Below, one piece after another: positions 1 to 64,000 of a stretch of 64,000 bases of DNA. The stretch lies in NCBI RefSeq assembly GCF_014635725.1, contig NZ_BMDJ01000004.1, forward strand, positions 186,001 through 250,000. The letters are read 5' to 3'. The stretch's first letter is position 1; each line of letters starts with the position of its first letter. Origin of the DNA: Pedobacter mendelii. GTDB taxonomy: Bacteria; Bacteroidota; Bacteroidia; Sphingobacteriales; Sphingobacteriaceae. Both the position numbers and the translations under genes were made by a program. Under the pieces are notes generated by a model. That model saw only the letters and a program-made list of their open reading frames with translations. It had not been told where the DNA came from and did no database searches.

Positions 1-438
1 TCTGCTTTTCAATTGATTGATAACCATGGCGTTCGTGCTCAAAGGCTTGCAGAACACAAAGATTATATTCGCATAGATATTCCAGGTCCGGGAACTAAGG
101 CAGGAATGGGTTATGATTGGGTTAGAATCGAAGAAATAGAACGAAATGATGATGGAAACGAGCGTTATGTTTTAATTAGAGTAAGGCCATGTCCGCATCC
201 ACTTTCTGATAAAAACGATACCGCACACTTTTTGAAAGATAATGCTACCTCTACATTTATTGTAAGGCAAAAAGGAAACGTTGTTTATGCCGAAGAACAT
301 GGGCATAATGAACTACCAAATACCACAAACGGCAGTTTATACGATAAGGGAAGAAACTTTGTGGTAGGTATGGCTGCAAAAATTGGCTTATCCTATCCTC
401 AGTGGAGCAGCCTGGTTAAAGGTCTGCTTGCCGATTAA
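1..438 (+). CDS. Unknown protein, 5' end outside the window
   Basis: The reading frame is open from the first base, so this is the C-terminal part of a longer gene whose start lies upstream. At least 145 residues are visible. The stretch is soluble and mixed in charge, with no membrane segment and no motif I recognise. It contains a basic and acidic middle (VRPCPHPLSD) and ends in a short helix-like tail. An internal TTG could be read as a start but there is no reason to prefer it. The stop overlaps the stop of the convergent ankyrin gene by two bases. I do not assign a function. Confidence 0.7.
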   Translation, partial: SAFQLIDNHGVRAQRLAEHKDYIRIDIPGPGTKAGMGYDWVRIEEIERNDDGNERYVLIRVRPCPHPLSDKNDTAHFLKDNATSTFIVRQKGNVVYAEEHGHNELPNTTNGSLYDKGRNFVVGMAAKIGLSYPQWSSLVKGLLAD

Positions 439-917
439 GATGTTTGATATTCTTGAATCATTTGCATTCCAGCTTCATTACCTTGTAGTGCCGCAAATTC
501 CAAAGCAGATTGACCGGTTTTATCCAATATAGTAGTGTCAGCATTACTATCTAAAAGTAATTTCAACACATCATTTCTGCCAAACATAGCAGCAAACATT
601 AAGGCAGTTCCGCCGTTTCCATGTTGCAAGTTCAAATCAGCTCCGCTTTCAATCAGCAACTTGGCTATGTCTGCATAACCTTTAAAAGAAACGCCCATTA
701 AAGCTGTATTTCCACCATTATCAGCATCATTTAAATCTGCACCTGCTTCAATTAATAGTTTTGCGGCTTCATATTGGTTATTATAACATGCAATTATTAA
801 TGGTGTAAATCCTTTTTCATCCTTTAGATCAACATTTGCTTTTTGCAGAATCAGTTCTTTTAATACTTCAATTTCACCTTTTCTGGCAGCAGGAATTATA
901 AGCTCGTTAATGTTCAT
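435..917 (-). CDS. Small ankyrin repeat protein
   Basis: This 160-residue protein is almost entirely ankyrin repeats. About four units are visible, with the usual TPLIIA/TALM starts followed by helices ending in LLIEAGADLN-type loops. There is no signal peptide, so it should be cytoplasmic. Ankyrin repeats bind other proteins; the partner cannot be read from the sequence. It is transcribed against the operon that begins at 1125 and is convergent with the cut-off gene at the window start, so it is probably a single-gene unit. Similar short ankyrin proteins are common in Bacteroidota. The family call is secure; the role is unknown. Confidence 0.88.
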   Translation of the reverse strand: MNINELIIPAARKGEIEVLKELILQKANVDLKDEKGFTPLIIACYNNQYEAAKLLIEAGADLNDADNGGNTALMGVSFKGYADIAKLLIESGADLNLQHGNGGTALMFAAMFGRNDVLKLLLDSNADTTILDKTGQSALEFAALQGNEAGMQMIQEYQTS

Positions 918-1124
918 GCTTTAATAACCTTTGCTTTTTATAAAAGTTTTAACAGCGTAAAGATTTTGAACTTTCAGGAAATATTTATAATTATATTAAT
1001 TCAATTTTTTTTAAAACCTCCAAACTGAAGCAACTAATTATGTTACAATTAAAACATTGGAACACTTTGCTGGTTCTATTCTAAGCTTTAATTTTTTACT
1101 TATCTTTAGAATCATCCCAAAACA

Positions 1125-2510
1125 ATGAAACACTTTGATGCTATAGTTATCGGTGCCGGTCAAGCAGGCGTTCCTTTAGCTAAAAAACTTGCTCAGGCAG
1201 GAAAAAAAATCGCTGTAATAGAAAAAAGAATAGTTGGTGGCACTTGTATAAATGATGGCTGCACACCAACTAAAGCCATGATTGCTTCCGCAAAAATGGT
1301 TTATCAAGCTGGTAAAGCCGATGAGTTAGGGGTAAACATCGGTTCAATAAAAATAGATTTTAAGAAGGTAAAACAGCGTAAAGATGATATTGTAGAACAG
1401 TTCCAAAAATCTGCTCAAAAAGGTTTGGAAGAAACCAATGGTTTAACACTAATTATGGGTGAAGCCCGGTTTAGCGGTGAAAAAGAAATTACCATTTTGT
1501 TGGCCAATGGCAAAGAAGAAATCATCACTGCCGATTGGATTTTCATCAATACAGGAGCAAAAACTGCAATACCTGATATAGATGGATTAGATGAAGTAGA
1601 TTTTTTAACTTCTACTACTATCCTAGAGTTAGATAAAATCCCTGATGAATTGGTCGTAATTGGTGGCAACTACATTGGTTTAGAGTTTGGCCAAATGTTT
1701 AGCCGGTTTGGCAGCAAGGTAACCATCATTGAGCAGTCATCCACAATTTTGGCACGAGAAGATGAAGATGTTTCGGCTTCATTAACCGAAATATTAAAGG
1801 ATGAAAAAATTGAAATCATAACCAATGCTGTGGTTAAAAAGTTTACATCAAATAAAAAGAATAAAATAGAAGTAGAACTTCAAGCTGATAACACCACCAA
1901 AAAGATAAAAACTAGTCATGTTTTAATCGCTACAGGTAGGATACCACAAACCAAAAATTTAGGCTTAGAATTTTGTGGAGTAAAAACAGATGAGAAAGGA
2001 CATATCCTAGTTAACAATAAATTAGAAACCAATGTTAAGGGGATTTTTGCTTTAGGTGATGTTAAAGGCGGACCAGCATTTACGCATATTGCATACAACG
2101 ATTACACCATAGTTTACCGGAATTTAATCGAAAAAACAAAATACAGCATTAAAAACAGACCAGTACCATATTGCATGTTTACCGACCCACAATTGGGCAG
2201 AATAGGAATGTCTGAGAAAGAAGCCAAAGAGAAAAAACTTGATTATAAAGTTGCTTTGTTACCAATGGCTTATGTTGCCCGAGGAATTGAAACCAATGAA
2301 ACTAAAGGCTTAATGAAAGCAATTGTTGATGCAAAGAGTAAAAAGATATTGGGTGCGTCGATTTTAGCTTCAGAAGGAGGGGAAATTGTGTCGGTTTTAC
2401 AAATGGCGATGGAAGGCGATATAACCTATGATAAAATTAGATACGGTGTTTTTGCACATCCAACCTATTCAGAATCGTTGAATAATCTTTTTATGAAGCT
2501 TGATGATTAG
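1125..2510 (+). CDS. FAD-dependent pyridine nucleotide-disulfide oxidoreductase (mercuric reductase/lipoamide dehydrogenase type)
   Basis: A 461-residue class I flavoprotein disulfide reductase. It has an N-terminal FAD Rossmann motif (GAGQAG, residues 10-15), the redox-active cysteine pair C41 and C46 in GGTCINDGC, a second nucleotide-binding motif near residues 180-187, the GD motif near residue 310, and a C-terminal dimerisation domain with the H445/E450 acid-base dyad (HPTYSE). It lacks the heavy-metal domain and C-terminal Cys pair of true MerA, so mercury reduction is unlikely. It is the first gene of an operon, two bases before the ABC ATPase. The following ergothioneine genes suggest a low-molecular-weight disulfide as substrate, possibly ergothioneine disulfide; that is inference. 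A generic dihydrolipoamide-type or quinone-reducing role is the alternative. Confidence 0.85.
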   Translation: MKHFDAIVIGAGQAGVPLAKKLAQAGKKIAVIEKRIVGGTCINDGCTPTKAMIASAKMVYQAGKADELGVNIGSIKIDFKKVKQRKDDIVEQFQKSAQKGLEETNGLTLIMGEARFSGEKEITILLANGKEEIITADWIFINTGAKTAIPDIDGLDEVDFLTSTTILELDKIPDELVVIGGNYIGLEFGQMFSRFGSKVTIIEQSSTILAREDEDVSASLTEILKDEKIEIITNAVVKKFTSNKKNKIEVELQADNTTKKIKTSHVLIATGRIPQTKNLGLEFCGVKTDEKGHILVNNKLETNVKGIFALGDVKGGPAFTHIAYNDYTIVYRNLIEKTKYSIKNRPVPYCMFTDPQLGRIGMSEKEAKEKKLDYKVALLPMAYVARGIETNETKGLMKAIVDAKSKKILGASILASEGGEIVSVLQMAMEGDITYDKIRYGVFAHPTYSESLNNLFMKLDD

Positions 2511-2512
2511 AA

Positions 2513-3469
2513 ATGATTGAACTTAAAAATGTTAGTAAAAAGTATGGTGAAGCAGTAGCCGTAAATCAGGTTTCTTTCGATGTTAAAGAAAAAGAAAATT
2601 TGGTTTTGCTAGGCACAAGTGGTTGTGGTAAAACCACAACCCTAAAAATGATTAACCGACTTATTAATCCTGATGAAGGTGAAATCATTATCAATGGACA
2701 AAATATTATCAATCAAAACACAGAAATTTTAAGGAAAGGAATTGGCTATGTAATGCAAAATATTGGCCTTTTTCCACACTATACCGTAGAAGAAAACATC
2801 GCGATAGTTCCTGAATTATTAAAGTGGGATAAAAAGAAAATTCAAGATCGGGTGTATGAGCTTACCGAGAAACTTCATCTTCCAGCAAATTCTCTTAAAC
2901 TTTTTCCTAACGAATTAAGTGGTGGGCAACAACAAAGGGTAGGACTTGCTCGTGCTTTGGTATCAGATCCTGCTGTATTATTAATGGACGAACCTTTTGG
3001 AGCATTGGATAATGTTACAAGAACCAGTATCCGGAAGGAATTTAAAGATTTAGAAGAACTCAAAAGAAAAACCATGGTGATGGTTACCCATGATGTTGAA
3101 GAAGCTTTTGAACTTGCCGATAGAATTTGCTTGATGGATAAAGGTCAGATTATGCAAATCGGAACGCCAAAAGAGCTACTTTTTAATCCCGCTAACGATT
3201 TTGCGAAGAAGTTTTTAGACGGACAACGCTTGGCGTTAGAATTTAAGATTGTCACCATTGAAGACATCTGGGAGAAGCTGTCAAACAGGTCAAGCATAAA
3301 TAAAGGTTTAAGTGCTGATATAAGCGTTTGGGATGCGATGGAAAAATTACGCAACAATCAAGCAGCAGAACTGCAATTTTCAAACAACACTCAAGAATAT
3401 AAAAGCGCAAGTTTTGACGAATTAATTAAAGCTTTTAATCAATATAAAAATTTTACCAAACATGAATGA
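2513..3469 (+). CDS. egtV: ABC transporter ATPase, OpuC/EgtV type
   Basis: A 318-residue ATPase of the quaternary amine ABC importer family. Walker A is GTSGCGKT (34-41), the signature LSGGQQQRV is at 135-143, Walker B VLLMDEP at 155-161, and the H-loop histidine is H193. About 75 residues follow the ATPase domain where OpuCA-type ATPases carry paired CBS domains; here that tail is short and looks degenerate. The gene starts two bases after the flavoprotein and overlaps the permease by 8 bp, implying coupled translation. OpuC-type systems import glycine betaine, choline or carnitine. The EgtUV branch of the family imports ergothioneine, and the adjoining egtB and egtD favour that reading. The ATPase call is firm; the substrate is inferred from context. 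Confidence 0.85.
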   Translation: MIELKNVSKKYGEAVAVNQVSFDVKEKENLVLLGTSGCGKTTTLKMINRLINPDEGEIIINGQNIINQNTEILRKGIGYVMQNIGLFPHYTVEENIAIVPELLKWDKKKIQDRVYELTEKLHLPANSLKLFPNELSGGQQQRVGLARALVSDPAVLLMDEPFGALDNVTRTSIRKEFKDLEELKRKTMVMVTHDVEEAFELADRICLMDKGQIMQIGTPKELLFNPANDFAKKFLDGQRLALEFKIVTIEDIWEKLSNRSSINKGLSADISVWDAMEKLRNNQAAELQFSNNTQEYKSASFDELIKAFNQYKNFTKHE

Positions 3470-5030
3470 GCAACAAACGCTTTGGCAATTCATGTCGATG
3501 GAATCGGATAAATTGCTTAGCCAAACGGTACAACACATTGGTTTAACCTTTATTTCGCTTCTGTTTGCAATTGCAATAGGTTTGCCTTTAGGAATTTTAA
3601 TTGCCCGTAGGCGTAAATTATCTGGAATTATTTTAGGTATTGCGGGCGTTTTACAAACCGTACCAAGCATTGCTTTGTTGGGCTTTATGATTCCAATTTT
3701 AGGTATCGGAGCCAAACCTGCAATTGTGGCGCTACTTATTTATGCACTGCTCCCTATTATTAGAAATACCTACACCGGCATTATTGGCATTGATAAACAC
3801 ATTATCGAAGCTGCAAAAGCCATGGGAATGAGCAAATCGCAAATCTTATTTAAAGTAGAAATTCCCTTGGCAATGCCTGTTCTTCTTGCAGGAATCCGTA
3901 CCGCAACCGTAATAAATGTTGGCGTGGCAACGTTGGCGTCGTACATTGCTGCTGGTGGTTTGGGTGAGTTTATTTTCGGTGGTATATCGCTTAACAACAC
4001 CAATATGATTTTAGCTGGTGCAATTCCTGCAGCTTTACTTGCCATATTATTAGATGGTTTACTTGCGCTAACCCAAAAATTGGATTTTAAAAAACTCAAA
4101 AAAGTATTAATCTTTTCTTCCGTTTTTTTAATTATTTTAACTGCTTTCTACGTATTGCCATCTGCTTATGGCTCTGGTTTAAAGGCTGGTTTTACACCCG
4201 AATTTATGGGCAGGCAAGATGGCGATTTAGGCTTAAAATCTGCCTATGGATTAAAAATTAAAACTGTGGTGATTAGTGATGCAGTTATGTATAAAGCTGC
4301 TTTTTCAAAAGAACTAGATGTGATTAGTGGTTACTCTACCGATGGACGGCTCAAAGCTTTTGGACTTAAAATTTTAAAAGATGATAAAGGAATTTTCCCA
4401 CCTTATTATGCCGCACCAATTGTAAATCAAGCTTCTTTAAATAAGTTCCCCGAATTAGAAGATGTTTTAAATTTATTGGCAGGCAAAATCACCGACTCTG
4501 TTATGACCGATTTAAATTATCGAACCGATTATCTTCACCAAACACCAGAAAAAGTTGCCATAGATTTTTTAGTGAAAGTTGGCTTATATAAATCGCCAAA
4601 AGGAGGAGCTGGTGAAACCATTAAAATTGGCTCAAAAATTTTTGGCGAGCAATACATTCTGGCAGAAATTTACAGCATGCTTATAAAAGGAAATACAAAT
4701 TATAAGGTGGAAACTAAAACCGGTTTAGGTGGCACGAAAATTTGTTTTGATGCTCTGGTTAATAACCAAATTGATTTTTATCCAGAATATACAGGTACCG
4801 GATTGTTAGCTATTTTAAAACCCGACAATAAAATTGTTTCGCAAATATCTCACAATAAAGATGAAACGTATAAATATGTAAGTGATGAGTTTAATAAAAA
4901 ATATAAGATTAAATGGTTAAAACCAATCGGGTTTAATAATTCTTATGCATTGATGATGCGACAAAAACAATCCTCAGAAATAGATGTTAATACCATAACA
5001 GATCTCAAAAACTATCTTGATAAAAATTAA
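3462..5030 (+). CDS. egtU: ABC permease fused to a substrate-binding domain, EgtU type
   Basis: A 522-residue fusion. Residues 1-232 form the membrane permease, with about six hydrophobic segments and a classical EAA loop (EAAKAMGMSKSQILF, 116-130). Residues 240-522 form a periplasmic OpuC-like binding domain. Permease-binder fusion is the known layout of EgtU ergothioneine importers and of some betaine importers. The two halves of the binding domain are in reversed order: the part with YSTDG (291-295), FPPY (312-315) and LAGKI (339-343) comes first, and the part with IGSK (389-392), GEQYILAEIY (395-404), LGGTKIC (422-428) and YPEYTGTGL (440-448) comes last. The gene overlaps the ATPase by 8 bp and its TAA stop overlaps the egtB start (TAATG). 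The substrate is inferred. Confidence 0.82.
   Translation: MNEQQTLWQFMSMESDKLLSQTVQHIGLTFISLLFAIAIGLPLGILIARRRKLSGIILGIAGVLQTVPSIALLGFMIPILGIGAKPAIVALLIYALLPIIRNTYTGIIGIDKHIIEAAKAMGMSKSQILFKVEIPLAMPVLLAGIRTATVINVGVATLASYIAAGGLGEFIFGGISLNNTNMILAGAIPAALLAILLDGLLALTQKLDFKKLKKVLIFSSVFLIILTAFYVLPSAYGSGLKAGFTPEFMGRQDGDLGLKSAYGLKIKTVVISDAVMYKAAFSKELDVISGYSTDGRLKAFGLKILKDDKGIFPPYYAAPIVNQASLNKFPELEDVLNLLAGKITDSVMTDLNYRTDYLHQTPEKVAIDFLVKVGLYKSPKGGAGETIKIGSKIFGEQYILAEIYSMLIKGNTNYKVETKTGLGGTKICFDALVNNQIDFYPEYTGTGLLAILKPDNKIVSQISHNKDETYKYVSDEFNKKYKIKWLKPIGFNNSYALMMRQKQSSEIDVNTITDLKNYLDKN
4179..5027 (+). other. Circularly permuted substrate-binding domain within the EgtU-like gene
   Basis: This span codes for residues 240-522. 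In ProX/OpuCC/EgtU-type binders the IGSK..EQYIL, LGGT.IC and YPEYTGTGL motifs open the domain, and the EF..R.DG, YSTDG, FPPY and AGKI motifs close it. Here the closing half (240-375) follows the membrane domain directly. A Gly/Lys-rich linker (376-384) joins it to the opening half (385-522), and the chain ends at the point where the native family would cross to the second half. The order is read directly from the translation. That it is a circular permutation rather than an assembly artefact is inference, supported by the unbroken frame and the overlap with egtB. Confidence 0.75.
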
Positions 5031-6181
5031 TGAATCTTGCTGAAAAATACCTAAGCATTCGAAAACATGCTGAGCAACTTTGTGAACCTTTACAAATAGA
5101 GGATTATGTGGTTCAACCTGTTGTAGATGTTAGTCCGCCGAAATGGCATTTAGGGCATACTACCTGGTTTTTCGAAACCTTTATTTTAATACCCTATTCA
5201 ACTTCTTACCAGGTTTTTAACGAAGATTACAATTACGTATTTAACAGTTATTACGAAACTGTAGGTAATCGTGTTATTCGTACCGATAGAGGTAACTTAA
5301 GTAGGCCAAGTGTAAATGAAGTTTATCAATATCGCCATTATGTAGATGATGCAATGGTATCGTTTCTTTCCACAGAAATATTGTCAGAAGTGCTTGAATT
5401 GGTAATTTTGGGTTTCAATCACGAGCAGCAACATCAAGAATTACTGCTAACAGATATAAAATTTATTCTTGGCAATAATCCACTTTTCCCAGTTTACGAT
5501 TCAAATAAAAAGGAAACTATATCAGAGCATATCAACAACTCTAATATGCTTACCGTTTCGGAAGGCATTTATGAAATCGGCTATAACGGAAATGATTTTT
5601 GTTTTGATAACGAGTTAAACCGACATAAAGTTTATTTAAACGAATTTGAAATCTGTTCTAATTTGGTTTCAAATGAATCGTATTTAGATTTTATAAATGA
5701 TGGAGGTTATCAAAATTTTAATTTTTGGCATGCTGAAGGTTGGGATTGGGTAAATACCAATAAAATTAATGCACCAATGTACTGGCATTTAATTGATGGC
5801 AAGTGGATGAATTACACACTTCAAGGTTTAAAAGAAATCAATCTAAATGAGCCTCTAACCCATATTAGTTATTACGAAGCTTATGCTTTTGCAAGTTGGA
5901 AAGGAATGCGATTACCAACAGAATTTGAATGGGAAGTAGCAGCAAAAAACTTTAACTGGGGCGAGCGGTGGGAGTGGACCGAAAGTGCTTACTTGCCATA
6001 TCCAGGTTTTAGTAAAGCTCCGGGTGCAATAGGCGAATACAACGGGAAGTTTATGGTAAACCAAAAAGTATTACGTGGTTCATCAATCGCTACACCTGCA
6101 GAACATAGTCGCATAACATACAGAAATTTTTTTCATCCACATTTAAGATGGCAATACACAGGCATTCGTCTTGCTAAATAG
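5030..6181 (+). CDS. egtB: Ergothioneine biosynthesis sulfoxide synthase EgtB
   Basis: A 383-residue non-haem iron enzyme that joins a cysteine sulfur to the C2 of hercynine using oxygen. An N-terminal DinB-like domain carries the three iron-binding histidines: H43 in LGHTTWFFE, and H131 and H135 in NHEQQHQELLL. A C-terminal formylglycine-generating-enzyme-like lectin fold follows, with RLPTEFEWE, WEWTES and the closing GIRLA. It sits between the transporter and egtD, with a TAATG overlap before it and six bases after it. No glutamate-cysteine ligase (EgtA) or EgtC amidohydrolase is nearby, and the C-terminal RNFFHPHLRW region resembles the cysteine-using (type II) EgtBs. So cysteine rather than gamma-glutamylcysteine may be the sulfur donor; this is inference. 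Confidence 0.93.
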   Translation: MNLAEKYLSIRKHAEQLCEPLQIEDYVVQPVVDVSPPKWHLGHTTWFFETFILIPYSTSYQVFNEDYNYVFNSYYETVGNRVIRTDRGNLSRPSVNEVYQYRHYVDDAMVSFLSTEILSEVLELVILGFNHEQQHQELLLTDIKFILGNNPLFPVYDSNKKETISEHINNSNMLTVSEGIYEIGYNGNDFCFDNELNRHKVYLNEFEICSNLVSNESYLDFINDGGYQNFNFWHAEGWDWVNTNKINAPMYWHLIDGKWMNYTLQGLKEINLNEPLTHISYYEAYAFASWKGMRLPTEFEWEVAAKNFNWGERWEWTESAYLPYPGFSKAPGAIGEYNGKFMVNQKVLRGSSIATPAEHSRITYRNFFHPHLRWQYTGIRLAK

Positions 6182-6187
6182 AAATTT

Positions 6188-7159
6188 ATGATGCTTACAA
6201 CAGAAAAAACCACAGTAAATAATACTCAATTTTTGCAAGAAACTTTGGCAGGATTAAATGCCGGGCCAAAGCGAATGTTTTCAAAATACTTTTACGATGA
6301 AACTGGCGACCATATCTTTCAGCAGATTATGGATATGGAAGAATATTACCTTACCAATGCCGAAATGGAAATTATGCAATACCAGGCAAATAGCATTGCA
6401 AACGTAATTTCTGTTGATAATGAAGCTTTTGATTTAATTGAATTAGGCGCTGGTGATGCAACAAAATCCATTCATTTGCTAAAAACCCTACTAGATAAAA
6501 ACCTGAATTTTAAATATTATCCTATTGATTTTTCGGAGCATGTAATAAACGATTTGGACGTGAATTTGCCTGCAAAGCTTCCTGAATTAATATTTGAAGG
6601 TTTGAATGGCGACTATTTCGATATGCTTAAAAAAGCTACAGAGATTTCGGATAGGAAAAAAGTTGTTTTGTTTATGGGAGCAAACATTGGCAATATGAAT
6701 GTTAGTGAAGCTCGAGGATTTTGCTTAAGCCTTAAACAATTATTGTCTCCTGATGATATTCTGATTATAGGTTTTGATTTGAAAAAAAATCCACAGCAAA
6801 TATTAGCAGCCTACAATGATAAAGCAGGCATTACACGTTCATTTAATTTGAATTTACTTAGCCGAATTAACCGTGAACTTGATGGTAACTTTGATATAAG
6901 TGCCTTTGAACATTACGCCAATTACGACCCAGAAACCGGTGCATGCAAAAGCTATTTAATCAGTTTAAAAAATCAAATCGTAAATATTGGTAGTAATGCA
7001 ATTCATTTTTCAGAGAATGAATTTATTATGATGGAAATTTCACAAAAATATTCACTAAACGAGATTGATGATCTTGCTCAATCATCAGGTTTTCAATTGA
7101 TAAATTCTTTTACCGACCAGCAAAAATATTTTGTTGATGCGGTTTGGAAAGTTGGCTAA
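6188..7159 (+). CDS. egtD: L-histidine N-alpha-methyltransferase EgtD
   Basis: A 323-residue SAM-dependent methyltransferase that trimethylates histidine to hercynine, the first step of ergothioneine synthesis. Visible family features are YFYDETGDHIFQQI (34-47), EEYYLT (51-56), the SAM-binding motif ELGAGDATKS (85-94), FMGANIGNM (162-170) and the C-terminal MEISQKYS (282-289), which carries the Glu and Ser that contact histidine in characterised EgtD enzymes. The length is typical. It begins six bases after egtB and is the last gene of the five-gene operon. Its stop abuts, with no gap, the stop of the convergent PLP enzyme. The call is based on motifs and on pairing with egtB. Confidence 0.94.
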   Translation: MMLTTEKTTVNNTQFLQETLAGLNAGPKRMFSKYFYDETGDHIFQQIMDMEEYYLTNAEMEIMQYQANSIANVISVDNEAFDLIELGAGDATKSIHLLKTLLDKNLNFKYYPIDFSEHVINDLDVNLPAKLPELIFEGLNGDYFDMLKKATEISDRKKVVLFMGANIGNMNVSEARGFCLSLKQLLSPDDILIIGFDLKKNPQQILAAYNDKAGITRSFNLNLLSRINRELDGNFDISAFEHYANYDPETGACKSYLISLKNQIVNIGSNAIHFSENEFIMMEISQKYSLNEIDDLAQSSGFQLINSFTDQQKYFVDAVWKVG

Positions 7160-8230
7160 TTAATCCAAAACGCTCAGTAAGGAGTTTAAATCTTCCTCTG
7201 TATTGTAAAAATTAAAAGATATTCGCGTTCCGGCACCTCTTGGCGAACATAAAATCTTTTCGGCAATTAGCTTATCAACTGTTTCTTTGTTAAGTGGTAA
7301 ACTCATAATAGAAGATTGTTCTTTTCGCTCCACCATCCAATCTGTAAGCAATCCTTTCTGATGCAAAGCTCTTCTGGCTTGGTTTGCAAGGCTTGCTGTA
7401 GTTTTTTCAATTGTGTTTAAGCCAATTTTGTTTAAATATTTTACTCCTTCGTTTAATGTTCCAAAACTTAAGCTATCTAAATGTCCGGGTTCTAAACTAA
7501 GCGATAAATAATCTCTGCCGCTTAAAAATGGTGCAGATGGCAATGTAAATGGCTTTCTGTTTTCGTAAAGTACTTCTTTAATTTTATCTGATAAGAAAAT
7601 GTATCCGTTTCCATAACCACCTAAAAGCCATTTGTAACCACTACCTATCAAAACATCTAAGCCTGATTGTTGGAAATTAAATACAGCAGTACCTAAAAAT
7701 TGCGTACCATCAGCAATCAAAATCAAATCGGGGAAATTAGCTTTTAAATTTTTGATAAAATCACTTTGCATTTTCAAACCGCTGATGTATTGAACCATGC
7801 TAAAGGCAAATACGGTCGGTTTAAATTTTTCGATGGCATTCAATATGTTTTCTTCTAGATTAGCATCAATTGCCACTTCTAAAAACTCAAATCCTCTGCT
7901 CGTAACCGGATAACTTACTGATGGGTAATCTTCTTGCAGCAATAAAAAACGGTGATTTCCAGCCAATCCATTTAAAATAGAATTAAATCCACTCGAAAAA
8001 TTCTGACTTAAATACGTATTATCTTTTTTGGATGAAAAACTTTCGGCAAGATTTAGTCTTAAATCTTCCATAACCTTTAAATTATTGGCTCTAAAGGTAC
8101 TTCCACCTTCAATAAATTCGGCATCATGTTGTTTACGCCAATTGGCAATTTCTACAGATAATAATCCTGAATTTGCCGTATTTAAATAAGTACAATTTTT
8201 AAGAATTGGGAAATTTTCGCTAAACATCAT
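7160..8230 (-). CDS. egtE: Class V PLP-dependent enzyme, candidate EgtE sulfoxide lyase
   Basis: A 356-residue fold-type I PLP enzyme of the class V aminotransferase/cysteine desulfurase family. The PLP lysine is K200 in SGYKWLLGG and the cofactor Asp lies in ADGTQFLG, about 25 residues before it. In ergothioneine synthesis a class V lyase (EgtE) cleaves the C-S bond of the sulfoxide made by EgtB. Position next to egtB and egtD supports that role, but the gene is on the opposite strand with its stop touching that of egtD. A longer frame begins at a TTG at 8236; I chose the ATG at 8230 (another follows immediately at 8227) because both are ordinary starts. A cysteine desulfurase or other lyase role is possible. 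Confidence 0.75.
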   Translation of the reverse strand: MMFSENFPILKNCTYLNTANSGLLSVEIANWRKQHDAEFIEGGSTFRANNLKVMEDLRLNLAESFSSKKDNTYLSQNFSSGFNSILNGLAGNHRFLLLQEDYPSVSYPVTSRGFEFLEVAIDANLEENILNAIEKFKPTVFAFSMVQYISGLKMQSDFIKNLKANFPDLILIADGTQFLGTAVFNFQQSGLDVLIGSGYKWLLGGYGNGYIFLSDKIKEVLYENRKPFTLPSAPFLSGRDYLSLSLEPGHLDSLSFGTLNEGVKYLNKIGLNTIEKTTASLANQARRALHQKGLLTDWMVERKEQSSIMSLPLNKETVDKLIAEKILCSPRGAGTRISFNFYNTEEDLNSLLSVLD

Positions 8231-8281
8231 CCTCAAAAATAAATAAATAACTCTAGCACAAGAATTATAATTTATAAGTGC

Positions 8282-8298
8282 CTTAAGGTTAACTTAAG
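8282..8298. promoter_or_regulatory. Inverted repeat upstream of the first SusC gene
   Basis: Two CTTAAG hexamers are separated by five bases (GTTAA), forming a 17-bp dyad about 100 bp before the putative -7 box. It may be an operator for the SusC/SusD genes or for the diverging PLP gene. No regulator gene adjoins it. AT-rich palindromes occur by chance, so confidence is low. Confidence 0.3.
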
Positions 8299-8377
8299 AA
8301 TAAGAAAACAGACAAATCGTAGTTCATTTCCACTTCAGAGGTTAAAGTAAGTTAATCATAGGTTCACATAAGGGCGA

Positions 8378-8385
8378 TAGCTTTG
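8378..8385 (+). promoter_or_regulatory. -7 promoter box for the SusC/SusD operon at 8451
   Basis: TAGCTTTG matches the Bacteroidota -7 consensus TAnnTTTG exactly. A convincing -33 TTTG is not present at the right distance. Transcription would start near 8392, giving a leader of about 60 bases. Confidence 0.4.
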
Positions 8386-8414
8386 CCACATTCTAAGGAA
8401 CCAAGGAAATTAAA

Positions 8415-8428
8415 CTAAAACGGTTTAG
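8415..8428. promoter_or_regulatory. LacI-like dyad in the SusC leader
   Basis: Arms CTAAA and TTTAG flank a central ACGG, giving a 14-bp imperfect palindrome centred on CG, a shape typical of LacI-family operators. It lies 23 bp before the SusC start, downstream of the likely transcription start, where a repressor could block elongation. It differs from the repeat found by the LacI gene at 16141, so a different regulator would be needed. Confidence 0.3.
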
Positions 8429-8450
8429 GCCGATAACTAATTTTTAACAA

Positions 8451-11400
8451 ATGAAAAAACCTTTACTGCTAATGCGGAAGCTTTTGCTTTGTACTTCTAT
8501 TGCATGCCTTCTACAAAACAATGTTTTAGCCGTCCCAATTGTTGCGGCAAAACTTAATTATCCTGAGTTTGAAGCTAAAAATCAGGAAACCGGAACCATC
8601 AGCGGAAAGATTATTGATGAAAAGGGCGAATCGCTTCCAGGTGCAAGCATCTTGATTAAGGAATTGAACAAAGTTGTTCAAAGTAATCCTGACGGTAGTT
8701 TTAGCATCACAGCTCCTGCAGGCACATACAACATTCAAGTCAGTTTTGTGTCTTACACCACTGTTACGCTAAGTAAAATTGTAGTTAAAGCAAAAGAAAC
8801 TACACCTTTAAATGTTACACTTAAAGGCGAAACGGGTAGTTTAAACGAAGTACTTATTGTTGGTTATGGTACACAGAAAAGAGAAAATGCAACTGGTGCT
8901 GTAGATCAGATTACTTCTAAGAATTTAGAAAACAGACCAATTACCAATTTAACTCAAGGCTTGCAAGGCTTATTGCCCAATCTAAATTTAAAAATGTTAG
9001 ATGGTAAGCCAAATCAATCTCCGAATTATAATATTCGTGGTACAACTTCTATCGGTCAGGGTGGAAGTGCTTTGGTCTTAATTGATGGTTTTGAAGGCGA
9101 CCCTAGCTTATTAAATCCAAACGATGTAGAAAGTGTTACCATTTTAAAGGATGCGGCTTCTGCAGCAATTTATGGTGCACGAGGCGTTTTTGGAGTGGTA
9201 TTGATTACAACAAAGAAACCAGAGAAAGGTCGTACAAGCATATTTTATTCAAGCAATTACGCCATAAAGAGTCCTTTACAAGTTCCTGATTTTGTAACCG
9301 ATGGTTATACCTGGGCAAAAATGTTTGCAGAGGCATTCGTAAATGGAGATGGAGCTTTTCCTCAAAATGCCAATAAAACGCAGAAATTTTCTCAGGCTTA
9401 TCTTGATGAATTTAAGCGAAGAGCAGAATCTGGTCAGCCTTACAAGGAAGTTGAAGTAAACCCAACTACTGGAGAATATACTTATTATGGCAATACAGAT
9501 TACTATGCCGAACTATATAAAAAGAATACTGTTGCTACGGAAAACAATCTATCGGTAAGTGGTGGTAGTGAGAAGGTGTCGTTTTTAATATCAGGTAGAT
9601 ATTTAAATCAAGATGGATTGTTTAAGTATAATAGTGATGATTACGACATGAAAAACATCAGGGCAAGAGGTTCTGTGCAGGTTTTTCCTTGGCTAAGTAT
9701 AGAAAACAATGCAGATTATTCAGTTTCAAACTACCATAATCCTATAAACGTTGGTGAAGGTGGTGGTATTTGGCGAAACATTGCCGATGAAGGTAAACCA
9801 ACCATGCCAATTTATAATCCTGATGGTTCCTTAACATTTGCTGCAGCTTATACCGTGGGCGATTTTATTTACGGCAAAAATGGTATCGATACACGCAAGC
9901 AAATTTTTAGAAACATTAGCGGTATAAGAACTAAATTTTTTGATAACAAGTTTCGTATAAATGCCGATTTTACTTTCCGTAATACCAATAACGATATTGA
10001 GCAAAAACGAGTTCAGGTTCCGTATAGTAATACACGTGGGGTAACTTCTTTCGTAGGTACAACAACCAACGACTTGTTATTTGATAAACGCGAAACCCAG
10101 TACATAGCAACCAATGTTTTTGCAGAATACGAAAATCGATTTGGTACCAATCATTATTTAAAAGCTATGGTTGGTTACAATTACGAACAATCTACCTATA
10201 ACCGAGTTGCCGTACAGCGTAACGGAATTATTTTTGAAGATGCTACCGATTTAAATCTAGCTGTGGGTCAATCTATTACAACTGGTGGTGGTTACGAGCA
10301 ATGGGCTATTTTGGGTGGTTTCTCACGATTGAATTATTCATTTAAAGATCGTTATTTATTAGAGGTTAATGCCAGATATGATGGTTCGTCTAAATTTCCT
10401 TCCAATCAGCGTTATGGATTTTTCCCATCTGTATCAGCAGGTTGGAGAGTTAACAAAGAAGCTTTTTGGAATGTATCAGATAAAATTATTTCTGATTTAA
10501 AAATTAGAGGTTCTTATGGCTCACTTGGAAACGGAAACATTGCATCTTATGCCTTCCAGGAAATTTTTAACATCAGCCAATCCGGCGTAATTTTAAACGG
10601 TGTTAAACCACCAATCACCCGAATTCCGGCAGTATTGCCTGATGGTTTAACCTGGGAAACTTCTACAACAACAAACGTTGGTTTAGATTTAACCATGCTT
10701 TCTGGCCGTTTAAGCTTTAATGGTGATGCTTACATTCGCAAAACTACGGATATGTTTACCTTCGGACTAACGCCTCCTGCCGTGTTCGGTGCTGATGTTC
10801 CTAAAGGAAACTACGCCGATTTAACTACGCGTGGATGGGAAGTTTCAATAGGCTGGAACGATAAAATTGGTAAATCTGAAAAGCCTTTCAGCTATAACGT
10901 AAGGTTAACGCTTGCCGATAATAAAACCAAAATTGATAAATATAACAATCCCGATAAATTGTTAAGCGATTATTATGAAGGACAAACCTTAGGTGATATT
11001 TGGGGTTACGAAACAGAAGGATTTTTTATTGATGATGCAGATATTGCTTCTCATGCCAAGCAAGATCCTCAAATGCGTGCTTCTCCAACCGGTAAATGGT
11101 TTCCTGGTGATATTAAATTAAAAGATCTAAACGGTGATGGTTTTATCAACGTTGGCGAAAATAAAGTAGGTAAATCTGGCGATAGAAGAATCATTGGTAA
11201 TTCAGCGCCCAGGTATCTTTACGGCATTAACTTAGGTGCAGATTGGCACGATTTCTCTTTCTCTGTTTTCTTTCAGGGTGTAGGTAAGCAACAATGGTAT
11301 CCAAGTACAGAAACTGAAATGTTTTGGGGGCAGTACAACAGACCATATAACAATATTCCAACTTTCCATTTAGGCAATATGTGGACACCACAAAACACAG

Positions 11401-11759
11401 ATGCTTATTTCCCTCGCACAATGTCAAGAGCCGCATCTAGCAATACCAATCGTACGCTTGGTGTAGCACAAACCCGCTATCTTCAGAATGTAGCCTATAT
11501 CCGAATGAAGAATATCCAGGTTGGTTATACACTTCCAACAAGATGGGTTAACAAAGTTGGTGTACGTACGGCAAAAGTATTTTTCTCTGGCGAAAATCTC
11601 TTTACATATTCGCCAATGTACAAAATCGTAAAAAATACAATTGATGTTGAAAATGCTGTGCCGTCTGATCAAGATTTAAATCCGAACAGCACCAATGGAG
11701 ATGGATATAATTATCCGATATTGAAAAGCTACGCATTTGGAGTAAATATTGGATTTTAA
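8451..11759 (+). CDS. SusC/RagA-family TonB-dependent outer-membrane transporter
   Basis: A 1102-residue TonB-dependent transporter. It has an N-terminal signal segment, a carboxypeptidase-regulatory-like beta-sandwich (about 48-130, GTISGKIIDEKGESLPGASI), a TonB-box-like stretch (EVLIVGYGTQKR), a plug domain with the NIRGT and AIYGARG motifs typical of SusC, and a long beta-barrel ending in an aromatic residue (GVNIGF). There is no STN domain, so signalling through an anti-sigma factor is not expected. It imports an oligomeric nutrient in a complex with the SusD lipoprotein encoded 18 bp downstream. The following secreted hydrolase may belong to the same unit. The substrate cannot be read from the sequence. 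Confidence 0.95.
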   Translation: MKKPLLLMRKLLLCTSIACLLQNNVLAVPIVAAKLNYPEFEAKNQETGTISGKIIDEKGESLPGASILIKELNKVVQSNPDGSFSITAPAGTYNIQVSFVSYTTVTLSKIVVKAKETTPLNVTLKGETGSLNEVLIVGYGTQKRENATGAVDQITSKNLENRPITNLTQGLQGLLPNLNLKMLDGKPNQSPNYNIRGTTSIGQGGSALVLIDGFEGDPSLLNPNDVESVTILKDAASAAIYGARGVFGVVLITTKKPEKGRTSIFYSSNYAIKSPLQVPDFVTDGYTWAKMFAEAFVNGDGAFPQNANKTQKFSQAYLDEFKRRAESGQPYKEVEVNPTTGEYTYYGNTDYYAELYKKNTVATENNLSVSGGSEKVSFLISGRYLNQDGLFKYNSDDYDMKNIRARGSVQVFPWLSIENNADYSVSNYHNPINVGEGGGIWRNIADEGKPTMPIYNPDGSLTFAAAYTVGDFIYGKNGIDTRKQIFRNISGIRTKFFDNKFRINADFTFRNTNNDIEQKRVQVPYSNTRGVTSFVGTTTNDLLFDKRETQYIATNVFAEYENRFGTNHYLKAMVGYNYEQSTYNRVAVQRNGIIFEDATDLNLAVGQSITTGGGYEQWAILGGFSRLNYSFKDRYLLEVNARYDGSSKFPSNQRYGFFPSVSAGWRVNKEAFWNVSDKIISDLKIRGSYGSLGNGNIASYAFQEIFNISQSGVILNGVKPPITRIPAVLPDGLTWETSTTTNVGLDLTMLSGRLSFNGDAYIRKTTDMFTFGLTPPAVFGADVPKGNYADLTTRGWEVSIGWNDKIGKSEKPFSYNVRLTLADNKTKIDKYNNPDKLLSDYYEGQTLGDIWGYETEGFFIDDADIASHAKQDPQMRASPTGKWFPGDIKLKDLNGDGFINVGENKVGKSGDRRIIGNSAPRYLYGINLGADWHDFSFSVFFQGVGKQQWYPSTETEMFWGQYNRPYNNIPTFHLGNMWTPQNTDAYFPRTMSRAASSNTNRTLGVAQTRYLQNVAYIRMKNIQVGYTLPTRWVNKVGVRTAKVFFSGENLFTYSPMYKIVKNTIDVENAVPSDQDLNPNSTNGDGYNYPILKSYAFGVNIGF

Positions 11760-11777
11760 GGTTATTGAACAAAAAAA

Positions 11778-13562
11778 ATGATAAAGATGAAAAAACAATA
11801 TATATGGATATTGCTGAGTTGCCTGAGTTTGGTAGCCTGCAAAAAGCTCGATCAGAAACCAGAATCTACGGCTTCTAAAGAAGCCGTATTTGGTACCGAA
11901 AACGGATTAAAACTCTATACAAATTCCTTCTACAGCATGGATTTTTTACCAAAAAATTCTATCAGTTTGGATGCAATGTCGGATTATTTGGCGGTTAAGT
12001 CTGTGCCGGATTTTGTTCGTGAGGGTGGTTTTGCTGCCAACAACAGCTCTGGCTGGTCTTGGAGAGATTTAAGAAACATAAACTACTTTATTGAAAACTG
12101 TAAAGACCCTGCCGTACCTGCTGTTGTTCGTAATCACTACATAGGTTTAGCACGTTATTTCAGGGCTTATTTTTACATGGAAAAAGTTAAACGCTTTGGC
12201 GATGTGCCTTGGATAGGTAAACCGCTTGACGTTGATGATGCATCACTTTTTGCAGGTAGAGATAAGCGAGAATTGGTTATGGATTCCGTTTTAGCCGACA
12301 TCAACTTCGCCTGTGCAAATATTACAACTACGAACGACGCAACCCGTACCACAATTACAAAATGGGTTGCTTATGCTTATAAATCAAGGTTGTGTTTGTT
12401 TGAAGGAACATTTAGAAAATACCAAACCGAATTAAATTTAGGTTCAACAGCAAATAAATGGTTAGAAGAATCTGCATCAGCTGCAGAACAAATTATAAAA
12501 AATGGTGGTTTTTCATTAAATACAGCAGGCGGACCAGGTGTATCTTATCGTCAGGTTTTTACCAGCAATACACCTGTAGCCAATGAGGTTTTACAGTCTG
12601 CCGTTGCCGACTTAAATCTTGGTGTACTAAGTGACGCCAATTGGTGGTGGACTAGTGGGACTTACGGAGCAAAGGCTAGTTTTACACGTACTTTTATAAA
12701 TACCTATTTAAAACTTGATGGAACACCATACACAAATGACCCATCATATCGAACACAATTGTTCAAAGATGAAGTAAAAAATCGCGATTTAAGATTAAAG
12801 CAAACCATTCGTTTAGGCGATTATAAACGTATTACAAGTGGTCAGCTGGTTGCGGCTCCACCAGTTTTTTCTTATACGTTTACAGGTTATCAACCAATAA
12901 AATTGACACTTGATGATACTTATTTTGATGCGGGTGCCCTAAATACAAATGCGATTTCATTGTTCCGTTATGCAGAAGTGTTATTAAATTATGCTGAAGC
13001 TAAAGCAGAATTAGGTACATTAACCGATGCTGATTGGGCCTTAACTGTTGGTGCTTTAAGAGCAAGAGCAGGGATTACTGGTAGCTTAACTACAAGGCCA
13101 ACCGTTGCCGATCCATACTTAACAGCAAATTATTTCCCTGGAATTACAAATGCTGCTTTGTTAGAAATTAGAAGAGAGCGTGGCATAGAGTTAAGTTTAG
13201 AAGGATTTCGCTTTTCTGATTTATTGAGATGGAAACGCGGACCATTAATGGAGCAGGAGTGGAATGGTTTTTATGTTCCGGCTTTAAACATACCACTTGA
13301 TTTGAACGAAGATGGGATTTTGGATGTTGCTTTTTACCAAGGAACCCGACCAACACCTGCTGTTGCAGGCGTTACATATGTTGATGTTTCGGCAACAGTT
13401 GGTGCAGCGATAAACTCTCAGCTATTGAAAAATGGTTCATCTGGTGAGTTGACCTGGATGAAAGAAATACCGAGAAAATGGCTGGAAAGGAATTATTATT
13501 ACCCAATTCCGTTAAATGATTTGCAGCGTAATCCAAATTTGAAACAGAATAATGGTTGGTAA
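11778..13562 (+). CDS. SusD/RagB-family nutrient-binding outer-membrane lipoprotein
   Basis: A 594-residue SusD homologue with a lipoprotein signal peptide (LSLVACKK, lipobox cysteine at about residue 21). The alpha-helical TPR core includes the ARYFRAYFYMEKVKRFGDVPW segment family hallmark, and the C-terminal region has RRERGIELSLEGFRFSDLLRW followed by YYPIPLNDLQRNPNLKQN, both typical of RagB/SusD. It caps the SusC barrel encoded just upstream and binds the ligand at the cell surface. A second Met three codons in (11787) could also be the start. No substrate is indicated. Confidence 0.94.
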   Translation: MIKMKKQYIWILLSCLSLVACKKLDQKPESTASKEAVFGTENGLKLYTNSFYSMDFLPKNSISLDAMSDYLAVKSVPDFVREGGFAANNSSGWSWRDLRNINYFIENCKDPAVPAVVRNHYIGLARYFRAYFYMEKVKRFGDVPWIGKPLDVDDASLFAGRDKRELVMDSVLADINFACANITTTNDATRTTITKWVAYAYKSRLCLFEGTFRKYQTELNLGSTANKWLEESASAAEQIIKNGGFSLNTAGGPGVSYRQVFTSNTPVANEVLQSAVADLNLGVLSDANWWWTSGTYGAKASFTRTFINTYLKLDGTPYTNDPSYRTQLFKDEVKNRDLRLKQTIRLGDYKRITSGQLVAAPPVFSYTFTGYQPIKLTLDDTYFDAGALNTNAISLFRYAEVLLNYAEAKAELGTLTDADWALTVGALRARAGITGSLTTRPTVADPYLTANYFPGITNAALLEIRRERGIELSLEGFRFSDLLRWKRGPLMEQEWNGFYVPALNIPLDLNEDGILDVAFYQGTRPTPAVAGVTYVDVSATVGAAINSQLLKNGSSGELTWMKEIPRKWLERNYYYPIPLNDLQRNPNLKQNNGW

Positions 13563-13679
13563 ATTTTAAAGAGACGTTGCGGTGAAGTTTGGAGTGCTAA
13601 CAATAATTTCACCACTGCTTTTCAATTTGACAAATTCTAGGCTCGAATTAAGCAGCTTAATTTAAAAAAAATAAAATAA

Positions 13680-14519
13680 ATGAAACTAAAAATATGGTCT
13701 GTAGCAGTTTTGCTATTTATTGCTTCTAATGTAGCCGAAGCTCAAAATTTAATCATTGGAACTTTTAATATCAGATTCGATAACCCACGAGATAGTGGTA
13801 ATTTGTGGGTAAACCGGGCGCCCATTGTTGCAAACCTTATCCGTTTTCATCAATTTGATGTTCTTGGTGTACAAGAAGGACTAAAAAATCAACTCGACGA
13901 TATCAGTACGGCATTACCAGAATATGCAAGATATGGCAAAGGTAGAGACGATGGAAAAGATGCAGGAGAACATTCTGCTATTTATTATAAAAAAGATCGT
14001 TTTAAACTCATTAAAAGCGGAGACTTCTGGCTTTCTGAAACACCAGATCTTCCCGGAAAAGGTTGGGATGCCACTTGCTGCAACAGAATTTGTTCATGGG
14101 TATATCTTGAAGATTTAACAACTAAAAAGCAATTTTACACATTCAATGTTCATTTCGATCATCAAGGCGTTGTAGCTCGTAAAGAAAGCAGCAAACTAAT
14201 ATTAAAAAAGATTAATGAAATTGCCGGTAATAAGCCAGTTTTGCTTACCGGAGATTTAAATGGTGGTAGAGATAGCGAATGGTATAAAACCATTGCAAAT
14301 TCAGCTGTATTGATTGATGTGAGTACAAAAGTTAAATTTCCATATGCTAACAATTCATCTTCTAATGGTTTTAGAACGCCAAGAGGTCAATCCGTTATCG
14401 ATCATATATTTATGAGTAAACAGTTTGTAGCAATCAGATGGGGAATTTTAACCGATACTTATTTTGGAAAATTCCCTTCAGACCACTTTCCGGTTTTAGC
14501 CGAAGTTGAGCTTAAGTAA
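13680..14519 (+). CDS. Secreted endonuclease/exonuclease/phosphatase-family enzyme
   Basis: A 279-residue protein with a cleavable signal peptide (ending near AEAQ, residue 22) and the metal-dependent EEP fold: GTFNIRFDN, a metal-binding Glu in LGVQEG, HFDHQG, GDLNGG and the closing SDHFPV. These enzymes hydrolyse phosphodiester or phosphomonoester bonds in nucleic acids, inositol phosphates or sphingolipids. It follows the SusC/SusD pair by 117 bp in the same direction, so it probably processes the ligand that the pair imports. In SusCD loci such secreted EEP enzymes are usually annotated only to family level. The substrate is open; nucleic acid, phosphosugar or lipid head groups are possible. 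Confidence 0.87.
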   Translation: MKLKIWSVAVLLFIASNVAEAQNLIIGTFNIRFDNPRDSGNLWVNRAPIVANLIRFHQFDVLGVQEGLKNQLDDISTALPEYARYGKGRDDGKDAGEHSAIYYKKDRFKLIKSGDFWLSETPDLPGKGWDATCCNRICSWVYLEDLTTKKQFYTFNVHFDHQGVVARKESSKLILKKINEIAGNKPVLLTGDLNGGRDSEWYKTIANSAVLIDVSTKVKFPYANNSSSNGFRTPRGQSVIDHIFMSKQFVAIRWGILTDTYFGKFPSDHFPVLAEVELK

Positions 14520-14681
14520 TTTTTAAAATGCATTTTTTGCAAGCAATTGTAGTTTAATTTATTATAGTTATTTTATGCCTTTTGTAGTTAAATTTACAAG
14601 AGGCATAAAATTTTAAGAAAAAAATCAATTCTATTGTAGCATTTTCTTTCTAATCATCGTACTCAGTAAAAAATCTAAACT

Positions 14682-15053
14682 ATGAAAAAGCTCATATTTG
14701 CACTTTTATTAACAACAATCATTTTATCTTGTAAAAAAAATACCGAAAGTTCAAATGAAATTTATGGTAAATGGAAACTGACGGAAACTTTGTTCGATAT
14801 AGGCAGTGGGCAAGGCAAATATACAAAGGTAACCGGACCAGATAAGTTTATAATATTTGATAAATCTGGCGAGATACAAGGTGATGCAATGCCAGATTTT
14901 ATACGTTTCAGACTTATAGATAGCGTAAAGATTGAATTATTCTCTAATGCTTATGTTATGCCAATAACGCATCGTTTTAAAGTTAGTGGTAACAATTTAA
15001 CAATTAATCCACCATGCATTGAAGCTTGTGGCCTACGATTTACAAGGGAATAG
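14682..15053 (+). CDS. Small lipocalin-like lipoprotein
   Basis: A 123-residue protein with a lipoprotein signal peptide (lipobox LSC, Cys at residue 17) followed by Lys-rich and Ser-rich spacer residues and a compact beta-rich domain starting IYGKWKLTE. This opening (GxW followed by strands) is typical of bacterial lipocalin-like lipoproteins. Cys residues near the C-terminus (PCIEAC) could form a disulfide in the periplasm. It lies between the EEP enzyme and the convergent LacI gene and may be monocistronic. The ligand is unknown. Confidence 0.75.
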   Translation: MKKLIFALLLTTIILSCKKNTESSNEIYGKWKLTETLFDIGSGQGKYTKVTGPDKFIIFDKSGEIQGDAMPDFIRFRLIDSVKIELFSNAYVMPITHRFKVSGNNLTINPPCIEACGLRFTRE

Positions 15054-15086
15054 GTTAAAATTGCCAAGCAGAAATTTAAAAAAGAC

Positions 15087-16085
15087 TTAAATAGATCCTC
15101 CTTGTACAAGCTTAGATTCGTCTATAATTGTTTGTGCAAAAGAACTTCCGGCAATACACCTCATCATTCTGCTAAATGCTAACTTACCAAGATTATAACC
15201 ACTTGTTTCTGCATAAGTTATCTCAGGATAAAAAAGTTTAGGTATCATTCCATCGCTAATTCCTATAACTCCAAGGTCATTTGGCATTTTAAGCCCTAGT
15301 CTTTGGATGGCTTTCATTGTTCCTGCTAGTATCTCATCACTCATGCAAAAAATGGCAAACTTCTTTCCAATAAAATCTGGTATTAGAGATAAAGTAAGCT
15401 GTTCTGCTTCATCAGAGCTTTTTGCATGAACCATTTTTAAATTCATCTCTTTGTCATCCTTAAATAAAACCTCATTAAATTTTTTTAACCTGGCTTGCGT
15501 TATAGACATATTTTTATCACCAAAAATTCCAATTACGTTACTAATACCTTTCTTAAAAATTTCGTTTGCTGCTATTGATGCCGCATGCTCATCACCAACA
15601 CAGATTTTGTTACACGATTCATATTGCGGAACTTTATCGAAAAAGATCACCGGGATTCCGTGAGTATCTAGTTTTAAAAAAGGTTCAATATCTGTTGTTT
15701 CTGAAGTTATCGCGATAAATATTCCTGAAACTCGTTTATGTCTACAACTTTTTAAAATTTGCTGCTCAATTTTAGGATCGTTTGATGAGCGATAAATAAT
15801 AACAGAATAGCTCAAATCTCTTGCTTCCTCTTCTATTGCACTTATAAATGAGTGGTAAAAAAAATTCGAAAGGCTTGGAACAACTACAGCAAATTCCTTG
15901 CTGCTATGTGTTCTTAGGTTAATAGCATATGGATTTGGGTCATATTCTAATAATTCGGAAAGTTCGTTTACTTTCCTTTTGGTTTCTGGAGAAATATCAG
16001 GATGATCTTTCAAAGCCCTGGAAACTGTAGATATGCTGATACTCAATTGCTCAGCGATTTTTTTCAAAGTTGTATTCTCTCTCAT
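15087..16085 (-). CDS. LacI-family transcriptional regulator
   Basis: A 332-residue LacI/PurR-type regulator. The N-terminal helix-turn-helix is TTLKKIAEQLSISISTVSRALK (5-26), followed by the hinge helix and a periplasmic-binding-protein-like effector domain. It diverges from the alpha-glucoside locus starting at 16341, with a 255-bp intergenic region holding a perfect inverted repeat at 16141-16164. The simplest reading is that it controls that locus, and perhaps itself, in response to an imported sugar or its breakdown product. The effector is not predictable from the sequence. Confidence 0.93.
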   Translation of the reverse strand: MRENTTLKKIAEQLSISISTVSRALKDHPDISPETKRKVNELSELLEYDPNPYAINLRTHSSKEFAVVVPSLSNFFYHSFISAIEEEARDLSYSVIIYRSSNDPKIEQQILKSCRHKRVSGIFIAITSETTDIEPFLKLDTHGIPVIFFDKVPQYESCNKICVGDEHAASIAANEIFKKGISNVIGIFGDKNMSITQARLKKFNEVLFKDDKEMNLKMVHAKSSDEAEQLTLSLIPDFIGKKFAIFCMSDEILAGTMKAIQRLGLKMPNDLGVIGISDGMIPKLFYPEITYAETSGYNLGKLAFSRMMRCIAGSSFAQTIIDESKLVQGGSI

Positions 16086-16103
16086 GTTTTAATAGTTGGC
16101 ACA

Positions 16104-16111
16104 CAAATATA
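16104..16111 (-). promoter_or_regulatory. -7 promoter box for the LacI gene
   Basis: On the minus strand this reads TATATTTG, matching TAnnTTTG. It would place the transcription start about 12 bases before the LacI start codon. The inverted repeat at 16141-16164 lies just upstream of it, so autoregulation is possible. Confidence 0.4.
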
Positions 16112-16140
16112 AGTTATCAACAACAAACATTTTCGCAAAT

Positions 16141-16164
16141 GTTACCGCAAACCTTTGCGGTAAC
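16141..16164. promoter_or_regulatory. Perfect inverted repeat, likely LacI-family operator
   Basis: Arms GTTACCGCAA and TTGCGGTAAC are perfect reverse complements with a 4-bp spacer (ACCT). The repeat sits between the LacI gene and the GH13 gene, 56 bp from the former and 177 bp from the latter. A 10-bp perfect arm is unlikely by chance in such AT-rich DNA, and the GC-rich CCGC/GCGG core stands out. I infer that it is the binding site of the adjacent LacI protein. Confidence 0.65.
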
Positions 16165-16340
16165 AAATTGCCTATTTTAACATTTTTAGATTGATTATAA
16201 ACTTATCTTCATCTTATAATTGGAAAACATTACAAAGCATAATTAAATCTTTTAAATGTTTTCTATAATAACCAAATATTAAATTAACAGTAATACTAGC
16301 TCCTAGTTTAGGATGGGTAAAGTATTGCATCAAAAAAAAT

Positions 16341-18107
16341 ATGAGATACTTGCGCCAATTTTTTACTGTATCCCTAGTTCTTGTGTTTATGCATAGTTAT
16401 GCGCAACAGGTTTCGGTAATTAATAAAACATCAGGTACAATAAATAAATCTGCATGGTGGAAAGAAGCTGTTGTTTATCAGCTTTATCCCCGAAGTTTTA
16501 AAGATAGTGATGGGGATGGGATTGGCGATTTGAAGGGTATTATTTCCAAACTTGATTATTTAGAAAGTTTAGGTATTGATGCGGTATGGATTAATCCAAT
16601 TTTTTCTTCGCCTAATGATGATAATGGCTATGACATAAGTGATTATAGGAATATAATGAAAGAGTTTGGAACGATGAAAGATTTTGATGAACTCCTGGCC
16701 GGTTTACATAAAAGAAATATTAAACTGGTACTTGATATGGTACTCAACCACAGCAGCGATGAGCATGAGTGGTTTAAACAGGCAAAATCTTCCCGTAAAA
16801 ATCCTTACCGAAACTACTACCATTGGTGGCCTGAAGAAAATGGTACGCCAACAGCCAGGTTTAGTTTTTTCGATGTAAATAACGATGCCTGGAAATACGA
16901 TTCAACAACCAAATCATATTACCTGCATTATTTCTCGCAAAAACAGCCAGATTTAAATTGGGAAAATGAAAATCTTCGCAATGAAGTTTACGATATGATG
17001 AAATTCTGGCTTAATAAAGGTATTGATGGCTTAAGAATGGATGCTTTTCAATATGTTTCGAAAGATACAACCTGGAAGAAATATCCCGCAGGATATGAGA
17101 AAGAAATCATTAAGTTTTATGGTATGGGACCAAATCTCCATAGCTATTTAAAGGAGATGAACAAAAAGGTAATCAGTAAATATAATGTGATGACGGTTGC
17201 TGAAGGTGCAGGCAGTACTTTACAAGATGCTCATTCGCTTGTTGATGAAGATAGACATGAGTTAAATATGGCATACCATTTTGAAATAATGGATATCGGG
17301 AACGATCCCGAAGGTTATAAACTTACCGACTTGAAAAAAGCTTTTACCAAATGGGATATTTCATTTGCGGATAAAGGGTGGCTGGCTATTTTTCTGGCCA
17401 ACCACGATGTGCCTCGTATGGTAAGTAAATACGGAAATGATTCGCCTAAATTAAGAAGCTATTCTTCAAAATTATTGACTACACTAATTATGACCATGCG
17501 TGGAACGCCATTTTATTTTAATGGTGATGAACTAGGTATGTCGAATATCAAGTTTAATAAGATTGAAGATTATCGTGATATTGCTACTATTAACGCATAT
17601 AAAAGTGCAATTGCAAAAGGTGAAGACATGCAAGCTTTTATAAATAAACAAAAATTTATTTCGCGAGATAACACCCGTACACCTTTTCAATGGAATAAAA
17701 CATTAAATGCGGGGTTTACAACAGGAACACCTTGGATAAAAGTAAATCCAAATTACACAACAGTAAACGTAGCAACCGAAGAAAAGAATTCAAAAAGTGA
17801 GCTTTCTTATTTTAAAAAAATAGTTGCATTAAGAAAATCATCTCCGGTTTTAGTTTATGGTGATTATAAAGTATTTGATATCGAAAACCCTGATGTATAT
17901 TGCTATATCAGAAGTAACGGAAAAGATAAAATACTTGTTGTATTAAATTTTTCTACTCAAGCAGTTTCTTATGCTATAGATAAAAGCTTAAACGCATCAT
18001 CATCTAGAATGCTGATAAATAATTACGACAATGCAGAAACTTTAAATGATAATAAAATCAGTTTAAAGCCTTGTCAGGCAGTAGTTTTTAAACTTAATCA
18101 ACATTAA
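16341..18107 (+). CDS. Secreted GH13 alpha-glucosidase (GH13_31-like)
   Basis: A 588-residue glycoside hydrolase with a signal peptide ending near AQQ (residue 23). The four GH13 regions are visible: DMVLNHSSDEHEWF (from 132), GLRMDAF with nucleophile D234, VAEGAG with acid/base E288, and ANHD with D356. QPDLNWEN (202-209) is typical of the oligo-1,6-glucosidase/alpha-glucosidase subfamily, which also holds sucrose-isomerising and trehalose-phosphate enzymes. It lacks the RLDRD-type loop of isomaltulose synthases as far as I can see. It should cleave small alpha-glucosides in the periplasm. It is the first gene of the locus behind the LacI operator, and the MFS gene starts one base after its stop codon. 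Confidence 0.9.
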   Translation: MRYLRQFFTVSLVLVFMHSYAQQVSVINKTSGTINKSAWWKEAVVYQLYPRSFKDSDGDGIGDLKGIISKLDYLESLGIDAVWINPIFSSPNDDNGYDISDYRNIMKEFGTMKDFDELLAGLHKRNIKLVLDMVLNHSSDEHEWFKQAKSSRKNPYRNYYHWWPEENGTPTARFSFFDVNNDAWKYDSTTKSYYLHYFSQKQPDLNWENENLRNEVYDMMKFWLNKGIDGLRMDAFQYVSKDTTWKKYPAGYEKEIIKFYGMGPNLHSYLKEMNKKVISKYNVMTVAEGAGSTLQDAHSLVDEDRHELNMAYHFEIMDIGNDPEGYKLTDLKKAFTKWDISFADKGWLAIFLANHDVPRMVSKYGNDSPKLRSYSSKLLTTLIMTMRGTPFYFNGDELGMSNIKFNKIEDYRDIATINAYKSAIAKGEDMQAFINKQKFISRDNTRTPFQWNKTLNAGFTTGTPWIKVNPNYTTVNVATEEKNSKSELSYFKKIVALRKSSPVLVYGDYKVFDIENPDVYCYIRSNGKDKILVVLNFSTQAVSYAIDKSLNASSSRMLINNYDNAETLNDNKISLKPCQAVVFKLNQH

Positions 18108-18108
18108 T

Positions 18109-19458
18109 ATGATTGTTGCAAAAGCAGAAAAGGTTGAAAATGTGTCATCAGTCATAAAGTTAAACTTTGGTTCTATCATTGCGATGAATGTAGGCTTTTT
18201 TGGCATTCAGTATAGCTTTGGTTTACAGCAAACCAACATGACACCTATTTACTCTTACTTAGGTGCAAACGCAGATCAATTGCCATTGCTAAATTTGGCA
18301 GGGCCAATGACAGGTTTAATTATTCAGCCAATTATTGGTGCAATGAGTGATAAAACAACCAGCAGATTTGGTAGAAGAAGACCTTATTTTTTAATTGGTG
18401 CCATAATTTGTAGCATCTGTCTTTTTGCAATGCCTTACAGCAGTTCTATTTGGATGGCTGCAGGAATTTTATGGATTTTAGATGCTGGTAACAATATTAC
18501 AATGGAACCATATCGTGCATTCGTGAGCGATAAACTTCCATCTAACCAACATGCACTTGGCTTTTTAACTCAAAGTTTTTTTACGGGTTTAGGTATTACG
18601 CTAGCCAATCTTACTCCTGGAATCTTAATAGCCGCGGGTTTAATTGGTATCCATTCGAGGAGCGATAATAACATTCCCTATACAACATATGCGGCTTTCT
18701 TTATCGGTGGAATTGTTTCCATAGGCTCAATTATGTTCAGTTGTTTAACAACTAAAGAAACGCCTTTATCCGAGGAAGAAGTAAAAAAGGTAAAGGCTGA
18801 ATCAGGTGGCATTGCAAGGATTTTTAAAGATATCATCGCGGCTTTTAAGGTAATGCCTTCTACGATGAAAAAATTAGGGGCTGTGTATCTTTTTAACTGG
18901 TATGCCATGTTTGTGTATTGGCAATTTATTACACTTTGTCTCGCCAAAACCATTTATAATACTACCGATGCTGGTTTCGATGGTTTTGCATCTGCACAAT
19001 TGCTAACAGGAACTGTAAACGGCGGTTACAATGTGGTTACTTTTATCGTTGCTTTTCCGCTCGCATTTTTTGCAAGAAAGATAACAGCTCAAAAAGTGCA
19101 TTTGATAAGCTTGTTGTTTGGAGGCTTATGTTTGATTTGTTTACCAATGATTCATAATTCTACACTACTGTTTATTCCTATAATTGGTTTGGGAGTTGCC
19201 TGGGCAAGTATGATGGGTACGCCTTACGCAATGCTTGCAGGCAGTATTCCAAAAGCTAAAACCGGAATTTTTATGGGTATCTTAAATATGTTTATAGTTC
19301 TACCTATGCTTTTGGAGACTATAACCTTTAAATATGTTTATAAATATCTGTTAGGTCATAACCCCGAAAATGCAATAATTTTTGCAGGGGCATTAATCAC
19401 AATTGCAGGTATAATGGTTTTATTGATTAATAAAAAAGATAACGTAACAGCAGTATAA
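18109..19458 (+). CDS. MFS sugar transporter, SLC45/GPH-like
   Basis: A 449-residue inner-membrane protein with about 12 hydrophobic segments. The loop motif GAMSDKTTSRFGRRRPYFLIG, near residue 80, is the RxGRRRP signature of SLC45-type sucrose/maltose proton symporters and related carriers. It should import a sugar freed in the periplasm, or a disaccharide, into the cytoplasm. Its stop overlaps the start of the next gene (TAATG), tying it to the cytoplasmic hydrolase and sugar kinase. Sucrose or an alpha-glucoside is the likely cargo; this is inferred from family and neighbours. Confidence 0.87.
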   Translation: MIVAKAEKVENVSSVIKLNFGSIIAMNVGFFGIQYSFGLQQTNMTPIYSYLGANADQLPLLNLAGPMTGLIIQPIIGAMSDKTTSRFGRRRPYFLIGAIICSICLFAMPYSSSIWMAAGILWILDAGNNITMEPYRAFVSDKLPSNQHALGFLTQSFFTGLGITLANLTPGILIAAGLIGIHSRSDNNIPYTTYAAFFIGGIVSIGSIMFSCLTTKETPLSEEEVKKVKAESGGIARIFKDIIAAFKVMPSTMKKLGAVYLFNWYAMFVYWQFITLCLAKTIYNTTDAGFDGFASAQLLTGTVNGGYNVVTFIVAFPLAFFARKITAQKVHLISLLFGGLCLICLPMIHNSTLLFIPIIGLGVAWASMMGTPYAMLAGSIPKAKTGIFMGILNMFIVLPMLLETITFKYVYKYLLGHNPENAIIFAGALITIAGIMVLLINKKDNVTAV

Positions 19459-20642
19459 TGGTCGATTCGCAATCATATAATAAAGCTTTAAACCTTTTAC
19501 GCGAGGCATCTACTACATTTGGATTTGTTGCAGCAGTAAAAGAACAGGACAATTACAAACGCGTTTGGACCAGAGACGGTGTAATTACCAGTATTGCTGC
19601 TTTGTTAAGTAATGATGAACAGCTGATCGAAACCGCTAAAGTTACATTAAACACAATTTTAAAAAATCAACATATAAATGGTTTTATGCCATCGAATGTA
19701 TCTCCTTCAGATGGTTCAGTAAGTTACGGAGGTACATCAGGTAGAGCGGATAATCCATCATGGGCGGTCATTGGTCTTTGTGCTTATACTTTATTAACTC
19801 AGGATAATAGTCTTTGGGATAAATATCAGAAGGAAGTAGAGAATTGTTTCTTAGTATTGGAAGCATGGGAGTTTAATGGAAAACATTTAATCTATGTACC
19901 TCAAAGTGGTGATTGGGCTGATGAATACATTCAGCATGGTTATATTCTTTTCGATCAGCTTTTACGTGTTTGGGCATTAAGATTGGCCTCAAAATTATCA
20001 ACAAACAAAACTTGGGCAGATAAAGCACTACAAATCACAAATTCTATAAAAGCAAATTACTGGAAAACTGAAAACCATCCCAATGTTTATGCACCAAATC
20101 TGATTCATCAATTGGAAGATGCCTCTGCAGATTTCTGGTTAATGGGTTTTAACCCATCTAGAATTTATAATTATTTTGATTTGCAGGCTAATACATTTGC
20201 TATGCTACTCGCATTTGGTAATGATTTGCAAAATAATAAAATAATAATTCACATAAAAGGAATTTACGCAAGCAAACAAGCTCTTTTGCCGTCATTTCAC
20301 CCTACAATTGAAGAAGAAGATGCTGATATGAATGATCTTAAAAATAACTATGCTTATGCTTTCCGTAATAAACCAAATTATTTTCATAACGGAGGATTAT
20401 GGCCTGTTTGGAATGGCTGGTTGGTTGGAGCTTTAAGTTTACAAGCAGAAACCGATTTTGCAAAAACCATATTGGGTACTATTCATGAATCCAATGCAAA
20501 AGAAGATTTATTTAACGAATGCTTACACGGTACTGATCAAAAACCGTGTGGCGTACCAAATTGTACATGGAGTGCAGCCGGAGCAATAATTGCCGAACAA
20601 GCACTAATAAATGAAGATTTTAAAAAGCTTTTTAAATTTTAA
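19458..20642 (+). CDS. Cytoplasmic (alpha/alpha)6-barrel glycosidase, GH100 invertase-like
   Basis: A 394-residue soluble protein without a signal peptide. Its layout resembles neutral/alkaline invertases (GH100) and debranching-type glucosidases: KRVWTRDGVI near the N-terminus, GFMPSNVSP, DNPSWAVIGLCAY, SGDWADEYIQHG and a C-terminal WPVWNGWLVGAL. The Asp/Glu-rich motifs would line the barrel's open end. It sits between an SLC45-like importer (overlapping start) and a PfkB sugar kinase. That order fits import of a fructose-containing disaccharide, hydrolysis and fructose phosphorylation. The family placement is by eye; amylo-alpha-1,6-glucosidase is the main alternative annotation. Confidence 0.7.
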   Translation: MVDSQSYNKALNLLREASTTFGFVAAVKEQDNYKRVWTRDGVITSIAALLSNDEQLIETAKVTLNTILKNQHINGFMPSNVSPSDGSVSYGGTSGRADNPSWAVIGLCAYTLLTQDNSLWDKYQKEVENCFLVLEAWEFNGKHLIYVPQSGDWADEYIQHGYILFDQLLRVWALRLASKLSTNKTWADKALQITNSIKANYWKTENHPNVYAPNLIHQLEDASADFWLMGFNPSRIYNYFDLQANTFAMLLAFGNDLQNNKIIIHIKGIYASKQALLPSFHPTIEEEDADMNDLKNNYAYAFRNKPNYFHNGGLWPVWNGWLVGALSLQAETDFAKTILGTIHESNAKEDLFNECLHGTDQKPCGVPNCTWSAAGAIIAEQALINEDFKKLFKF

Positions 20643-20647
20643 CATAG

Positions 20648-21580
20648 ATGATAAAGGACTACGCAAATAATATTTCAGGGAAAAAAATTTTAGTGGTTGG
20701 AGAACTTCTTGTGGATATTATCTCAAATGATAATATAGAATCTCTTGCTTTTTCATCACAATTTTCAACCAATCAAGGTGGCAGTTCAGCAAATTTATGC
20801 GCAAATTTAAAGTGGCTCGGAATTGATACAGAACTCGTGGCTACAGTTGGAGATGATAATTTAGGTTCATTTCTTATTAATGAATTAAAAACCGTTGGTA
20901 TATCAGATACTTATATAAATCGTTCAAAGAATAGACAAACGAGTATTGTATTAGTTGCTAAAAGTGAGCATACTCCAGATTTTATTCCTTATCGCAGTGC
21001 AGATTTATCAATAAAAAGGGTGGAAGATTCTATTATAAGTGCATGTAGTATAATTCATACCACAGCTTTTGCGCTTAGTAAAGAACCTGCCCGAAGTAAT
21101 ATCTTATGTGCTTTTACAAAAGCGAATCAAATGGGTAAATTTTTGTCTGTTGATTGGAACTTCGCTCCATCTATATGGCATGAAGATGATGGAAAGGAAG
21201 TTTTTAAACAAATATGTAAACTTAATCCGTTGTTAAAGATTAGCCTAGATGACTTAGAAAGGTTTAATGATGATAATTTGAGTATTGAAGAATGTAAAGC
21301 ATGGCTGGATAAACTAAATACTAAAGCGATATGCCTTACCTGCGGAAAAGAAGGTGTATGGTTTAAAGGTCAAAATCAAAACTGGACATATAAGCCAGCA
21401 CTTCAGGTTGAATCAGTAGTTGGGGTAACAGGTGCTGGTGATGCTTTTTGGTCGGGGTTTTTATCGCATTTTATTAAAGATGCACCATTGGATGCATGTG
21501 TAGATAATGCGCTTGAAATTGCCAAACTTAAAATTGAAATTCCTACACCATTGTATAAAAAAAAATCATTAATTCATTAA
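20648..21580 (+). CDS. PfkB-family sugar kinase, probable fructokinase
   Basis: A 310-residue ribokinase/PfkB-family kinase. The N-terminal GELLVDII and the NQGGSSANLCANLKWLG sugar-binding signature are clear, and the C-terminal signature GVTGAGDAFWSGF carries the catalytic Asp and the anion hole. It starts five bases after the glycosidase gene and ends the group of four tightly spaced genes. Fructokinase activity fits the invertase-like neighbour; 2-keto-3-deoxygluconate or another sugar cannot be excluded. Confidence 0.87.
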   Translation: MIKDYANNISGKKILVVGELLVDIISNDNIESLAFSSQFSTNQGGSSANLCANLKWLGIDTELVATVGDDNLGSFLINELKTVGISDTYINRSKNRQTSIVLVAKSEHTPDFIPYRSADLSIKRVEDSIISACSIIHTTAFALSKEPARSNILCAFTKANQMGKFLSVDWNFAPSIWHEDDGKEVFKQICKLNPLLKISLDDLERFNDDNLSIEECKAWLDKLNTKAICLTCGKEGVWFKGQNQNWTYKPALQVESVVGVTGAGDAFWSGFLSHFIKDAPLDACVDNALEIAKLKIEIPTPLYKKKSLIH

Positions 21581-21680
21581 TATAAACTAACTGGAAACTA
21601 TGGAGCATTTACCACCTTAAAATTTATAATTAAAGAAATCAATAAAAAATAAATTTTACTAACCAATTAATAAATCAATT

Positions 21681-24600
21681 ATGAACATGACTCTACCAAG
21701 CAATTGGTCTGTTTTACCTATAAAACAGAAATTGTATTCACTAGAGAAACTTATTGTCTTGAGTTTCTTTATGCTCTTTTTAAGCACGGCTGCTTTTGCG
21801 CAAACCGTTGTAAAAGGGGTTATTCTCGATAGTGATAAACTGCCATTAGTAGGTGCAACCGTGCAGGTTGTAGGTACAAGTACAAAAACACAAAGTGATG
21901 CAGAAGGTAAATATCAAATCACTGTACCATCAGCTACATCAAAATTATTAGTAAGTTTTGTTGGTTTCGAAAGCCAAACAGTAACCGTAGGCAATCAGAC
22001 AATCATTAACTTTACACTAACATCATTAAATAATTTAGATGCAGTTGTGGTTGTCGGCTATGCATCGGTGAGAAAGAGCGATTTAACTGGAGCTGCAACA
22101 ACAGTTTCGGCTAAGGATTTTAACAAAGGTCCGCTGAACGCTCCCGACCAATTAATTCAAGGTAAAGTAGCTGGTGTACAAATGATTAACAACAGCGGTC
22201 AGCCAGGTGGTGCATCTACAGTTCGTATCAGAGGTAACTCTGCAATTACAGGAACAGGACAACCTTTATATGTAGTTGATGGAGTTGCACTTGACGGAAG
22301 ATCAGCAAGACCATCATCTAGTGCAGGAATTGGTACTGCACCAGATGGTAATCCATTAAACTTTATCAATCCAGCCGATATCGAATCGATGGAGATTTTA
22401 AAAGATGCATCTGCAACAGCAATTTACGGTTCACGTGCTGCCTATGGTGTGGTTTTAATTACGACCAAAAGAGGTAAATCCGGCGACACGAAAATTGATA
22501 TTAGTGCTTCAGCAGGTGTAAGCAATATTGCAAGGAAAGTTGATGTTTTATCTGGCGATGAATACCGTGCTGCATTATCAAGGTATAACCTTACCACCGG
22601 TAATTTTGGTTCGAGTGTTGATGCACTTGACGCAATTACCAGAACAGCTTACAATCAAAACTATTCTGTTGGTATTAGCGGTGGTGCAAATGGAAATACA
22701 TTCCGTGCCTCATTGGGTTATCAAGATCAGCAAGGTATTATTAAAACAACTGACTTTAAAAAATACAGTGCTGGTTTTAATGGAAACTTTAAGTTTTTAG
22801 AAAGCAAAAAATTAGGTCTTGATGTAAACATGATCAGCAACCAATACTTAGAAAGTATTGCACCAATTACGACTGATGCTGGTTTTACAGGAAGTTTAAT
22901 TAGCCAGGCATTATCATGGAACCCAACGCAATCATTTTACAATCCTGATGGAAGTTTATTCATTGATTACGGCTCTACAACGATTAATCCAATGGTTGCA
23001 TTAGCTGCAAATAACGATAAATCAAAAGTATCAACCATTTTGGGAAGTGTTTCTCCATATTACAAAATTACCCCTTGGTTAGAATATCGTATGCTTGCAA
23101 GTGTTAATTATAGCACAGGTATCAGAAGAGCATCAACCAGAAGTTTCTTAAATCTTCAGAATATTCAGCCGTCAGGTGCATTTCTTGGAGGTTATGCAAG
23201 TTACTCTAACAGCGAATTGATTACGCAGCAATTTACCAATACTTTAAATTTCAATAAAGAAATTGTAAGTAAATTAAATTTAAACGCAATTATCGGTTAT
23301 GAGTATTCTAATTTCATAAATAAAGGGACAACCAATACCGCTACCGGTTTTGGAGAAATTGATGGTGATTATACTGATGCCTTCCAAACAACGGCACCGG
23401 CAAACCGTACGTTTTCTGCTTACAACAGTCCAACTACAGAATTGCAATCATACTTTGCAAGGGCAATCTTTAACTACGATAGCAAGTACATTTTAACAGC
23501 TACTTTCAGGGCAGATGGTTCTACTAAGTTTGGTAGATCTAACCGTTATGGATACTTTCCTTCGTTCGCCGCGGCATGGGATATTAAAAAGGAAAACTTC
23601 ATGGCAAATACCGAATGGATTAATCAGTTAAAATTAAGAGTAGGTTATGGAAAAACCGGTAATCAGGATTTCCCATCAGGTTCTGCTCAACAGCGTTATG
23701 ATTACGGTAACTCAAATGGAGCCCCAACCTTAATTGCCATTAACAATGCCAATCCAAGTCTTAAATGGCAGTCTGATGTTCAAACAAATGTAGGTATAGA
23801 TTTCGCTGTGTTAAAAAACAGACTAACAGGTTCTGTTGATTATTTCAATAAAAAAACCAACGATTTGTTATTTCCTCAGATTTCATTCGTACCGGCAGTG
23901 GGTGGTAACGTACCAACCTGGGTAAATTTACCTGGTCAAATCATCAATAAAGGTTTGGAGTTAACTTTAAATGGAAACATCATCGAGCAGGATAATATTT
24001 CCTGGTCTTTAGGTGGTAATGCAACTTTCATCAAAAATGAAGTTCAAAACATCAACGGTATCATTAAAACAGGTTCATTAAATGGTCAGGGGTTAAGCGG
24101 TGTAACTACAGAAGTGATTCAAAATGGTTTACCATTATTTGCAATGGTAACCAGACAATACAATGGTTTGGATGCCAACGGATTTTCACTTTATACTGAT
24201 GATGGTTTTACCAACTATTATGTAGGTAATCCAAATCCGAAGGTTATCATGGGTTTAAGTACCAATTTCAGATATAAAAAATTGTCTTTCACAGCTAACT
24301 TTAATGGAGCATTTGGACAAGACATTTACAACAACACAGCAAACTCTGTGTTGGCAATATCTAACTTAGGTACAAGAAATATTTCTTCTGCTTTGGCAAC
24401 TTTACCAGTTCCAGAATCATTGGCAAATCCAATTGCTGCATCATCAAGATATATTGAAAAAGGTGATTATGTAAAATTGGCTAATGCAACGCTAAACTAT
24501 AATTTCGGAAATATTGGTAAGGCAATAAAATCATTAAATGTTTACGTTAACGGACAAAATCTTTTCGTAATTACCAATTACACTGGTTTCGACCCTGAAG

Positions 24601-24704
24601 TTAATGTTAATAAAGGTGTGAGTGGTGTTCCATCGGCGGGTATTGATTATACAGCATACCCAACCGCAAGAACATTCAATTTTGGTGTTAATTTTTCTCT
24701 ATAA
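21681..24704 (+). CDS. SusC/RagA-family TonB-dependent transporter of the alpha-glucoside locus
   Basis: A 1007-residue outer-membrane transporter. It has a signal peptide ending at FAQ (about residue 41), a carboxypeptidase-regulatory-like domain (VVKGVILDSDKLPLVGATV), a TonB-box-like VVVVGYASVRKSD, plug motifs VRIRGNSA and AIYGSRAAYG, and a beta-barrel ending FGVNFSL. There is no STN domain. It is paired with the SusD gene 18 bp downstream and lies 100 bp after the sugar kinase, so it is probably in the LacI-controlled unit. It should bring the oligosaccharide into the periplasm, where the GH13 and GH65 enzymes act. Confidence 0.95.
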   Translation: MNMTLPSNWSVLPIKQKLYSLEKLIVLSFFMLFLSTAAFAQTVVKGVILDSDKLPLVGATVQVVGTSTKTQSDAEGKYQITVPSATSKLLVSFVGFESQTVTVGNQTIINFTLTSLNNLDAVVVVGYASVRKSDLTGAATTVSAKDFNKGPLNAPDQLIQGKVAGVQMINNSGQPGGASTVRIRGNSAITGTGQPLYVVDGVALDGRSARPSSSAGIGTAPDGNPLNFINPADIESMEILKDASATAIYGSRAAYGVVLITTKRGKSGDTKIDISASAGVSNIARKVDVLSGDEYRAALSRYNLTTGNFGSSVDALDAITRTAYNQNYSVGISGGANGNTFRASLGYQDQQGIIKTTDFKKYSAGFNGNFKFLESKKLGLDVNMISNQYLESIAPITTDAGFTGSLISQALSWNPTQSFYNPDGSLFIDYGSTTINPMVALAANNDKSKVSTILGSVSPYYKITPWLEYRMLASVNYSTGIRRASTRSFLNLQNIQPSGAFLGGYASYSNSELITQQFTNTLNFNKEIVSKLNLNAIIGYEYSNFINKGTTNTATGFGEIDGDYTDAFQTTAPANRTFSAYNSPTTELQSYFARAIFNYDSKYILTATFRADGSTKFGRSNRYGYFPSFAAAWDIKKENFMANTEWINQLKLRVGYGKTGNQDFPSGSAQQRYDYGNSNGAPTLIAINNANPSLKWQSDVQTNVGIDFAVLKNRLTGSVDYFNKKTNDLLFPQISFVPAVGGNVPTWVNLPGQIINKGLELTLNGNIIEQDNISWSLGGNATFIKNEVQNINGIIKTGSLNGQGLSGVTTEVIQNGLPLFAMVTRQYNGLDANGFSLYTDDGFTNYYVGNPNPKVIMGLSTNFRYKKLSFTANFNGAFGQDIYNNTANSVLAISNLGTRNISSALATLPVPESLANPIAASSRYIEKGDYVKLANATLNYNFGNIGKAIKSLNVYVNGQNLFVITNYTGFDPEVNVNKGVSGVPSAGIDYTAYPTARTFNFGVNFSL

Positions 24705-24722
24705 TTTTTAATAAATAAAGAC

Positions 24723-26231
24723 ATGAAAAATAAATATATTTTCGGTTTTGCTGTGGTTGCCCTAAGTTTTTCGGGTTGTACCAAGCTTGATGAAAACCTG
24801 AACGGACAGGTAGGTAGTGCAGGTGTTTCGGGTGGTAATGTTGCCAGTTTATTGGGTGCAACTTATGCCGCTATGATTGGACCATACCAGGCTCCGTGGA
24901 ATTGGGCTGCTTTACAAGAAGTAACTTCAGACGAGATAATTGTTCCAACAAGAGCGGGTGACTGGGATGATAATGGTGCATGGCGTTCGTTACATTTACA
25001 TAAATGGGCTCCGGATCATACCAGAATTTCTGATGTTTTCAGAGATTTAAACAGTATTTCCTACGTAGCAACCAGCGTTTTAGGCGCCAGTCCTACGCCA
25101 TCTCAGGCTGCACAGGCTCGTTTTTTACGTGCTTTTGCTCAATTCTCTATTTTAGATGGATGGGGACAAGTACCTTACAGAGATGCAGGAGAAGATGTAA
25201 CCAAACCATCACGCGTTAGAAATGCAGCTGATGAGATTGCTTATTTAATCAGCGAGTTGAACGCAATTATTCCTGATCTGCCAAACGGACCGGCAAATGT
25301 TGCTAATAAAAATGCGGCTAAAATGCTTTTAATGAAAGTTTACTTAAACAAAGGTGCTTTCTTAAACCGTACTACACCAACATTTGACGCTGCAGATATG
25401 GCCAGAGTAATTGCTCTGGCAGATGAAATTGCCGCTGGTGGATATACTTTAACTGCTAACTATTTTGATAATTTTGCACCAACAAATGATATTCTGTCAA
25501 AAGAAAACATTTTTACGGCACAAAATCTTGGAGGTACTGCTGGTAGCGATTTAGATGGTCAATGGAAATGTACAACACATTATAACCAAAATCCTAGTGG
25601 TTACAATGGTTTTTCTACGCTATCAAATTTTTACGCAAAATTTGAAGCCAATGATACCAGAAGAGGTGGTTCTTATACTGGTCAAACCAATGTTTCTGGT
25701 ATCAGAATTGGCTTCCTTGTAGGTCAGCAGGTAAACCAAAATGGCGTTGCTTTAAAAGACAGAAAGGGCAATCCACTATCTTTTGATCCTCAAGTTAGCA
25801 TCATCGAACGTGATCCAAATCACTTAGAGATTGCCGGTATCCGCGTTATAAAATACCCTATCGATTTTGCAAATTCGGGTTCCAACAAACCAGATAACGA
25901 TTGGGTTTACTTCCGCTACTCTGATGTATTGTTAATGAAAGCTGAGGCTCAGTTAAGAACTTCGCAAACAGCTCAGGCACTTGCATTGGTAAACACATTA
26001 AGAACGGCTAGGGGTGCTTCTGCATTAACGTCTTTAACGCTGGATGTTTTGATAGATGAACGCGGTCGCGAACTTTATTGGGAAAGTTTCAGAAGACAAG
26101 ATTTAATCCGTTTTGGTAAATTCCTTGCTGCTTGGCAAGAAAAACCAGCTAGTGAGGCTAAATATTTAGTGTTTCCAATTCCTGATAATCAGCTTGGTAA
26201 CCCTAATCTTCTTCAAAATCCAGGGTATTAA
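24723..26231 (+). CDS. SusD/RagB-family lipoprotein of the alpha-glucoside locus
   Basis: A 502-residue SusD homologue. The lipobox (SFSGC, Cys at about residue 19) anchors it to the outer membrane. Family hallmarks are ARFLRAFAQFSILDGWGQVPYRD in the first half and DERGRELYWESFRRQDLIRFGKF followed by FPIPDNQLGNPNLLQNPGY at the end. It is shorter than the other SusD here and not closely similar to it. It works as the lid of the SusC channel encoded upstream. A terminator-like hairpin follows 22 bp after its stop. Confidence 0.94.
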   Translation: MKNKYIFGFAVVALSFSGCTKLDENLNGQVGSAGVSGGNVASLLGATYAAMIGPYQAPWNWAALQEVTSDEIIVPTRAGDWDDNGAWRSLHLHKWAPDHTRISDVFRDLNSISYVATSVLGASPTPSQAAQARFLRAFAQFSILDGWGQVPYRDAGEDVTKPSRVRNAADEIAYLISELNAIIPDLPNGPANVANKNAAKMLLMKVYLNKGAFLNRTTPTFDAADMARVIALADEIAAGGYTLTANYFDNFAPTNDILSKENIFTAQNLGGTAGSDLDGQWKCTTHYNQNPSGYNGFSTLSNFYAKFEANDTRRGGSYTGQTNVSGIRIGFLVGQQVNQNGVALKDRKGNPLSFDPQVSIIERDPNHLEIAGIRVIKYPIDFANSGSNKPDNDWVYFRYSDVLLMKAEAQLRTSQTAQALALVNTLRTARGASALTSLTLDVLIDERGRELYWESFRRQDLIRFGKFLAAWQEKPASEAKYLVFPIPDNQLGNPNLLQNPGY

Positions 26232-26252
26232 GCACGATTTAATATCTTAAAT

Positions 26253-26317
26253 GCCAGAGGTTGCATCGTTAACAGATTATCTAATAATTTGATTTCGGTT
26301 CAACCTCTTGCTTTTTT
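26253..26317 (+). terminator. Terminator-like hairpin between SusD and GH65
   Basis: Arms 26253-26263 (GCCAGAGGTTG) and 26301-26311 (CAACCTCTTGC) pair over 11 bp with one mismatch, and a run of six T follows. The loop is long (37 bases). It may end the SusC/SusD transcript or lower readthrough into the GH65 gene. Confidence 0.55.
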
Positions 26318-26368
26318 AAGCCTTAGTTTTTATAGGTTTAAGCTTTACAAATCATCAACTAACTAATC

Positions 26369-28405
26369 ATGAAAAACAAATTTTTATTTTTATCTTTTCT
26401 AATTCTCAGTTTTAGTTCTAAAGCGCAAGATGCATGGAAAATTAGTGCTGATAAAATTGACCCAAACAAATACTTCGGCATTACTGCTGCTAATGGAATT
26501 CTAGGCATAGTATCATCTCCTCAACCATTTAAAGTTAAAAATGTGATTTTAGCTGGTGCTTATGATACTTATGGTCGTGGAAGGGTAAGTAATTTTTTAA
26601 ATGGATTCAATTTGCTAAACATGTATATCGAAATTGATGGCAAACGTTTAGACGAACAGAATACATCGAACATGCAGCAACAGTTGGATATGAAGCATGC
26701 AGCTTTTACCACTCAACTTCAATTTGGAAAAAAGGCAAATGTAAAATACACGTATTATGCGCTTCGGCATTTGCCTTTTACCGTTTTAATGGATGTGACT
26801 ATTACTGCAAATGAGGATTTAAAATTAACCGCTGCTAGTGTAATGGAAACTCCTGATGCGTTACGAGATGTAGAGAATTATTATAATGAAATCGATAGGC
26901 CTCATGTAACTTTAAGTTTACTCACTTCAACGGCTAAAAGTCCTACAGGCAAGTTACAGCTTTGTGCTTCGAATAGTTTTTTATTTACAGAGCAGCATGG
27001 GAGTGAACCCAAAATTATCCATGAAATGTGGGATAATAATAGTCATTTAATGAAGTTTAGAAAAACTTTAAAGGCCGGAGAAAGCTACACCTATTCTGTT
27101 GTAGGAAGTACTATCAGTTCTGCTCAACATGCCGATCCGCTGAATGAAGCGGAGCGAATGACGATTTTTGCCAAGCTTGAGGGGCATGACAGGTTGATTA
27201 AATTTCATAATTTGGCATGGGATGAACTTTGGAAATCAGATATTTTAATTCAAGGTGACCCACAAGCGCAACAGGATGTTCACAGTATGTTGTATCATCT
27301 AACTTCATTCTCCCGTGCGGGTACTTCTTATTCACTATCACCAATGGGCTTATCGGGTTTAGGTTATAATGGTCACGTTTTTTGGGATACGGACATCTGG
27401 ATGTTTCCGGCATTACTTGTTCTTCACCCCGACATTGCAAAATCTTTAATTGAGTATCGATATGAGCGCTTAGAACCCGCTAGGCGGAATGCATTTTCGC
27501 ATGGCTATAAAGGTGCTATGTACCCATGGGAAAGTGCCGATTCTGGTGTTGAAGAAACGCCTGTTTGGGCTTTAAGCGGTCCTTTCGAACATCATATTAC
27601 AGCCGATGTTGCCTTGGCAGCATGGAATTACTATTGCGTAACCCAAGATAAAGAATGGCTTAAAGAGAAGGGATGGCCAATTTTATCGCAAACAGCTGAT
27701 TTTTGGGCAAGTAGAGTAGAACGAAATGGACCCAATCAGTTTGACATAAAAAATGTAGTTGCGGCAGATGAATGGGCTGAAAATGTAGATAATAATGCCT
27801 TTACAAATGCTGCGGCAAAATTGAATCTGGTTAATGCAAATCTTGCAGCAACTATTTTAGGTTTGCCTCAAAACAAGGATTGGGATTTGGTTGAAAAAAA
27901 TATTCCAATTTTAAAGTTTGCTGATGGTGTAACAAAGGAACATGCAAGCTACAAAGGCGAGGGAATCAAACAGGCCGATGTGAATCTACTGGCCTATCCT
28001 TTAAAGATCATAATAGATAAAAATCAAATTGAAAAGGATTTAGCTTATTATGAAACACGTATTCCAGATGAAGGTACGCCAGCAATGACACATGCAATTT
28101 TTGCACTTCTGTACGCAAGAACAGGGAACGCAGAAAAGGCTTACAGTTATTTTAAAGAGGCGTATCAACCGAATTTAAATCCTCCTTTTAGAGTCATCGC
28201 TGAAACTAAAGGAGGCACAAATCCATATTTTGCAACCGGCGCAGGTGGCGTTTTACAAAGTATGCTTATGGGTTTTGGTGGTCTTGATATAACCAGCAAA
28301 GGTATTATTCAACTGAAAAGTATATTGCCATCTAATTGGAAATCTATTAAAATTACAGGAGTTGGTATTGAAAAAAAGACTTTCATAGTTACAAATAAAA
28401 ACTAG
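26369..28405 (+). CDS. Secreted GH65-family glycosidase
   Basis: A 678-residue protein with a signal peptide (ending KAQDA, about residue 20). It has an N-terminal beta-sandwich and an (alpha/alpha)6 catalytic barrel. The barrel shows FWDTDIWMFP (339-348) and VAADEWAENVDNNAFTN (464-480), the GH65 signature, with E468 as general acid. GH65 contains phosphorylases for maltose, trehalose, kojibiose and nigerose, and also hydrolases such as acid trehalase and a Flavobacterium kojibiose hydrolase. A periplasmic location favours hydrolysis over phosphorolysis. It follows SusD after a hairpin and probably cleaves an alpha-glucoside imported by the SusC/SusD pair. Confidence 0.87.
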   Translation: MKNKFLFLSFLILSFSSKAQDAWKISADKIDPNKYFGITAANGILGIVSSPQPFKVKNVILAGAYDTYGRGRVSNFLNGFNLLNMYIEIDGKRLDEQNTSNMQQQLDMKHAAFTTQLQFGKKANVKYTYYALRHLPFTVLMDVTITANEDLKLTAASVMETPDALRDVENYYNEIDRPHVTLSLLTSTAKSPTGKLQLCASNSFLFTEQHGSEPKIIHEMWDNNSHLMKFRKTLKAGESYTYSVVGSTISSAQHADPLNEAERMTIFAKLEGHDRLIKFHNLAWDELWKSDILIQGDPQAQQDVHSMLYHLTSFSRAGTSYSLSPMGLSGLGYNGHVFWDTDIWMFPALLVLHPDIAKSLIEYRYERLEPARRNAFSHGYKGAMYPWESADSGVEETPVWALSGPFEHHITADVALAAWNYYCVTQDKEWLKEKGWPILSQTADFWASRVERNGPNQFDIKNVVAADEWAENVDNNAFTNAAAKLNLVNANLAATILGLPQNKDWDLVEKNIPILKFADGVTKEHASYKGEGIKQADVNLLAYPLKIIIDKNQIEKDLAYYETRIPDEGTPAMTHAIFALLYARTGNAEKAYSYFKEAYQPNLNPPFRVIAETKGGTNPYFATGAGGVLQSMLMGFGGLDITSKGIIQLKSILPSNWKSIKITGVGIEKKTFIVTNKN

Positions 28406-28530
28406 CTCAAAAGCTGGAAGTAAAAAAAACCTCATAATAGATTTTAACTATAAGGATATAAAATTTAATGATTGTTATTGTTTCCCTTTAAATCCTATTT
28501 TTATGGTATATTAATTTTAGTAAACAATAA

Positions 28531-30828
<2,298 letters not shown>

Positions 30829-30882
30829 TAGATAAGACTCTTAAATGTAGTTTAATCGAAAAGTAAAAATTTGTAATTAATT

Positions 30883-30925
30883 AGAGGCTGTATTCATTTA
30901 AAATTTATGATAATAGCCTCTTTTT
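30883..30925 (+). terminator. Rho-independent terminator after katG
   Basis: Arms AGAGGCT (30883-30889) and AGCCTCT (30915-30921) pair perfectly, with a T-run through 30925 and a 25-base AT-rich loop. It lies 55 bp after the katG stop. Confidence 0.65.
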
Positions 30926-30985
30926 CATTCCCGCCAAATGAAATGCTAAATTGAAAACCTAATTATTTATTCATAATTTGGACTT

Positions 30986-32182
30986 ATGCTTTTTGAGTTT
31001 AGCCTTTACAGCTGTCTTCTTCTCATCTTTTTCTTTCATATATCAGTATATAGTTTTTTGTTTTTTAAAAGAGCTATAAAACTAGAAAACTATGCAGATA
31101 AATTAATGGGTTGGTTTTTGCTCATTGCTGCGCTTTTGATTATCCCTTTTATGGTTGGCTTTGCTGGCTGGTACGATAATCAACCTTATCGCGATATTCT
31201 ATTTTTTGTTCCTTTTGTACACAGTTTGTTTATTGGGCCAATACTGTATTTCTACACCCAGTCTATCTTTAATTATAGTTTTCGTATAAAAGGAAAAGCA
31301 CTTATACATTTATTGCCAGGTGCACTATACTTGGTAATTAATGTGGCATTAAGCTTAATTGATGTGCTTATCTATAAAAAATACCATCTAACCAGCGAAT
31401 ACGAAGATCCTGATTTCGCCACTTGGTACACACTTCTTTCGATGGTGAGTGTGCTTATCTATCTATTCTTATCCATACGATATTATAATCAATATAAAAA
31501 ATACACGGCCATTGCTACATCGTTTGCAGACCAAGCAAGTTTAAAATGGCTTAGGAATTTTCTCTATGCATTTGCCTTGTTAAGTGTAATGCCAATCATA
31601 AGAGCAATACTTTCTAACTTTACGTTTTTCGAGCGCATGCGGTATTTTGGACCTTGGTATTACTATGTAGGTTTTGCAATTGTTGTTTATTATATTGCTA
31701 TTAATGCCTATCATGCCGTTTATTTGCCACTGTACAAAATCCAATTCGATCCAATTTTATTATCTGGATTTGATGAGGAACAAGTAACTTCGATAACAGA
31801 AAGCAAAGATTCTACAATTGCAATAAATGAACCTTTAGTTGTTGATGAAAAGATGATTGCGCTTAAATTAGCGCTAATTCAATTAATGCAGAAGGAATTT
31901 TTATTTGAACGCTCGGATCTAACTTTAAGCGAAGTTGCCAAGAAACTTCATACAAATGCTGTTGTTTTAAGTAGGGCTGTAAATCAGCAATTTGGACTTA
32001 ATTTTAACGACTACATTAATCAATACCGGGTTAATGCAGTAATTGAGCGATTATCTCTACCCGAATTTAAAAATCAAACTTTACTTGCCATTGCATTCGA
32101 TGCAGGTTTTAATTCTAAAGCGACTTTTAATCGAAGCTTCAAAAAGTTTACAGGCAAAAACCCGAAAGATTTCCTGAATTAA
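30986..32182 (+). CDS. Membrane-anchored AraC-family regulator
   Basis: A 398-residue protein with an N-terminal membrane region of about six to seven hydrophobic segments (residues 5-245) and a C-terminal AraC-type DNA-binding domain (about 295-398) with two helix-turn-helix units (LSEVAKKLHTNAVVLSRAVN and LLAIAFDAGFNSKATFNRSF). This architecture is common in Bacteroidota and is thought to sense a signal at the membrane. It lies 80 bp upstream of an outer-membrane barrel gene, and the gap holds two copies of a 14-bp palindrome. I infer that it controls that barrel. Confidence 0.9.
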   Translation: MLFEFSLYSCLLLIFFFHISVYSFLFFKRAIKLENYADKLMGWFLLIAALLIIPFMVGFAGWYDNQPYRDILFFVPFVHSLFIGPILYFYTQSIFNYSFRIKGKALIHLLPGALYLVINVALSLIDVLIYKKYHLTSEYEDPDFATWYTLLSMVSVLIYLFLSIRYYNQYKKYTAIATSFADQASLKWLRNFLYAFALLSVMPIIRAILSNFTFFERMRYFGPWYYYVGFAIVVYYIAINAYHAVYLPLYKIQFDPILLSGFDEEQVTSITESKDSTIAINEPLVVDEKMIALKLALIQLMQKEFLFERSDLTLSEVAKKLHTNAVVLSRAVNQQFGLNFNDYINQYRVNAVIERLSLPEFKNQTLLAIAFDAGFNSKATFNRSFKKFTGKNPKDFLN

Positions 32183-32195
32183 AATAAATAGGTTG

Positions 32196-32242
32196 CAAAT
32201 TATAATTTGAGCCCTCATAATGTTGCCTCAAATTATGATTTG
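32196..32242. promoter_or_regulatory. Pair of 14-bp palindromes upstream of the outer-membrane barrel gene
   Basis: CAAATTATAATTTG at 32196-32209 is a perfect 14-bp palindrome. A second copy with one change (A to G) is at 32229-32242. Their starts are 33 bp apart, close to three helical turns, so two bound dimers would face the same side. A half site, ATAATTTG, also lies at 30973-30980 just before the AraC-type gene. This looks like a regulator-binding pair; the adjacent AraC-type protein is the natural candidate. Confidence 0.55.
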
Positions 32243-32292
32243 AAGCGATAGCCTATTGGATTATGATGAGTTTTGATGAAAAAAGCTCAATC

Positions 32293-34461
32293 ATGAAACA
32301 CTTCTTAACTTACTTGTTTTTATGTTTTATCAATTTATCAGCCACTGCACAAAAGCCTGATAGTATTTCGATTAAAACGGATACATTAAAATCTTTTCGC
32401 CTTAACGAGGTGAATATAAAAAGCGCTGTACCAATAATTCAGGTTAAGACAGATAAAACACAATTAAATGTTGATGCCATGCCGAATTCAGTTGGCTTAA
32501 ATGCACTAGAACTTTTAAGGCAAGTGCCTGGTGTTACTGTAGATGGACAAGATAACGTAAAAATTAGCGGTAAAAACGGCGTTCAGGTTTTATTAGATGG
32601 ACGAATCCAAACCTTGAATGCACAACAATTAAGTGCCTTGCTGAAAGGTACATCTGCATCTAACCTAAAAACCATTGAAGTGATCTCAAATCCATCGGCT
32701 AAATACGATGCCGCTGGAAATGCCGGAATAATTAACCTTGTTTTCAAAAAATCTGGAGCTTACGGCACAAGCGGTAGCCTAACTGCCGGTTACCAAAAAA
32801 TGGATAATTACAGGCAAAATGGTGCTTTCAATTTAAATAATAAAGGGAAGAAGATTTCAGTTTTTATAAACGGAAATTTGGATAATAGTTTACAGTTTAC
32901 AAAAGTGAATAGTAATCGTATTTTATCAGATAAAATTTTGACGCAGAGTGGATTAGAGAAACAAGGTTACAGCAATTCTATGGCTCGGGCTGGTTTAGAA
33001 TATGTTATAACAGAAAAACAAAAAATTGGTATGATTTCTAACTACCAGCGTACATGGGATGATTTTCCTTCGCAAGCAAATACCCAAGTATCAGGAAATA
33101 CAAATGATTTACTTTTAACCAATACCTTAGCTAATCTCACAGAAAATCGCTTGTCGAATAATTTTAACTACCAGTATCAAGGTCTAAATGAAAGTAAGTT
33201 GATTGTAGAAATAGATCAAATGCATTATACATCTCAATTGGGTAACAAGGTTGATAATCTTTTTACAACATCTGGATTAGCTACTTTATTTAACAATGAA
33301 ACAAAAAGTACAATAAATTTATATTCTGGTAAGGTTGATTATAGTCGTAAACTTGGAAAGGGTAACTTCGAATCAGGTATTAAATTTTCATCCAGCAAAA
33401 TCGATAATACTTTGAGAGGATTTCAAAATGATGCGGTTGGTACACGTTTAAATCAATTTAATGATTTTAATTACGGTGAAAAAATCGCAGCCGTTTATGG
33501 AAGTTTTGAGCGGAGTTACGGAAAATTTAATGTACAATTAGGCTTAAGGGCAGAATATACTAAGATGAAGGGCATTTCGGTAAACGAAATTGGTTTCGAA
33601 ACAGCTTTACCGGATACATCTTACCTTAATCTTTTCCCAACTTTGTTTCTAAGATATCAACTAAGTGAGAATAGCAGCATGGGTTTTGCATACAGTAGAA
33701 GGGTAAATCGTCCGTCGTTTCAAGATCAGAATCCATATATTTATCGAACGGATTTCTACTATGCATCGCAGGGTAATCCGTTGTTACTGCCTCAATTTAC
33801 CCAAAATTTGGAGTTCAATTACACTTTCGATGGTCAGCGACAGTTAAAATTAAATTACAACTCAACACGCGATTTAATAGAATTTGTACGAACCCAACAA
33901 GGCGACCAAACATTAGAACTGCCAATAAACGCTGGGGTTCGGAGCTTTTTAAATATCAGTTTGAGTACGCCATTTACATTTTTTAAAATTTGGTCTGGTT
34001 ATTTCTCTGCCGAACCATATTATCAGTTTTATAAAGCTGATTTAAGTAAATACAATGGCTTGGCTAGTATAAATAGAGGTGGAGCTGGCTTTAACGGATA
34101 TATAAGTAATACTTTTAATCTAGGAAAAAATTGGAAGGCTGGTTTAAGCAGCTGGTTTAATTATGCAAGTCGGTCATCTATCTACAGTACCAAAGCCATT
34201 TACAGTGTAGATTTATCATTAAAAAAATCTTTTTTTAATGATAAGCTAAATTTAAATTTGGCCATGAGAGACGTGTTTAATACACAAAAATGGGAGCAAA
34301 CTGCTATCATCGGACAAATAAACCAAACCAACTCCAGAAAGTGGGAAAGCCGTGGCGTTTATGTAGGATTAAACTACATTTTTGGAAATAAGAAAGTTAA
34401 AAGTTTAGGTACTGATAAAAGTAAGACAGAAGAACAAGAAAGGATAAAATCAAGAGGTTAG
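32293..34461 (+). CDS. Outer-membrane beta-barrel protein (TonB-dependent receptor-like)
   Basis: A 722-residue protein from the chosen start. A longer frame begins at 32263, but MKHFLTYLFLCFINLSATAQ reads as a clean signal peptide, so I place the start at 32293. After a short linker comes a plug-like domain (LRQVPGVTVDG, VLLDGR, ISNPSAKYDAAGNAGIINLV) and then a long beta-barrel with many alternating aromatic strands. It lacks the carboxypeptidase-regulatory domain and SusC insertions, which matches the outer-membrane beta-barrel family paired with AraC regulators. The C-terminus is Lys/Glu-rich rather than aromatic, which is usual in this group. The ligand is unknown; peptides or metal chelates are possible. 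Confidence 0.88.
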   Translation: MKHFLTYLFLCFINLSATAQKPDSISIKTDTLKSFRLNEVNIKSAVPIIQVKTDKTQLNVDAMPNSVGLNALELLRQVPGVTVDGQDNVKISGKNGVQVLLDGRIQTLNAQQLSALLKGTSASNLKTIEVISNPSAKYDAAGNAGIINLVFKKSGAYGTSGSLTAGYQKMDNYRQNGAFNLNNKGKKISVFINGNLDNSLQFTKVNSNRILSDKILTQSGLEKQGYSNSMARAGLEYVITEKQKIGMISNYQRTWDDFPSQANTQVSGNTNDLLLTNTLANLTENRLSNNFNYQYQGLNESKLIVEIDQMHYTSQLGNKVDNLFTTSGLATLFNNETKSTINLYSGKVDYSRKLGKGNFESGIKFSSSKIDNTLRGFQNDAVGTRLNQFNDFNYGEKIAAVYGSFERSYGKFNVQLGLRAEYTKMKGISVNEIGFETALPDTSYLNLFPTLFLRYQLSENSSMGFAYSRRVNRPSFQDQNPYIYRTDFYYASQGNPLLLPQFTQNLEFNYTFDGQRQLKLNYNSTRDLIEFVRTQQGDQTLELPINAGVRSFLNISLSTPFTFFKIWSGYFSAEPYYQFYKADLSKYNGLASINRGGAGFNGYISNTFNLGKNWKAGLSSWFNYASRSSIYSTKAIYSVDLSLKKSFFNDKLNLNLAMRDVFNTQKWEQTAIIGQINQTNSRKWESRGVYVGLNYIFGNKKVKSLGTDKSKTEEQERIKSRG

Positions 34462-34703
34462 CATTTTATGCTGCAGGGATATTTTTTTATGATTCATGCT
34501 TATAAATTTTTATTAAAACAATCTTAGGTTTTAGAGTGTTTGCCTTCAAGAATTATGTATAAAGCCAAATATTGAAGCCAATAATAAAGTTAAAATTGTA
34601 CTGTAATGAGATAATTACATCAAGAATTAATTTAGTTATTTGGTTTAACTTATTTCTTGGTAATTAATAAATAATTAATTTTTTTTGCATAAAATTATAC
34701 AAC

Positions 34704-36029
34704 TTGACAACAGAAAATATACCTCAAACACAACGCAAACCAGTTGTTTCAATAATCTTGCTAGTACTTGGCCTGGGTTTATTGTTATGCGTAGAAGGCT
34801 ACTATGGTTTTCGATTGCACACACTTTCAGGTCAGCAGAAGGAGATAAAGGAAGATTATTCAAATGTAAATAATATTACGTTAGGTTTATTCTCTGTTGA
34901 TCAATGGCATGATGAAGTTGCAGGAATCTTAAAAAATCAGGTGCGAAATTTTAAGATGACACCGAAGCAAAAAAAAGCGCTTCAGGTTGAAGTGGAACAA
35001 ATTATTCTTGCTCTGATTAATAAAGCAGAAGGCTTAATTAATAAACCACAAAAATCAGTAAGTGGAAAAATAACAAGGTTTGCTGTAAGAAATTTTGTGG
35101 ATACCGATGATATCAAAGCTCAGATTCCTGGATTTGCAAAAACTATCATCGCACAGGTAGATAACCCGACCAATAAAAAGCAATTGAGTACAATGGCTAT
35201 GGGTAAGTTTACACAAATGGAAAACACAGGTGTTGTTGATAGTCTTTTATCAGAGAAAGAAGCTTTAATTTCTAAAGTATATAAAAAATATCAAGTTAAA
35301 ACAGTTGATCAATTTAATAATAAGCTAACCAATTCGCTAGAGAATATTAAAAATCAAACATATACCTATTCATTCATCATGTTGATTGGTATTGTTGTGG
35401 TTTTGTCGCTCTGGTGGATGCTTAGAAGAAGAGTTGAGCTACATGCTACACTTTTTATTATGTCGTTATTATTTGCCTTTATACTGCTGGCGGTTGGTTT
35501 AATGGCATCGATGATAGAGGTTGACGCACGTATAAAATCATTAGATTTTGTGCTTTTAGGCGAACATGTGGTATTCAAAAATCAGGTATTATTCTTTCAA
35601 AGTAAAAGTATTCTTGATGTTGTTGAAGTATTAATTAAGCAACCGGCTGTTGATTCGATACTTGTGGGGATATTAATTTTGGTTTTTAGCATTCTCTTCC
35701 CTGTTATGAAATTGAGTTCAACAGGAATTCATTTATTAGGGAAAAAGAAATTGGCCGAAAATAAGGTTATCAAATACTTCGCTTTTCAATCTGGCAAATG
35801 GAGCATGGCCGATGTAATTGTAATAGCAATTTTGATGGTTTACATCGGCTTAAATGGTTTGTTAGAAACACAGTTAGCAATGTTAAATATAAAGAGCGAT
35901 GCCTTAACCATAATCACTACAAATAATACGGCACTACAGCCTGGTTACATTATATTCATCAGTTTCGTGCTGTATGGTTTAACATTATCAACAATTTTGA
36001 AATTTATTACGCCGCATGATTCTCACTAG
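34704..36029 (+). CDS. PqiA-like inner-membrane protein, first of a tandem pair
   Basis: A 441-residue membrane protein. One N-terminal membrane segment (about 13-33) is followed by a periplasmic helical region of about 190 residues and then four or more membrane segments (from about 225). The C-terminal half, with SMADVIVIAILMVYIGLNG and LFPVMKL-type stretches, resembles paraquat-inducible protein A. PqiA proteins act with MCE-domain partners in lipid transport between membranes; no MCE gene is visible here. The start is a TTG: no ATG is available upstream in frame, and the paralog downstream starts the same way. The downstream paralog is similar along the whole length, so the pair arose by duplication. 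Confidence 0.75.
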   Translation: MTTENIPQTQRKPVVSIILLVLGLGLLLCVEGYYGFRLHTLSGQQKEIKEDYSNVNNITLGLFSVDQWHDEVAGILKNQVRNFKMTPKQKKALQVEVEQIILALINKAEGLINKPQKSVSGKITRFAVRNFVDTDDIKAQIPGFAKTIIAQVDNPTNKKQLSTMAMGKFTQMENTGVVDSLLSEKEALISKVYKKYQVKTVDQFNNKLTNSLENIKNQTYTYSFIMLIGIVVVLSLWWMLRRRVELHATLFIMSLLFAFILLAVGLMASMIEVDARIKSLDFVLLGEHVVFKNQVLFFQSKSILDVVEVLIKQPAVDSILVGILILVFSILFPVMKLSSTGIHLLGKKKLAENKVIKYFAFQSGKWSMADVIVIAILMVYIGLNGLLETQLAMLNIKSDALTIITTNNTALQPGYIIFISFVLYGLTLSTILKFITPHDSH

Positions 36030-36075
36030 CACGTTTCCTAAATCTTTAAGTTCATTATTTTAATTTAATATAGCT

Positions 36076-37401
36076 TTGACAACTCATATACAAGAACCTT
36101 CAGCTAAAAAAAATAGTCTGGCCAACGTTATACTAATCATCGCACTAAGTATATTGCTTGCCGGTATGGCTTATTTTGGATATCGTTTGCGCCAAACTTC
36201 TATAGAAAGAGAGCAGATAAAAGAAGATTACAGCATGGTTAACAACATCACATTTGGTCTTTTTTCTGTAGATCAATGGAGAAATAAAATCGTTTCTGTG
36301 GTAGAAGGGCAAGTTGGTGATTTTAAAATGACTGCTAAGCAGAAAAAGGAATTGCAATCGCAAGTTGAGGCACAACTTAGTGGTTTGGTTAAAAAAACTG
36401 TTGCAGAATTTAATAAACCACAAAAATCGATAGGTGGTAAGTTAAAGAAGTTTGCGTTTAAACAATTTGTAGATCCGAAGAAAATACAAGCACTAGTTCC
36501 ATCATTTGCCAGAACAATCATTGCAAAGATTAATAGTCCGGCAAGTATTAAAAGACTAAAAGGCATTGCAACGAGTAAAATAGATCAGTTAGAAAAACAA
36601 ACTTACGATAGTACAGAATTTGCTGGAGTTGCAGTTACAAAGTACATCGCTAAAAAATATAATGTATCTGATCCTGAACAATTCAATAAGAAAATTAGTA
36701 CCCGTTTAGAAGGGATAAATAAAGATACCCAAAATGCTGCTTGGGCAATGATTACATGCTTAGTGGTTGCGCTAGGAATCTGGCTGATAATGAGAAAGCA
36801 AACGCAGCTTCATACCACTCACTTTATTGTTTCGTTATTGTTTGCCGTTGTGATATTAGCGGTTGGCATAACCACACCAATTATTGAAGTTGATGCAAGA
36901 ATACAATCTCTAAATTTTATGCTGCTTGGCGAAAAAATCGTGTTTGAAAACCAAGTGTTATTTTTTCAAAGCAAAAGTATATTAGATATTATTTGGGTTT
37001 TAATTAAACAGCCTAAACCAGATTCGGTAGTTATTGGCGCACTTATTTTTATTTTCGTAATCATATTTCCGGTTTTAAGATTGATTGGCAAGGGGATTCA
37101 CATTTTGGGAAATAATAAATTCGGAGAAAATAAAGTGGTTAAATATTTAGCATTAGATTCTGGCAAATGGGATATGGCAGATGTAATGGTAGTTGGAATA
37201 TTGATGACTTACATTGGTTTAAATGGAATTTTGAAAAGCCAGTTATCTAATTTAAACATCCATAATGATTTTTTAACAACAATGACTGTTAACAACACCT
37301 CGTTGCAGCCAGGTTATTTTGTTTTTGTTGGCTATGTGGCTTATGCAATAATATTATCTGTAATTATGAAAAGAATTACACCAAATGATACCATCATTTA
37401 A
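36076..37401 (+). CDS. PqiA-like inner-membrane protein, second of a tandem pair
   Basis: This 441-residue paralog has the same length and domain order as its upstream neighbour: an N-terminal membrane segment (about 17-37), a periplasmic helical region and a C-terminal PqiA-like membrane domain (MADVMVVGILMTYIGLNG). Shared blocks include KEDYS.VNNIT.GLFSVDQW, IIEVDARIQSLNFMLLGE and NQVLFFQSKSILD. An in-frame stop lies five codons before the TTG, and the next Met is residue 31 inside the membrane segment, so the TTG start is well supported. The gap between the two genes is 46 bp. They probably work together, perhaps as a heterodimer; this is inference. Confidence 0.75.
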   Translation: MTTHIQEPSAKKNSLANVILIIALSILLAGMAYFGYRLRQTSIEREQIKEDYSMVNNITFGLFSVDQWRNKIVSVVEGQVGDFKMTAKQKKELQSQVEAQLSGLVKKTVAEFNKPQKSIGGKLKKFAFKQFVDPKKIQALVPSFARTIIAKINSPASIKRLKGIATSKIDQLEKQTYDSTEFAGVAVTKYIAKKYNVSDPEQFNKKISTRLEGINKDTQNAAWAMITCLVVALGIWLIMRKQTQLHTTHFIVSLLFAVVILAVGITTPIIEVDARIQSLNFMLLGEKIVFENQVLFFQSKSILDIIWVLIKQPKPDSVVIGALIFIFVIIFPVLRLIGKGIHILGNNKFGENKVVKYLALDSGKWDMADVMVVGILMTYIGLNGILKSQLSNLNIHNDFLTTMTVNNTSLQPGYFVFVGYVAYAIILSVIMKRITPNDTII

Positions 37402-37556
37402 TTTATAAGGTTTTTTCATTGTAACATATAGGGATTTATTAAGTTGTTTATTGAACCAATTTCATCAGCCATAATAGTTGATGATTTTATATAACTTGAA
37501 TATTTGCAGATTTTGCCCAGTTTTTGCTAAAAGCATTTCCTTAAATTTATAAAGTA

Positions 37557-37584
37557 TATTTTTGGTCGTGCCACTACTAAGTGG
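37557..37584 (+). promoter_or_regulatory. Promoter box and 5' hairpin of the DUF5695 gene
   Basis: TATTTTTG at 37557-37564 matches TAnnTTTG. The expected start point, about 37571, coincides with a small hairpin: CCACT (37571-37575), loop ACTA, AGTGG (37580-37584). The mRNA would begin with this stem, 12 bases before the ATG. No clear -33 element is present. Confidence 0.35.
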
Positions 37585-37596
37585 TGTGGATGGATT

Positions 37597-40359
37597 ATGC
37601 TTTTAAATCAAAATAACTTAAATTCTCTGGTAAAGAATATCTTAAGGGTTGTTCTTTTCACCGCTCTGATTGCTACAAATACATTAAAAAGTTTCTCACA
37701 ATCGCCGTGGATTGCACTCGGCAAAAAGCCATCAACTTTAGCGCTGGAGCAAGGATTTTTAACTTTTGATGCAGACGATTTTAATTTAAAACTTGTAAGA
37801 TCCTCGCAAACAGTAGCTGGATTAAGGCCCAAAACGGTTAAAGACTTCGATTTTGTACCAAGTGATAGCTTAAAAGTGAGAAGTTCTGATGGACTTTATC
37901 ATTTAGGTGATATCAATTTAAAACTCAGAATTGGAGATGATCTAACCTGGAAAAGTTACAGCACGGCTGCTAAACGCAATCCTGTCAAAAACCTTTCCGT
38001 ACCAAATGTACTTGCAGCCGCCGATTTAAGTCAGACATTAGCTGCAGATTTTCCATTAGCCTTAAAAAGATTTTGGGAAATGAAAGCAGGCAAATTAGTT
38101 TTACGTTTCGAATTAACCAATAAAACAACTCAAAACATAGAAATAGGTGCCTTGGGTATCCCAATGATATTTGATAATATTTTAGAAGGTAGAACACTCG
38201 AGCAAACCCATGCAAAAAACGTTTTTTACGATCCTTATATCGGTAAGGATGCAGGATACTTGCAGGTAACCAGATTAAGCGGTCATGCACCATCATTAAT
38301 TGTTACACCTTTAGGAAAAACTCCTTTCGAAGCTTATAATCCATTAAATGATGATAAAACACCGCGTGGAATTGCTTTCGAAGGTTTTTATGAATGGATG
38401 GTTTACAGTAAAGTTTATGCTGAAAACGAATGGAAAGGAGTGGAGCAGTGGAATACGCCGACTTCTATTGTTCTAAAACCGGGAGAAATAAAAACCTACG
38501 GACTTCAATTCATTTTATCAGGAACGGCAAAAGATATCGAAAATACACTTATAGAAAACCGCAAGCCGGTTGCTATGTCGGTTCCGGGTTATGTGCTTCC
38601 AAAAGATGTTGATGCAAAATTGTTCATCAACTATCATAAAAAAATCAAATCTATTAATATTTATCCTTTAAATTCTTTAACAGTTAAATCAATTGGTTCT
38701 ACTAAAAATGGTTGGAAAAGCTATTCTGTAAAAGGAAATTATTCTGGAAGAGTACGATTATCGATAACTTATGCTAATGGATTAATTCAAACCATAAACT
38801 ATAAAGTTATCGAGCCTGAAAGTGAAGTAATAGCTAGTTATGGAAATTTTCTAATAACAAAACAGTGGTTTGACAAGGCTGATAACATCTTCAAACGTAA
38901 TCCTTCGGTAATAACTTATGATTATGAAAAGCAACAACAGGTTATTCAGGATAACAGGGCTTGGATTGCTGGTTTAAGTGATGAAGGAGGTGCAGGTTCA
39001 TGGCTTGGCGCAATGATGAAGCAATTGGTTCATCCTGAAAAGGCCGAAATTGATAAGCTAAAACAATTTGTAGATACAGTGATGTTTGGCCGGATTCAAC
39101 TTAAAGATGGGCCTCAGAAATATGGCGTTAGGAAAAGTTTATTTTATTACGCACCCGATTCTTTGCCAAAAGAGACTTATTTTAAAGACATCAATTTTAA
39201 AACCTGGTCTGCATGGCCAAAAAAAGAAGCCGATAACCTTGGCCGTTCATACAACTATCCTCATGTTGCTGCCGCACATTGGGTAATGTATCGCCTTGCT
39301 CGCAACCACCAGGGATTGGTTGAGGAAAAATCCTGGAAACAATATTTAATTGATGCCGCTGAAACAGGTTTAGCAATGGTAAATATTGCACCATACTACG
39401 CACAATTCGGGCAAATGGAAGGCACAATTTTCTACCTGATTTTAACCGACTTAAAAAATGAGGGATTAACTTTAGAAGCAGAGAAACTTGAAGGCGAGAT
39501 GAAAAAGCGTGCTAACCATTGGCGTTCGCTTGATTATCCTTTTGGAAGTGAAATGCCTTGGGATTCAACCGGACAGGAAGAAGTTTATGTTTGGTCTAAC
39601 TATTTTGGCTACCAGGATAAGGCAAAAGTTACTCTTGATGCAATCCTGGCTTATATGCCAGTGGTGCCGCATTGGGCTTATAATGGTAACGCCCGCAGGT
39701 ATTGGGATTTCTTATACGGCGGCAAACTAATGCGAATTGAACGTATGATTCATCATTATGGTTCGGCACTAAATGCCATCCCTGTTTTGATGGATTATCG
39801 TAAAAATCCTGATGATTTTTACCTGTTGCGTACTGGTTACGGCGGTTTAATGGGTTCGATTTCCAATATTACCAAAGATGGTTTTGCACCTGCTGCTTTT
39901 CATGCATATCCTTCAACTTTAAAGAATGATGGCATTACAGGCGATTACGGTTCTGGTTTTTTCGGTTATGCGGTTAATACATCATCGTATATTTTAAAAC
40001 ATAAAGAGTTTGGTTGGCTGATTTTTGGCGGAAACCTGACTGAAAATCGTAATATCATCCGTGTAAAATTAACTACGGCAGCAAAATCATCAATTTATGT
40101 AGCACCTGCCGGACTTTGGATAACCTTAGATGCAGGAACAATCGACGAGCTAACTTACAACACCGTAAATGGTGAGATTCGTTTAAGTTTAAGTAAAGCT
40201 GATGAATACACAAATAACGCAGTGATAAGAATAAGCCAACCAGCGAAAGTGAATGGTGTGGGTAAGTATTCATTGAAAGATAAAAGTATTGGAGAACGAG
40301 GTGCTTATGAAGTTAAGTTGTCAAATGAAATATCGTCAGAAGTAATATTACTCAGGTAA
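37597..40359 (+). CDS. Secreted DUF5695-family protein
   Basis: A 920-residue protein with an N-terminal signal (hydrophobic stretch 14-30, cleavage near SFSQ). I recognise the family as DUF5695, large secreted proteins of Bacteroidota that look like carbohydrate-active enzymes. An N-terminal beta-sandwich region is followed by an alpha-helical toroid-like middle (DNRAWIAGLSDEGGAGSWLGAMMK, SYNYPHVAAAHWVMYRLARN, NYFGYQDKAKV) and a C-terminal beta domain. No catalytic residue has been assigned to my knowledge. It converges on a GH127 gene, so a role in plant-type polysaccharide breakdown is plausible but unproven. Confidence 0.75.
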   Translation: MLLNQNNLNSLVKNILRVVLFTALIATNTLKSFSQSPWIALGKKPSTLALEQGFLTFDADDFNLKLVRSSQTVAGLRPKTVKDFDFVPSDSLKVRSSDGLYHLGDINLKLRIGDDLTWKSYSTAAKRNPVKNLSVPNVLAAADLSQTLAADFPLALKRFWEMKAGKLVLRFELTNKTTQNIEIGALGIPMIFDNILEGRTLEQTHAKNVFYDPYIGKDAGYLQVTRLSGHAPSLIVTPLGKTPFEAYNPLNDDKTPRGIAFEGFYEWMVYSKVYAENEWKGVEQWNTPTSIVLKPGEIKTYGLQFILSGTAKDIENTLIENRKPVAMSVPGYVLPKDVDAKLFINYHKKIKSINIYPLNSLTVKSIGSTKNGWKSYSVKGNYSGRVRLSITYANGLIQTINYKVIEPESEVIASYGNFLITKQWFDKADNIFKRNPSVITYDYEKQQQVIQDNRAWIAGLSDEGGAGSWLGAMMKQLVHPEKAEIDKLKQFVDTVMFGRIQLKDGPQKYGVRKSLFYYAPDSLPKETYFKDINFKTWSAWPKKEADNLGRSYNYPHVAAAHWVMYRLARNHQGLVEEKSWKQYLIDAAETGLAMVNIAPYYAQFGQMEGTIFYLILTDLKNEGLTLEAEKLEGEMKKRANHWRSLDYPFGSEMPWDSTGQEEVYVWSNYFGYQDKAKVTLDAILAYMPVVPHWAYNGNARRYWDFLYGGKLMRIERMIHHYGSALNAIPVLMDYRKNPDDFYLLRTGYGGLMGSISNITKDGFAPAAFHAYPSTLKNDGITGDYGSGFFGYAVNTSSYILKHKEFGWLIFGGNLTENRNIIRVKLTTAAKSSIYVAPAGLWITLDAGTIDELTYNTVNGEIRLSLSKADEYTNNAVIRISQPAKVNGVGKYSLKDKSIGERGAYEVKLSNEISSEVILLR

Positions 40360-40588
40360 GTAGTAACGGTTTTTGATTTTAATAAATTTTTATATTTATT
40401 TCGGTTTGTGAGTTCATAGCCCTGATGAAAAGGAGATGACGTTATTCAAAAGTCATCCTTGCTGATGTGGCTTTTTCAGCCGGCAAAGCAATCTTTCTAA
40501 TAATATTAAATTAATTTTTATGCAGAAAGGATTACTTCATGCCAATGTATATCCAAACGCTTCAATTCGCAATAACGACTTTTTGAAT

Positions 40589-42955
40589 TTAAGGATGCTC
40601 CTTTACAATCCTTAGGCCATAAATCGGGCCAGCGCTGTTTTTAGCCTTCGGGAATAACTTAACCGTCACTTTGCTCTTCTCTTTGGTCACTTCGGTTGGA
40701 ATTTTATAAGAAACATCATAAAATCGGCTTTCTTTATACTTATTTAAATCTTCAGTGGCAATGTTTACGCCATCAACTAAAATATCAAAAATTCTGCCCC
40801 TGTTATCCATTCCCCAATATGAAGCAATGAGGGTGTTTTGAGAACTTGGGTCTACTTTAACATCAAATTGAAGAAAACCTTCTTCGCCAGCTAATCTCCA
40901 TTTCCGGCCATGTTCTTCGCCCATAGATTCTTTTGCCGCGATAAAGTTATGGTCTCTTTCCGGTTGCATTTCGCCAAAGCGAAAAATATCGGTCGTTTTA
41001 TCTTCAAGCTCTTTTTGTTTGCGTTTTTGTTCATCATAAATTTTTTGTTGAACCACCCATTTTTCAGGTGTAAAAACATCCCAATAAACACTGTAATATT
41101 GATTTTTAGTTTGATAAAACGGAATCATGGTCACTTCTTGTGGTTGTGCGGTTTTAACGGTTTGAAACTTTAGTTCCTGCTGATTAACCATGCTTAACCA
41201 ATCTGTCGGGTCGTTATTTGCACTAACAAATACCGGAACTCCTTTTATAGGGTCTGGTTCTGTTGTGCCCAAAACGCCTGCTAATAAAACCGGGCCGTAA
41301 AAAACAGCTCTTCGGTCAGCATTATCTGGCATAGCCTCCGTGTGCAATTTTTCGGGTGTTATGTACGTTATTTTATCATTGTTTTTCCAGTTGCGGCTAA
41401 TTACATAATAACCAGTTTCATCAGCTGTAATTTTCTGCAGCATACCATTTACACCAATCATAATTCCTTCCGACCATTTTGGTTTTCTTAAACGGATAGA
41501 GAAATTTGAAGCTTTTGTTGTTTTAATTGTCAGTTCAGTTTTATTACCCTGTGGCAAAAGCGTTTGTTGTTTTATTTTAATTCCTTTTTCTTTCCAGTTA
41601 AGTGTAGAAGGAATAAATAAGTTAACATATAAACTGCCATCGCTACCTCTGAAATAAATACTTTCATTGTATTTAACATGGTTTTCCATTCCGGTTCCAA
41701 CACAACATGTAAACGTATTAAACTTATCACTATATTCTTTTTTACCACCCATACGCAATGGAACAAAATAACAAGTCATACCGTCATCGTGGTTTTGCGA
41801 AGCCAGGATATGGTTATAAAGTGCTTTTTCGTAAAAATCGAATAATTCTGCCGAAGGGTTTTCTGTAAACAAATGTCCAGTAAGTTTAAGCATGTTATAA
41901 GTATTGCATGTCTCGGTTGTATTTTCGGTAAGTTTATCATTCAATTTATTTGGCTCACTTAAATATTCATAATTACTGTTTCCTCCGGTTACATAAGAGT
42001 GGTTATAAACAATAGTTTTCCAAAAGAAATCTGCAATGGCTTTATCATTTTTATCACCTGTAATTTCGTGCCTTCTGGCGCTGGCTATAACTTTTGGAAT
42101 CTGTGTGTTAGAATGTTTCCCAGGTAAAATATCTTGCTGTTTTGCTAATGGATCAAGAATGCGCTTGTCATAAAATTTGTAAGATAAATTTAGGAACTTC
42201 TTTTCGCCAGTTATTGCATACAAATTAACCAATGCATCGGCCATGCCGCCATATTCGCAGAACAGCATTTTTTGTAGAAGTTCATCATTTAAGCCTCCGA
42301 TTGTATTTTGAGTCCAGTTTGCCATGCCAATACATTCATTAAGTGCTTTGTTATTTCCTGTATAAAGATAGGCATCAAGCAAACCTGCCATCACCTTGTG
42401 AACGGTATACCAAGGCGACCAGCCACCGTTTAAATCAAAACCACCTGATTTAATGTTGCCTTTTGCAACTTCGGCCCAAATGGCATCTTCTTTCGGAATT
42501 GCGCCTATATATCCTGTTTTTCTGACTTTTTGACATTCTTCAAGCTGTTCAACAATGTAATTCACTTTTTGAAGAAATATTGGGTCTTTTGAAGAAGCGT
42601 ATTGCATCGAAATCGCCGATAAATAATGGCCTAAAGTGTGGCCCGCTAATCCATCCGATTCCCAACCTCCGTAAATTTCTGCTTTGGGTTCCAATCCTGC
42701 ATTTTTTCTGAAACCTGATAATAATCTATCTGGCTCAATTACCGTTAAATAAGCCTCATCAGCTTTCATGGCCATTTTAAAAGTGCTTTCCAATAAAGTT
42801 ACTTGCGATAAATCAAAAGCGTAAGCTTTAATTGGTATAACATTCTTAACTTTTATTCTGCTATCTGCAAAATGTGGTAGGTAATTTTGAGCATCAACAC
42901 TTGTAGAGTATAGTAGTGAGTAAATTATTAAGCTTTTGATAATTATCTTATTCAT
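40589..42955 (-). CDS. GH127 family beta-L-arabinofuranosidase
   Basis: A 788-residue secreted glycosidase with a signal peptide ending at VDAQ (about residue 23). Glu348, Cys350, Cys417 and Cys418 (TETCNTYNM and FTCCVGTG) match the Glu-Cys3 zinc site of Bifidobacterium HypBA1, where one Cys is the nucleophile. The (alpha/alpha)6 barrel is followed by beta-sandwich domains and a C-terminal lectin-like extension (about 650-788). It should remove beta-L-arabinofuranose from arabinan side chains or from hydroxyproline-linked arabinosides. The latter is notable, because a hydroxyproline catabolic set lies a few genes on. It is transcribed away from the peptidase gene at 43201. Confidence 0.88.
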   Translation of the reverse strand: MNKIIIKSLIIYSLLYSTSVDAQNYLPHFADSRIKVKNVIPIKAYAFDLSQVTLLESTFKMAMKADEAYLTVIEPDRLLSGFRKNAGLEPKAEIYGGWESDGLAGHTLGHYLSAISMQYASSKDPIFLQKVNYIVEQLEECQKVRKTGYIGAIPKEDAIWAEVAKGNIKSGGFDLNGGWSPWYTVHKVMAGLLDAYLYTGNNKALNECIGMANWTQNTIGGLNDELLQKMLFCEYGGMADALVNLYAITGEKKFLNLSYKFYDKRILDPLAKQQDILPGKHSNTQIPKVIASARRHEITGDKNDKAIADFFWKTIVYNHSYVTGGNSNYEYLSEPNKLNDKLTENTTETCNTYNMLKLTGHLFTENPSAELFDFYEKALYNHILASQNHDDGMTCYFVPLRMGGKKEYSDKFNTFTCCVGTGMENHVKYNESIYFRGSDGSLYVNLFIPSTLNWKEKGIKIKQQTLLPQGNKTELTIKTTKASNFSIRLRKPKWSEGIMIGVNGMLQKITADETGYYVISRNWKNNDKITYITPEKLHTEAMPDNADRRAVFYGPVLLAGVLGTTEPDPIKGVPVFVSANNDPTDWLSMVNQQELKFQTVKTAQPQEVTMIPFYQTKNQYYSVYWDVFTPEKWVVQQKIYDEQKRKQKELEDKTTDIFRFGEMQPERDHNFIAAKESMGEEHGRKWRLAGEEGFLQFDVKVDPSSQNTLIASYWGMDNRGRIFDILVDGVNIATEDLNKYKESRFYDVSYKIPTEVTKEKSKVTVKLFPKAKNSAGPIYGLRIVKEHP

Positions 42956-43200
42956 GACTTTTGTTTGTGATTTGGTATTCAGAAGGAATAAAATTATTGA
43001 AATTGTGGTGGTAATAGCACCTTTTAATTTGCTGCTATTGTGCAGATTTTACCTTTATTTTCTTTTAAGAAGAGATTTATTGCGATTTTTATACCATTAC
43101 ATAGCTTATAATTTGCAATTATAACCCATATTTTAGCCATTCATTTCAAAATCTATCGGATGAAGAAAGCTTTTGGGATATTTGTTTAACACCAAAATAT

Positions 43201-44598
43201 ATGTTTGATAAAGATATTTATATTGAAAGAAGAAAAACATTAAAATCTAAAATTCAAACGGGAATAATACTCCTTTTAGGAAATGAGTATAGTCCTATGA
43301 ATTATGCTGATAATACTTACCATTTTAGGCAAGATAGTACCTTTCTATATTATTTTGGCATCAGTGAACCAGCTTTGGCTGCAATTATTGATATGGATGC
43401 GGATGAACTAATTCTTTTTGGTAATGAGATGAGTATTGATGATATCGTTTGGATGGGCAGGCAGAAAACGCTGAAAGAAAAATCAGAAGATTCGGGCATT
43501 GAAAAAGTTCTGCCTACTGATAAACTCGAAAGCTATTTAAATCGATATAAATATGAAAGTGGAGATATTCATTTTTTACCACCTTATCGCCCAGAGAATA
43601 AAATTAAGCTGGCTAATTGGTTTAATATCCCTTTTGATGGACTAAAAAATGCGGCATCATTAAAGCTTATCAGAGCAGTTGTTTCGCAACGATCAATAAA
43701 ATCTGCTGAAGAAATCGTTGAACTTGATAAAGCAGCCGCTACATCTGCCGATATACATTTAATGGTTATGCAACAGGCTAAACCAGGTATGTATGAAAGG
43801 GAACTTGCGGCCAAAATTCAGAAAGCAGCCTTAGCTTCCGGTGGAAATCTTTCTTATCCAGCAATTTTAACTGTACGTGGTGAAATACTGCACAACCATT
43901 ACCACGCCAATATTTTAAAAGCAGGACAGATGGTGCTTAACGATTCGGGCGTTGAAACCGCCCTGGGTTATGCCGGAGATCTTACCCGAACCTTTCCTGT
44001 AAGTAAAAAATTCAGTTCTGAGCAAAAGGAAATTTATAACATTGTGTTCGATGCCTATACCAACGCTAAAAATGCTTTGGCACCGGGCGTTCGTTATCTC
44101 GATGTGCATTTAACCTCATGCAAAACCTTGGCGCAGGGGTTAAAAGATATTGGTTTAATGCAAGGCAATGTAGATGATGCTGTGGAAGCCGGTGCACATG
44201 CTATGTTTTTTCAATGTGGAACTGGTCACATGATGGGATTGGATGTTCATGACATGGAAGATTTGGGTGAACAATATGTTGGTTACACCGATGAACTTAA
44301 AAAGAATACCATGCAATTCGGATTGAAATCTTTGCGATTGGGTAAAGAATTGGAAACGGGTTATGTTTTGACCGTTGAACCTGGCGTTTACATCATTCCC
44401 GAGCTTATCGATAGGTGGAAAGCAGAAAATAAATTTGCTGAATTTATTAACTATCAAAAGTTGGAACAGTTTAGAGATTTCACAGGAATCAGAATTGAAG
44501 ATGATTTCCTTATCACCGAAAACGGAAGTAGAATGTTAGGTAAACATTTGGCTCAAAGTACAGAAGAAATAGAGGCCATAAGAGCCGAAGCTTATTAA
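43201..44598 (+). CDS. Xaa-Pro aminopeptidase (M24B family)
   Basis: A 465-residue metalloprotease that removes N-terminal residues preceding proline. An N-terminal creatinase/prolidase domain (1-160) precedes the pita-bread catalytic domain. The dimetal ligands are D248, D260, H343, E393 and E433 (NDSGVE, AGDLTRTF, GTGHMMGLDVHD, TVEPGVY, GIRIEDD). There is no signal peptide, so it is cytoplasmic. It lies nine bases before an M1 peptidase and just upstream of a hydroxyproline pathway, which suggests processing of Pro/Hyp-rich peptides; that link is inference. Confidence 0.93.
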   Translation: MFDKDIYIERRKTLKSKIQTGIILLLGNEYSPMNYADNTYHFRQDSTFLYYFGISEPALAAIIDMDADELILFGNEMSIDDIVWMGRQKTLKEKSEDSGIEKVLPTDKLESYLNRYKYESGDIHFLPPYRPENKIKLANWFNIPFDGLKNAASLKLIRAVVSQRSIKSAEEIVELDKAAATSADIHLMVMQQAKPGMYERELAAKIQKAALASGGNLSYPAILTVRGEILHNHYHANILKAGQMVLNDSGVETALGYAGDLTRTFPVSKKFSSEQKEIYNIVFDAYTNAKNALAPGVRYLDVHLTSCKTLAQGLKDIGLMQGNVDDAVEAGAHAMFFQCGTGHMMGLDVHDMEDLGEQYVGYTDELKKNTMQFGLKSLRLGKELETGYVLTVEPGVYIIPELIDRWKAENKFAEFINYQKLEQFRDFTGIRIEDDFLITENGSRMLGKHLAQSTEEIEAIRAEAY

Positions 44599-44607
44599 TA
44601 AACTAAC

Positions 44608-46281
44608 ATGAAAATTTTAATCCGTGCATCAGCACTTTTTCTTTTCGTATTTTTTAGCAATGCAGTTTCTGCACAAACAACCAGGGTTTACACTTTAGCA
44701 GATACCTTACGAGGTACACTAACGCCAGAACGTACCTGGTGGGATGTGCAGCGTTACGAACTTGCTGTAAAGCCTGATTATAATGATAAAAGTATAACGG
44801 GTTCTAATCAGATTGTGTATAAAGTTGTTGGTTCGAACGATGGCAAAACCCGTATGCAAATCGATTTGCAGGAACCATTAATTATTGATAGCATTTTTTA
44901 TAATGGTAAATTGAAATTAAAATTTGAACATGTAGGGAGTGTTTGGTATGCTAATGTTCCGGCTCAAAAGCTATCGGCAACAAATAATGTTAATATTTTT
45001 TATCATGGAAAAGTTCATCAGGCAAAACGTGCGCCATGGGATGGAGGCTTTATTTTTACGGCCGATTCGCTAGGCCGCCCATGGATGACCGTTGCTTGTC
45101 AGGGTTTGGGCGCTTCAATCTGGTATCCGAACAAAGATCATCAGAGCGATGAGCCAAATCTGGGGGCTTCTTTAACCATGACCGTTCCTGATACTTTAGT
45201 TGCTGTCGGTAATGGTCGCCTGGTTTTTAAGAAAAACAATAATGATGGAACAGCGACTTATAAGTATAATGTCGTAAACCCGATTAGCAATTATTGTATC
45301 ATTCCTTACGTTGGAAAATATGTAAACTTTAAAGAGAAATATGCAGGTGAAAAAGGTACACTTGATTTGAATTACTGGGTACTAGACTACAATTTACCAA
45401 AGGCTAAAACCTACATGCCGGATCAGGTTCATAAAATGATGAAGAGTTTCGAGTATTGGTTCGGTCCATATCCTTTTTACAAAGATGGCTACCAGCTTAT
45501 TGATGCTTCGCACACCGGTATGGAACATCAATCAGCGGTGTCATACGGAAATTGGTATAAATTCGGCTACCGTGGAAGAGATATGTCTGGCGATGGGTGG
45601 GGCTTGAAATGGGATTTCATTATTATACATGAAAGTGGTCACGAATGGTTTGGAAATAACATAACCAGTAATGATTTGGCTGATATGTGGGTGCATGAGG
45701 GTTTTACAAATTACAGCGAAACGCTTTTCGTTGATTATATTTTTGGTAATAAAGCAGGTAATGAATACAATTTCGGAATTAGAAAAGGCATCAGAAATGA
45801 TAGCCCGATTATTCCGCCTTATGGTGTAAATGCCCAAGGCAGTGGAGACATGTACCCAAAAGCTGGAAATATGCTGCACGCCATTCGCCACGGTCTTAAT
45901 AATGATAAACTTTTTAGAGCAATTTTGCGTGGATTAAACAAAACTTTTTACCATCAAACCGTAACCACAAAACAGATTGAGGATTATCTTTCCAAGCAAG
46001 CCGGATTTAATTACAACAAAGTTTTCGAACAGTATTTACGCACCATTCAAATTCCATCATTTGAATATTACCTCAAAAATGGAAAGGCATTTTATCGTTA
46101 TACTGATTGTGTTAAGGGTTTTAATTTGCCGCTATTATTAAAAAAGGATGGGGTTAAAACACTTAAAATCATCCCAACTGAAAATTGGCAGGAAGTAAAA
46201 TTGTCTGCAGGTCAGCAGGAAATGTTTACAAAACGAGCCGTAGAATTTATGTATTATGTACAGGTTAAAAATACAAAATAG
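44608..46281 (+). CDS. Secreted M1-family metallopeptidase
   Basis: A 557-residue zinc aminopeptidase with a signal peptide (ending VSAQ, residue 23). The zinc site is H341, H345 and E364 (HESGHEWFGNN and WVHEGFTNYSE), with E342 as the catalytic base. The usual exopeptidase GxMEN motif appears here as GMEHQS (304-309). The N-terminal beta-sandwich domain is complete, but the C-terminal helical domain is short. It is cotranscribed with the Xaa-Pro aminopeptidase and would trim peptides outside the cytoplasm. Confidence 0.92.
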   Translation: MKILIRASALFLFVFFSNAVSAQTTRVYTLADTLRGTLTPERTWWDVQRYELAVKPDYNDKSITGSNQIVYKVVGSNDGKTRMQIDLQEPLIIDSIFYNGKLKLKFEHVGSVWYANVPAQKLSATNNVNIFYHGKVHQAKRAPWDGGFIFTADSLGRPWMTVACQGLGASIWYPNKDHQSDEPNLGASLTMTVPDTLVAVGNGRLVFKKNNNDGTATYKYNVVNPISNYCIIPYVGKYVNFKEKYAGEKGTLDLNYWVLDYNLPKAKTYMPDQVHKMMKSFEYWFGPYPFYKDGYQLIDASHTGMEHQSAVSYGNWYKFGYRGRDMSGDGWGLKWDFIIIHESGHEWFGNNITSNDLADMWVHEGFTNYSETLFVDYIFGNKAGNEYNFGIRKGIRNDSPIIPPYGVNAQGSGDMYPKAGNMLHAIRHGLNNDKLFRAILRGLNKTFYHQTVTTKQIEDYLSKQAGFNYNKVFEQYLRTIQIPSFEYYLKNGKAFYRYTDCVKGFNLPLLLKKDGVKTLKIIPTENWQEVKLSAGQQEMFTKRAVEFMYYVQVKNTK

Positions 46282-46352
46282 TACGAAGTAAATTGGCGTA
46301 TTTTTAGTATATATCGGTTAAAATCTAACAACACTCAGGTATATAGTTAGGT

Positions 46353-46360
46353 TAACTTTG
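46353..46360 (+). promoter_or_regulatory. -7 promoter box for the hydroxyproline genes
   Basis: TAACTTTG matches TAnnTTTG exactly, 42 bp before the first pathway gene. No clear -33 TTTG is present at the expected spacing, which may point to activator dependence, for example on the AraC-type regulator at 51381. Confidence 0.4.
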
Positions 46361-46401
46361 AAGTAATAAATAAAATCTGATAATCAAATAAAATTAAAAT
46401 A

Positions 46402-47319
46402 ATGAATATAAATTGGACTGGTGTTTTTCCTGCTGTTACCACTAAATTTACAGCAAATGATGAATTAGATTTTGAAACTTTTGATATCAATATCGAAGCT
46501 CAGCTTGAAGCTGGTGCTCAAGGTATAATTTTAGGTGGTTCACTTGGCGAAGCCAGCGTATTAACTGATGAAGAAAAATTCAGTTTGTTATCACACACAT
46601 TAACAATTGTAAATGGTAGAGTTCCTGTTCTATTAAATATTGCAGAATCTACTACAAAAAAGGCTATTGAAGTTGCTAAAAAAGCCAAGTCTTTAGGAGC
46701 TAACGGATTAATGTTATTACCACCAATGCGTTATAATGCTGCCGCTGATGAAACCTTAGCATTTTTTGGTGCAATTGCTGAAAGCACAGATTTACCGATC
46801 ATGATTTATAACAATCCGGTAGATTACAAAGTTGAAGTAACGCTAGATATGTTTGAGGTATTAACGAAATACAACAACATCCAGGCAATTAAAGAATCAA
46901 CCAGAGATGTTTCTAATGTAACTCGTTTAATTAATCGGTTCGGAGATCGATTTAAAATTTTTACAGGTGTAGATCCGCTTGCAATGGAAAGCATTGTAAT
47001 GGGTGCACATGGCTGGGTTGCCGGTTTGGTTGATGCTTTTCCTAAAGAAACTGTAGCAATTTTTAGGTTAATCAAAGAGAATAGAATTGCCGAAGCTTTA
47101 AAAATTTATCGTTGGTTTTTACCGGTTCTTGAATTAGATATTCATCCAAAACTAGTACAATATATTAAACTTGCAGAAGTTGCAACAGGTTTAGGAACCG
47201 AAGCAGTTCGTGCACCTCGTTTAGCTATTCAAGGTGCAGAGCGTGAAAAAGTATTAAAAATTATTAATGATGCGTTGGCCAATCGTCCTGAATTACCTGC
47301 TGGTAGTTGGGGGAAATAG
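46402..47319 (+). CDS. DapA-family lyase, probable 1-pyrroline-4-hydroxy-2-carboxylate deaminase
   Basis: A 305-residue class I aldolase-fold enzyme of the dihydrodipicolinate synthase family. The Schiff-base lysine is K164 (QAIKEST), with Y136 in IYNNP and the GGSLGEAS phosphate/carboxylate loop (45-52). True lysine-pathway DapA is unlikely, because the neighbours are a hydroxyproline epimerase, an FAD dehydrogenase and a semialdehyde dehydrogenase. In that setting this family converts 1-pyrroline-4-hydroxy-2-carboxylate to 2-oxoglutarate semialdehyde plus ammonia. It heads the four-gene pathway operon; the next gene follows within 15 bp. Confidence 0.85.
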   Translation: MNINWTGVFPAVTTKFTANDELDFETFDINIEAQLEAGAQGIILGGSLGEASVLTDEEKFSLLSHTLTIVNGRVPVLLNIAESTTKKAIEVAKKAKSLGANGLMLLPPMRYNAAADETLAFFGAIAESTDLPIMIYNNPVDYKVEVTLDMFEVLTKYNNIQAIKESTRDVSNVTRLINRFGDRFKIFTGVDPLAMESIVMGAHGWVAGLVDAFPKETVAIFRLIKENRIAEALKIYRWFLPVLELDIHPKLVQYIKLAEVATGLGTEAVRAPRLAIQGAEREKVLKIINDALANRPELPAGSWGK

Positions 47320-47333
47320 TTCGAAAAATAAAT

Positions 47334-48920
47334 ATGAACGGAAAAAATATTGTTGCAGCAACATTTGTAACTGCAAACGAAAAAAGCTTTAATGCTATAA
47401 ATCCTTCAACAGGATTAACAATTGAAGGCGAGTTTTTTAAAGCAAACGAAAGTTTAATAAATGAGGCATTAATTTCAGCTACTGAGGCATTTCAGCTTTA
47501 CAGAAGTATAAATAAGGAATTAAAAGCTTTCTTTTTAAATACGATCGCTGATGAAATTACCGCCATAACAGATAATTTGGTAAAAAGAGCTTCATTAGAA
47601 AGTGGTTTGCCTTTGCCTCGTTTACAGGGAGAAGTTGGTCGAACAACCGGGCAATTACGTTTATTCGCAAATTTGATAGCAGAAGGTTCATGGGTTAATG
47701 CAATAATTGAAACTGCGCAACCCGAAAGGCAACCTTTGCCGAAATCAGATATTAGAAGAATGATGATTCCCATAGGGCCTGTTGTTGTTTTTGGTGCAAG
47801 TAACTTTCCTTTGGCATTTTCTGTAGGTGGTGGTGATACTGCTTCAGCGCTTGCATCTGGTTGTCCTGTTATCGTAAAAGCACATCCTGCACATTACGGA
47901 ACAAGTGCCTTGGTTGGTGCAGCAATTATTAAAGCTGTTGAAAAAACAGGTATGCCGAAAGGTGTTTTCTCTATGCTTTATGATGACGGTTATGAAATTG
48001 GTTCCTCATTGGTTAAACATCCTTTAACAAAAGCAGTGACTTTTACAGGCTCATTTAAAGGTGGTATGGCTTTAATAAAACTTGCCGAACAGAGAGAAAA
48101 TCCCATTCCTGTTTTTGCCGAAATGGGTAGTATTAATCCGATTATTTTTTTACCACAAGCATTAGAAAATCAAGCCGAAGAACTGGCGAAAAAGTATGCT
48201 GCTTCGATAACTTTAGGCGCAGGCCAATTTTGTACAAACCCGGGTTTAATGTTGGCTATTGAGTCTCCGGCACTCGTAACGTTTAAACAAACATTATCTG
48301 AAGCAATTACATCAATTCCATCAGCAACAATGCTAACCGCGGGAATCGCCGTTAATTATCATAAACAGGCAGCGGAGATAATAAACGAGGAAGAAATTTC
48401 CGTTATTGGTATTTCCAATCTGCGAAATAAAGAACTGGAAAATCAATCTCAGGCATTAGTTGCAGAAATTAGTGCATCAGATTTTATTCGTAATCCAAAA
48501 TTTAGCGAGGAAGTTTTCGGCCCATATTCGTTATTAGTTATTGCAAAAGATTTAGCTGAACTTGAAGCAGTAATTTCGGTATTGGATGGCCAACTCACTG
48601 CAACGCTGATGGCTGAAAAAGAGGAGCTTAAAGATTACAAATCATTAATTAATAAGTTAACTGATAAAACGGGTAGGATAATTTTAAACGGTGTACCAAC
48701 AGGCGTTGAAGTTTGCACAGCAATGCAACACGGAGGTCCATTTCCTGCCACAAATGATAGCCGTTTTACTTCAGTAGGTTCAACTGCAGTTTATCGTTTT
48801 GTTCGTCCGTTAGCTTATCAAGATTGGCAACAGGATTTATTGCCTGATGAACTAAAAGATGGCAATCCTCTAAATATTTTCAGAACTGTTAATCAGAAAT
48901 TAACCAAAGCAGATGAGTAA
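47334..48920 (+). CDS. 2-oxoglutarate semialdehyde dehydrogenase (aldehyde dehydrogenase family)
   Basis: A 528-residue NAD(P)-dependent aldehyde dehydrogenase. The general base is E263 (AEMGSINP) and the catalytic Cys is C300 (GAGQFCTNPG); FGASNFPLAFSVGGGDTASA binds the cofactor. The sequence type is that of the semialdehyde dehydrogenases of the hydroxyproline and sugar-acid pathways. A longer frame starts at a TTG at 47307, inside the preceding gene. I chose the ATG at 47334 because it gives a normal start and a 14-bp gap. It oxidises 2-oxoglutarate semialdehyde to 2-oxoglutarate, linking the pathway to the TCA cycle. It overlaps the epimerase by 8 bp. Confidence 0.88.
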   Translation: MNGKNIVAATFVTANEKSFNAINPSTGLTIEGEFFKANESLINEALISATEAFQLYRSINKELKAFFLNTIADEITAITDNLVKRASLESGLPLPRLQGEVGRTTGQLRLFANLIAEGSWVNAIIETAQPERQPLPKSDIRRMMIPIGPVVVFGASNFPLAFSVGGGDTASALASGCPVIVKAHPAHYGTSALVGAAIIKAVEKTGMPKGVFSMLYDDGYEIGSSLVKHPLTKAVTFTGSFKGGMALIKLAEQRENPIPVFAEMGSINPIIFLPQALENQAEELAKKYAASITLGAGQFCTNPGLMLAIESPALVTFKQTLSEAITSIPSATMLTAGIAVNYHKQAAEIINEEEISVIGISNLRNKELENQSQALVAEISASDFIRNPKFSEEVFGPYSLLVIAKDLAELEAVISVLDGQLTATLMAEKEELKDYKSLINKLTDKTGRIILNGVPTGVEVCTAMQHGGPFPATNDSRFTSVGSTAVYRFVRPLAYQDWQQDLLPDELKDGNPLNIFRTVNQKLTKADE

Positions 48921-49914
48921 AACTTTTTTCTGTGTAGATGCACATACCTGCGGCAATCCTGTAAGATTGGTTGCAGGTGGCGGCCCCCAATTGATTGGTT
49001 CGAACATGAGCGAGAAACGCCAGCATTTTTTAAAAGAATTTGATTGGGTTAGAACGGGATTAATGTTTGAACCTCGCGGTCACGATATGATGTCGGGAAG
49101 TATTCTTTATCCGCCACACGATCCAAATAATGATATTGCCGTTTTGTTTATCGAAACTAGTGGTTGTTTACCAATGTGCGGTCATGGTACAATAGGTACA
49201 ATTACCATCGCTATTGAAGAAGGACTTATTCAGCCCAAAATACCAGGTATAATTAGAATGGAAGCACCAGCTGGCTTGGTTCTGATTGAATATAAACAGG
49301 AAGGGAAAAAAGTTAAATCTGTTAAATTAAAAAATGTTGCCTCGTATCTGGCTGCAGAAAACCTGCAAGTTGAATGTCCAGATTTGGGCTTACTTACTTT
49401 TGATGTTGCTTATGGTGGAAATTTTTATGCCATAGTTGATCCTCAGAAAAATTTTCCTGGATTGGAAAACTATACCGCATCGCAATTGATTACATGGAGC
49501 CAAACCATTAGAAAGCGAATTAATGAGCAATACACTTTTGTTCATCCGCTTGATGAAACAATTAATGGCTGTAGCCATATACTTTGGACAGGCAAAACGT
49601 TAGATCAAGCTTCTACTGCAAGAAATGCTGTTTTTTATGGTGATAAAGCAATAGATAGATCACCTTGCGGCACAGGAACTTCTGCAAGGATGGCGCAGTG
49701 GTATGCAAAAGGAAAACTAAAAATGGGTGAAGATTTTATCCATGAAAGCTTTATTGGTAGCAAGTTCACAGGTCGCGTAGAAGAAGAAGTAGAATTGAAG
49801 GGTTATAAAGCGATAATTCCAAGTGTAGAGGGCTGGGCAAAAGTTTTTGGCTACAATACAATAAAAATTGATGCAGAAGACGACCCTTATGCACACGGTT
49901 TTCAGGTTATTTAA
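48913..49914 (+). CDS. 4-hydroxyproline 2-epimerase (proline racemase family)
   Basis: A 333-residue cofactor-free epimerase that inverts C2 of trans-4-hydroxy-L-proline. Both catalytic thiols are present: C89 in PMCGHGT and C252 in SPCGTGTSA. A Cys/Cys pair marks epimerases and racemases, whereas the related trans-3-hydroxyproline dehydratases have Thr at the second place. The gene overlaps the aldehyde dehydrogenase and is followed by the FAD enzyme that would act on its product. Proline racemase activity itself is less likely given the neighbours. Confidence 0.92.
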   Translation: MSKTFFCVDAHTCGNPVRLVAGGGPQLIGSNMSEKRQHFLKEFDWVRTGLMFEPRGHDMMSGSILYPPHDPNNDIAVLFIETSGCLPMCGHGTIGTITIAIEEGLIQPKIPGIIRMEAPAGLVLIEYKQEGKKVKSVKLKNVASYLAAENLQVECPDLGLLTFDVAYGGNFYAIVDPQKNFPGLENYTASQLITWSQTIRKRINEQYTFVHPLDETINGCSHILWTGKTLDQASTARNAVFYGDKAIDRSPCGTGTSARMAQWYAKGKLKMGEDFIHESFIGSKFTGRVEEEVELKGYKAIIPSVEGWAKVFGYNTIKIDAEDDPYAHGFQVI

Positions 49915-49981
49915 TATGTAAGTGATTTATTAAAAATAAGATTTGTAATTATTTTGAGTCAAATCTTTAACAGCAAAAAAA

Positions 49982-51220
49982 ATGGCGAAGGTTTTAATTA
50001 TTGGTGGTGGCATTGTGGGCTTAAGCTCGGCTTATTATCTTCATAAAAAAGGATTTCAAGTTACAATACTGGATAAAGGCGAACTGATTGACAATTGTTC
50101 TTTCGGAAATGCAGGAATGATAGTACCAAGTCATTTTGTGCCTTTGGCAGCACCCGGAATGATTAGTCAAGGCATTCGCTGGATGTTCAATAGTAAAAGT
50201 CCTTTTTATGTTCACCCAAGTTTAAATCTTAACCTTGTAAACTGGGGTTTGAAATTTGTGAAGCATGCTACCAAAAAACATGTCAATGAATCGGCTGAAC
50301 CACTTCGTGATTTATCTCTACTCAGCAAAAAGCTTTACGAAGATTTAGCAAAAGAGCCGGGTTTTAATTTTGAGTTAACAAGTAACGGAATTCTAGCTTT
50401 TTATAAAACACAGAAAGCAGGAGAGGAAGAAGCACATTTAGCTGAACGAGCCGTTGAATTAGGTTTAGAAATGGCTGTTTTAAATGCTGCGGAATGTAAA
50501 GCTTTGCAGCCTGAGCTGGAATTGGATATTTTGGGTGCAGTTCATTATCGTTGCGATGCACATCTATATCCTGGAAAGTTGATGCGTGATTTACTTTATT
50601 ACTTAGAGCAAAATGGTATAAAAATACAACGTGGTAAGGAAGTTGACAAAATTGAATCTGATGGAAATCGAATCACAAAAGTTTTTACAGGAGATGATGT
50701 TTGGGAAGCGGATGAGTATGTACTTGCAACGGGTTCCTGGTCTCCTGCTGTCGCAAAAATGATTAACCTTAATATTTCTTTAATGCCTGGTAAAGGTTAT
50801 TCTTTTATGGAACCTGAACCAAAAAACCGAGTTACGATTCCAGCTCTTTTGTGCGAGGCCAGAGTTGCAATAACACCAATGAGCGGAAGCATCAGGTACG
50901 GTGGTACAATGGAGCTTGATAAAATTAACACACGAATAAATATGCAAAGGGTTAAAGGTATTGTTGAAGCTGTTCCGAAATATTTCCCCGATTTAAAACC
51001 TGATATGCCTGCTGAAAATAAAATCTGGTATGGTTTCCGTCCTTCTTCACCCGATGGTTTACCTTACATTGGGAGAAGTACAGAAAAGAAAAATTTAATT
51101 GTAGCAACCGGACATGGTATGATGGGTTTGAGTTTAGGGCCAGCAACCGGACTGCTAGTAAGTCAAATCATGAGTGAAATCAAAACAGAAATTGGTATAG
51201 ATTCTTTTAAACTACGTTAA
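49982..51220 (+). CDS. FAD-dependent D-amino acid dehydrogenase, probable D-hydroxyproline dehydrogenase
   Basis: A 412-residue DadA/glycine oxidase-type flavoprotein. The dinucleotide motif is IIGGGIVGLSSAYYL (6-20) and the C-terminal FAD-contact segment is YIGRSTEKKNLIVATGHGMMG. It should oxidise cis-4-hydroxy-D-proline to the pyrroline that the DapA-family enzyme uses. As a single-chain enzyme it resembles the monomeric type rather than the heteromultimeric one. It follows the epimerase by 67 bp and is the last enzyme of the cluster. D-amino acid dehydrogenase of broader range is the alternative. Confidence 0.88.
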   Translation: MAKVLIIGGGIVGLSSAYYLHKKGFQVTILDKGELIDNCSFGNAGMIVPSHFVPLAAPGMISQGIRWMFNSKSPFYVHPSLNLNLVNWGLKFVKHATKKHVNESAEPLRDLSLLSKKLYEDLAKEPGFNFELTSNGILAFYKTQKAGEEEAHLAERAVELGLEMAVLNAAECKALQPELELDILGAVHYRCDAHLYPGKLMRDLLYYLEQNGIKIQRGKEVDKIESDGNRITKVFTGDDVWEADEYVLATGSWSPAVAKMINLNISLMPGKGYSFMEPEPKNRVTIPALLCEARVAITPMSGSIRYGGTMELDKINTRINMQRVKGIVEAVPKYFPDLKPDMPAENKIWYGFRPSSPDGLPYIGRSTEKKNLIVATGHGMMGLSLGPATGLLVSQIMSEIKTEIGIDSFKLR

Positions 51221-51380
51221 TAGTAGGTTGTAATAATTTTGTTGTTTTGTAACAATATAATTGATTGTAAGGCAAGAAATTATCGAATATTAACCATATT
51301 TTAACCTTATTTTAGTTTTAATATTGTTTATGGGGTAATTTTAATATATTTAGATTGAAATCCTATAATCATTAAGTTAC

Positions 51381-52283
51381 ATGAAAGTATTACCGTTTAC
51401 GATGCTTGTCTCCGATGACAAAAGCGTTATATCAGAACATATTGAATTTCCATTCTTTTATCAATATCTGCACAGACACGATGAATGGCAAATTACTTTC
51501 GTTGAAAGAGGAGAAGGAACATTAATTGCCGGTAATGACATGCATCCATTTAGGTCTGGTGATGTTTTTGTTATTGGCGCAAAATTACCGCATCTTTTCA
51601 AAAGTAATCCAGAATACTTTTCTAACGATAAGGAAAAAACAGCTAAGGCTTGTTCGGTTTACTTTAATTCTAATGGTACTTTAAGCGCATTGTTTGGGTT
51701 ACCTGAAATGAAAATAGCAAGTTCGTTTCTTCAAAAGAATAAGCATGGCTTCAAAATTCCAGAACCTTTTACAAAAGAAATTATTAAAAAAATGTTCGAT
51801 GTTCATAAAGCATTGGGTTCTGATGTATTGTTCAATTTTCTTAAACTTATTAATAGTTTACACGATTTAAATGATAGTGTGATACCCCTTTGTTCGGATA
51901 TGTATTCTTCAAATGTATCTGAAAATGAAGGAATGAGGTTGAGTAAAATAATTAACTTTATTACGGAAAATTACAATAGTCAAATTTCTTTGGAAGATGT
52001 TGCCAATGCTGCATTTATGACACCACAAGCTTTTTGTAGGTATTTTAAAAAGCATACCGGCCATACTTTTGTGTCTTTCCTAAATGAGGTTAGAATAAAT
52101 GATGCATGCAAAAGTCTTATTTCAGGAAAAAAAGCTGATTGTATTTCTGGAGTAGCTTATAAAGCAGGTTTTAACAGCATTACTAATTTCAATCGCGTTT
52201 TTAAAAGTATTATTGGTCAATCGCCCAGAGCTTATATAGATACTTATAATAATGTTAGTAAGGTGATTTATACAGGAGCTTAG
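51381..52283 (+). CDS. AraC-family regulator of the hydroxyproline genes
   Basis: A 300-residue regulator with an N-terminal cupin sensor domain (about 20-100, HRHDEWQITF near the start) and a C-terminal AraC DNA-binding domain (about 190-290, ISLEDVANAAFMTPQAFCRYFKK and SGVAYKAGFNSITNFNRVFKS). It is cytoplasmic. Position directly after the hydroxyproline enzymes and in the same direction suggests that it senses hydroxyproline or a pathway intermediate and activates the cluster. A strong terminator follows it. Confidence 0.9.
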   Translation: MKVLPFTMLVSDDKSVISEHIEFPFFYQYLHRHDEWQITFVERGEGTLIAGNDMHPFRSGDVFVIGAKLPHLFKSNPEYFSNDKEKTAKACSVYFNSNGTLSALFGLPEMKIASSFLQKNKHGFKIPEPFTKEIIKKMFDVHKALGSDVLFNFLKLINSLHDLNDSVIPLCSDMYSSNVSENEGMRLSKIINFITENYNSQISLEDVANAAFMTPQAFCRYFKKHTGHTFVSFLNEVRINDACKSLISGKKADCISGVAYKAGFNSITNFNRVFKSIIGQSPRAYIDTYNNVSKVIYTGA

Positions 52284-52381
52284 TATGAATTGTTTTTTGT
52301 TCATAAAGCATCTCAGCCATAAATAATTTCTCTTTGCTGGATGAAGTATTCTATAAGGTTGTAAATCTTAAAAATAAATCA

Positions 52382-52411
52382 AAAACCATTAGCAATTATG
52401 CTAATGGTTTT
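52382..52411 (+). terminator. Strong hairpin terminator after the AraC gene
   Basis: A perfect 13-bp stem pairs 52382-52394 with 52399-52411 around the 4-base loop ATTA. The stem ends in TTTT and its outer A/T pairs would let it act in both directions. It lies about 100 bp after the stop of the AraC gene. Confidence 0.75.
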
Positions 52412-52505
52412 GCTATTTAACAATCAAATTTTATTTGTTTTTCATTATTCTTAATTTTTTTTAAATAAAAAGCTTTAAACAGTTCTTATTTAGACTAATT
52501 CTTAT

Positions 52506-52513
52506 TAATTTTG
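52506..52513 (+). promoter_or_regulatory. -7 promoter box for the ankyrin/DUF2271/PepSY/ApbE genes
   Basis: TAATTTTG fits TAnnTTTG, 52 bp before the ankyrin gene. A clear -33 box is not seen. Confidence 0.4.
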
Positions 52514-52565
52514 GAGTATTAAATCAATACTATCTCAAAATAATCTCATCATTATAAGTAAAAAA

Positions 52566-54068
52566 ATGAATAAACTATTATTAGCTATTGCGTTATTATG
52601 GTCGATTTCGGTTCAAGCGCAAAAAAATAGTCTTCTAGAATCATCTTTCTGGCAAGGGAAACCAGATGTAAATACTGTTAAAGCTGAAATTGAAAAAGGA
52701 GCAAATCCTGCTCAATTCAATCCATCCAGTTTTGATCCGGTAGTTTTGGCGATTAATGCCGAGGCTCCTAACGAAACTATTAAATTTTTGCTTGCTCAAC
52801 CTGGAAATGATGTAAATAAATTAACACATGATGGTCGTATTTATCTTCATTGGGCAGCCAGTAGAGGAAATAGCGAAATTGTTGATTATCTAATTTCCAA
52901 AGGTTCTGATGTAACGGTTAAAGATAGTCACGGCACAAGCCCACTAATATTTGCAGCATCAGCAGCACAACAAAATACTAAAATATACGATCTCTTTCTT
53001 TCGCATGGAGCTAATTTAAAGACTGATTTAAACAGTTACGGCGCAAATGCATTATTAGTGGCGATAGGAAATGATAAAGATTTTAAGCTTACTGATTACT
53101 TTGTTGCTAAAGGATTAAGTTTAAATAGTACAGACGCTGAAGGGCATAATGCTTTCGGCTATGCAGCCAGAACGGGAAATATCGAAGTACTAAAAGCACT
53201 CATTATTAAAGGTGTTCCAGTGGATAATAGTGCTATTTTAATGGCTGCAGAGGGTTCTCGTAGAGGACCTGCACCAATTGAAGTATTCCAATATTTAGAA
53301 AGTCTGAAAATAAAACCTACCATTATTAGTAAAGATGGCAGCAATGTTCTACATGCAATCGTTCGTCGTCCTGGTCAAAATGAATTAATAAAGCATTTCA
53401 TTGCAGAAGGTGTTGATGTTAATCAAGCAGATGCTGATGGAAATACGGTTTTAATGAATGCGGCAATGTCTAATCGTGATACATCTGTTTATGCAATATT
53501 ATTACCAAAAGTTAAAAGTATTAATCAAACTAATGCTAAAGGATTAACAGTATTGGCAATAGCTGTAACTAGTAATTCTCCATCGATTGTTAGTTTGCTG
53601 ATTGAAAATGGGGCAAATTTAAATTCAGTTGATAAAGATGGCAATAACCTTGCTTATTATTTGATTCAGTCCTACGCTCCTGAAGGTGGCCGTCAGGCTC
53701 CAGGTTCTCCTAGCAAAGCACAGGATTTTGAACAAAAAATTAAAATTTTGCAAGCTAAGAGTTTCAATATTGCAACACCTCAACAAAACGGAAATACATT
53801 ATATCATTTGGCTGTAGCAAAAGGAGATATTGCTCTTGTAAAGCGTTTTCAAGATCTTTCAATAGATGTTAATGCGAAAAATAAAGATGGAATTACCGCT
53901 TTGCATAAAGCAGCTATGATTTCTAAAGATGATTCAATGCTAAAATATTTGCTGTCAATTGGTGCTAAAAAAGAATCTAAAACAAATTTCGATGAAAGTG
54001 CTTTTGATTTGGCGAGTGAAAACGAGTCACTTTCAAAAGCTAATATTTCACTAAGCTTCTTAAAATAA
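52566..54068 (+). CDS. Exported ankyrin repeat protein
   Basis: A 500-residue protein with a signal peptide (ending VQAQ, residue 18), so it acts in the periplasm or on the outer membrane. Roughly ten to twelve ankyrin-like units follow (for example HDGRIYLHWAASRGNSEIV and ADGNTVLMNAAMSNRD). It is separated by four bases from the DUF2271 gene and lies in the same unit as the PepSY flavoprotein and ApbE. Its role is probably as a scaffold or binding partner for these redox proteins; the sequence does not show which. It is unrelated in length to the small ankyrin protein at 435. Confidence 0.88.
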   Translation: MNKLLLAIALLWSISVQAQKNSLLESSFWQGKPDVNTVKAEIEKGANPAQFNPSSFDPVVLAINAEAPNETIKFLLAQPGNDVNKLTHDGRIYLHWAASRGNSEIVDYLISKGSDVTVKDSHGTSPLIFAASAAQQNTKIYDLFLSHGANLKTDLNSYGANALLVAIGNDKDFKLTDYFVAKGLSLNSTDAEGHNAFGYAARTGNIEVLKALIIKGVPVDNSAILMAAEGSRRGPAPIEVFQYLESLKIKPTIISKDGSNVLHAIVRRPGQNELIKHFIAEGVDVNQADADGNTVLMNAAMSNRDTSVYAILLPKVKSINQTNAKGLTVLAIAVTSNSPSIVSLLIENGANLNSVDKDGNNLAYYLIQSYAPEGGRQAPGSPSKAQDFEQKIKILQAKSFNIATPQQNGNTLYHLAVAKGDIALVKRFQDLSIDVNAKNKDGITALHKAAMISKDDSMLKYLLSIGAKKESKTNFDESAFDLASENESLSKANISLSFLK

Positions 54069-54072
54069 AATA

Positions 54073-54558
54073 ATGAACAATATCTTAAAAATTTCCCTGC
54101 TAATATTATCTCTGGCGTTTTTAAAACCAAATCAGGCATCAGCCCAAGCTGCTAAATACAAATGTATGATACAAATGACGAATTATATGGGCGAGGGCGC
54201 TTATATTGTTATTTCATTAATTGATGGTAAAGGACAGTATGAAAAGACGCTTTACGTGCTTGGTTCAGATAAAAAATGGTATAATAGCTTAAAAGAGTGG
54301 CACAAGTTCAATTCTAAAAAGTCTACAAACATTAGTGCAATTACTGGTGCCTCTTTAACGGGTGGCGATCGTGGCGTATCTGTAATTGAAATTGATAAAG
54401 CTAAAATTAACACTGGTTATAAATTGCGTTTCGAGAGTGCAGTTGAGGATCAGAAGTATAATGTTAAAGACCTTGAAATTCCACTAACTACTGAAGCACT
54501 TGCTACAAAAAGTGATGGCACAGGATTTATAAGGTATGTACGCTTTAGTCCTAATTAA
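54073..54558 (+). CDS. DUF2271 periplasmic protein with a flavinylation-like motif
   Basis: A 161-residue exported protein (signal peptide ending SAQA, about residue 26) of the DUF2271 family. Residues 88-96 read SAITGASLT. This resembles the [S/T]GA[S/T] site where ApbE attaches FMN through a phosphoester bond, with S94 (or T91) as acceptor. An apbE gene lies two genes downstream and a flavin-containing membrane reductase directly follows, so this small protein may be a flavinylated electron carrier. The family membership is recognised; the flavinylation is inference from motif and context. Confidence 0.78.
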   Translation: MNNILKISLLILSLAFLKPNQASAQAAKYKCMIQMTNYMGEGAYIVISLIDGKGQYEKTLYVLGSDKKWYNSLKEWHKFNSKKSTNISAITGASLTGGDRGVSVIEIDKAKINTGYKLRFESAVEDQKYNVKDLEIPLTTEALATKSDGTGFIRYVRFSPN

Positions 54559-54572
54559 TTTTATTTAGGATA

Positions 54573-56759
54573 ATGACAAATACTTTTTGGAGATACAGCC
54601 ATTTAGCATTAGCTGTATCTTCTTTTCTTTTTCTTATACTCGCTTCAATTACTGGAACAATTCTTTCACTTGAACCAGTTATTGAAAAGGTAAAACCTTA
54701 CGCGGCAGATAACCTTGATGAAATAAATCTTGCAGAATCTATTCCTGCACTCCAAAAGAAATACCCAGACATTACCAAAATTTCTGTCGAGAATGGACAG
54801 TTCGTTCTAATTGAAGGAACTGATGAAAACGATAATGCTTTAAAAGCATACATTAATCCTAAATCGGGGAAAATGCTTGGCAAACCCGGTAATAAAAATG
54901 AATTTTTTCAATGGGTAACTACGCTTCACAGATCATTGTTTTTGCATGAATTAGGTAGAGTTTTTATTGGAGTAACCGCTTTTTTAATGATGCTTATTGC
55001 TATTTCTGGCATCATGCTAATCATAAAACGACAGCGTGGAATAAAACGTTTTTTAGCTAAAATCCCTAACGATAAATCAACTCAATATTACCATACTGTA
55101 GTCGGCAGATTATCTCTTATTTTTCTTCTGCTAATTGCAGCAAGTGGTACTTTATTATCCTTAAATACATTAGGGATAATAAAATCTTTAAAAATAGGTT
55201 TAGATGTAGACTTTGATAAAATTAAATCAGTTCCGGAAAAGAATATAAAAGATTTCGAGGTTTTTAAAAACATTCACTATTCTGACATTAAAACAATAGA
55301 ATTTCCTTTTTCTGAGGATGTAGAAGATTATTTCATTCTTACACTTAATGATAGGGAAATTGCGGTTAACCAAATAACCGGTGCTATTTTAGCAGAAAGT
55401 AAATACCCTTTCTCCGTACTTGTCGCTGATATGAGTATGAAAATACATACCGGAAGAGTAAGTGTAATTTGGGCACTCATTTTAGGGATATCTTCATTAA
55501 GTATACTCTTTTTTATTTATTCAGGCTTTGCCATCACTTTAAAAAGGATATCTAAGCGATCGAAGAATAAACATCATAAAGATGATTGTACTTTTATTTT
55601 GCTGGTTGGTTCAGAAAATGGCTCAACCCATCGCTACGCTGCATCAGTTCATAAATTACTGTTAAAACTTGGTAAAAAGGCCTATCTAACCTCGATGAAT
55701 AATTATTCTGTTTTTCCAAATGCAGAACAATTGCTTATTTTTACCTCAACTTATGGAGAAGGTGAAGCACCAGAAAATGCAAATAAATTTATCTCTTTGG
55801 TTGAATCAACGCCACAAAAGGAATCTTTAAATTATTCTGTTTTGGGCTTTGGATCAAAATTTTATCCAGATTTTTGTCAATTCGCCTTCAATGTCCATAA
55901 TTTACTTTCTGCAAAGAGTTGGGCACAGCCATTAATTGATATTCATACAGTTAATGATAGATCTCCGCAAGATTTAATATTGTGGCAAGAATCTTGGTCG
56001 CTAAAAACCGATATTCCTTTTAGTAGATTTTCTAGTTCGGTTGATGATGAACAAAAAGCACTAAGTGCATTTACTGTAAAATCTAATCAAGGCTCTGGCG
56101 ATACTATTCTGGTTAATATAAAAGGTGGTTTAAGGACGAAAGCTAAATCTGGAGATTTATTGTCGATTTATCCTGCTAATGATCACCGAGAACGACTTTA
56201 TTCTATAGGTGTCGTAGATAAAACTATCCAGCTAAGTGTAAAACTTCATGATAATGGGTTAGGTTCTGGTTTTTTAAATCAGTTAAAAGCAAATGATAAA
56301 TTTCAGGCCAGAATAGTAAAAAATGAGCACTTTAATTTACCGGCAAAGGCATCAAAAGTTATTATGATTTCTAACGGTACAGGAATTGCACCTTTCTTAG
56401 GAATGATTGACGAAAATAAAAGTAAAAAACCATTTCATTTATATTGTGGTTTTAAAAAATCTTCTTCTTTTGAACCATTTACTGAATATTTAAATACTAA
56501 GCTCAACCAATCAAAACTTACCAACTTAAATGTTGCCTATTCGAGAGAAGGCAAAAAGCAATATGTTAGCCATTTAATTGAGTTAGATTCAGAGTTAATT
56601 GCTGAAGCCTTGCTCAATAAAGCTGTAATCATGATTTGTGGATCGCTCTCAATGCAAAAAGATATTTTGCTAATTTTAGATAAAATCTGCTTAAAGAAAA
56701 CTGATAAACCTTTGTCTTTTTACCAATCCAGAAATCAGATTCTGATGGATTGTTATTAA
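54573..56759 (+). CDS. PepSY membrane domain fused to flavodoxin and ferredoxin-NADP reductase domains
   Basis: A 728-residue inner-membrane electron-transfer protein. The PepSY-type membrane part has segments at about 10-32, 128-151, 178-200 and 298-322, with histidines H119, H174 and H292 that could bind haem. A flavodoxin domain follows (GSENGSTHRYA, 346-356, and TSTYGEGEAPENA, from 391), then a sulfite-reductase-type FAD/NADPH module (RLYSIG, 541-546; SNGTGIAPF, 600-608). It would pass electrons from cytoplasmic NADPH across the membrane. Similar proteins are annotated as iron-uptake or sulfite reductase flavoproteins. The DUF2271 and ApbE neighbours point to a periplasmic flavin acceptor. 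Confidence 0.87.
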   Translation: MTNTFWRYSHLALAVSSFLFLILASITGTILSLEPVIEKVKPYAADNLDEINLAESIPALQKKYPDITKISVENGQFVLIEGTDENDNALKAYINPKSGKMLGKPGNKNEFFQWVTTLHRSLFLHELGRVFIGVTAFLMMLIAISGIMLIIKRQRGIKRFLAKIPNDKSTQYYHTVVGRLSLIFLLLIAASGTLLSLNTLGIIKSLKIGLDVDFDKIKSVPEKNIKDFEVFKNIHYSDIKTIEFPFSEDVEDYFILTLNDREIAVNQITGAILAESKYPFSVLVADMSMKIHTGRVSVIWALILGISSLSILFFIYSGFAITLKRISKRSKNKHHKDDCTFILLVGSENGSTHRYAASVHKLLLKLGKKAYLTSMNNYSVFPNAEQLLIFTSTYGEGEAPENANKFISLVESTPQKESLNYSVLGFGSKFYPDFCQFAFNVHNLLSAKSWAQPLIDIHTVNDRSPQDLILWQESWSLKTDIPFSRFSSSVDDEQKALSAFTVKSNQGSGDTILVNIKGGLRTKAKSGDLLSIYPANDHRERLYSIGVVDKTIQLSVKLHDNGLGSGFLNQLKANDKFQARIVKNEHFNLPAKASKVIMISNGTGIAPFLGMIDENKSKKPFHLYCGFKKSSSFEPFTEYLNTKLNQSKLTNLNVAYSREGKKQYVSHLIELDSELIAEALLNKAVIMICGSLSMQKDILLILDKICLKKTDKPLSFYQSRNQILMDCY

Positions 56760-56790
56760 AAAGGTCTTCGGATTTTCCTAATTTTTATAC

Positions 56791-57798
56791 ATGAAAAATA
56801 TTTTTCTTATCGTTCTAACTTTATTATCGCTTAATTTAAAATCGCAGGTTTTAAGAAAAAGAACCACTTTGCTGATGGGTGGAAGATTTGATATTACCAT
56901 TGTTGCAAAGAATAAAGTTACCGCAGAAAAAAATATTGATACCGTAATCGCAGAAATATCAAGAATAGAAAATCTTATCTCCGATTGGAAACCAGAATCA
57001 CAGGTTTCAAGGGTTAATCAGAACGCAGGAATTAAGCCTGTAAAAGTTGATTTAGAAGTACTTGAATTAACAGAAAGAGCAATTAAATTATCAGAAGCTA
57101 CAAAGGGTGCTTTCGACATTAGTTTTGCCGCATTGGATAGAATTTGGAAGTTTGATGGATCCATGATAGAAATGCCATCGGCCGAATCCATAAAAAAATC
57201 GGTATCACTTGTAGGTTTTTCAAACATTATTTTGGATAAAGAAAAATCAACAATTTTTCTCAAATTAAAGGGAATGAAAATCGGTTTTGGTGCTTTAGGA
57301 GAAGGCTATGCAGCAGACAAATGCCGAGAAATGATGCTTGCTAAAGGAATTAAAGCTGGCATTGTTAATGCATCAGGTGATATGAGTACCTGGGGTATAC
57401 AACCAAATGGTAAAGATTGGATCGTTGGTATAACAAATCCGGTTAAGGAAGATGCTGTTTTAGTAGTTATACCTTTGAAAAATAAAGCAATTGTTACTTC
57501 TGGAAGTTACAGGAAATTTGTAGAATTTGATGGCAAAAGGTATTCCCATATCATTAATCCTGCGACAGGATATCCTTCAACAGGACTTATCAGTGTCACT
57601 GTATTAGGGCCAAGCGCAGAAATAGCAAATGGTTTAAGCACATCTACTATGGTTTTAGGAATGGAGGCAGGGAAAGAATTTCTGAAAAAATACCCGGCTT
57701 ACAGTTATTTAATGATTACAGATAGCGGAAATATTGTTTATTCAAACGATCCGATATTTTCTAAAATGCAGCTATCTAAAATATCCCCAAATAATTAA
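56791..57798 (+). CDS. apbE: FAD:protein FMN transferase ApbE
   Basis: A 335-residue exported enzyme with a short signal segment (about 1-20) that moves FMN from FAD to a Thr or Ser on a target protein. The family pattern is present: MGGRFDITI, ISDWKPESQVSRVN, GAFDISFAAL, the GALGEGYAADK motif and NASGDMSTWG, with the metal-site region near ITSG-type IVTSGSYRKF and HIINPATGYP. It lies 31 bp after the PepSY flavoprotein. The likely substrate here is the DUF2271 protein; a PepSY or NQR-type target elsewhere is also possible. Confidence 0.93.
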   Translation: MKNIFLIVLTLLSLNLKSQVLRKRTTLLMGGRFDITIVAKNKVTAEKNIDTVIAEISRIENLISDWKPESQVSRVNQNAGIKPVKVDLEVLELTERAIKLSEATKGAFDISFAALDRIWKFDGSMIEMPSAESIKKSVSLVGFSNIILDKEKSTIFLKLKGMKIGFGALGEGYAADKCREMMLAKGIKAGIVNASGDMSTWGIQPNGKDWIVGITNPVKEDAVLVVIPLKNKAIVTSGSYRKFVEFDGKRYSHIINPATGYPSTGLISVTVLGPSAEIANGLSTSTMVLGMEAGKEFLKKYPAYSYLMITDSGNIVYSNDPIFSKMQLSKISPNN

Positions 57799-57933
57799 AT
57801 TACCTAAAATAAGTTTGGCTATTTAGTTTTTGTAAAAAAAATCATCAACTTTTAGACTCTGTTTTTGTTATAAAGGAAATCATTATGACAGGAATTAATC
57901 TATCCTCGTTGTACCTTTATCAAAAAGAAATAT

Positions 57934-58425
57934 ATGAATACTGAAAGAGCCATACTTGCTGGCGGTTGTTTTTGGGGTGTAGAGGAACTTATTCGCCAAA
58001 TGCCTGGTATAATATCAACTGTGGTAGGATATACAGGAGGTGACGTTCCAAATGCAACTTATAGAAATCATGGAGCGCATGCAGAAGGAATTGAAATAGT
58101 TTTTAATCCTGAAATATTATCTTATCGTTCACTTTTAGAATATTTTTTTCAAATTCACGACCCGACAACTCGAAACAGACAAGGGAATGATGTTGGAACA
58201 TCTTATCGGTCTGCAATTTTTTATATTGATGAAGCACAACATGCAACTGCTAAAACGCTAATTGCAGATATGGAAGCCTCGGAGAAATGGCCAGGTAAAA
58301 TTGTAACAGAAGTTGTTCCCGAAACAGATTTTTGGAGTGCAGAAGAAGAACATCAGGATTATTTGCAGAAAAATCCTTATGGATATACTTGTCATTTCGA
58401 AAGACCTGACTGGAAAATGAGTTAA
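57934..58425 (+). CDS. msrA: Peptide methionine sulfoxide reductase MsrA
   Basis: A 163-residue cytoplasmic enzyme that reduces methionine-S-sulfoxide in proteins. The catalytic Cys is C12 in [37 protein letters not shown] and the [11 protein letters not shown] tail complete the family pattern. No fused MsrB domain is present. It is a single-gene unit ended by the hairpin at 58452. Confidence 0.96.
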
Positions 58426-58451
58426 TTGTAATAAATATTTATGCATATCAC

Positions 58452-58480
58452 GCCGATGAAATTTCATTGGCTTTTTTTTT
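58452..58480 (+). terminator. Terminator after msrA
   Basis: GCCGATGAAA and TTTCATTGGC pair over 10 bp with one G-U (58452-58471), followed by a nine-T run. It lies 27 bp after the msrA stop. Because it sits inside a longer reading frame starting at 58441, it argues that the following gene starts later. Confidence 0.7.
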
Positions 58481-58593
58481 CTATTGGTAATCCTTTGCTC
58501 GTCAATTATTTATTTCTGAAATTTAAAAAACAAATTAAGTGCTGTTTGGTTGTTTACTCAAGTAGTGGGACAGGAAGAGTAAAAAAAATACAA

Positions 58594-58956
58594 ATGAGCA
58601 AGAGAATATGTGTGTTGGAAGATAATGATGATATAAGAGAAATTATTAGCTTTATATTAGAAGAAGAGCATTATGAGGTTTCGGTTTATGCTAATGTTAA
58701 GGATTTTATCAATAGAGAAAAGAAACCAAAGCCAGATGTTTTCTTGCTCGATGTAATGCTTCCTGATGGGAACGGACTTGATGTTTGCAACTTACTTAAG
58801 GCTGATTGTGCTACAAAAGGAATACCGGTAATGATGATGAGTGCCAATTATAAAAAAGTTGATATACAAAAAGCCTGTAAAGCCGAAGATTTTATTCCAA
58901 AACCATTTGATATAGCAAATCTTCTATCAAAAATTGGTGTATACGCGAATGCTTAA
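58594..58956 (+). CDS. Single-domain response regulator (receiver only)
   Basis: A 120-residue CheY-like receiver. The acidic pair E9/D10 and D12/D13 region, phospho-acceptor D53 (LLDVMLPDGNG), and the conserved Lys in FIPKPF are present. There is no output domain. The frame extends upstream to 58441, but that part overlaps a terminator and has no coding look, so I use the ATG at 58594, which starts the canonical first strand. No histidine kinase is adjacent, so its partner is elsewhere. Confidence 0.88.
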   Translation: MSKRICVLEDNDDIREIISFILEEEHYEVSVYANVKDFINREKKPKPDVFLLDVMLPDGNGLDVCNLLKADCATKGIPVMMMSANYKKVDIQKACKAEDFIPKPFDIANLLSKIGVYANA

Positions 58957-59040
58957 TATAAAACTTACATCCGTTTCTAATAACTGATTTTAATTTTTTA
59001 AAAAATTTCTGGAACTAAATAATCTTATAGTTTTATTAAA

Positions 59041-61647
59041 CTATTGTTTCTGTTGAGATAAAAATGTAACAAGCGAAGCTAATTCTTCATAAGACAAAGA
59101 GTTAGCAAGTCCCGCAGGCATCATAGAATTTTCCATTTCTTTTCTTAATATTATTTCGCTTGCTTTAATTGTAAATACCTCGCCTACAATGTTTCGTAAA
59201 ACCACTTTCGCAGCTGTTTCTTCAGTAATAAAGCCCATGTAAGCCTTATCACCTTTTGCTGTAATCATTACCGAGGCAAATCCTTGAGAAATGGATGCAT
59301 CAGGTTTTAATATAGATTCAGCAATTTGTTCCCGATTCATTATCGAACCAATTTGGCCCATAAAAGGTCCTTTCATTTTTTCTGTTCTGCTTAAACTATG
59401 GCAAGTGATACAGCCTTGTTTAGTAAAAATCCCTTTACCCTTCAAGGGGTCGCCTTGCAGTTTTCCGATAGCTAACAAAACATCTTCAATAGATGATTTT
59501 CCTACCTGACCTTTTTGATTTTTGATTTTTTCCAAATCAACTTTTGGTTCTTCTATGGCGGCAATCTTTTCTTCTGTAGCTAAAGCAGGAATCTCCATTC
59601 TATTTCTTGCGTTCAAATCAACGAAAAACTGTTTCTCCTGAACATTGGATTTTTTCCATTCATCGATTATAAATTTTTCTATGATAGGAGAGGATTCCCA
59701 AAAAACAGCTTTAAAATACGGTCCATGAGAATCCGGTCTTGTTCCCCACCACCAAGTTGCATCGTACACATCCTCTTTTTTATAAAGTCTTGATAAAGTT
59801 ATTAGGATTTGTTTTTTTGTTTTTGCGTCTTTTGATAATACATATTTAGAAATCAATCCGTTAACAGCTTCTTTATTGTGCATATAACGCAAAGCCCAAA
59901 GCGCTAAATCAGAATTTTCGGCTCCTACTGCAGCTAAACAAGCGTCTGTAGCTTTGAGGTTTACCAATGCTTGTACAGCCAAATGTGGCAAAATTATAGG
60001 GGAATTTGGTTTGGCGTGTGGTCCCTCAGTGTCTTTAACTGGCTCTACAAAAGAGGCAGGAACCTTAGTTTTAAGTAGGGCAGAAACTGCATCGGCTCTT
60101 CCAAGACGATTTAGCCCGATAATGCCTGCAGCCTGAACCCTAAGTGAACTATCTTTAAGCGCTGCTAAAAATGATTCAGATGAAACTTGCTCAAAATAAC
60201 CTTTTCTATCTGCCAACGCTTTTAAAGCAAATTCGCGAATGGTATTATCTTTAGTAAGTTTTGTTAGCTCAGAAATTCCATTTTCTTTTGATAGTTGAGC
60301 ATAGGTAAAAATTCCAGCTACTCGTGCATACAAAGGCAAGCTTTTATCGGATGCTATTTTTAAAGTGGCAGAAATTGCTTGTTTATTATTGCGGATTAAA
60401 AATTCCTGTGAAGCATTTATCCTACCCACTCCGCTATTTGAAACCAACATTGCTGATAATGCTTTAATAGATGCTTTTTTTAGGTTTGGAAAAGCTTTGT
60501 AAGTCCAGTTGTTTGGAACAACACGAGCAATATAACCTTTACCAGGACTGCCTGAATAACCTGCACCATCCCAGGCGGAAAGATAAAGTCTGCCAGAGCC
60601 ATCTACATCCAAATCGGTTATTTGTGGAAGCTTAATAAATTCTTCATCTTTTTGAGTAAAAGTTGGGCCATCTGGCGTAACTCTATGAATGTAAAGCATG
60701 CTTCTGCCCCAATCAGCCATCATTGGTACTTTATTGTATTTTTCTGGCCAATTTGGTTCATCCATAAATAATGCACCCGTGCCGGAGCCACCACCTAAAT
60801 CAACCAATGCAGGAATTATTTCATCAGTAAAATTTTGAAATAATACAGGATATCCATATTCTCCTGTTTGAATATGATGAGAAAAACGAACATTCCAACC
60901 ACCACCGTCATTGGTGTTTTCGCGGGTAAAAACATTCATGTAAGGATCAATTGCTAAATCGTAAACGTTTCTTGTGCCATGTGTATAAACTTCCATTTCA
61001 GTTCCATCTGGTCTTACCCTTAAAATACCACCACCAAGCATAGTTAATTTTTTACCTGATCTGTCTATCGCATCATGAAAACCAAAATCACCTACGGCAA
61101 TATAAATCCAGCCATCAATACCCATTCTTATACCATTAGTTGCATGGTCTGTTCCACGCTCCCGAATATATTTCGCGTTACTAACGTTTTGTATTAATGG
61201 CTTTGAAGGACCATCTGCTTTTCCGTCACCATCTTTATCCTCAAAAAAAACCAAATCCATTCCTGTTGCTTTTCCTGTTTCTTTTGAAAAAGTAGTGTGG
61301 AGTACAAATACTTTATCTCCTTGAACAATAATTCCACGAGGATTGTCAACAACAGCAAATTCGGTATGGTTATCCATCTTACCATCATTGTTTTTGTCAA
61401 TTAGCTTTATAACTCTGCCTTTACCAGCATCTTTCCCTAAAGAACCAATCATGTCTACTCCAACAAATACTTCGCCTGTTGCAGCAACAGCTAAACAAGC
61501 TGGACTTGGCGTAATTTCAGGACCTGCAAACTGTGTTATTGTTATTTCTGACGGAGGTACTTTTCCAGACTTTGGTTTACCAATTAAACTTTTTAACCCC
61601 AGAAAAATTATAATACAATATGTCAGGCTTAGCGAAAACTTAATCAT
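59041..61647 (-). CDS. PVC-type dehydrogenase/cytochrome c protein with HEAT-like repeats
   Basis: An 868-residue exported protein. After a signal anchor (about 1-22) comes a beta-propeller like soluble glucose dehydrogenase/PQQ-type domains (about 30-385, with TNGIRMGIDGWIYIAVGD), then an alpha-helical HEAT-like region (about 390-640), then a cytochrome c domain with CITCH (C746, C749, H750). This arrangement is the one annotated as PVC-type haem-binding CxxCH protein. It should oxidise a sugar or alcohol outside the cytoplasm and pass electrons to its haem. It is monocistronic, convergent with the receiver gene. The substrate is unknown. Confidence 0.88.
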   Translation of the reverse strand: MIKFSLSLTYCIIIFLGLKSLIGKPKSGKVPPSEITITQFAGPEITPSPACLAVAATGEVFVGVDMIGSLGKDAGKGRVIKLIDKNNDGKMDNHTEFAVVDNPRGIIVQGDKVFVLHTTFSKETGKATGMDLVFFEDKDGDGKADGPSKPLIQNVSNAKYIRERGTDHATNGIRMGIDGWIYIAVGDFGFHDAIDRSGKKLTMLGGGILRVRPDGTEMEVYTHGTRNVYDLAIDPYMNVFTRENTNDGGGWNVRFSHHIQTGEYGYPVLFQNFTDEIIPALVDLGGGSGTGALFMDEPNWPEKYNKVPMMADWGRSMLYIHRVTPDGPTFTQKDEEFIKLPQITDLDVDGSGRLYLSAWDGAGYSGSPGKGYIARVVPNNWTYKAFPNLKKASIKALSAMLVSNSGVGRINASQEFLIRNNKQAISATLKIASDKSLPLYARVAGIFTYAQLSKENGISELTKLTKDNTIREFALKALADRKGYFEQVSSESFLAALKDSSLRVQAAGIIGLNRLGRADAVSALLKTKVPASFVEPVKDTEGPHAKPNSPIILPHLAVQALVNLKATDACLAAVGAENSDLALWALRYMHNKEAVNGLISKYVLSKDAKTKKQILITLSRLYKKEDVYDATWWWGTRPDSHGPYFKAVFWESSPIIEKFIIDEWKKSNVQEKQFFVDLNARNRMEIPALATEEKIAAIEEPKVDLEKIKNQKGQVGKSSIEDVLLAIGKLQGDPLKGKGIFTKQGCITCHSLSRTEKMKGPFMGQIGSIMNREQIAESILKPDASISQGFASVMITAKGDKAYMGFITEETAAKVVLRNIVGEVFTIKASEIILRKEMENSMMPAGLANSLSYEELASLVTFLSQQKQ

Positions 61648-61778
61648 TTTTTTTAGGTATCTATTTTAGCGTTTTCCGTAAATTTAAAAAAAATATAAAT
61701 TATTTTATGCCACATTATTGTTCCATTTAATCCATATTTAGTTTAGATAGTTAATATAAGCATTGAACTTAATTTAAA

Positions 61779-61804
61779 TTACACTGTTGATTAAACAAGT
61801 GTAA
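61779..61804. promoter_or_regulatory. Dyad upstream of the exonuclease III gene
   Basis: TTACACTGTT (61779-61788) and AACAAGTGTAA near 61804 are inverted with a one-base bulge. The dyad lies 65 bp before the exonuclease gene. It may be an operator or a chance palindrome in AT-rich DNA. Confidence 0.25.
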
Positions 61805-61868
61805 AATTCATCTTTACTTTACGCTTCCATTTTTCTATCATTATCATCTATAAATTAAATTGAAAATT

Positions 61869-62639
61869 ATGAAAATTGCTACTTATAATGTAAATGGTGT
61901 TAATGGTAGGCTACCTGTGCTATTGCGTTGGCTTGAAGAAACTAAACCAGATGTAGCTTGTTTGCAGGAACTTAAGGCTCCAGATGAAAAATTCCCATTG
62001 GCAGCAATTCAGGCTTTAGGTTACAATGCAATTTGGCATGGGCAAAAAAGTTGGAACGGTGTAGCCATACTTGCTAAAAATAGAGATATAAAAGAGTTAA
62101 GAAGAGGATTGCCTGATGATGATGAAGATTTGCAAAGCAGATATTTAGAGGCTATGGTTGATGATGTTGTTATCGGTTGTTTATACTTGCCGAATGGAAA
62201 TCCTGCTCCCGGACCAAAATTAGATTATAAACTTAATTGGTTTGATAGATTGACTGCTCATGCCGAAAAACTTTTAGCATATAATTTGCCTGTTGTACTT
62301 TGTGGTGATTACAATGTAATACCAACAGAGTTAGATGTTTATAAACCTGAAAGGTGGGTTGATGATGCTTTGTTTCGTCCCGAAGTTAGAACGGCTTTTC
62401 ATAATTTAATTGATCAGGGCTGGACAGATGCAATTCGTAAGCTTTACCCTGACGAAAGAATTTATACATTTTGGGATTACTTTAGAAATGCTTATGGAAG
62501 AGATGCTGGACTTAGAATAGATCATTTTTTGCTAAGTCCGCTACTAGAAATCAGGCTTCAAGCCGCTGGTGTTGATCGCAATGTTAGGGGTTGGGAAAAA
62601 ACAAGCGATCATGGTCCTGTATGGATTGAGATTAAATAG
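61869..62639 (+). CDS. xth: Exodeoxyribonuclease III
   Basis: A 256-residue AP endonuclease/3'-5' exonuclease of base-excision repair. Motifs are KIATYNVNGVNG, CLQELKAPDEKFP (metal-binding Glu), GDYNVIPTELD and the C-terminal TSDHGPVWIEI with the catalytic His. A TTG at 61860 opens the frame three codons earlier; the ATG at 61869 is preferred because it begins the canonical first strand. Cytoplasmic, single gene. Confidence 0.95.
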   Translation: MKIATYNVNGVNGRLPVLLRWLEETKPDVACLQELKAPDEKFPLAAIQALGYNAIWHGQKSWNGVAILAKNRDIKELRRGLPDDDEDLQSRYLEAMVDDVVIGCLYLPNGNPAPGPKLDYKLNWFDRLTAHAEKLLAYNLPVVLCGDYNVIPTELDVYKPERWVDDALFRPEVRTAFHNLIDQGWTDAIRKLYPDERIYTFWDYFRNAYGRDAGLRIDHFLLSPLLEIRLQAAGVDRNVRGWEKTSDHGPVWIEIK

Positions 62640-62642
62640 GTT

Positions 62643-62685
62643 ACCAGTACTGTAAAATTTCTGTATTCTATCTGTTACAGCTGGT
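62643..62685 (+). other. Stem-loop after the exonuclease III gene
   Basis: ACCAG plus CTGTAA (62643-62655, with a 2-base bulge) pair with TTACAG plus CTGGT (62675-62685) around a 19-base loop. No T-run follows, so it is not a classical terminator. It may protect the 3' end of the transcript or be a leader structure of the small gene at 62734. Confidence 0.4.
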
Positions 62686-62733
62686 TGAGGCGTAAAATAA
62701 ATTACTAATTTAAGGCATCAAATCTAAAACCTT

Positions 62734-63012
62734 ATGGACACCTTAAAAGACGAAAAGAAAATTACGGCTTTCCTAAATAAAATTAAGACGGAGTGGCCGG
62801 GTAAAATCGAAAGATTTGAATTTAAAACGACAACAGTTATTTATGTGCATTTAAAGGAAGGTATTTCTAGTATTGATTTTTTAGGTTCACTTTCTAGAAA
62901 AGTTGAGCGTTTTGTAGACTTTACAATACCAATAATTTTATATCATATTGAAAGTGATGGAATGAATCTTCGTTCTCATCCAATTAACTGGTATTCATCA
63001 TTTAGTAAATAG
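62734..63012 (+). CDS. Small protein of unknown function
   Basis: A 92-residue soluble protein, not recognised. It begins with a charged helix (LKDEKKITAFLNKIKTEW) and continues as alternating beta strands (FEFKTTTVIYVHLKEG). There is no signal peptide or membrane segment. It follows the exonuclease gene by 94 bp in the same direction and is followed by a non-coding stretch. Composition and codon use look like its neighbours, which supports it being real. Confidence 0.6.
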   Translation: MDTLKDEKKITAFLNKIKTEWPGKIERFEFKTTTVIYVHLKEGISSIDFLGSLSRKVERFVDFTIPIILYHIESDGMNLRSHPINWYSSFSK

Positions 63013-63340
63013 AAATTAGTTACTGAAATTTATCTACAAAATGTATGTGAAAAGAGATAGTTATGAGGTTCCCTATGGGTGTTAAAATATAATTTAACGT
63101 GCATATATATTTAAATTTTTGAACAGTATATAATAAACCAAATTTCGAGAATTAAAAATGCAGGATAAATAATTACCCTGCATTTAACAAACAATTAACA
63201 AATGCATATTTACAAAAATTAATTAATGTAATACTAAGTAAATTTACTCATACATGGAAAGTAATTTAAATTCTAATTAGGAGTAAATTAAAAATGCAGC
63301 AATAAATTTTGCTATTTTATTTTTATCATTTTAACGCAAA
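63013..63340. other. Non-coding AT-rich stretch with two hairpins
   Basis: No credible gene is seen. A 9-bp hairpin lies at 63156-63185 (arms AAATGCAGG and CCTGCATTT) and another at 63290-63318 next to the RRM gene. Both start with the same 13-base repeat, ATTAAAAATGCAG (63151-63163 and 63287-63299). The rest is very AT-rich. Confidence 0.5.
63287..63319 (-). terminator. Terminator of the RRM gene
   Basis: On the minus strand AAAATAGCAA pairs with TTGCT and ATTTT (interrupted by a 2-base bulge), and then a T-rich run follows. It lies within about 50 bp after the RRM stop codon. Confidence 0.45.
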
Positions 63341-63640
63341 CTACCTTTCAGGTTTCTTAGCAATGTATTTTTTTGGAAATTTTGAAGGCTTAGGTGCTTC
63401 TTCTACTGATATTTTTATGGTAAGTGTGTTGCCTTTAAATGATTCTCCGTTTAGAAATGAAATTACTTTTTGAGCATCATCGACTTTCAATGTTTCCACA
63501 AAAGCATAACCCTTACATTTATGAGTAACTCTGTCTCTAACAACTTTAATTGTTTCGATATTGCAATAAAGGCCAATTAGCATTGCCAAGTCCATTTCAC
63601 TTACGTCGGGCCTAAGCCCGCCGACAAAGAGCTTCGTCAT
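63341..63640 (-). CDS. RRM-domain RNA-binding protein
   Basis: A 99-residue protein with a single RNA recognition motif: RNP2 LFVGGL (4-9) and RNP1 KGYAFVET (43-50), in the usual beta-alpha-beta arrangement. A basic, Pro/Lys-rich tail follows (about 80-99). Such small glycine-poor RRM proteins occur in Bacteroidota and cyanobacteria and bind single-stranded RNA; the Bacteroidota ones act as global post-transcriptional regulators in some species. It is monocistronic. Its targets cannot be told from the sequence. Confidence 0.93.
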   Translation of the reverse strand: MTKLFVGGLRPDVSEMDLAMLIGLYCNIETIKVVRDRVTHKCKGYAFVETLKVDDAQKVISFLNGESFKGNTLTIKISVEEAPKPSKFPKKYIAKKPER

Positions 63641-64000
63641 TATTAGGGTTTCTTTTCAGGTATTAAAATAGTGCAAGTTAATTTATTTGAACAGATAAAT
63701 CAAGCTACTATGTCAAATCAATTAATTATTTCGTTAAACAGACGATTTACATACCAATTAGCTTAAAAAAACAAAAATTTCAGTTGAATTTTTCTTTTTA
63801 ATTTTTCTCGCATGCTAACTTCTCATAAAAATTCCTTTTAAAATTTCCATAGTTTGCTAAATATATTTTATTGTATTATACCCTAAACGTTTCGTGCGTT
63901 TAAACCTTAAATTAATCCTTAAAATCTCATTTTCTTAAAACTGCTGTTAGTAGTAGTTTTTTACCAAGTAAGTTCACCATCTCTACTAGAAAATTTCCCT
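63641..64000. other. Upstream region of the RRM gene with no gene seen
   Basis: This 360-bp AT-rich stretch holds no credible reading frame. It should carry the RRM promoter, but I found no clear TAnnTTTG on the minus strand. A hairpin lies near the window edge at 63937-63962. Confidence 0.45.
63937..63962. terminator. Bidirectional terminator-like hairpin near the window edge
   Basis: AAAACTGCT pairs with AGTAGTTTT (one G-U) around a 6-base loop, with T-rich sequence on both outer sides. It may end a gene lying beyond the window. Confidence 0.4.

Follow-up and report, generated by a model that had tools for sequence, protein, structure and literature searches.

Our results suggest that four consecutive genes of Pedobacter mendelii, located in the 64-kb stretch of DNA analysed here (the window), probably encode a Fur-regulated, NADPH-driven periplasmic ferric-siderophore reductase of the XusC/FoxB type with a covalent-flavin carrier, which would have an exported ankyrin-repeat protein as its dedicated partner. 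The electron chain is largely known; the exported ankyrin is the new part. All four genes lie on the + strand and encode, in this order, the exported ankyrin-repeat protein (ANK; 52566-54068, 500 aa), an exported DUF2271 protein, the candidate covalent FMN carrier (54073-54558, 161 aa), a PepSY_TM-flavodoxin-NAD(P) transmembrane reductase (54573-56759, 728 aa) and an exported FAD:protein FMN transferase, ApbE (56791-57798, 335 aa), with intergenic gaps of 4, 14 and 31 bases. The open reading frames and the Pfam matches (Ank_2, 5e-46; DUF2271, PF10029, 4e-38; ApbE, 2e-80; see below for the reductase) showed that this gene row, described in the initial annotation, is real. The extracytoplasmic flavin electron pathway proposed there is supported, and is still the best reading of the locus.

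The DUF2271 protein carries the SAITGASLT sequence previously pointed out as an ApbE target site, and the numbering given to its serine was right: TGAS corresponds to residues 91-94 (54343-54354, + strand) and S94, the predicted FMN attachment residue, to codon 54352-54354. It had been proposed that loss of the motif from homologues with the same gene order would argue against this role. We looked for such losses and found T91-G92-A93-S94 invariant in 81/81 rows (the window plus 80 Bacteroidota), while G92-A93-S94 was invariant in all 55 rows of an alignment that includes seven from proteobacterial plasmids. The signal peptide of the protein, judged by eye, ends at ASA, before Q. Its structural model is mostly beta (mean pLDDT 77.4), residues 85-97 being the sole stretch of at least three residues below 50. 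No solved structure related to DUF2271 by sequence was found, and the best rows of the fold comparison were C2-like (Z 7-8.4), within a common arrangement, so no relationship is claimed. As for ApbE, the sequence H..[ND]P.TG.P, which we take to be the ApbE motif, is present in 65 of 66 rows, including that of the window. Note that ApbE alone is no marker of the system, since a match at 1e-20 is present in 189 of the 201 genomes sampled from the order.

The initial annotation had singled out a DUF2271 protein as carrier, with an exported ankyrin partner, as deserving a test. The carrier part is not new, because DUF2271 had been shown or proposed in 2021 to be an ApbE substrate and part of PepSY-like systems, as stated in the relevant passages of that study (Meheust, PMC8238504). 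These passages also describe the A. ursilacus DUF2271 protein, which was flavinylated at the same class of motif when coexpressed in E. coli with its cognate ApbE. By analogy, S94 would carry covalent FMN attached by ApbE. The same passages describe the PepSY-like flavinylation systems as having PepSY_TM (PF03929/PF16357) in a flavinylation cluster, DUF2271 with an [S/T]GA[S/T] substrate motif and ApbE, a subset having a fused NAD-binding domain, and propose iron reduction as their role. In our cassette, PF03929 (2.8e-35) lies beside DUF2271 and ApbE, and TGAS 91-94 fits the substrate motif. The two differ in the companion protein: the published systems frequently have a secreted DUF4198 protein, whereas here an exported ankyrin solenoid lies upstream. 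A scan of the four-gene cassette and of two genes flanking it gave no DUF4198 match, which does not exclude membership because DUF4198 is not a defining feature. The word "ankyrin" is absent from the main text of PMC8238504.

The reductase comprises PepSY_TM (aa 10-325), flavodoxin (aa 344-449; Flavodoxin_1, 3e-15) and NAD(P)-binding (aa 598-697; NAD_binding_1, 1e-7) domains, and its cytosolic half is P450-reductase (CPR)/CysJ-like. As occurs with the Pseudomonas siderophore reductase FoxB (PDB 7abw), it has a PepSY transmembrane domain by profile (2.1e-14), and H10, H119 and H174 align to histidines of FoxB in the main segment, H292 doing so in a weak second segment. Four histidines would hold the hemes of the PepSY half. 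Unlike our reductase, the 7abw chain has 382 aa and is too short to contain the flavodoxin/NADPH half. The C-terminus of the reductase, DCY, was conserved in 75/75 rows.

The exported ankyrin partner, to which the initial annotation had drawn attention, proved to be the robust part. In the main articles of the open-access literature on ankyrin with PepSY, flavinylation or DUF2271 we found no description of such a partner, and the main texts of iron papers on Elizabethkingia, Riemerella and F. psychrophilum contain neither "PepSY" nor "ankyrin". The signal peptide of ANK, judged by eye, ends at VQA, before Q, and its AlphaFold2 model (pLDDT 93.2, pTM 0.84) has about 14 helix pairs, counted manually. 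Conservation was 0.75 for the inner helix and 0.61 for the outer one, a weak signal for the inner face because the ankyrin consensus residues were left in. The displayed rows of the PDB comparison were ankyrin-repeat proteins and designed ankyrins. A kinship to the Legionella ankyrin effectors was considered and rejected, the NCBIfam matches being far under the cut-offs, and we take these matches as repeat similarity. In one genome (G119), a duplicated ANK adjoins a superoxide dismutase gene.

In Bacteroidota, stand-alone DUF2271 is almost invariably accompanied by ANK, which is new here. An ANK orthologue lies directly upstream of DUF2271 in 80/80 named loci, a biased sample because, out of 205 relatives of the window DUF2271, it takes the 80 nearest. 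In a second sample of 201 genomes of the order, for which stand-alone DUF2271 genes were collected regardless of ANK, ANK was directly 5' of 80 of the 82 genes listed (80/81 without one truncated fusion). These figures, like the other adjacency, co-occurrence and box counts given here, are raw and ignore shared ancestry. Because of them, we conclude that the gene order of the cassette is beyond chance. Across the phylum, 26/28 of the matches listed were paired. In one genome (G196, locus L241), ANK is missing although DUF2271, reductase and ApbE are retained. ANK was never found upstream of the 41 ApbE-DUF2271 fusions of the same order. These fusions, of which L005 and L025 are examples, imply the same flavin-carrier chemistry with the carrier fused to ApbE; L025 has TGAT and L005 has SSAT at the equivalent place, and both are followed by a neighbour of 211-213 aa, PepSY-like by eye.

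What ANK does beside the carrier is most likely to act as a docking scaffold for DUF2271. Less probably, it takes no part in electron flow and instead stabilises or protects the carrier or ApbE, for instance by keeping the DUF2271 loop in place while the flavin is transferred or by guarding the reduced flavin against oxygen. A periplasmic ankyrin of Pseudomonas supports a catalase, and in line with such a function the window ANK contains no cysteine and ANK is kept beside DUF2271 in three loci (L091, L094 and L107) where reductase and ApbE are not adjoining. However, the seven proteobacterial plasmid DUF2271 cassettes all lack ANK, which implies that ANK should be dispensable for flavinylation itself, and the absence of ANK upstream of the fusions also speaks against this role.

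The cassette would be regulated by iron. A Fur-box-like operator, ATTTAGACTAATTCTTATT, is located at 52488-52506 (no strand assigned), 60-78 bases 5' of the ANK start codon, overlapped by a conserved 18-mer, TTATTTAGACTAATTCTT (52486-52503). We had also considered a DtxR-like reading of the first palindrome, and gave it up on finding the Riemerella Fur box. For Riemerella, the results section of PMC5609570 predicts the 19-mer ATTTAGAATTATTCTAAAT, whereas the abstract of the same paper names the E. coli-like GATAATGATAATCATTATC as the Fur box. The window operator differs from ATTTAGAATTATTCTAAAT at 3 of 19 positions on the - strand (4 on the +) and is its best match in the window, with five other places at 4 mismatches. 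In the own genome, TTTAGNCTAAA occurs at 9 places, whose neighbouring genes, judged by eye, are not iron genes. An unseeded motif search upstream of ANK (81 sequences) recovered a palindromic motif of this kind. With a matrix built from 43 distinct sites of relatives, window excluded, which had been picked by likeness to the window 18-mer, the window box scored 24.6 versus 13.7 for the next site in the window.

The position of the box among relatives is consistent with this reading. With at most 5 mismatches on the + strand only, it was present 5' of ANK in 41/80 loci (best 80 of 205; shuffled 5.75%), about half of this sample having no good box there; the same criteria located it 5' of DUF2271 in 2/80, of the reductase in 0/73 and of ApbE in 5/65. 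In 12 of the best 80 of 205 loci a same-strand TonB receptor gene lies 5' of ANK, and there the box was at the receptor in 10/12 and at ANK in 2/12, versus 36/68 at ANK in the loci without such a receptor (at most 4 mismatches, both strands), so that the operator-like box tends to move with the start of the operon. In the own genome we found no overall excess of boxes (21 matches with at most 3 mismatches versus 35 for a reversed-pattern control), and therefore only box position and gene identity were used. By the same threshold, the box stands before none of 30 SusC genes, taken from 57 SusC matches, and before 3 of 12 receptor-like genes. These 12 come from a set of 36 TIGR01783 matches, the majority of them under the cut-off; two of the three boxed genes exceed the TIGR01783 siderophore-receptor cut-off. 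Note that the median box scores of the 12 and the 30 genes are equal (p=0.68), and just these 3/12 stand out. Convergent apbE genes were considered as a second regulated site and set aside, as 3/45 had a box (one at 1 mismatch, two at 3), giving no general support. Fur may bind the predicted box upstream of ANK.

The initial annotation had left the end acceptor open. It is now less so, since the Fur-box-like sites together with the TonB/XusB-like neighbours of the cassette in relatives point to ferric-siderophore iron. Among the best 80 of 205 relatives, the cassette adjoins a siderophore- or Xus-type TonB receptor in at least 21: 13 together with an XusB/DUF4374-like lipoprotein, and 8 more with a siderophore-type receptor. 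In two of the 13 (L091 and L107) the receptor is accompanied by a DUF4374 neighbour, and in the other 11 by a protein that is probably distantly related to DUF4374 (96.2% and E 2.6e-9 in a comparison of profiles). These XusB-like genes are shared with the xenosiderophore system XusABC of Bacteroides (PMC13142918), in which a PepSY inner-membrane reductase serves the TonB receptor XusA and the DUF4374 lipoprotein XusB. Unlike XusABC, the window cassette has no TonB (XusA) or XusB-like gene adjoining it. The words "ankyrin" and "flavin" are absent from the main text of PMC13142918. In Caulobacter, a homologue cassette appears in a table of iron-responsive/Fur-regulated genes (PMC3751524).

It is unlikely, in our opinion, that the same chain serves another acceptor, a different metal or an oxidised target in the periplasm (copper, manganese, or sulfoxide or peroxide stress), and that a different member of the Fur family, such as PerR, binds the box. 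Two Fur-family proteins are encoded in the own genome, so that the binder is not pinned to Fur itself. The proteobacterial plasmid cassettes adjoin two-component systems and, some of them, metal-transport or efflux genes (CusA/CzcA efflux, P-type ATPase or cation-diffusion genes), so in these cassettes electrons may go to something other than iron. An msrA gene follows the operon in the window, and the superoxide dismutase gene beside the duplicated ANK would also fit a stress function. Against this, the recurrent neighbours in relatives are TonB receptors and XusB-like lipoproteins, the box is found before TonB receptors, and msrA is in the flank of only 4 of the best 80 of 205 loci.

Rearrangements of the operon bear on whether ANK is functionally tied to DUF2271 at all. 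Among the best 80 of 205 loci, reductase and ApbE shift or invert while the ANK-DUF2271 pair is fixed, and in 7/80 the pair persists without a reductase directly 3'. No ANK (E <= 1e-40) was found apart from stand-alone DUF2271 in the 201 genomes, with up to 7 candidates scored per genome. That ANK is a mere passenger, kept beside DUF2271 by the common ancestry of one Bacteroidota operon, is thus very doubtful: its distances track those of DUF2271 (r 0.83) and the reductase (r 0.86; 75 rows) about equally, as shared ancestry alone would give and so without separating it from function, but the linkage outlasts rearrangement and, among the candidates scored, ANK always accompanied its partner.

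We propose that the ferric-siderophore reductase would work as follows. Iron starvation would switch on the cassette through Fur, and cytosolic NADPH would reduce the membrane protein at its CysJ/P450-reductase-like half. The electrons would then flow from cytosol to periplasm, from FAD to FMN and to two hemes held by the four histidines, and from these to the FMN attached by ApbE at S94, in a mobile loop of DUF2271. The flavinylated carrier would shuttle them in the periplasm to Fe(III), in a ferric-siderophore or in another form, that TonB-dependent receptors deliver, iron being the presumed acceptor, and the Fe(II) set free would be imported. The exported ankyrin solenoid would be the docking site that brings the carrier to one of three partners, namely the reductase, ApbE or the ferric-siderophore as it arrives. 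More tentatively, it might be a periplasmic scaffold on which flavinylated DUF2271 is held and carried, or presented, from the inner-membrane reductase to the TonB-delivered ferric-siderophore.

Extracytoplasmic covalent-flavin electron transfer is widespread, yet few accessory parts have been assigned to it. The operator-like box, together with the neighbours seen in relatives, places the cassette among siderophore genes, and this gives a testable function to a protein otherwise annotated merely as "ankyrin repeat". It also connects what was learned about DUF2271 in 2021 with siderophore piracy by the Xus systems of Bacteroidota, and opens an easy genetic approach to how electrons reach periplasmic ferric siderophores. 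If our proposal is true, electrons in Bacteroidota would cross the periplasm along a path organised by an ankyrin.

The operon at 52566-57798 (+ strand) consists of four same-direction genes, separated by 4, 14 and 31 bases, that encode an exported ankyrin protein (ANK, 500 aa), an exported DUF2271 protein (161 aa; closest named relatives from Pedobacter, 89%), a PepSY_TM-flavodoxin-NAD(P)-binding membrane reductase (728 aa) and an exported ApbE, the FAD:protein FMN transferase (335 aa). Export of ANK, DUF2271 and ApbE was judged by eye from signal-peptide-like N-termini; a rough cleavage-site pattern was matched in 73/81 ANK rows and 78/81 DUF2271 rows. The flanking genes are an AraC regulator and, immediately 3', msrA (peptide methionine sulfoxide reductase, 57934-58425), whose cluster recurs within the fetched flanks at 4 of the 80 named loci, the best 80 of 205 relatives of the window DUF2271. 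Note that the window also encodes, by translation, an 868-aa protein with a cytochrome-c-like CxxCH motif (CITCH) close to its C-terminus (59041-61647, - strand) and, judged by eye, proline-racemase-like and D-amino-acid-oxidase-like proteins from adjacent genes (48913-51220).

The initial annotation had flagged an exported ankyrin partner of DUF2271 as worth testing, and gene adjacency supported such a partnership in two samples. Across 201 genomes of the host's order, in which DUF2271 was searched independently of ANK, and ANK by its full-length protein (E <= 1e-40, up to seven candidates scored per genome), ANK lay immediately 5' on the same strand in 80/82 stand-alone DUF2271 genes (open frame < 300 aa), and each of the 79 genomes with an ANK at this threshold had a stand-alone DUF2271 adjoining it. 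Full-length ANK was found upstream of none of the 41 ApbE-DUF2271 fusions in these genomes; one of the 124 DUF2271 matches, below the family cut-off and in a 779-aa frame, was dropped from both classes. The exceptions were a truncated ApbE-DUF2271 fusion at the end of a contig (genome G117) and a gene with no ANK within the 9.8 kb read (G196). In the phylum sample (345 genomes, up to four ANK candidates scored per genome, counts taken from listings), which shares at least eight genomes, three with matches, with the order sample, ANK adjoined 26 of the 28 stand-alone genes above cut-off; 2 fusions and 18 below-cut-off matches were set aside. Here one exception sits at a contig end, with ANK on a different contig (G448), and the other is a second DUF2271 copy (G377). 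This ANK-less copy (L240 4085-8050, G377:C13) lies beside a gene for a DUF6607 protein and a divergently oriented TonB receptor gene, and DUF6607 is possibly another DUF2271 companion.

ANK was upstream of DUF2271 in 80/80 named loci, with the reductase immediately 3' in 73; in the remaining 7 the pair was intact and the reductase not immediately 3'. ApbE was present in the fetched DNA of 65/80, often on the opposite strand. No ANK-like frame was found in 7 proteobacterial plasmid cassettes, and one of 72,556 plasmid records, from Spirosoma, carried ANK at E <= 1e-30. Two further arrangements were seen: an additional ANK gene, pointing away from the cassette ANK, with a gene for an iron/manganese superoxide dismutase (Tat-like leader, by eye) following it (L244 4608-9167, G119:C7), and, in Flavobacterium bizetiae (L103 37-8480), a rearranged single-strand order of a reductase that runs off the edge of the locus, then ApbE, TonB receptor, XusB-like, ANK, DUF2271.

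The AlphaFold2 model of ANK, which has no cysteine, is a single solenoid of ~14 helix pairs (pLDDT 93), whose polar inner-face positions are conserved somewhat more than the outer ones. From the gene linkage, this model and the inner-face conservation, we infer that ANK is a putative binding scaffold for DUF2271.

S94 of DUF2271, in the motif TGAS (residues 91-94), is the predicted FMN attachment residue. TGAS, singled out earlier as an apparent ApbE target, is invariant in the window protein and its 80 Bacteroidota relatives, and G92-A93-S94 is unchanged in a 55-row alignment that includes 7 proteobacterial plasmid proteins. In the DUF2271 model (mean pLDDT 77), the sole segment of at least three residues under 50 is 85-97, which fits, but does not prove, a mobile flavin arm. 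As described by Meheust et al. (PMC8238504), coexpression in E. coli of a DUF2271 protein and its cognate ApbE gave a flavinylated DUF2271 protein, changing the motif threonine to alanine abolished this, 2833 of 3220 PepSY-like clusters contain DUF2271, and iron reduction was proposed as their role. The proposal of DUF2271 as flavin carrier is therefore not new. In the fusion class (L005, L025 and 39 further genes of the order sample), the gene is followed at L005 and L025 by a 211-213-aa protein, PepSY-like by eye; L005 has SSAT in place of the TGAT of L025, which may mean a changed flavin site.

The PepSY half of the reductase, searched as a profile (40 rows: the window, 33 Bacteroidota cassettes, 5 plasmid rows and 1 extra PepSY protein), matched the siderophore reductase FoxB (7abw, E 2e-14), a structure described with two hemes and two conserved histidines per heme (PMC11334425). 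The two share histidine positions: the main segment aligns H10, H119 and H174 with FoxB histidines, and a weak second segment adds H292. The resemblance of the cytosolic half to P450 reductase and CysJ makes NADPH the likely electron donor; the C-terminal DCY is conserved in 75/75 rows.

Unlike XusABC, the Bacteroides siderophore system whose PepSY reductase is XusC (PMC13142918), the window operon has no adjoining TonB receptor or XusB-like lipoprotein gene, whereas 13/80 relatives' loci have both, two of them (L084, L096) with one extra ORF in between. In L091 and L107 the lipoprotein-like protein is DUF4374, and their profile matches solved DUF4374/XusB structures. The other 11 form one cluster, with a profile match to this pair at 96%; no family match was found with L085 in Pfam and NCBIfam or L058 in NCBIfam. 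A receptor of a single cluster adjoins the cassette in eight more loci (L049, whose receptor exceeds the TIGR01783 cut-off, L050, L051, L054, L060, L066, L090 and L098). TonB receptors are abundant in these genomes, so part of the adjacency in both groups of loci is expected by chance. L098 (2906-14437, Flavobacterium algicola) reads TonB receptor, stand-alone PepSY_TM, ANK, DUF2271, PepSY reductase, ApbE, TonB receptor: one siderophore-type locus with two PepSY proteins.

A palindrome search upstream of ANK (81 sequences) returned one strong motif (log-likelihood 335 vs 26 shuffled at width 15; 419 vs 49 at width 21), similar to the 19-base Fur box predicted for Riemerella anatipestifer in the results of PMC5609570. 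Gel shifts in that study showed binding of Fur to promoter fragments that carry boxes of this 19-base type, although its abstract gives an E. coli-like box instead. The window site (52488-52506) matches the 19-mer at 16/19, the best in 64 kb, followed by five places at 15/19. At <=5 mismatches the box precedes ANK in 41/80 loci (5.75% in shuffles), DUF2271 in 2/80, the reductase in 0/73 and ApbE in 5/65. Where a same-strand TonB receptor precedes ANK (12 loci), the box (<=4) is at the receptor in 10 and at ANK in 2; in the other 68 it is at ANK in 36 (box-shift contrasts p 0.0006 and 0.0025, ignoring shared ancestry). Where a TonB gene precedes ApbE, 4/6 receptors have a box at <=3. In the host genome, boxes with 1, 2 and 3 mismatches precede three TonB receptor genes, two exceeding the TIGR01783 cut-off, and the best among 30 SusC genes has 4; genome-wide counts gave no excess over control, and median scores of 12 receptors and the 30 SusC genes did not differ. 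Because this genome encodes two Fur-family proteins, PerR-type rather than Fur control may operate.

Taken together, these genes probably encode a system of the PepSY/DUF2271/ApbE kind that reduces ferric siderophores under Fur-type control, in a form, specific to Bacteroidota as far as sampled, whose partner is an ankyrin protein. That kind is already known; the ankyrin-partnered variant is new, and the ankyrin partner is the point that can be put to test.
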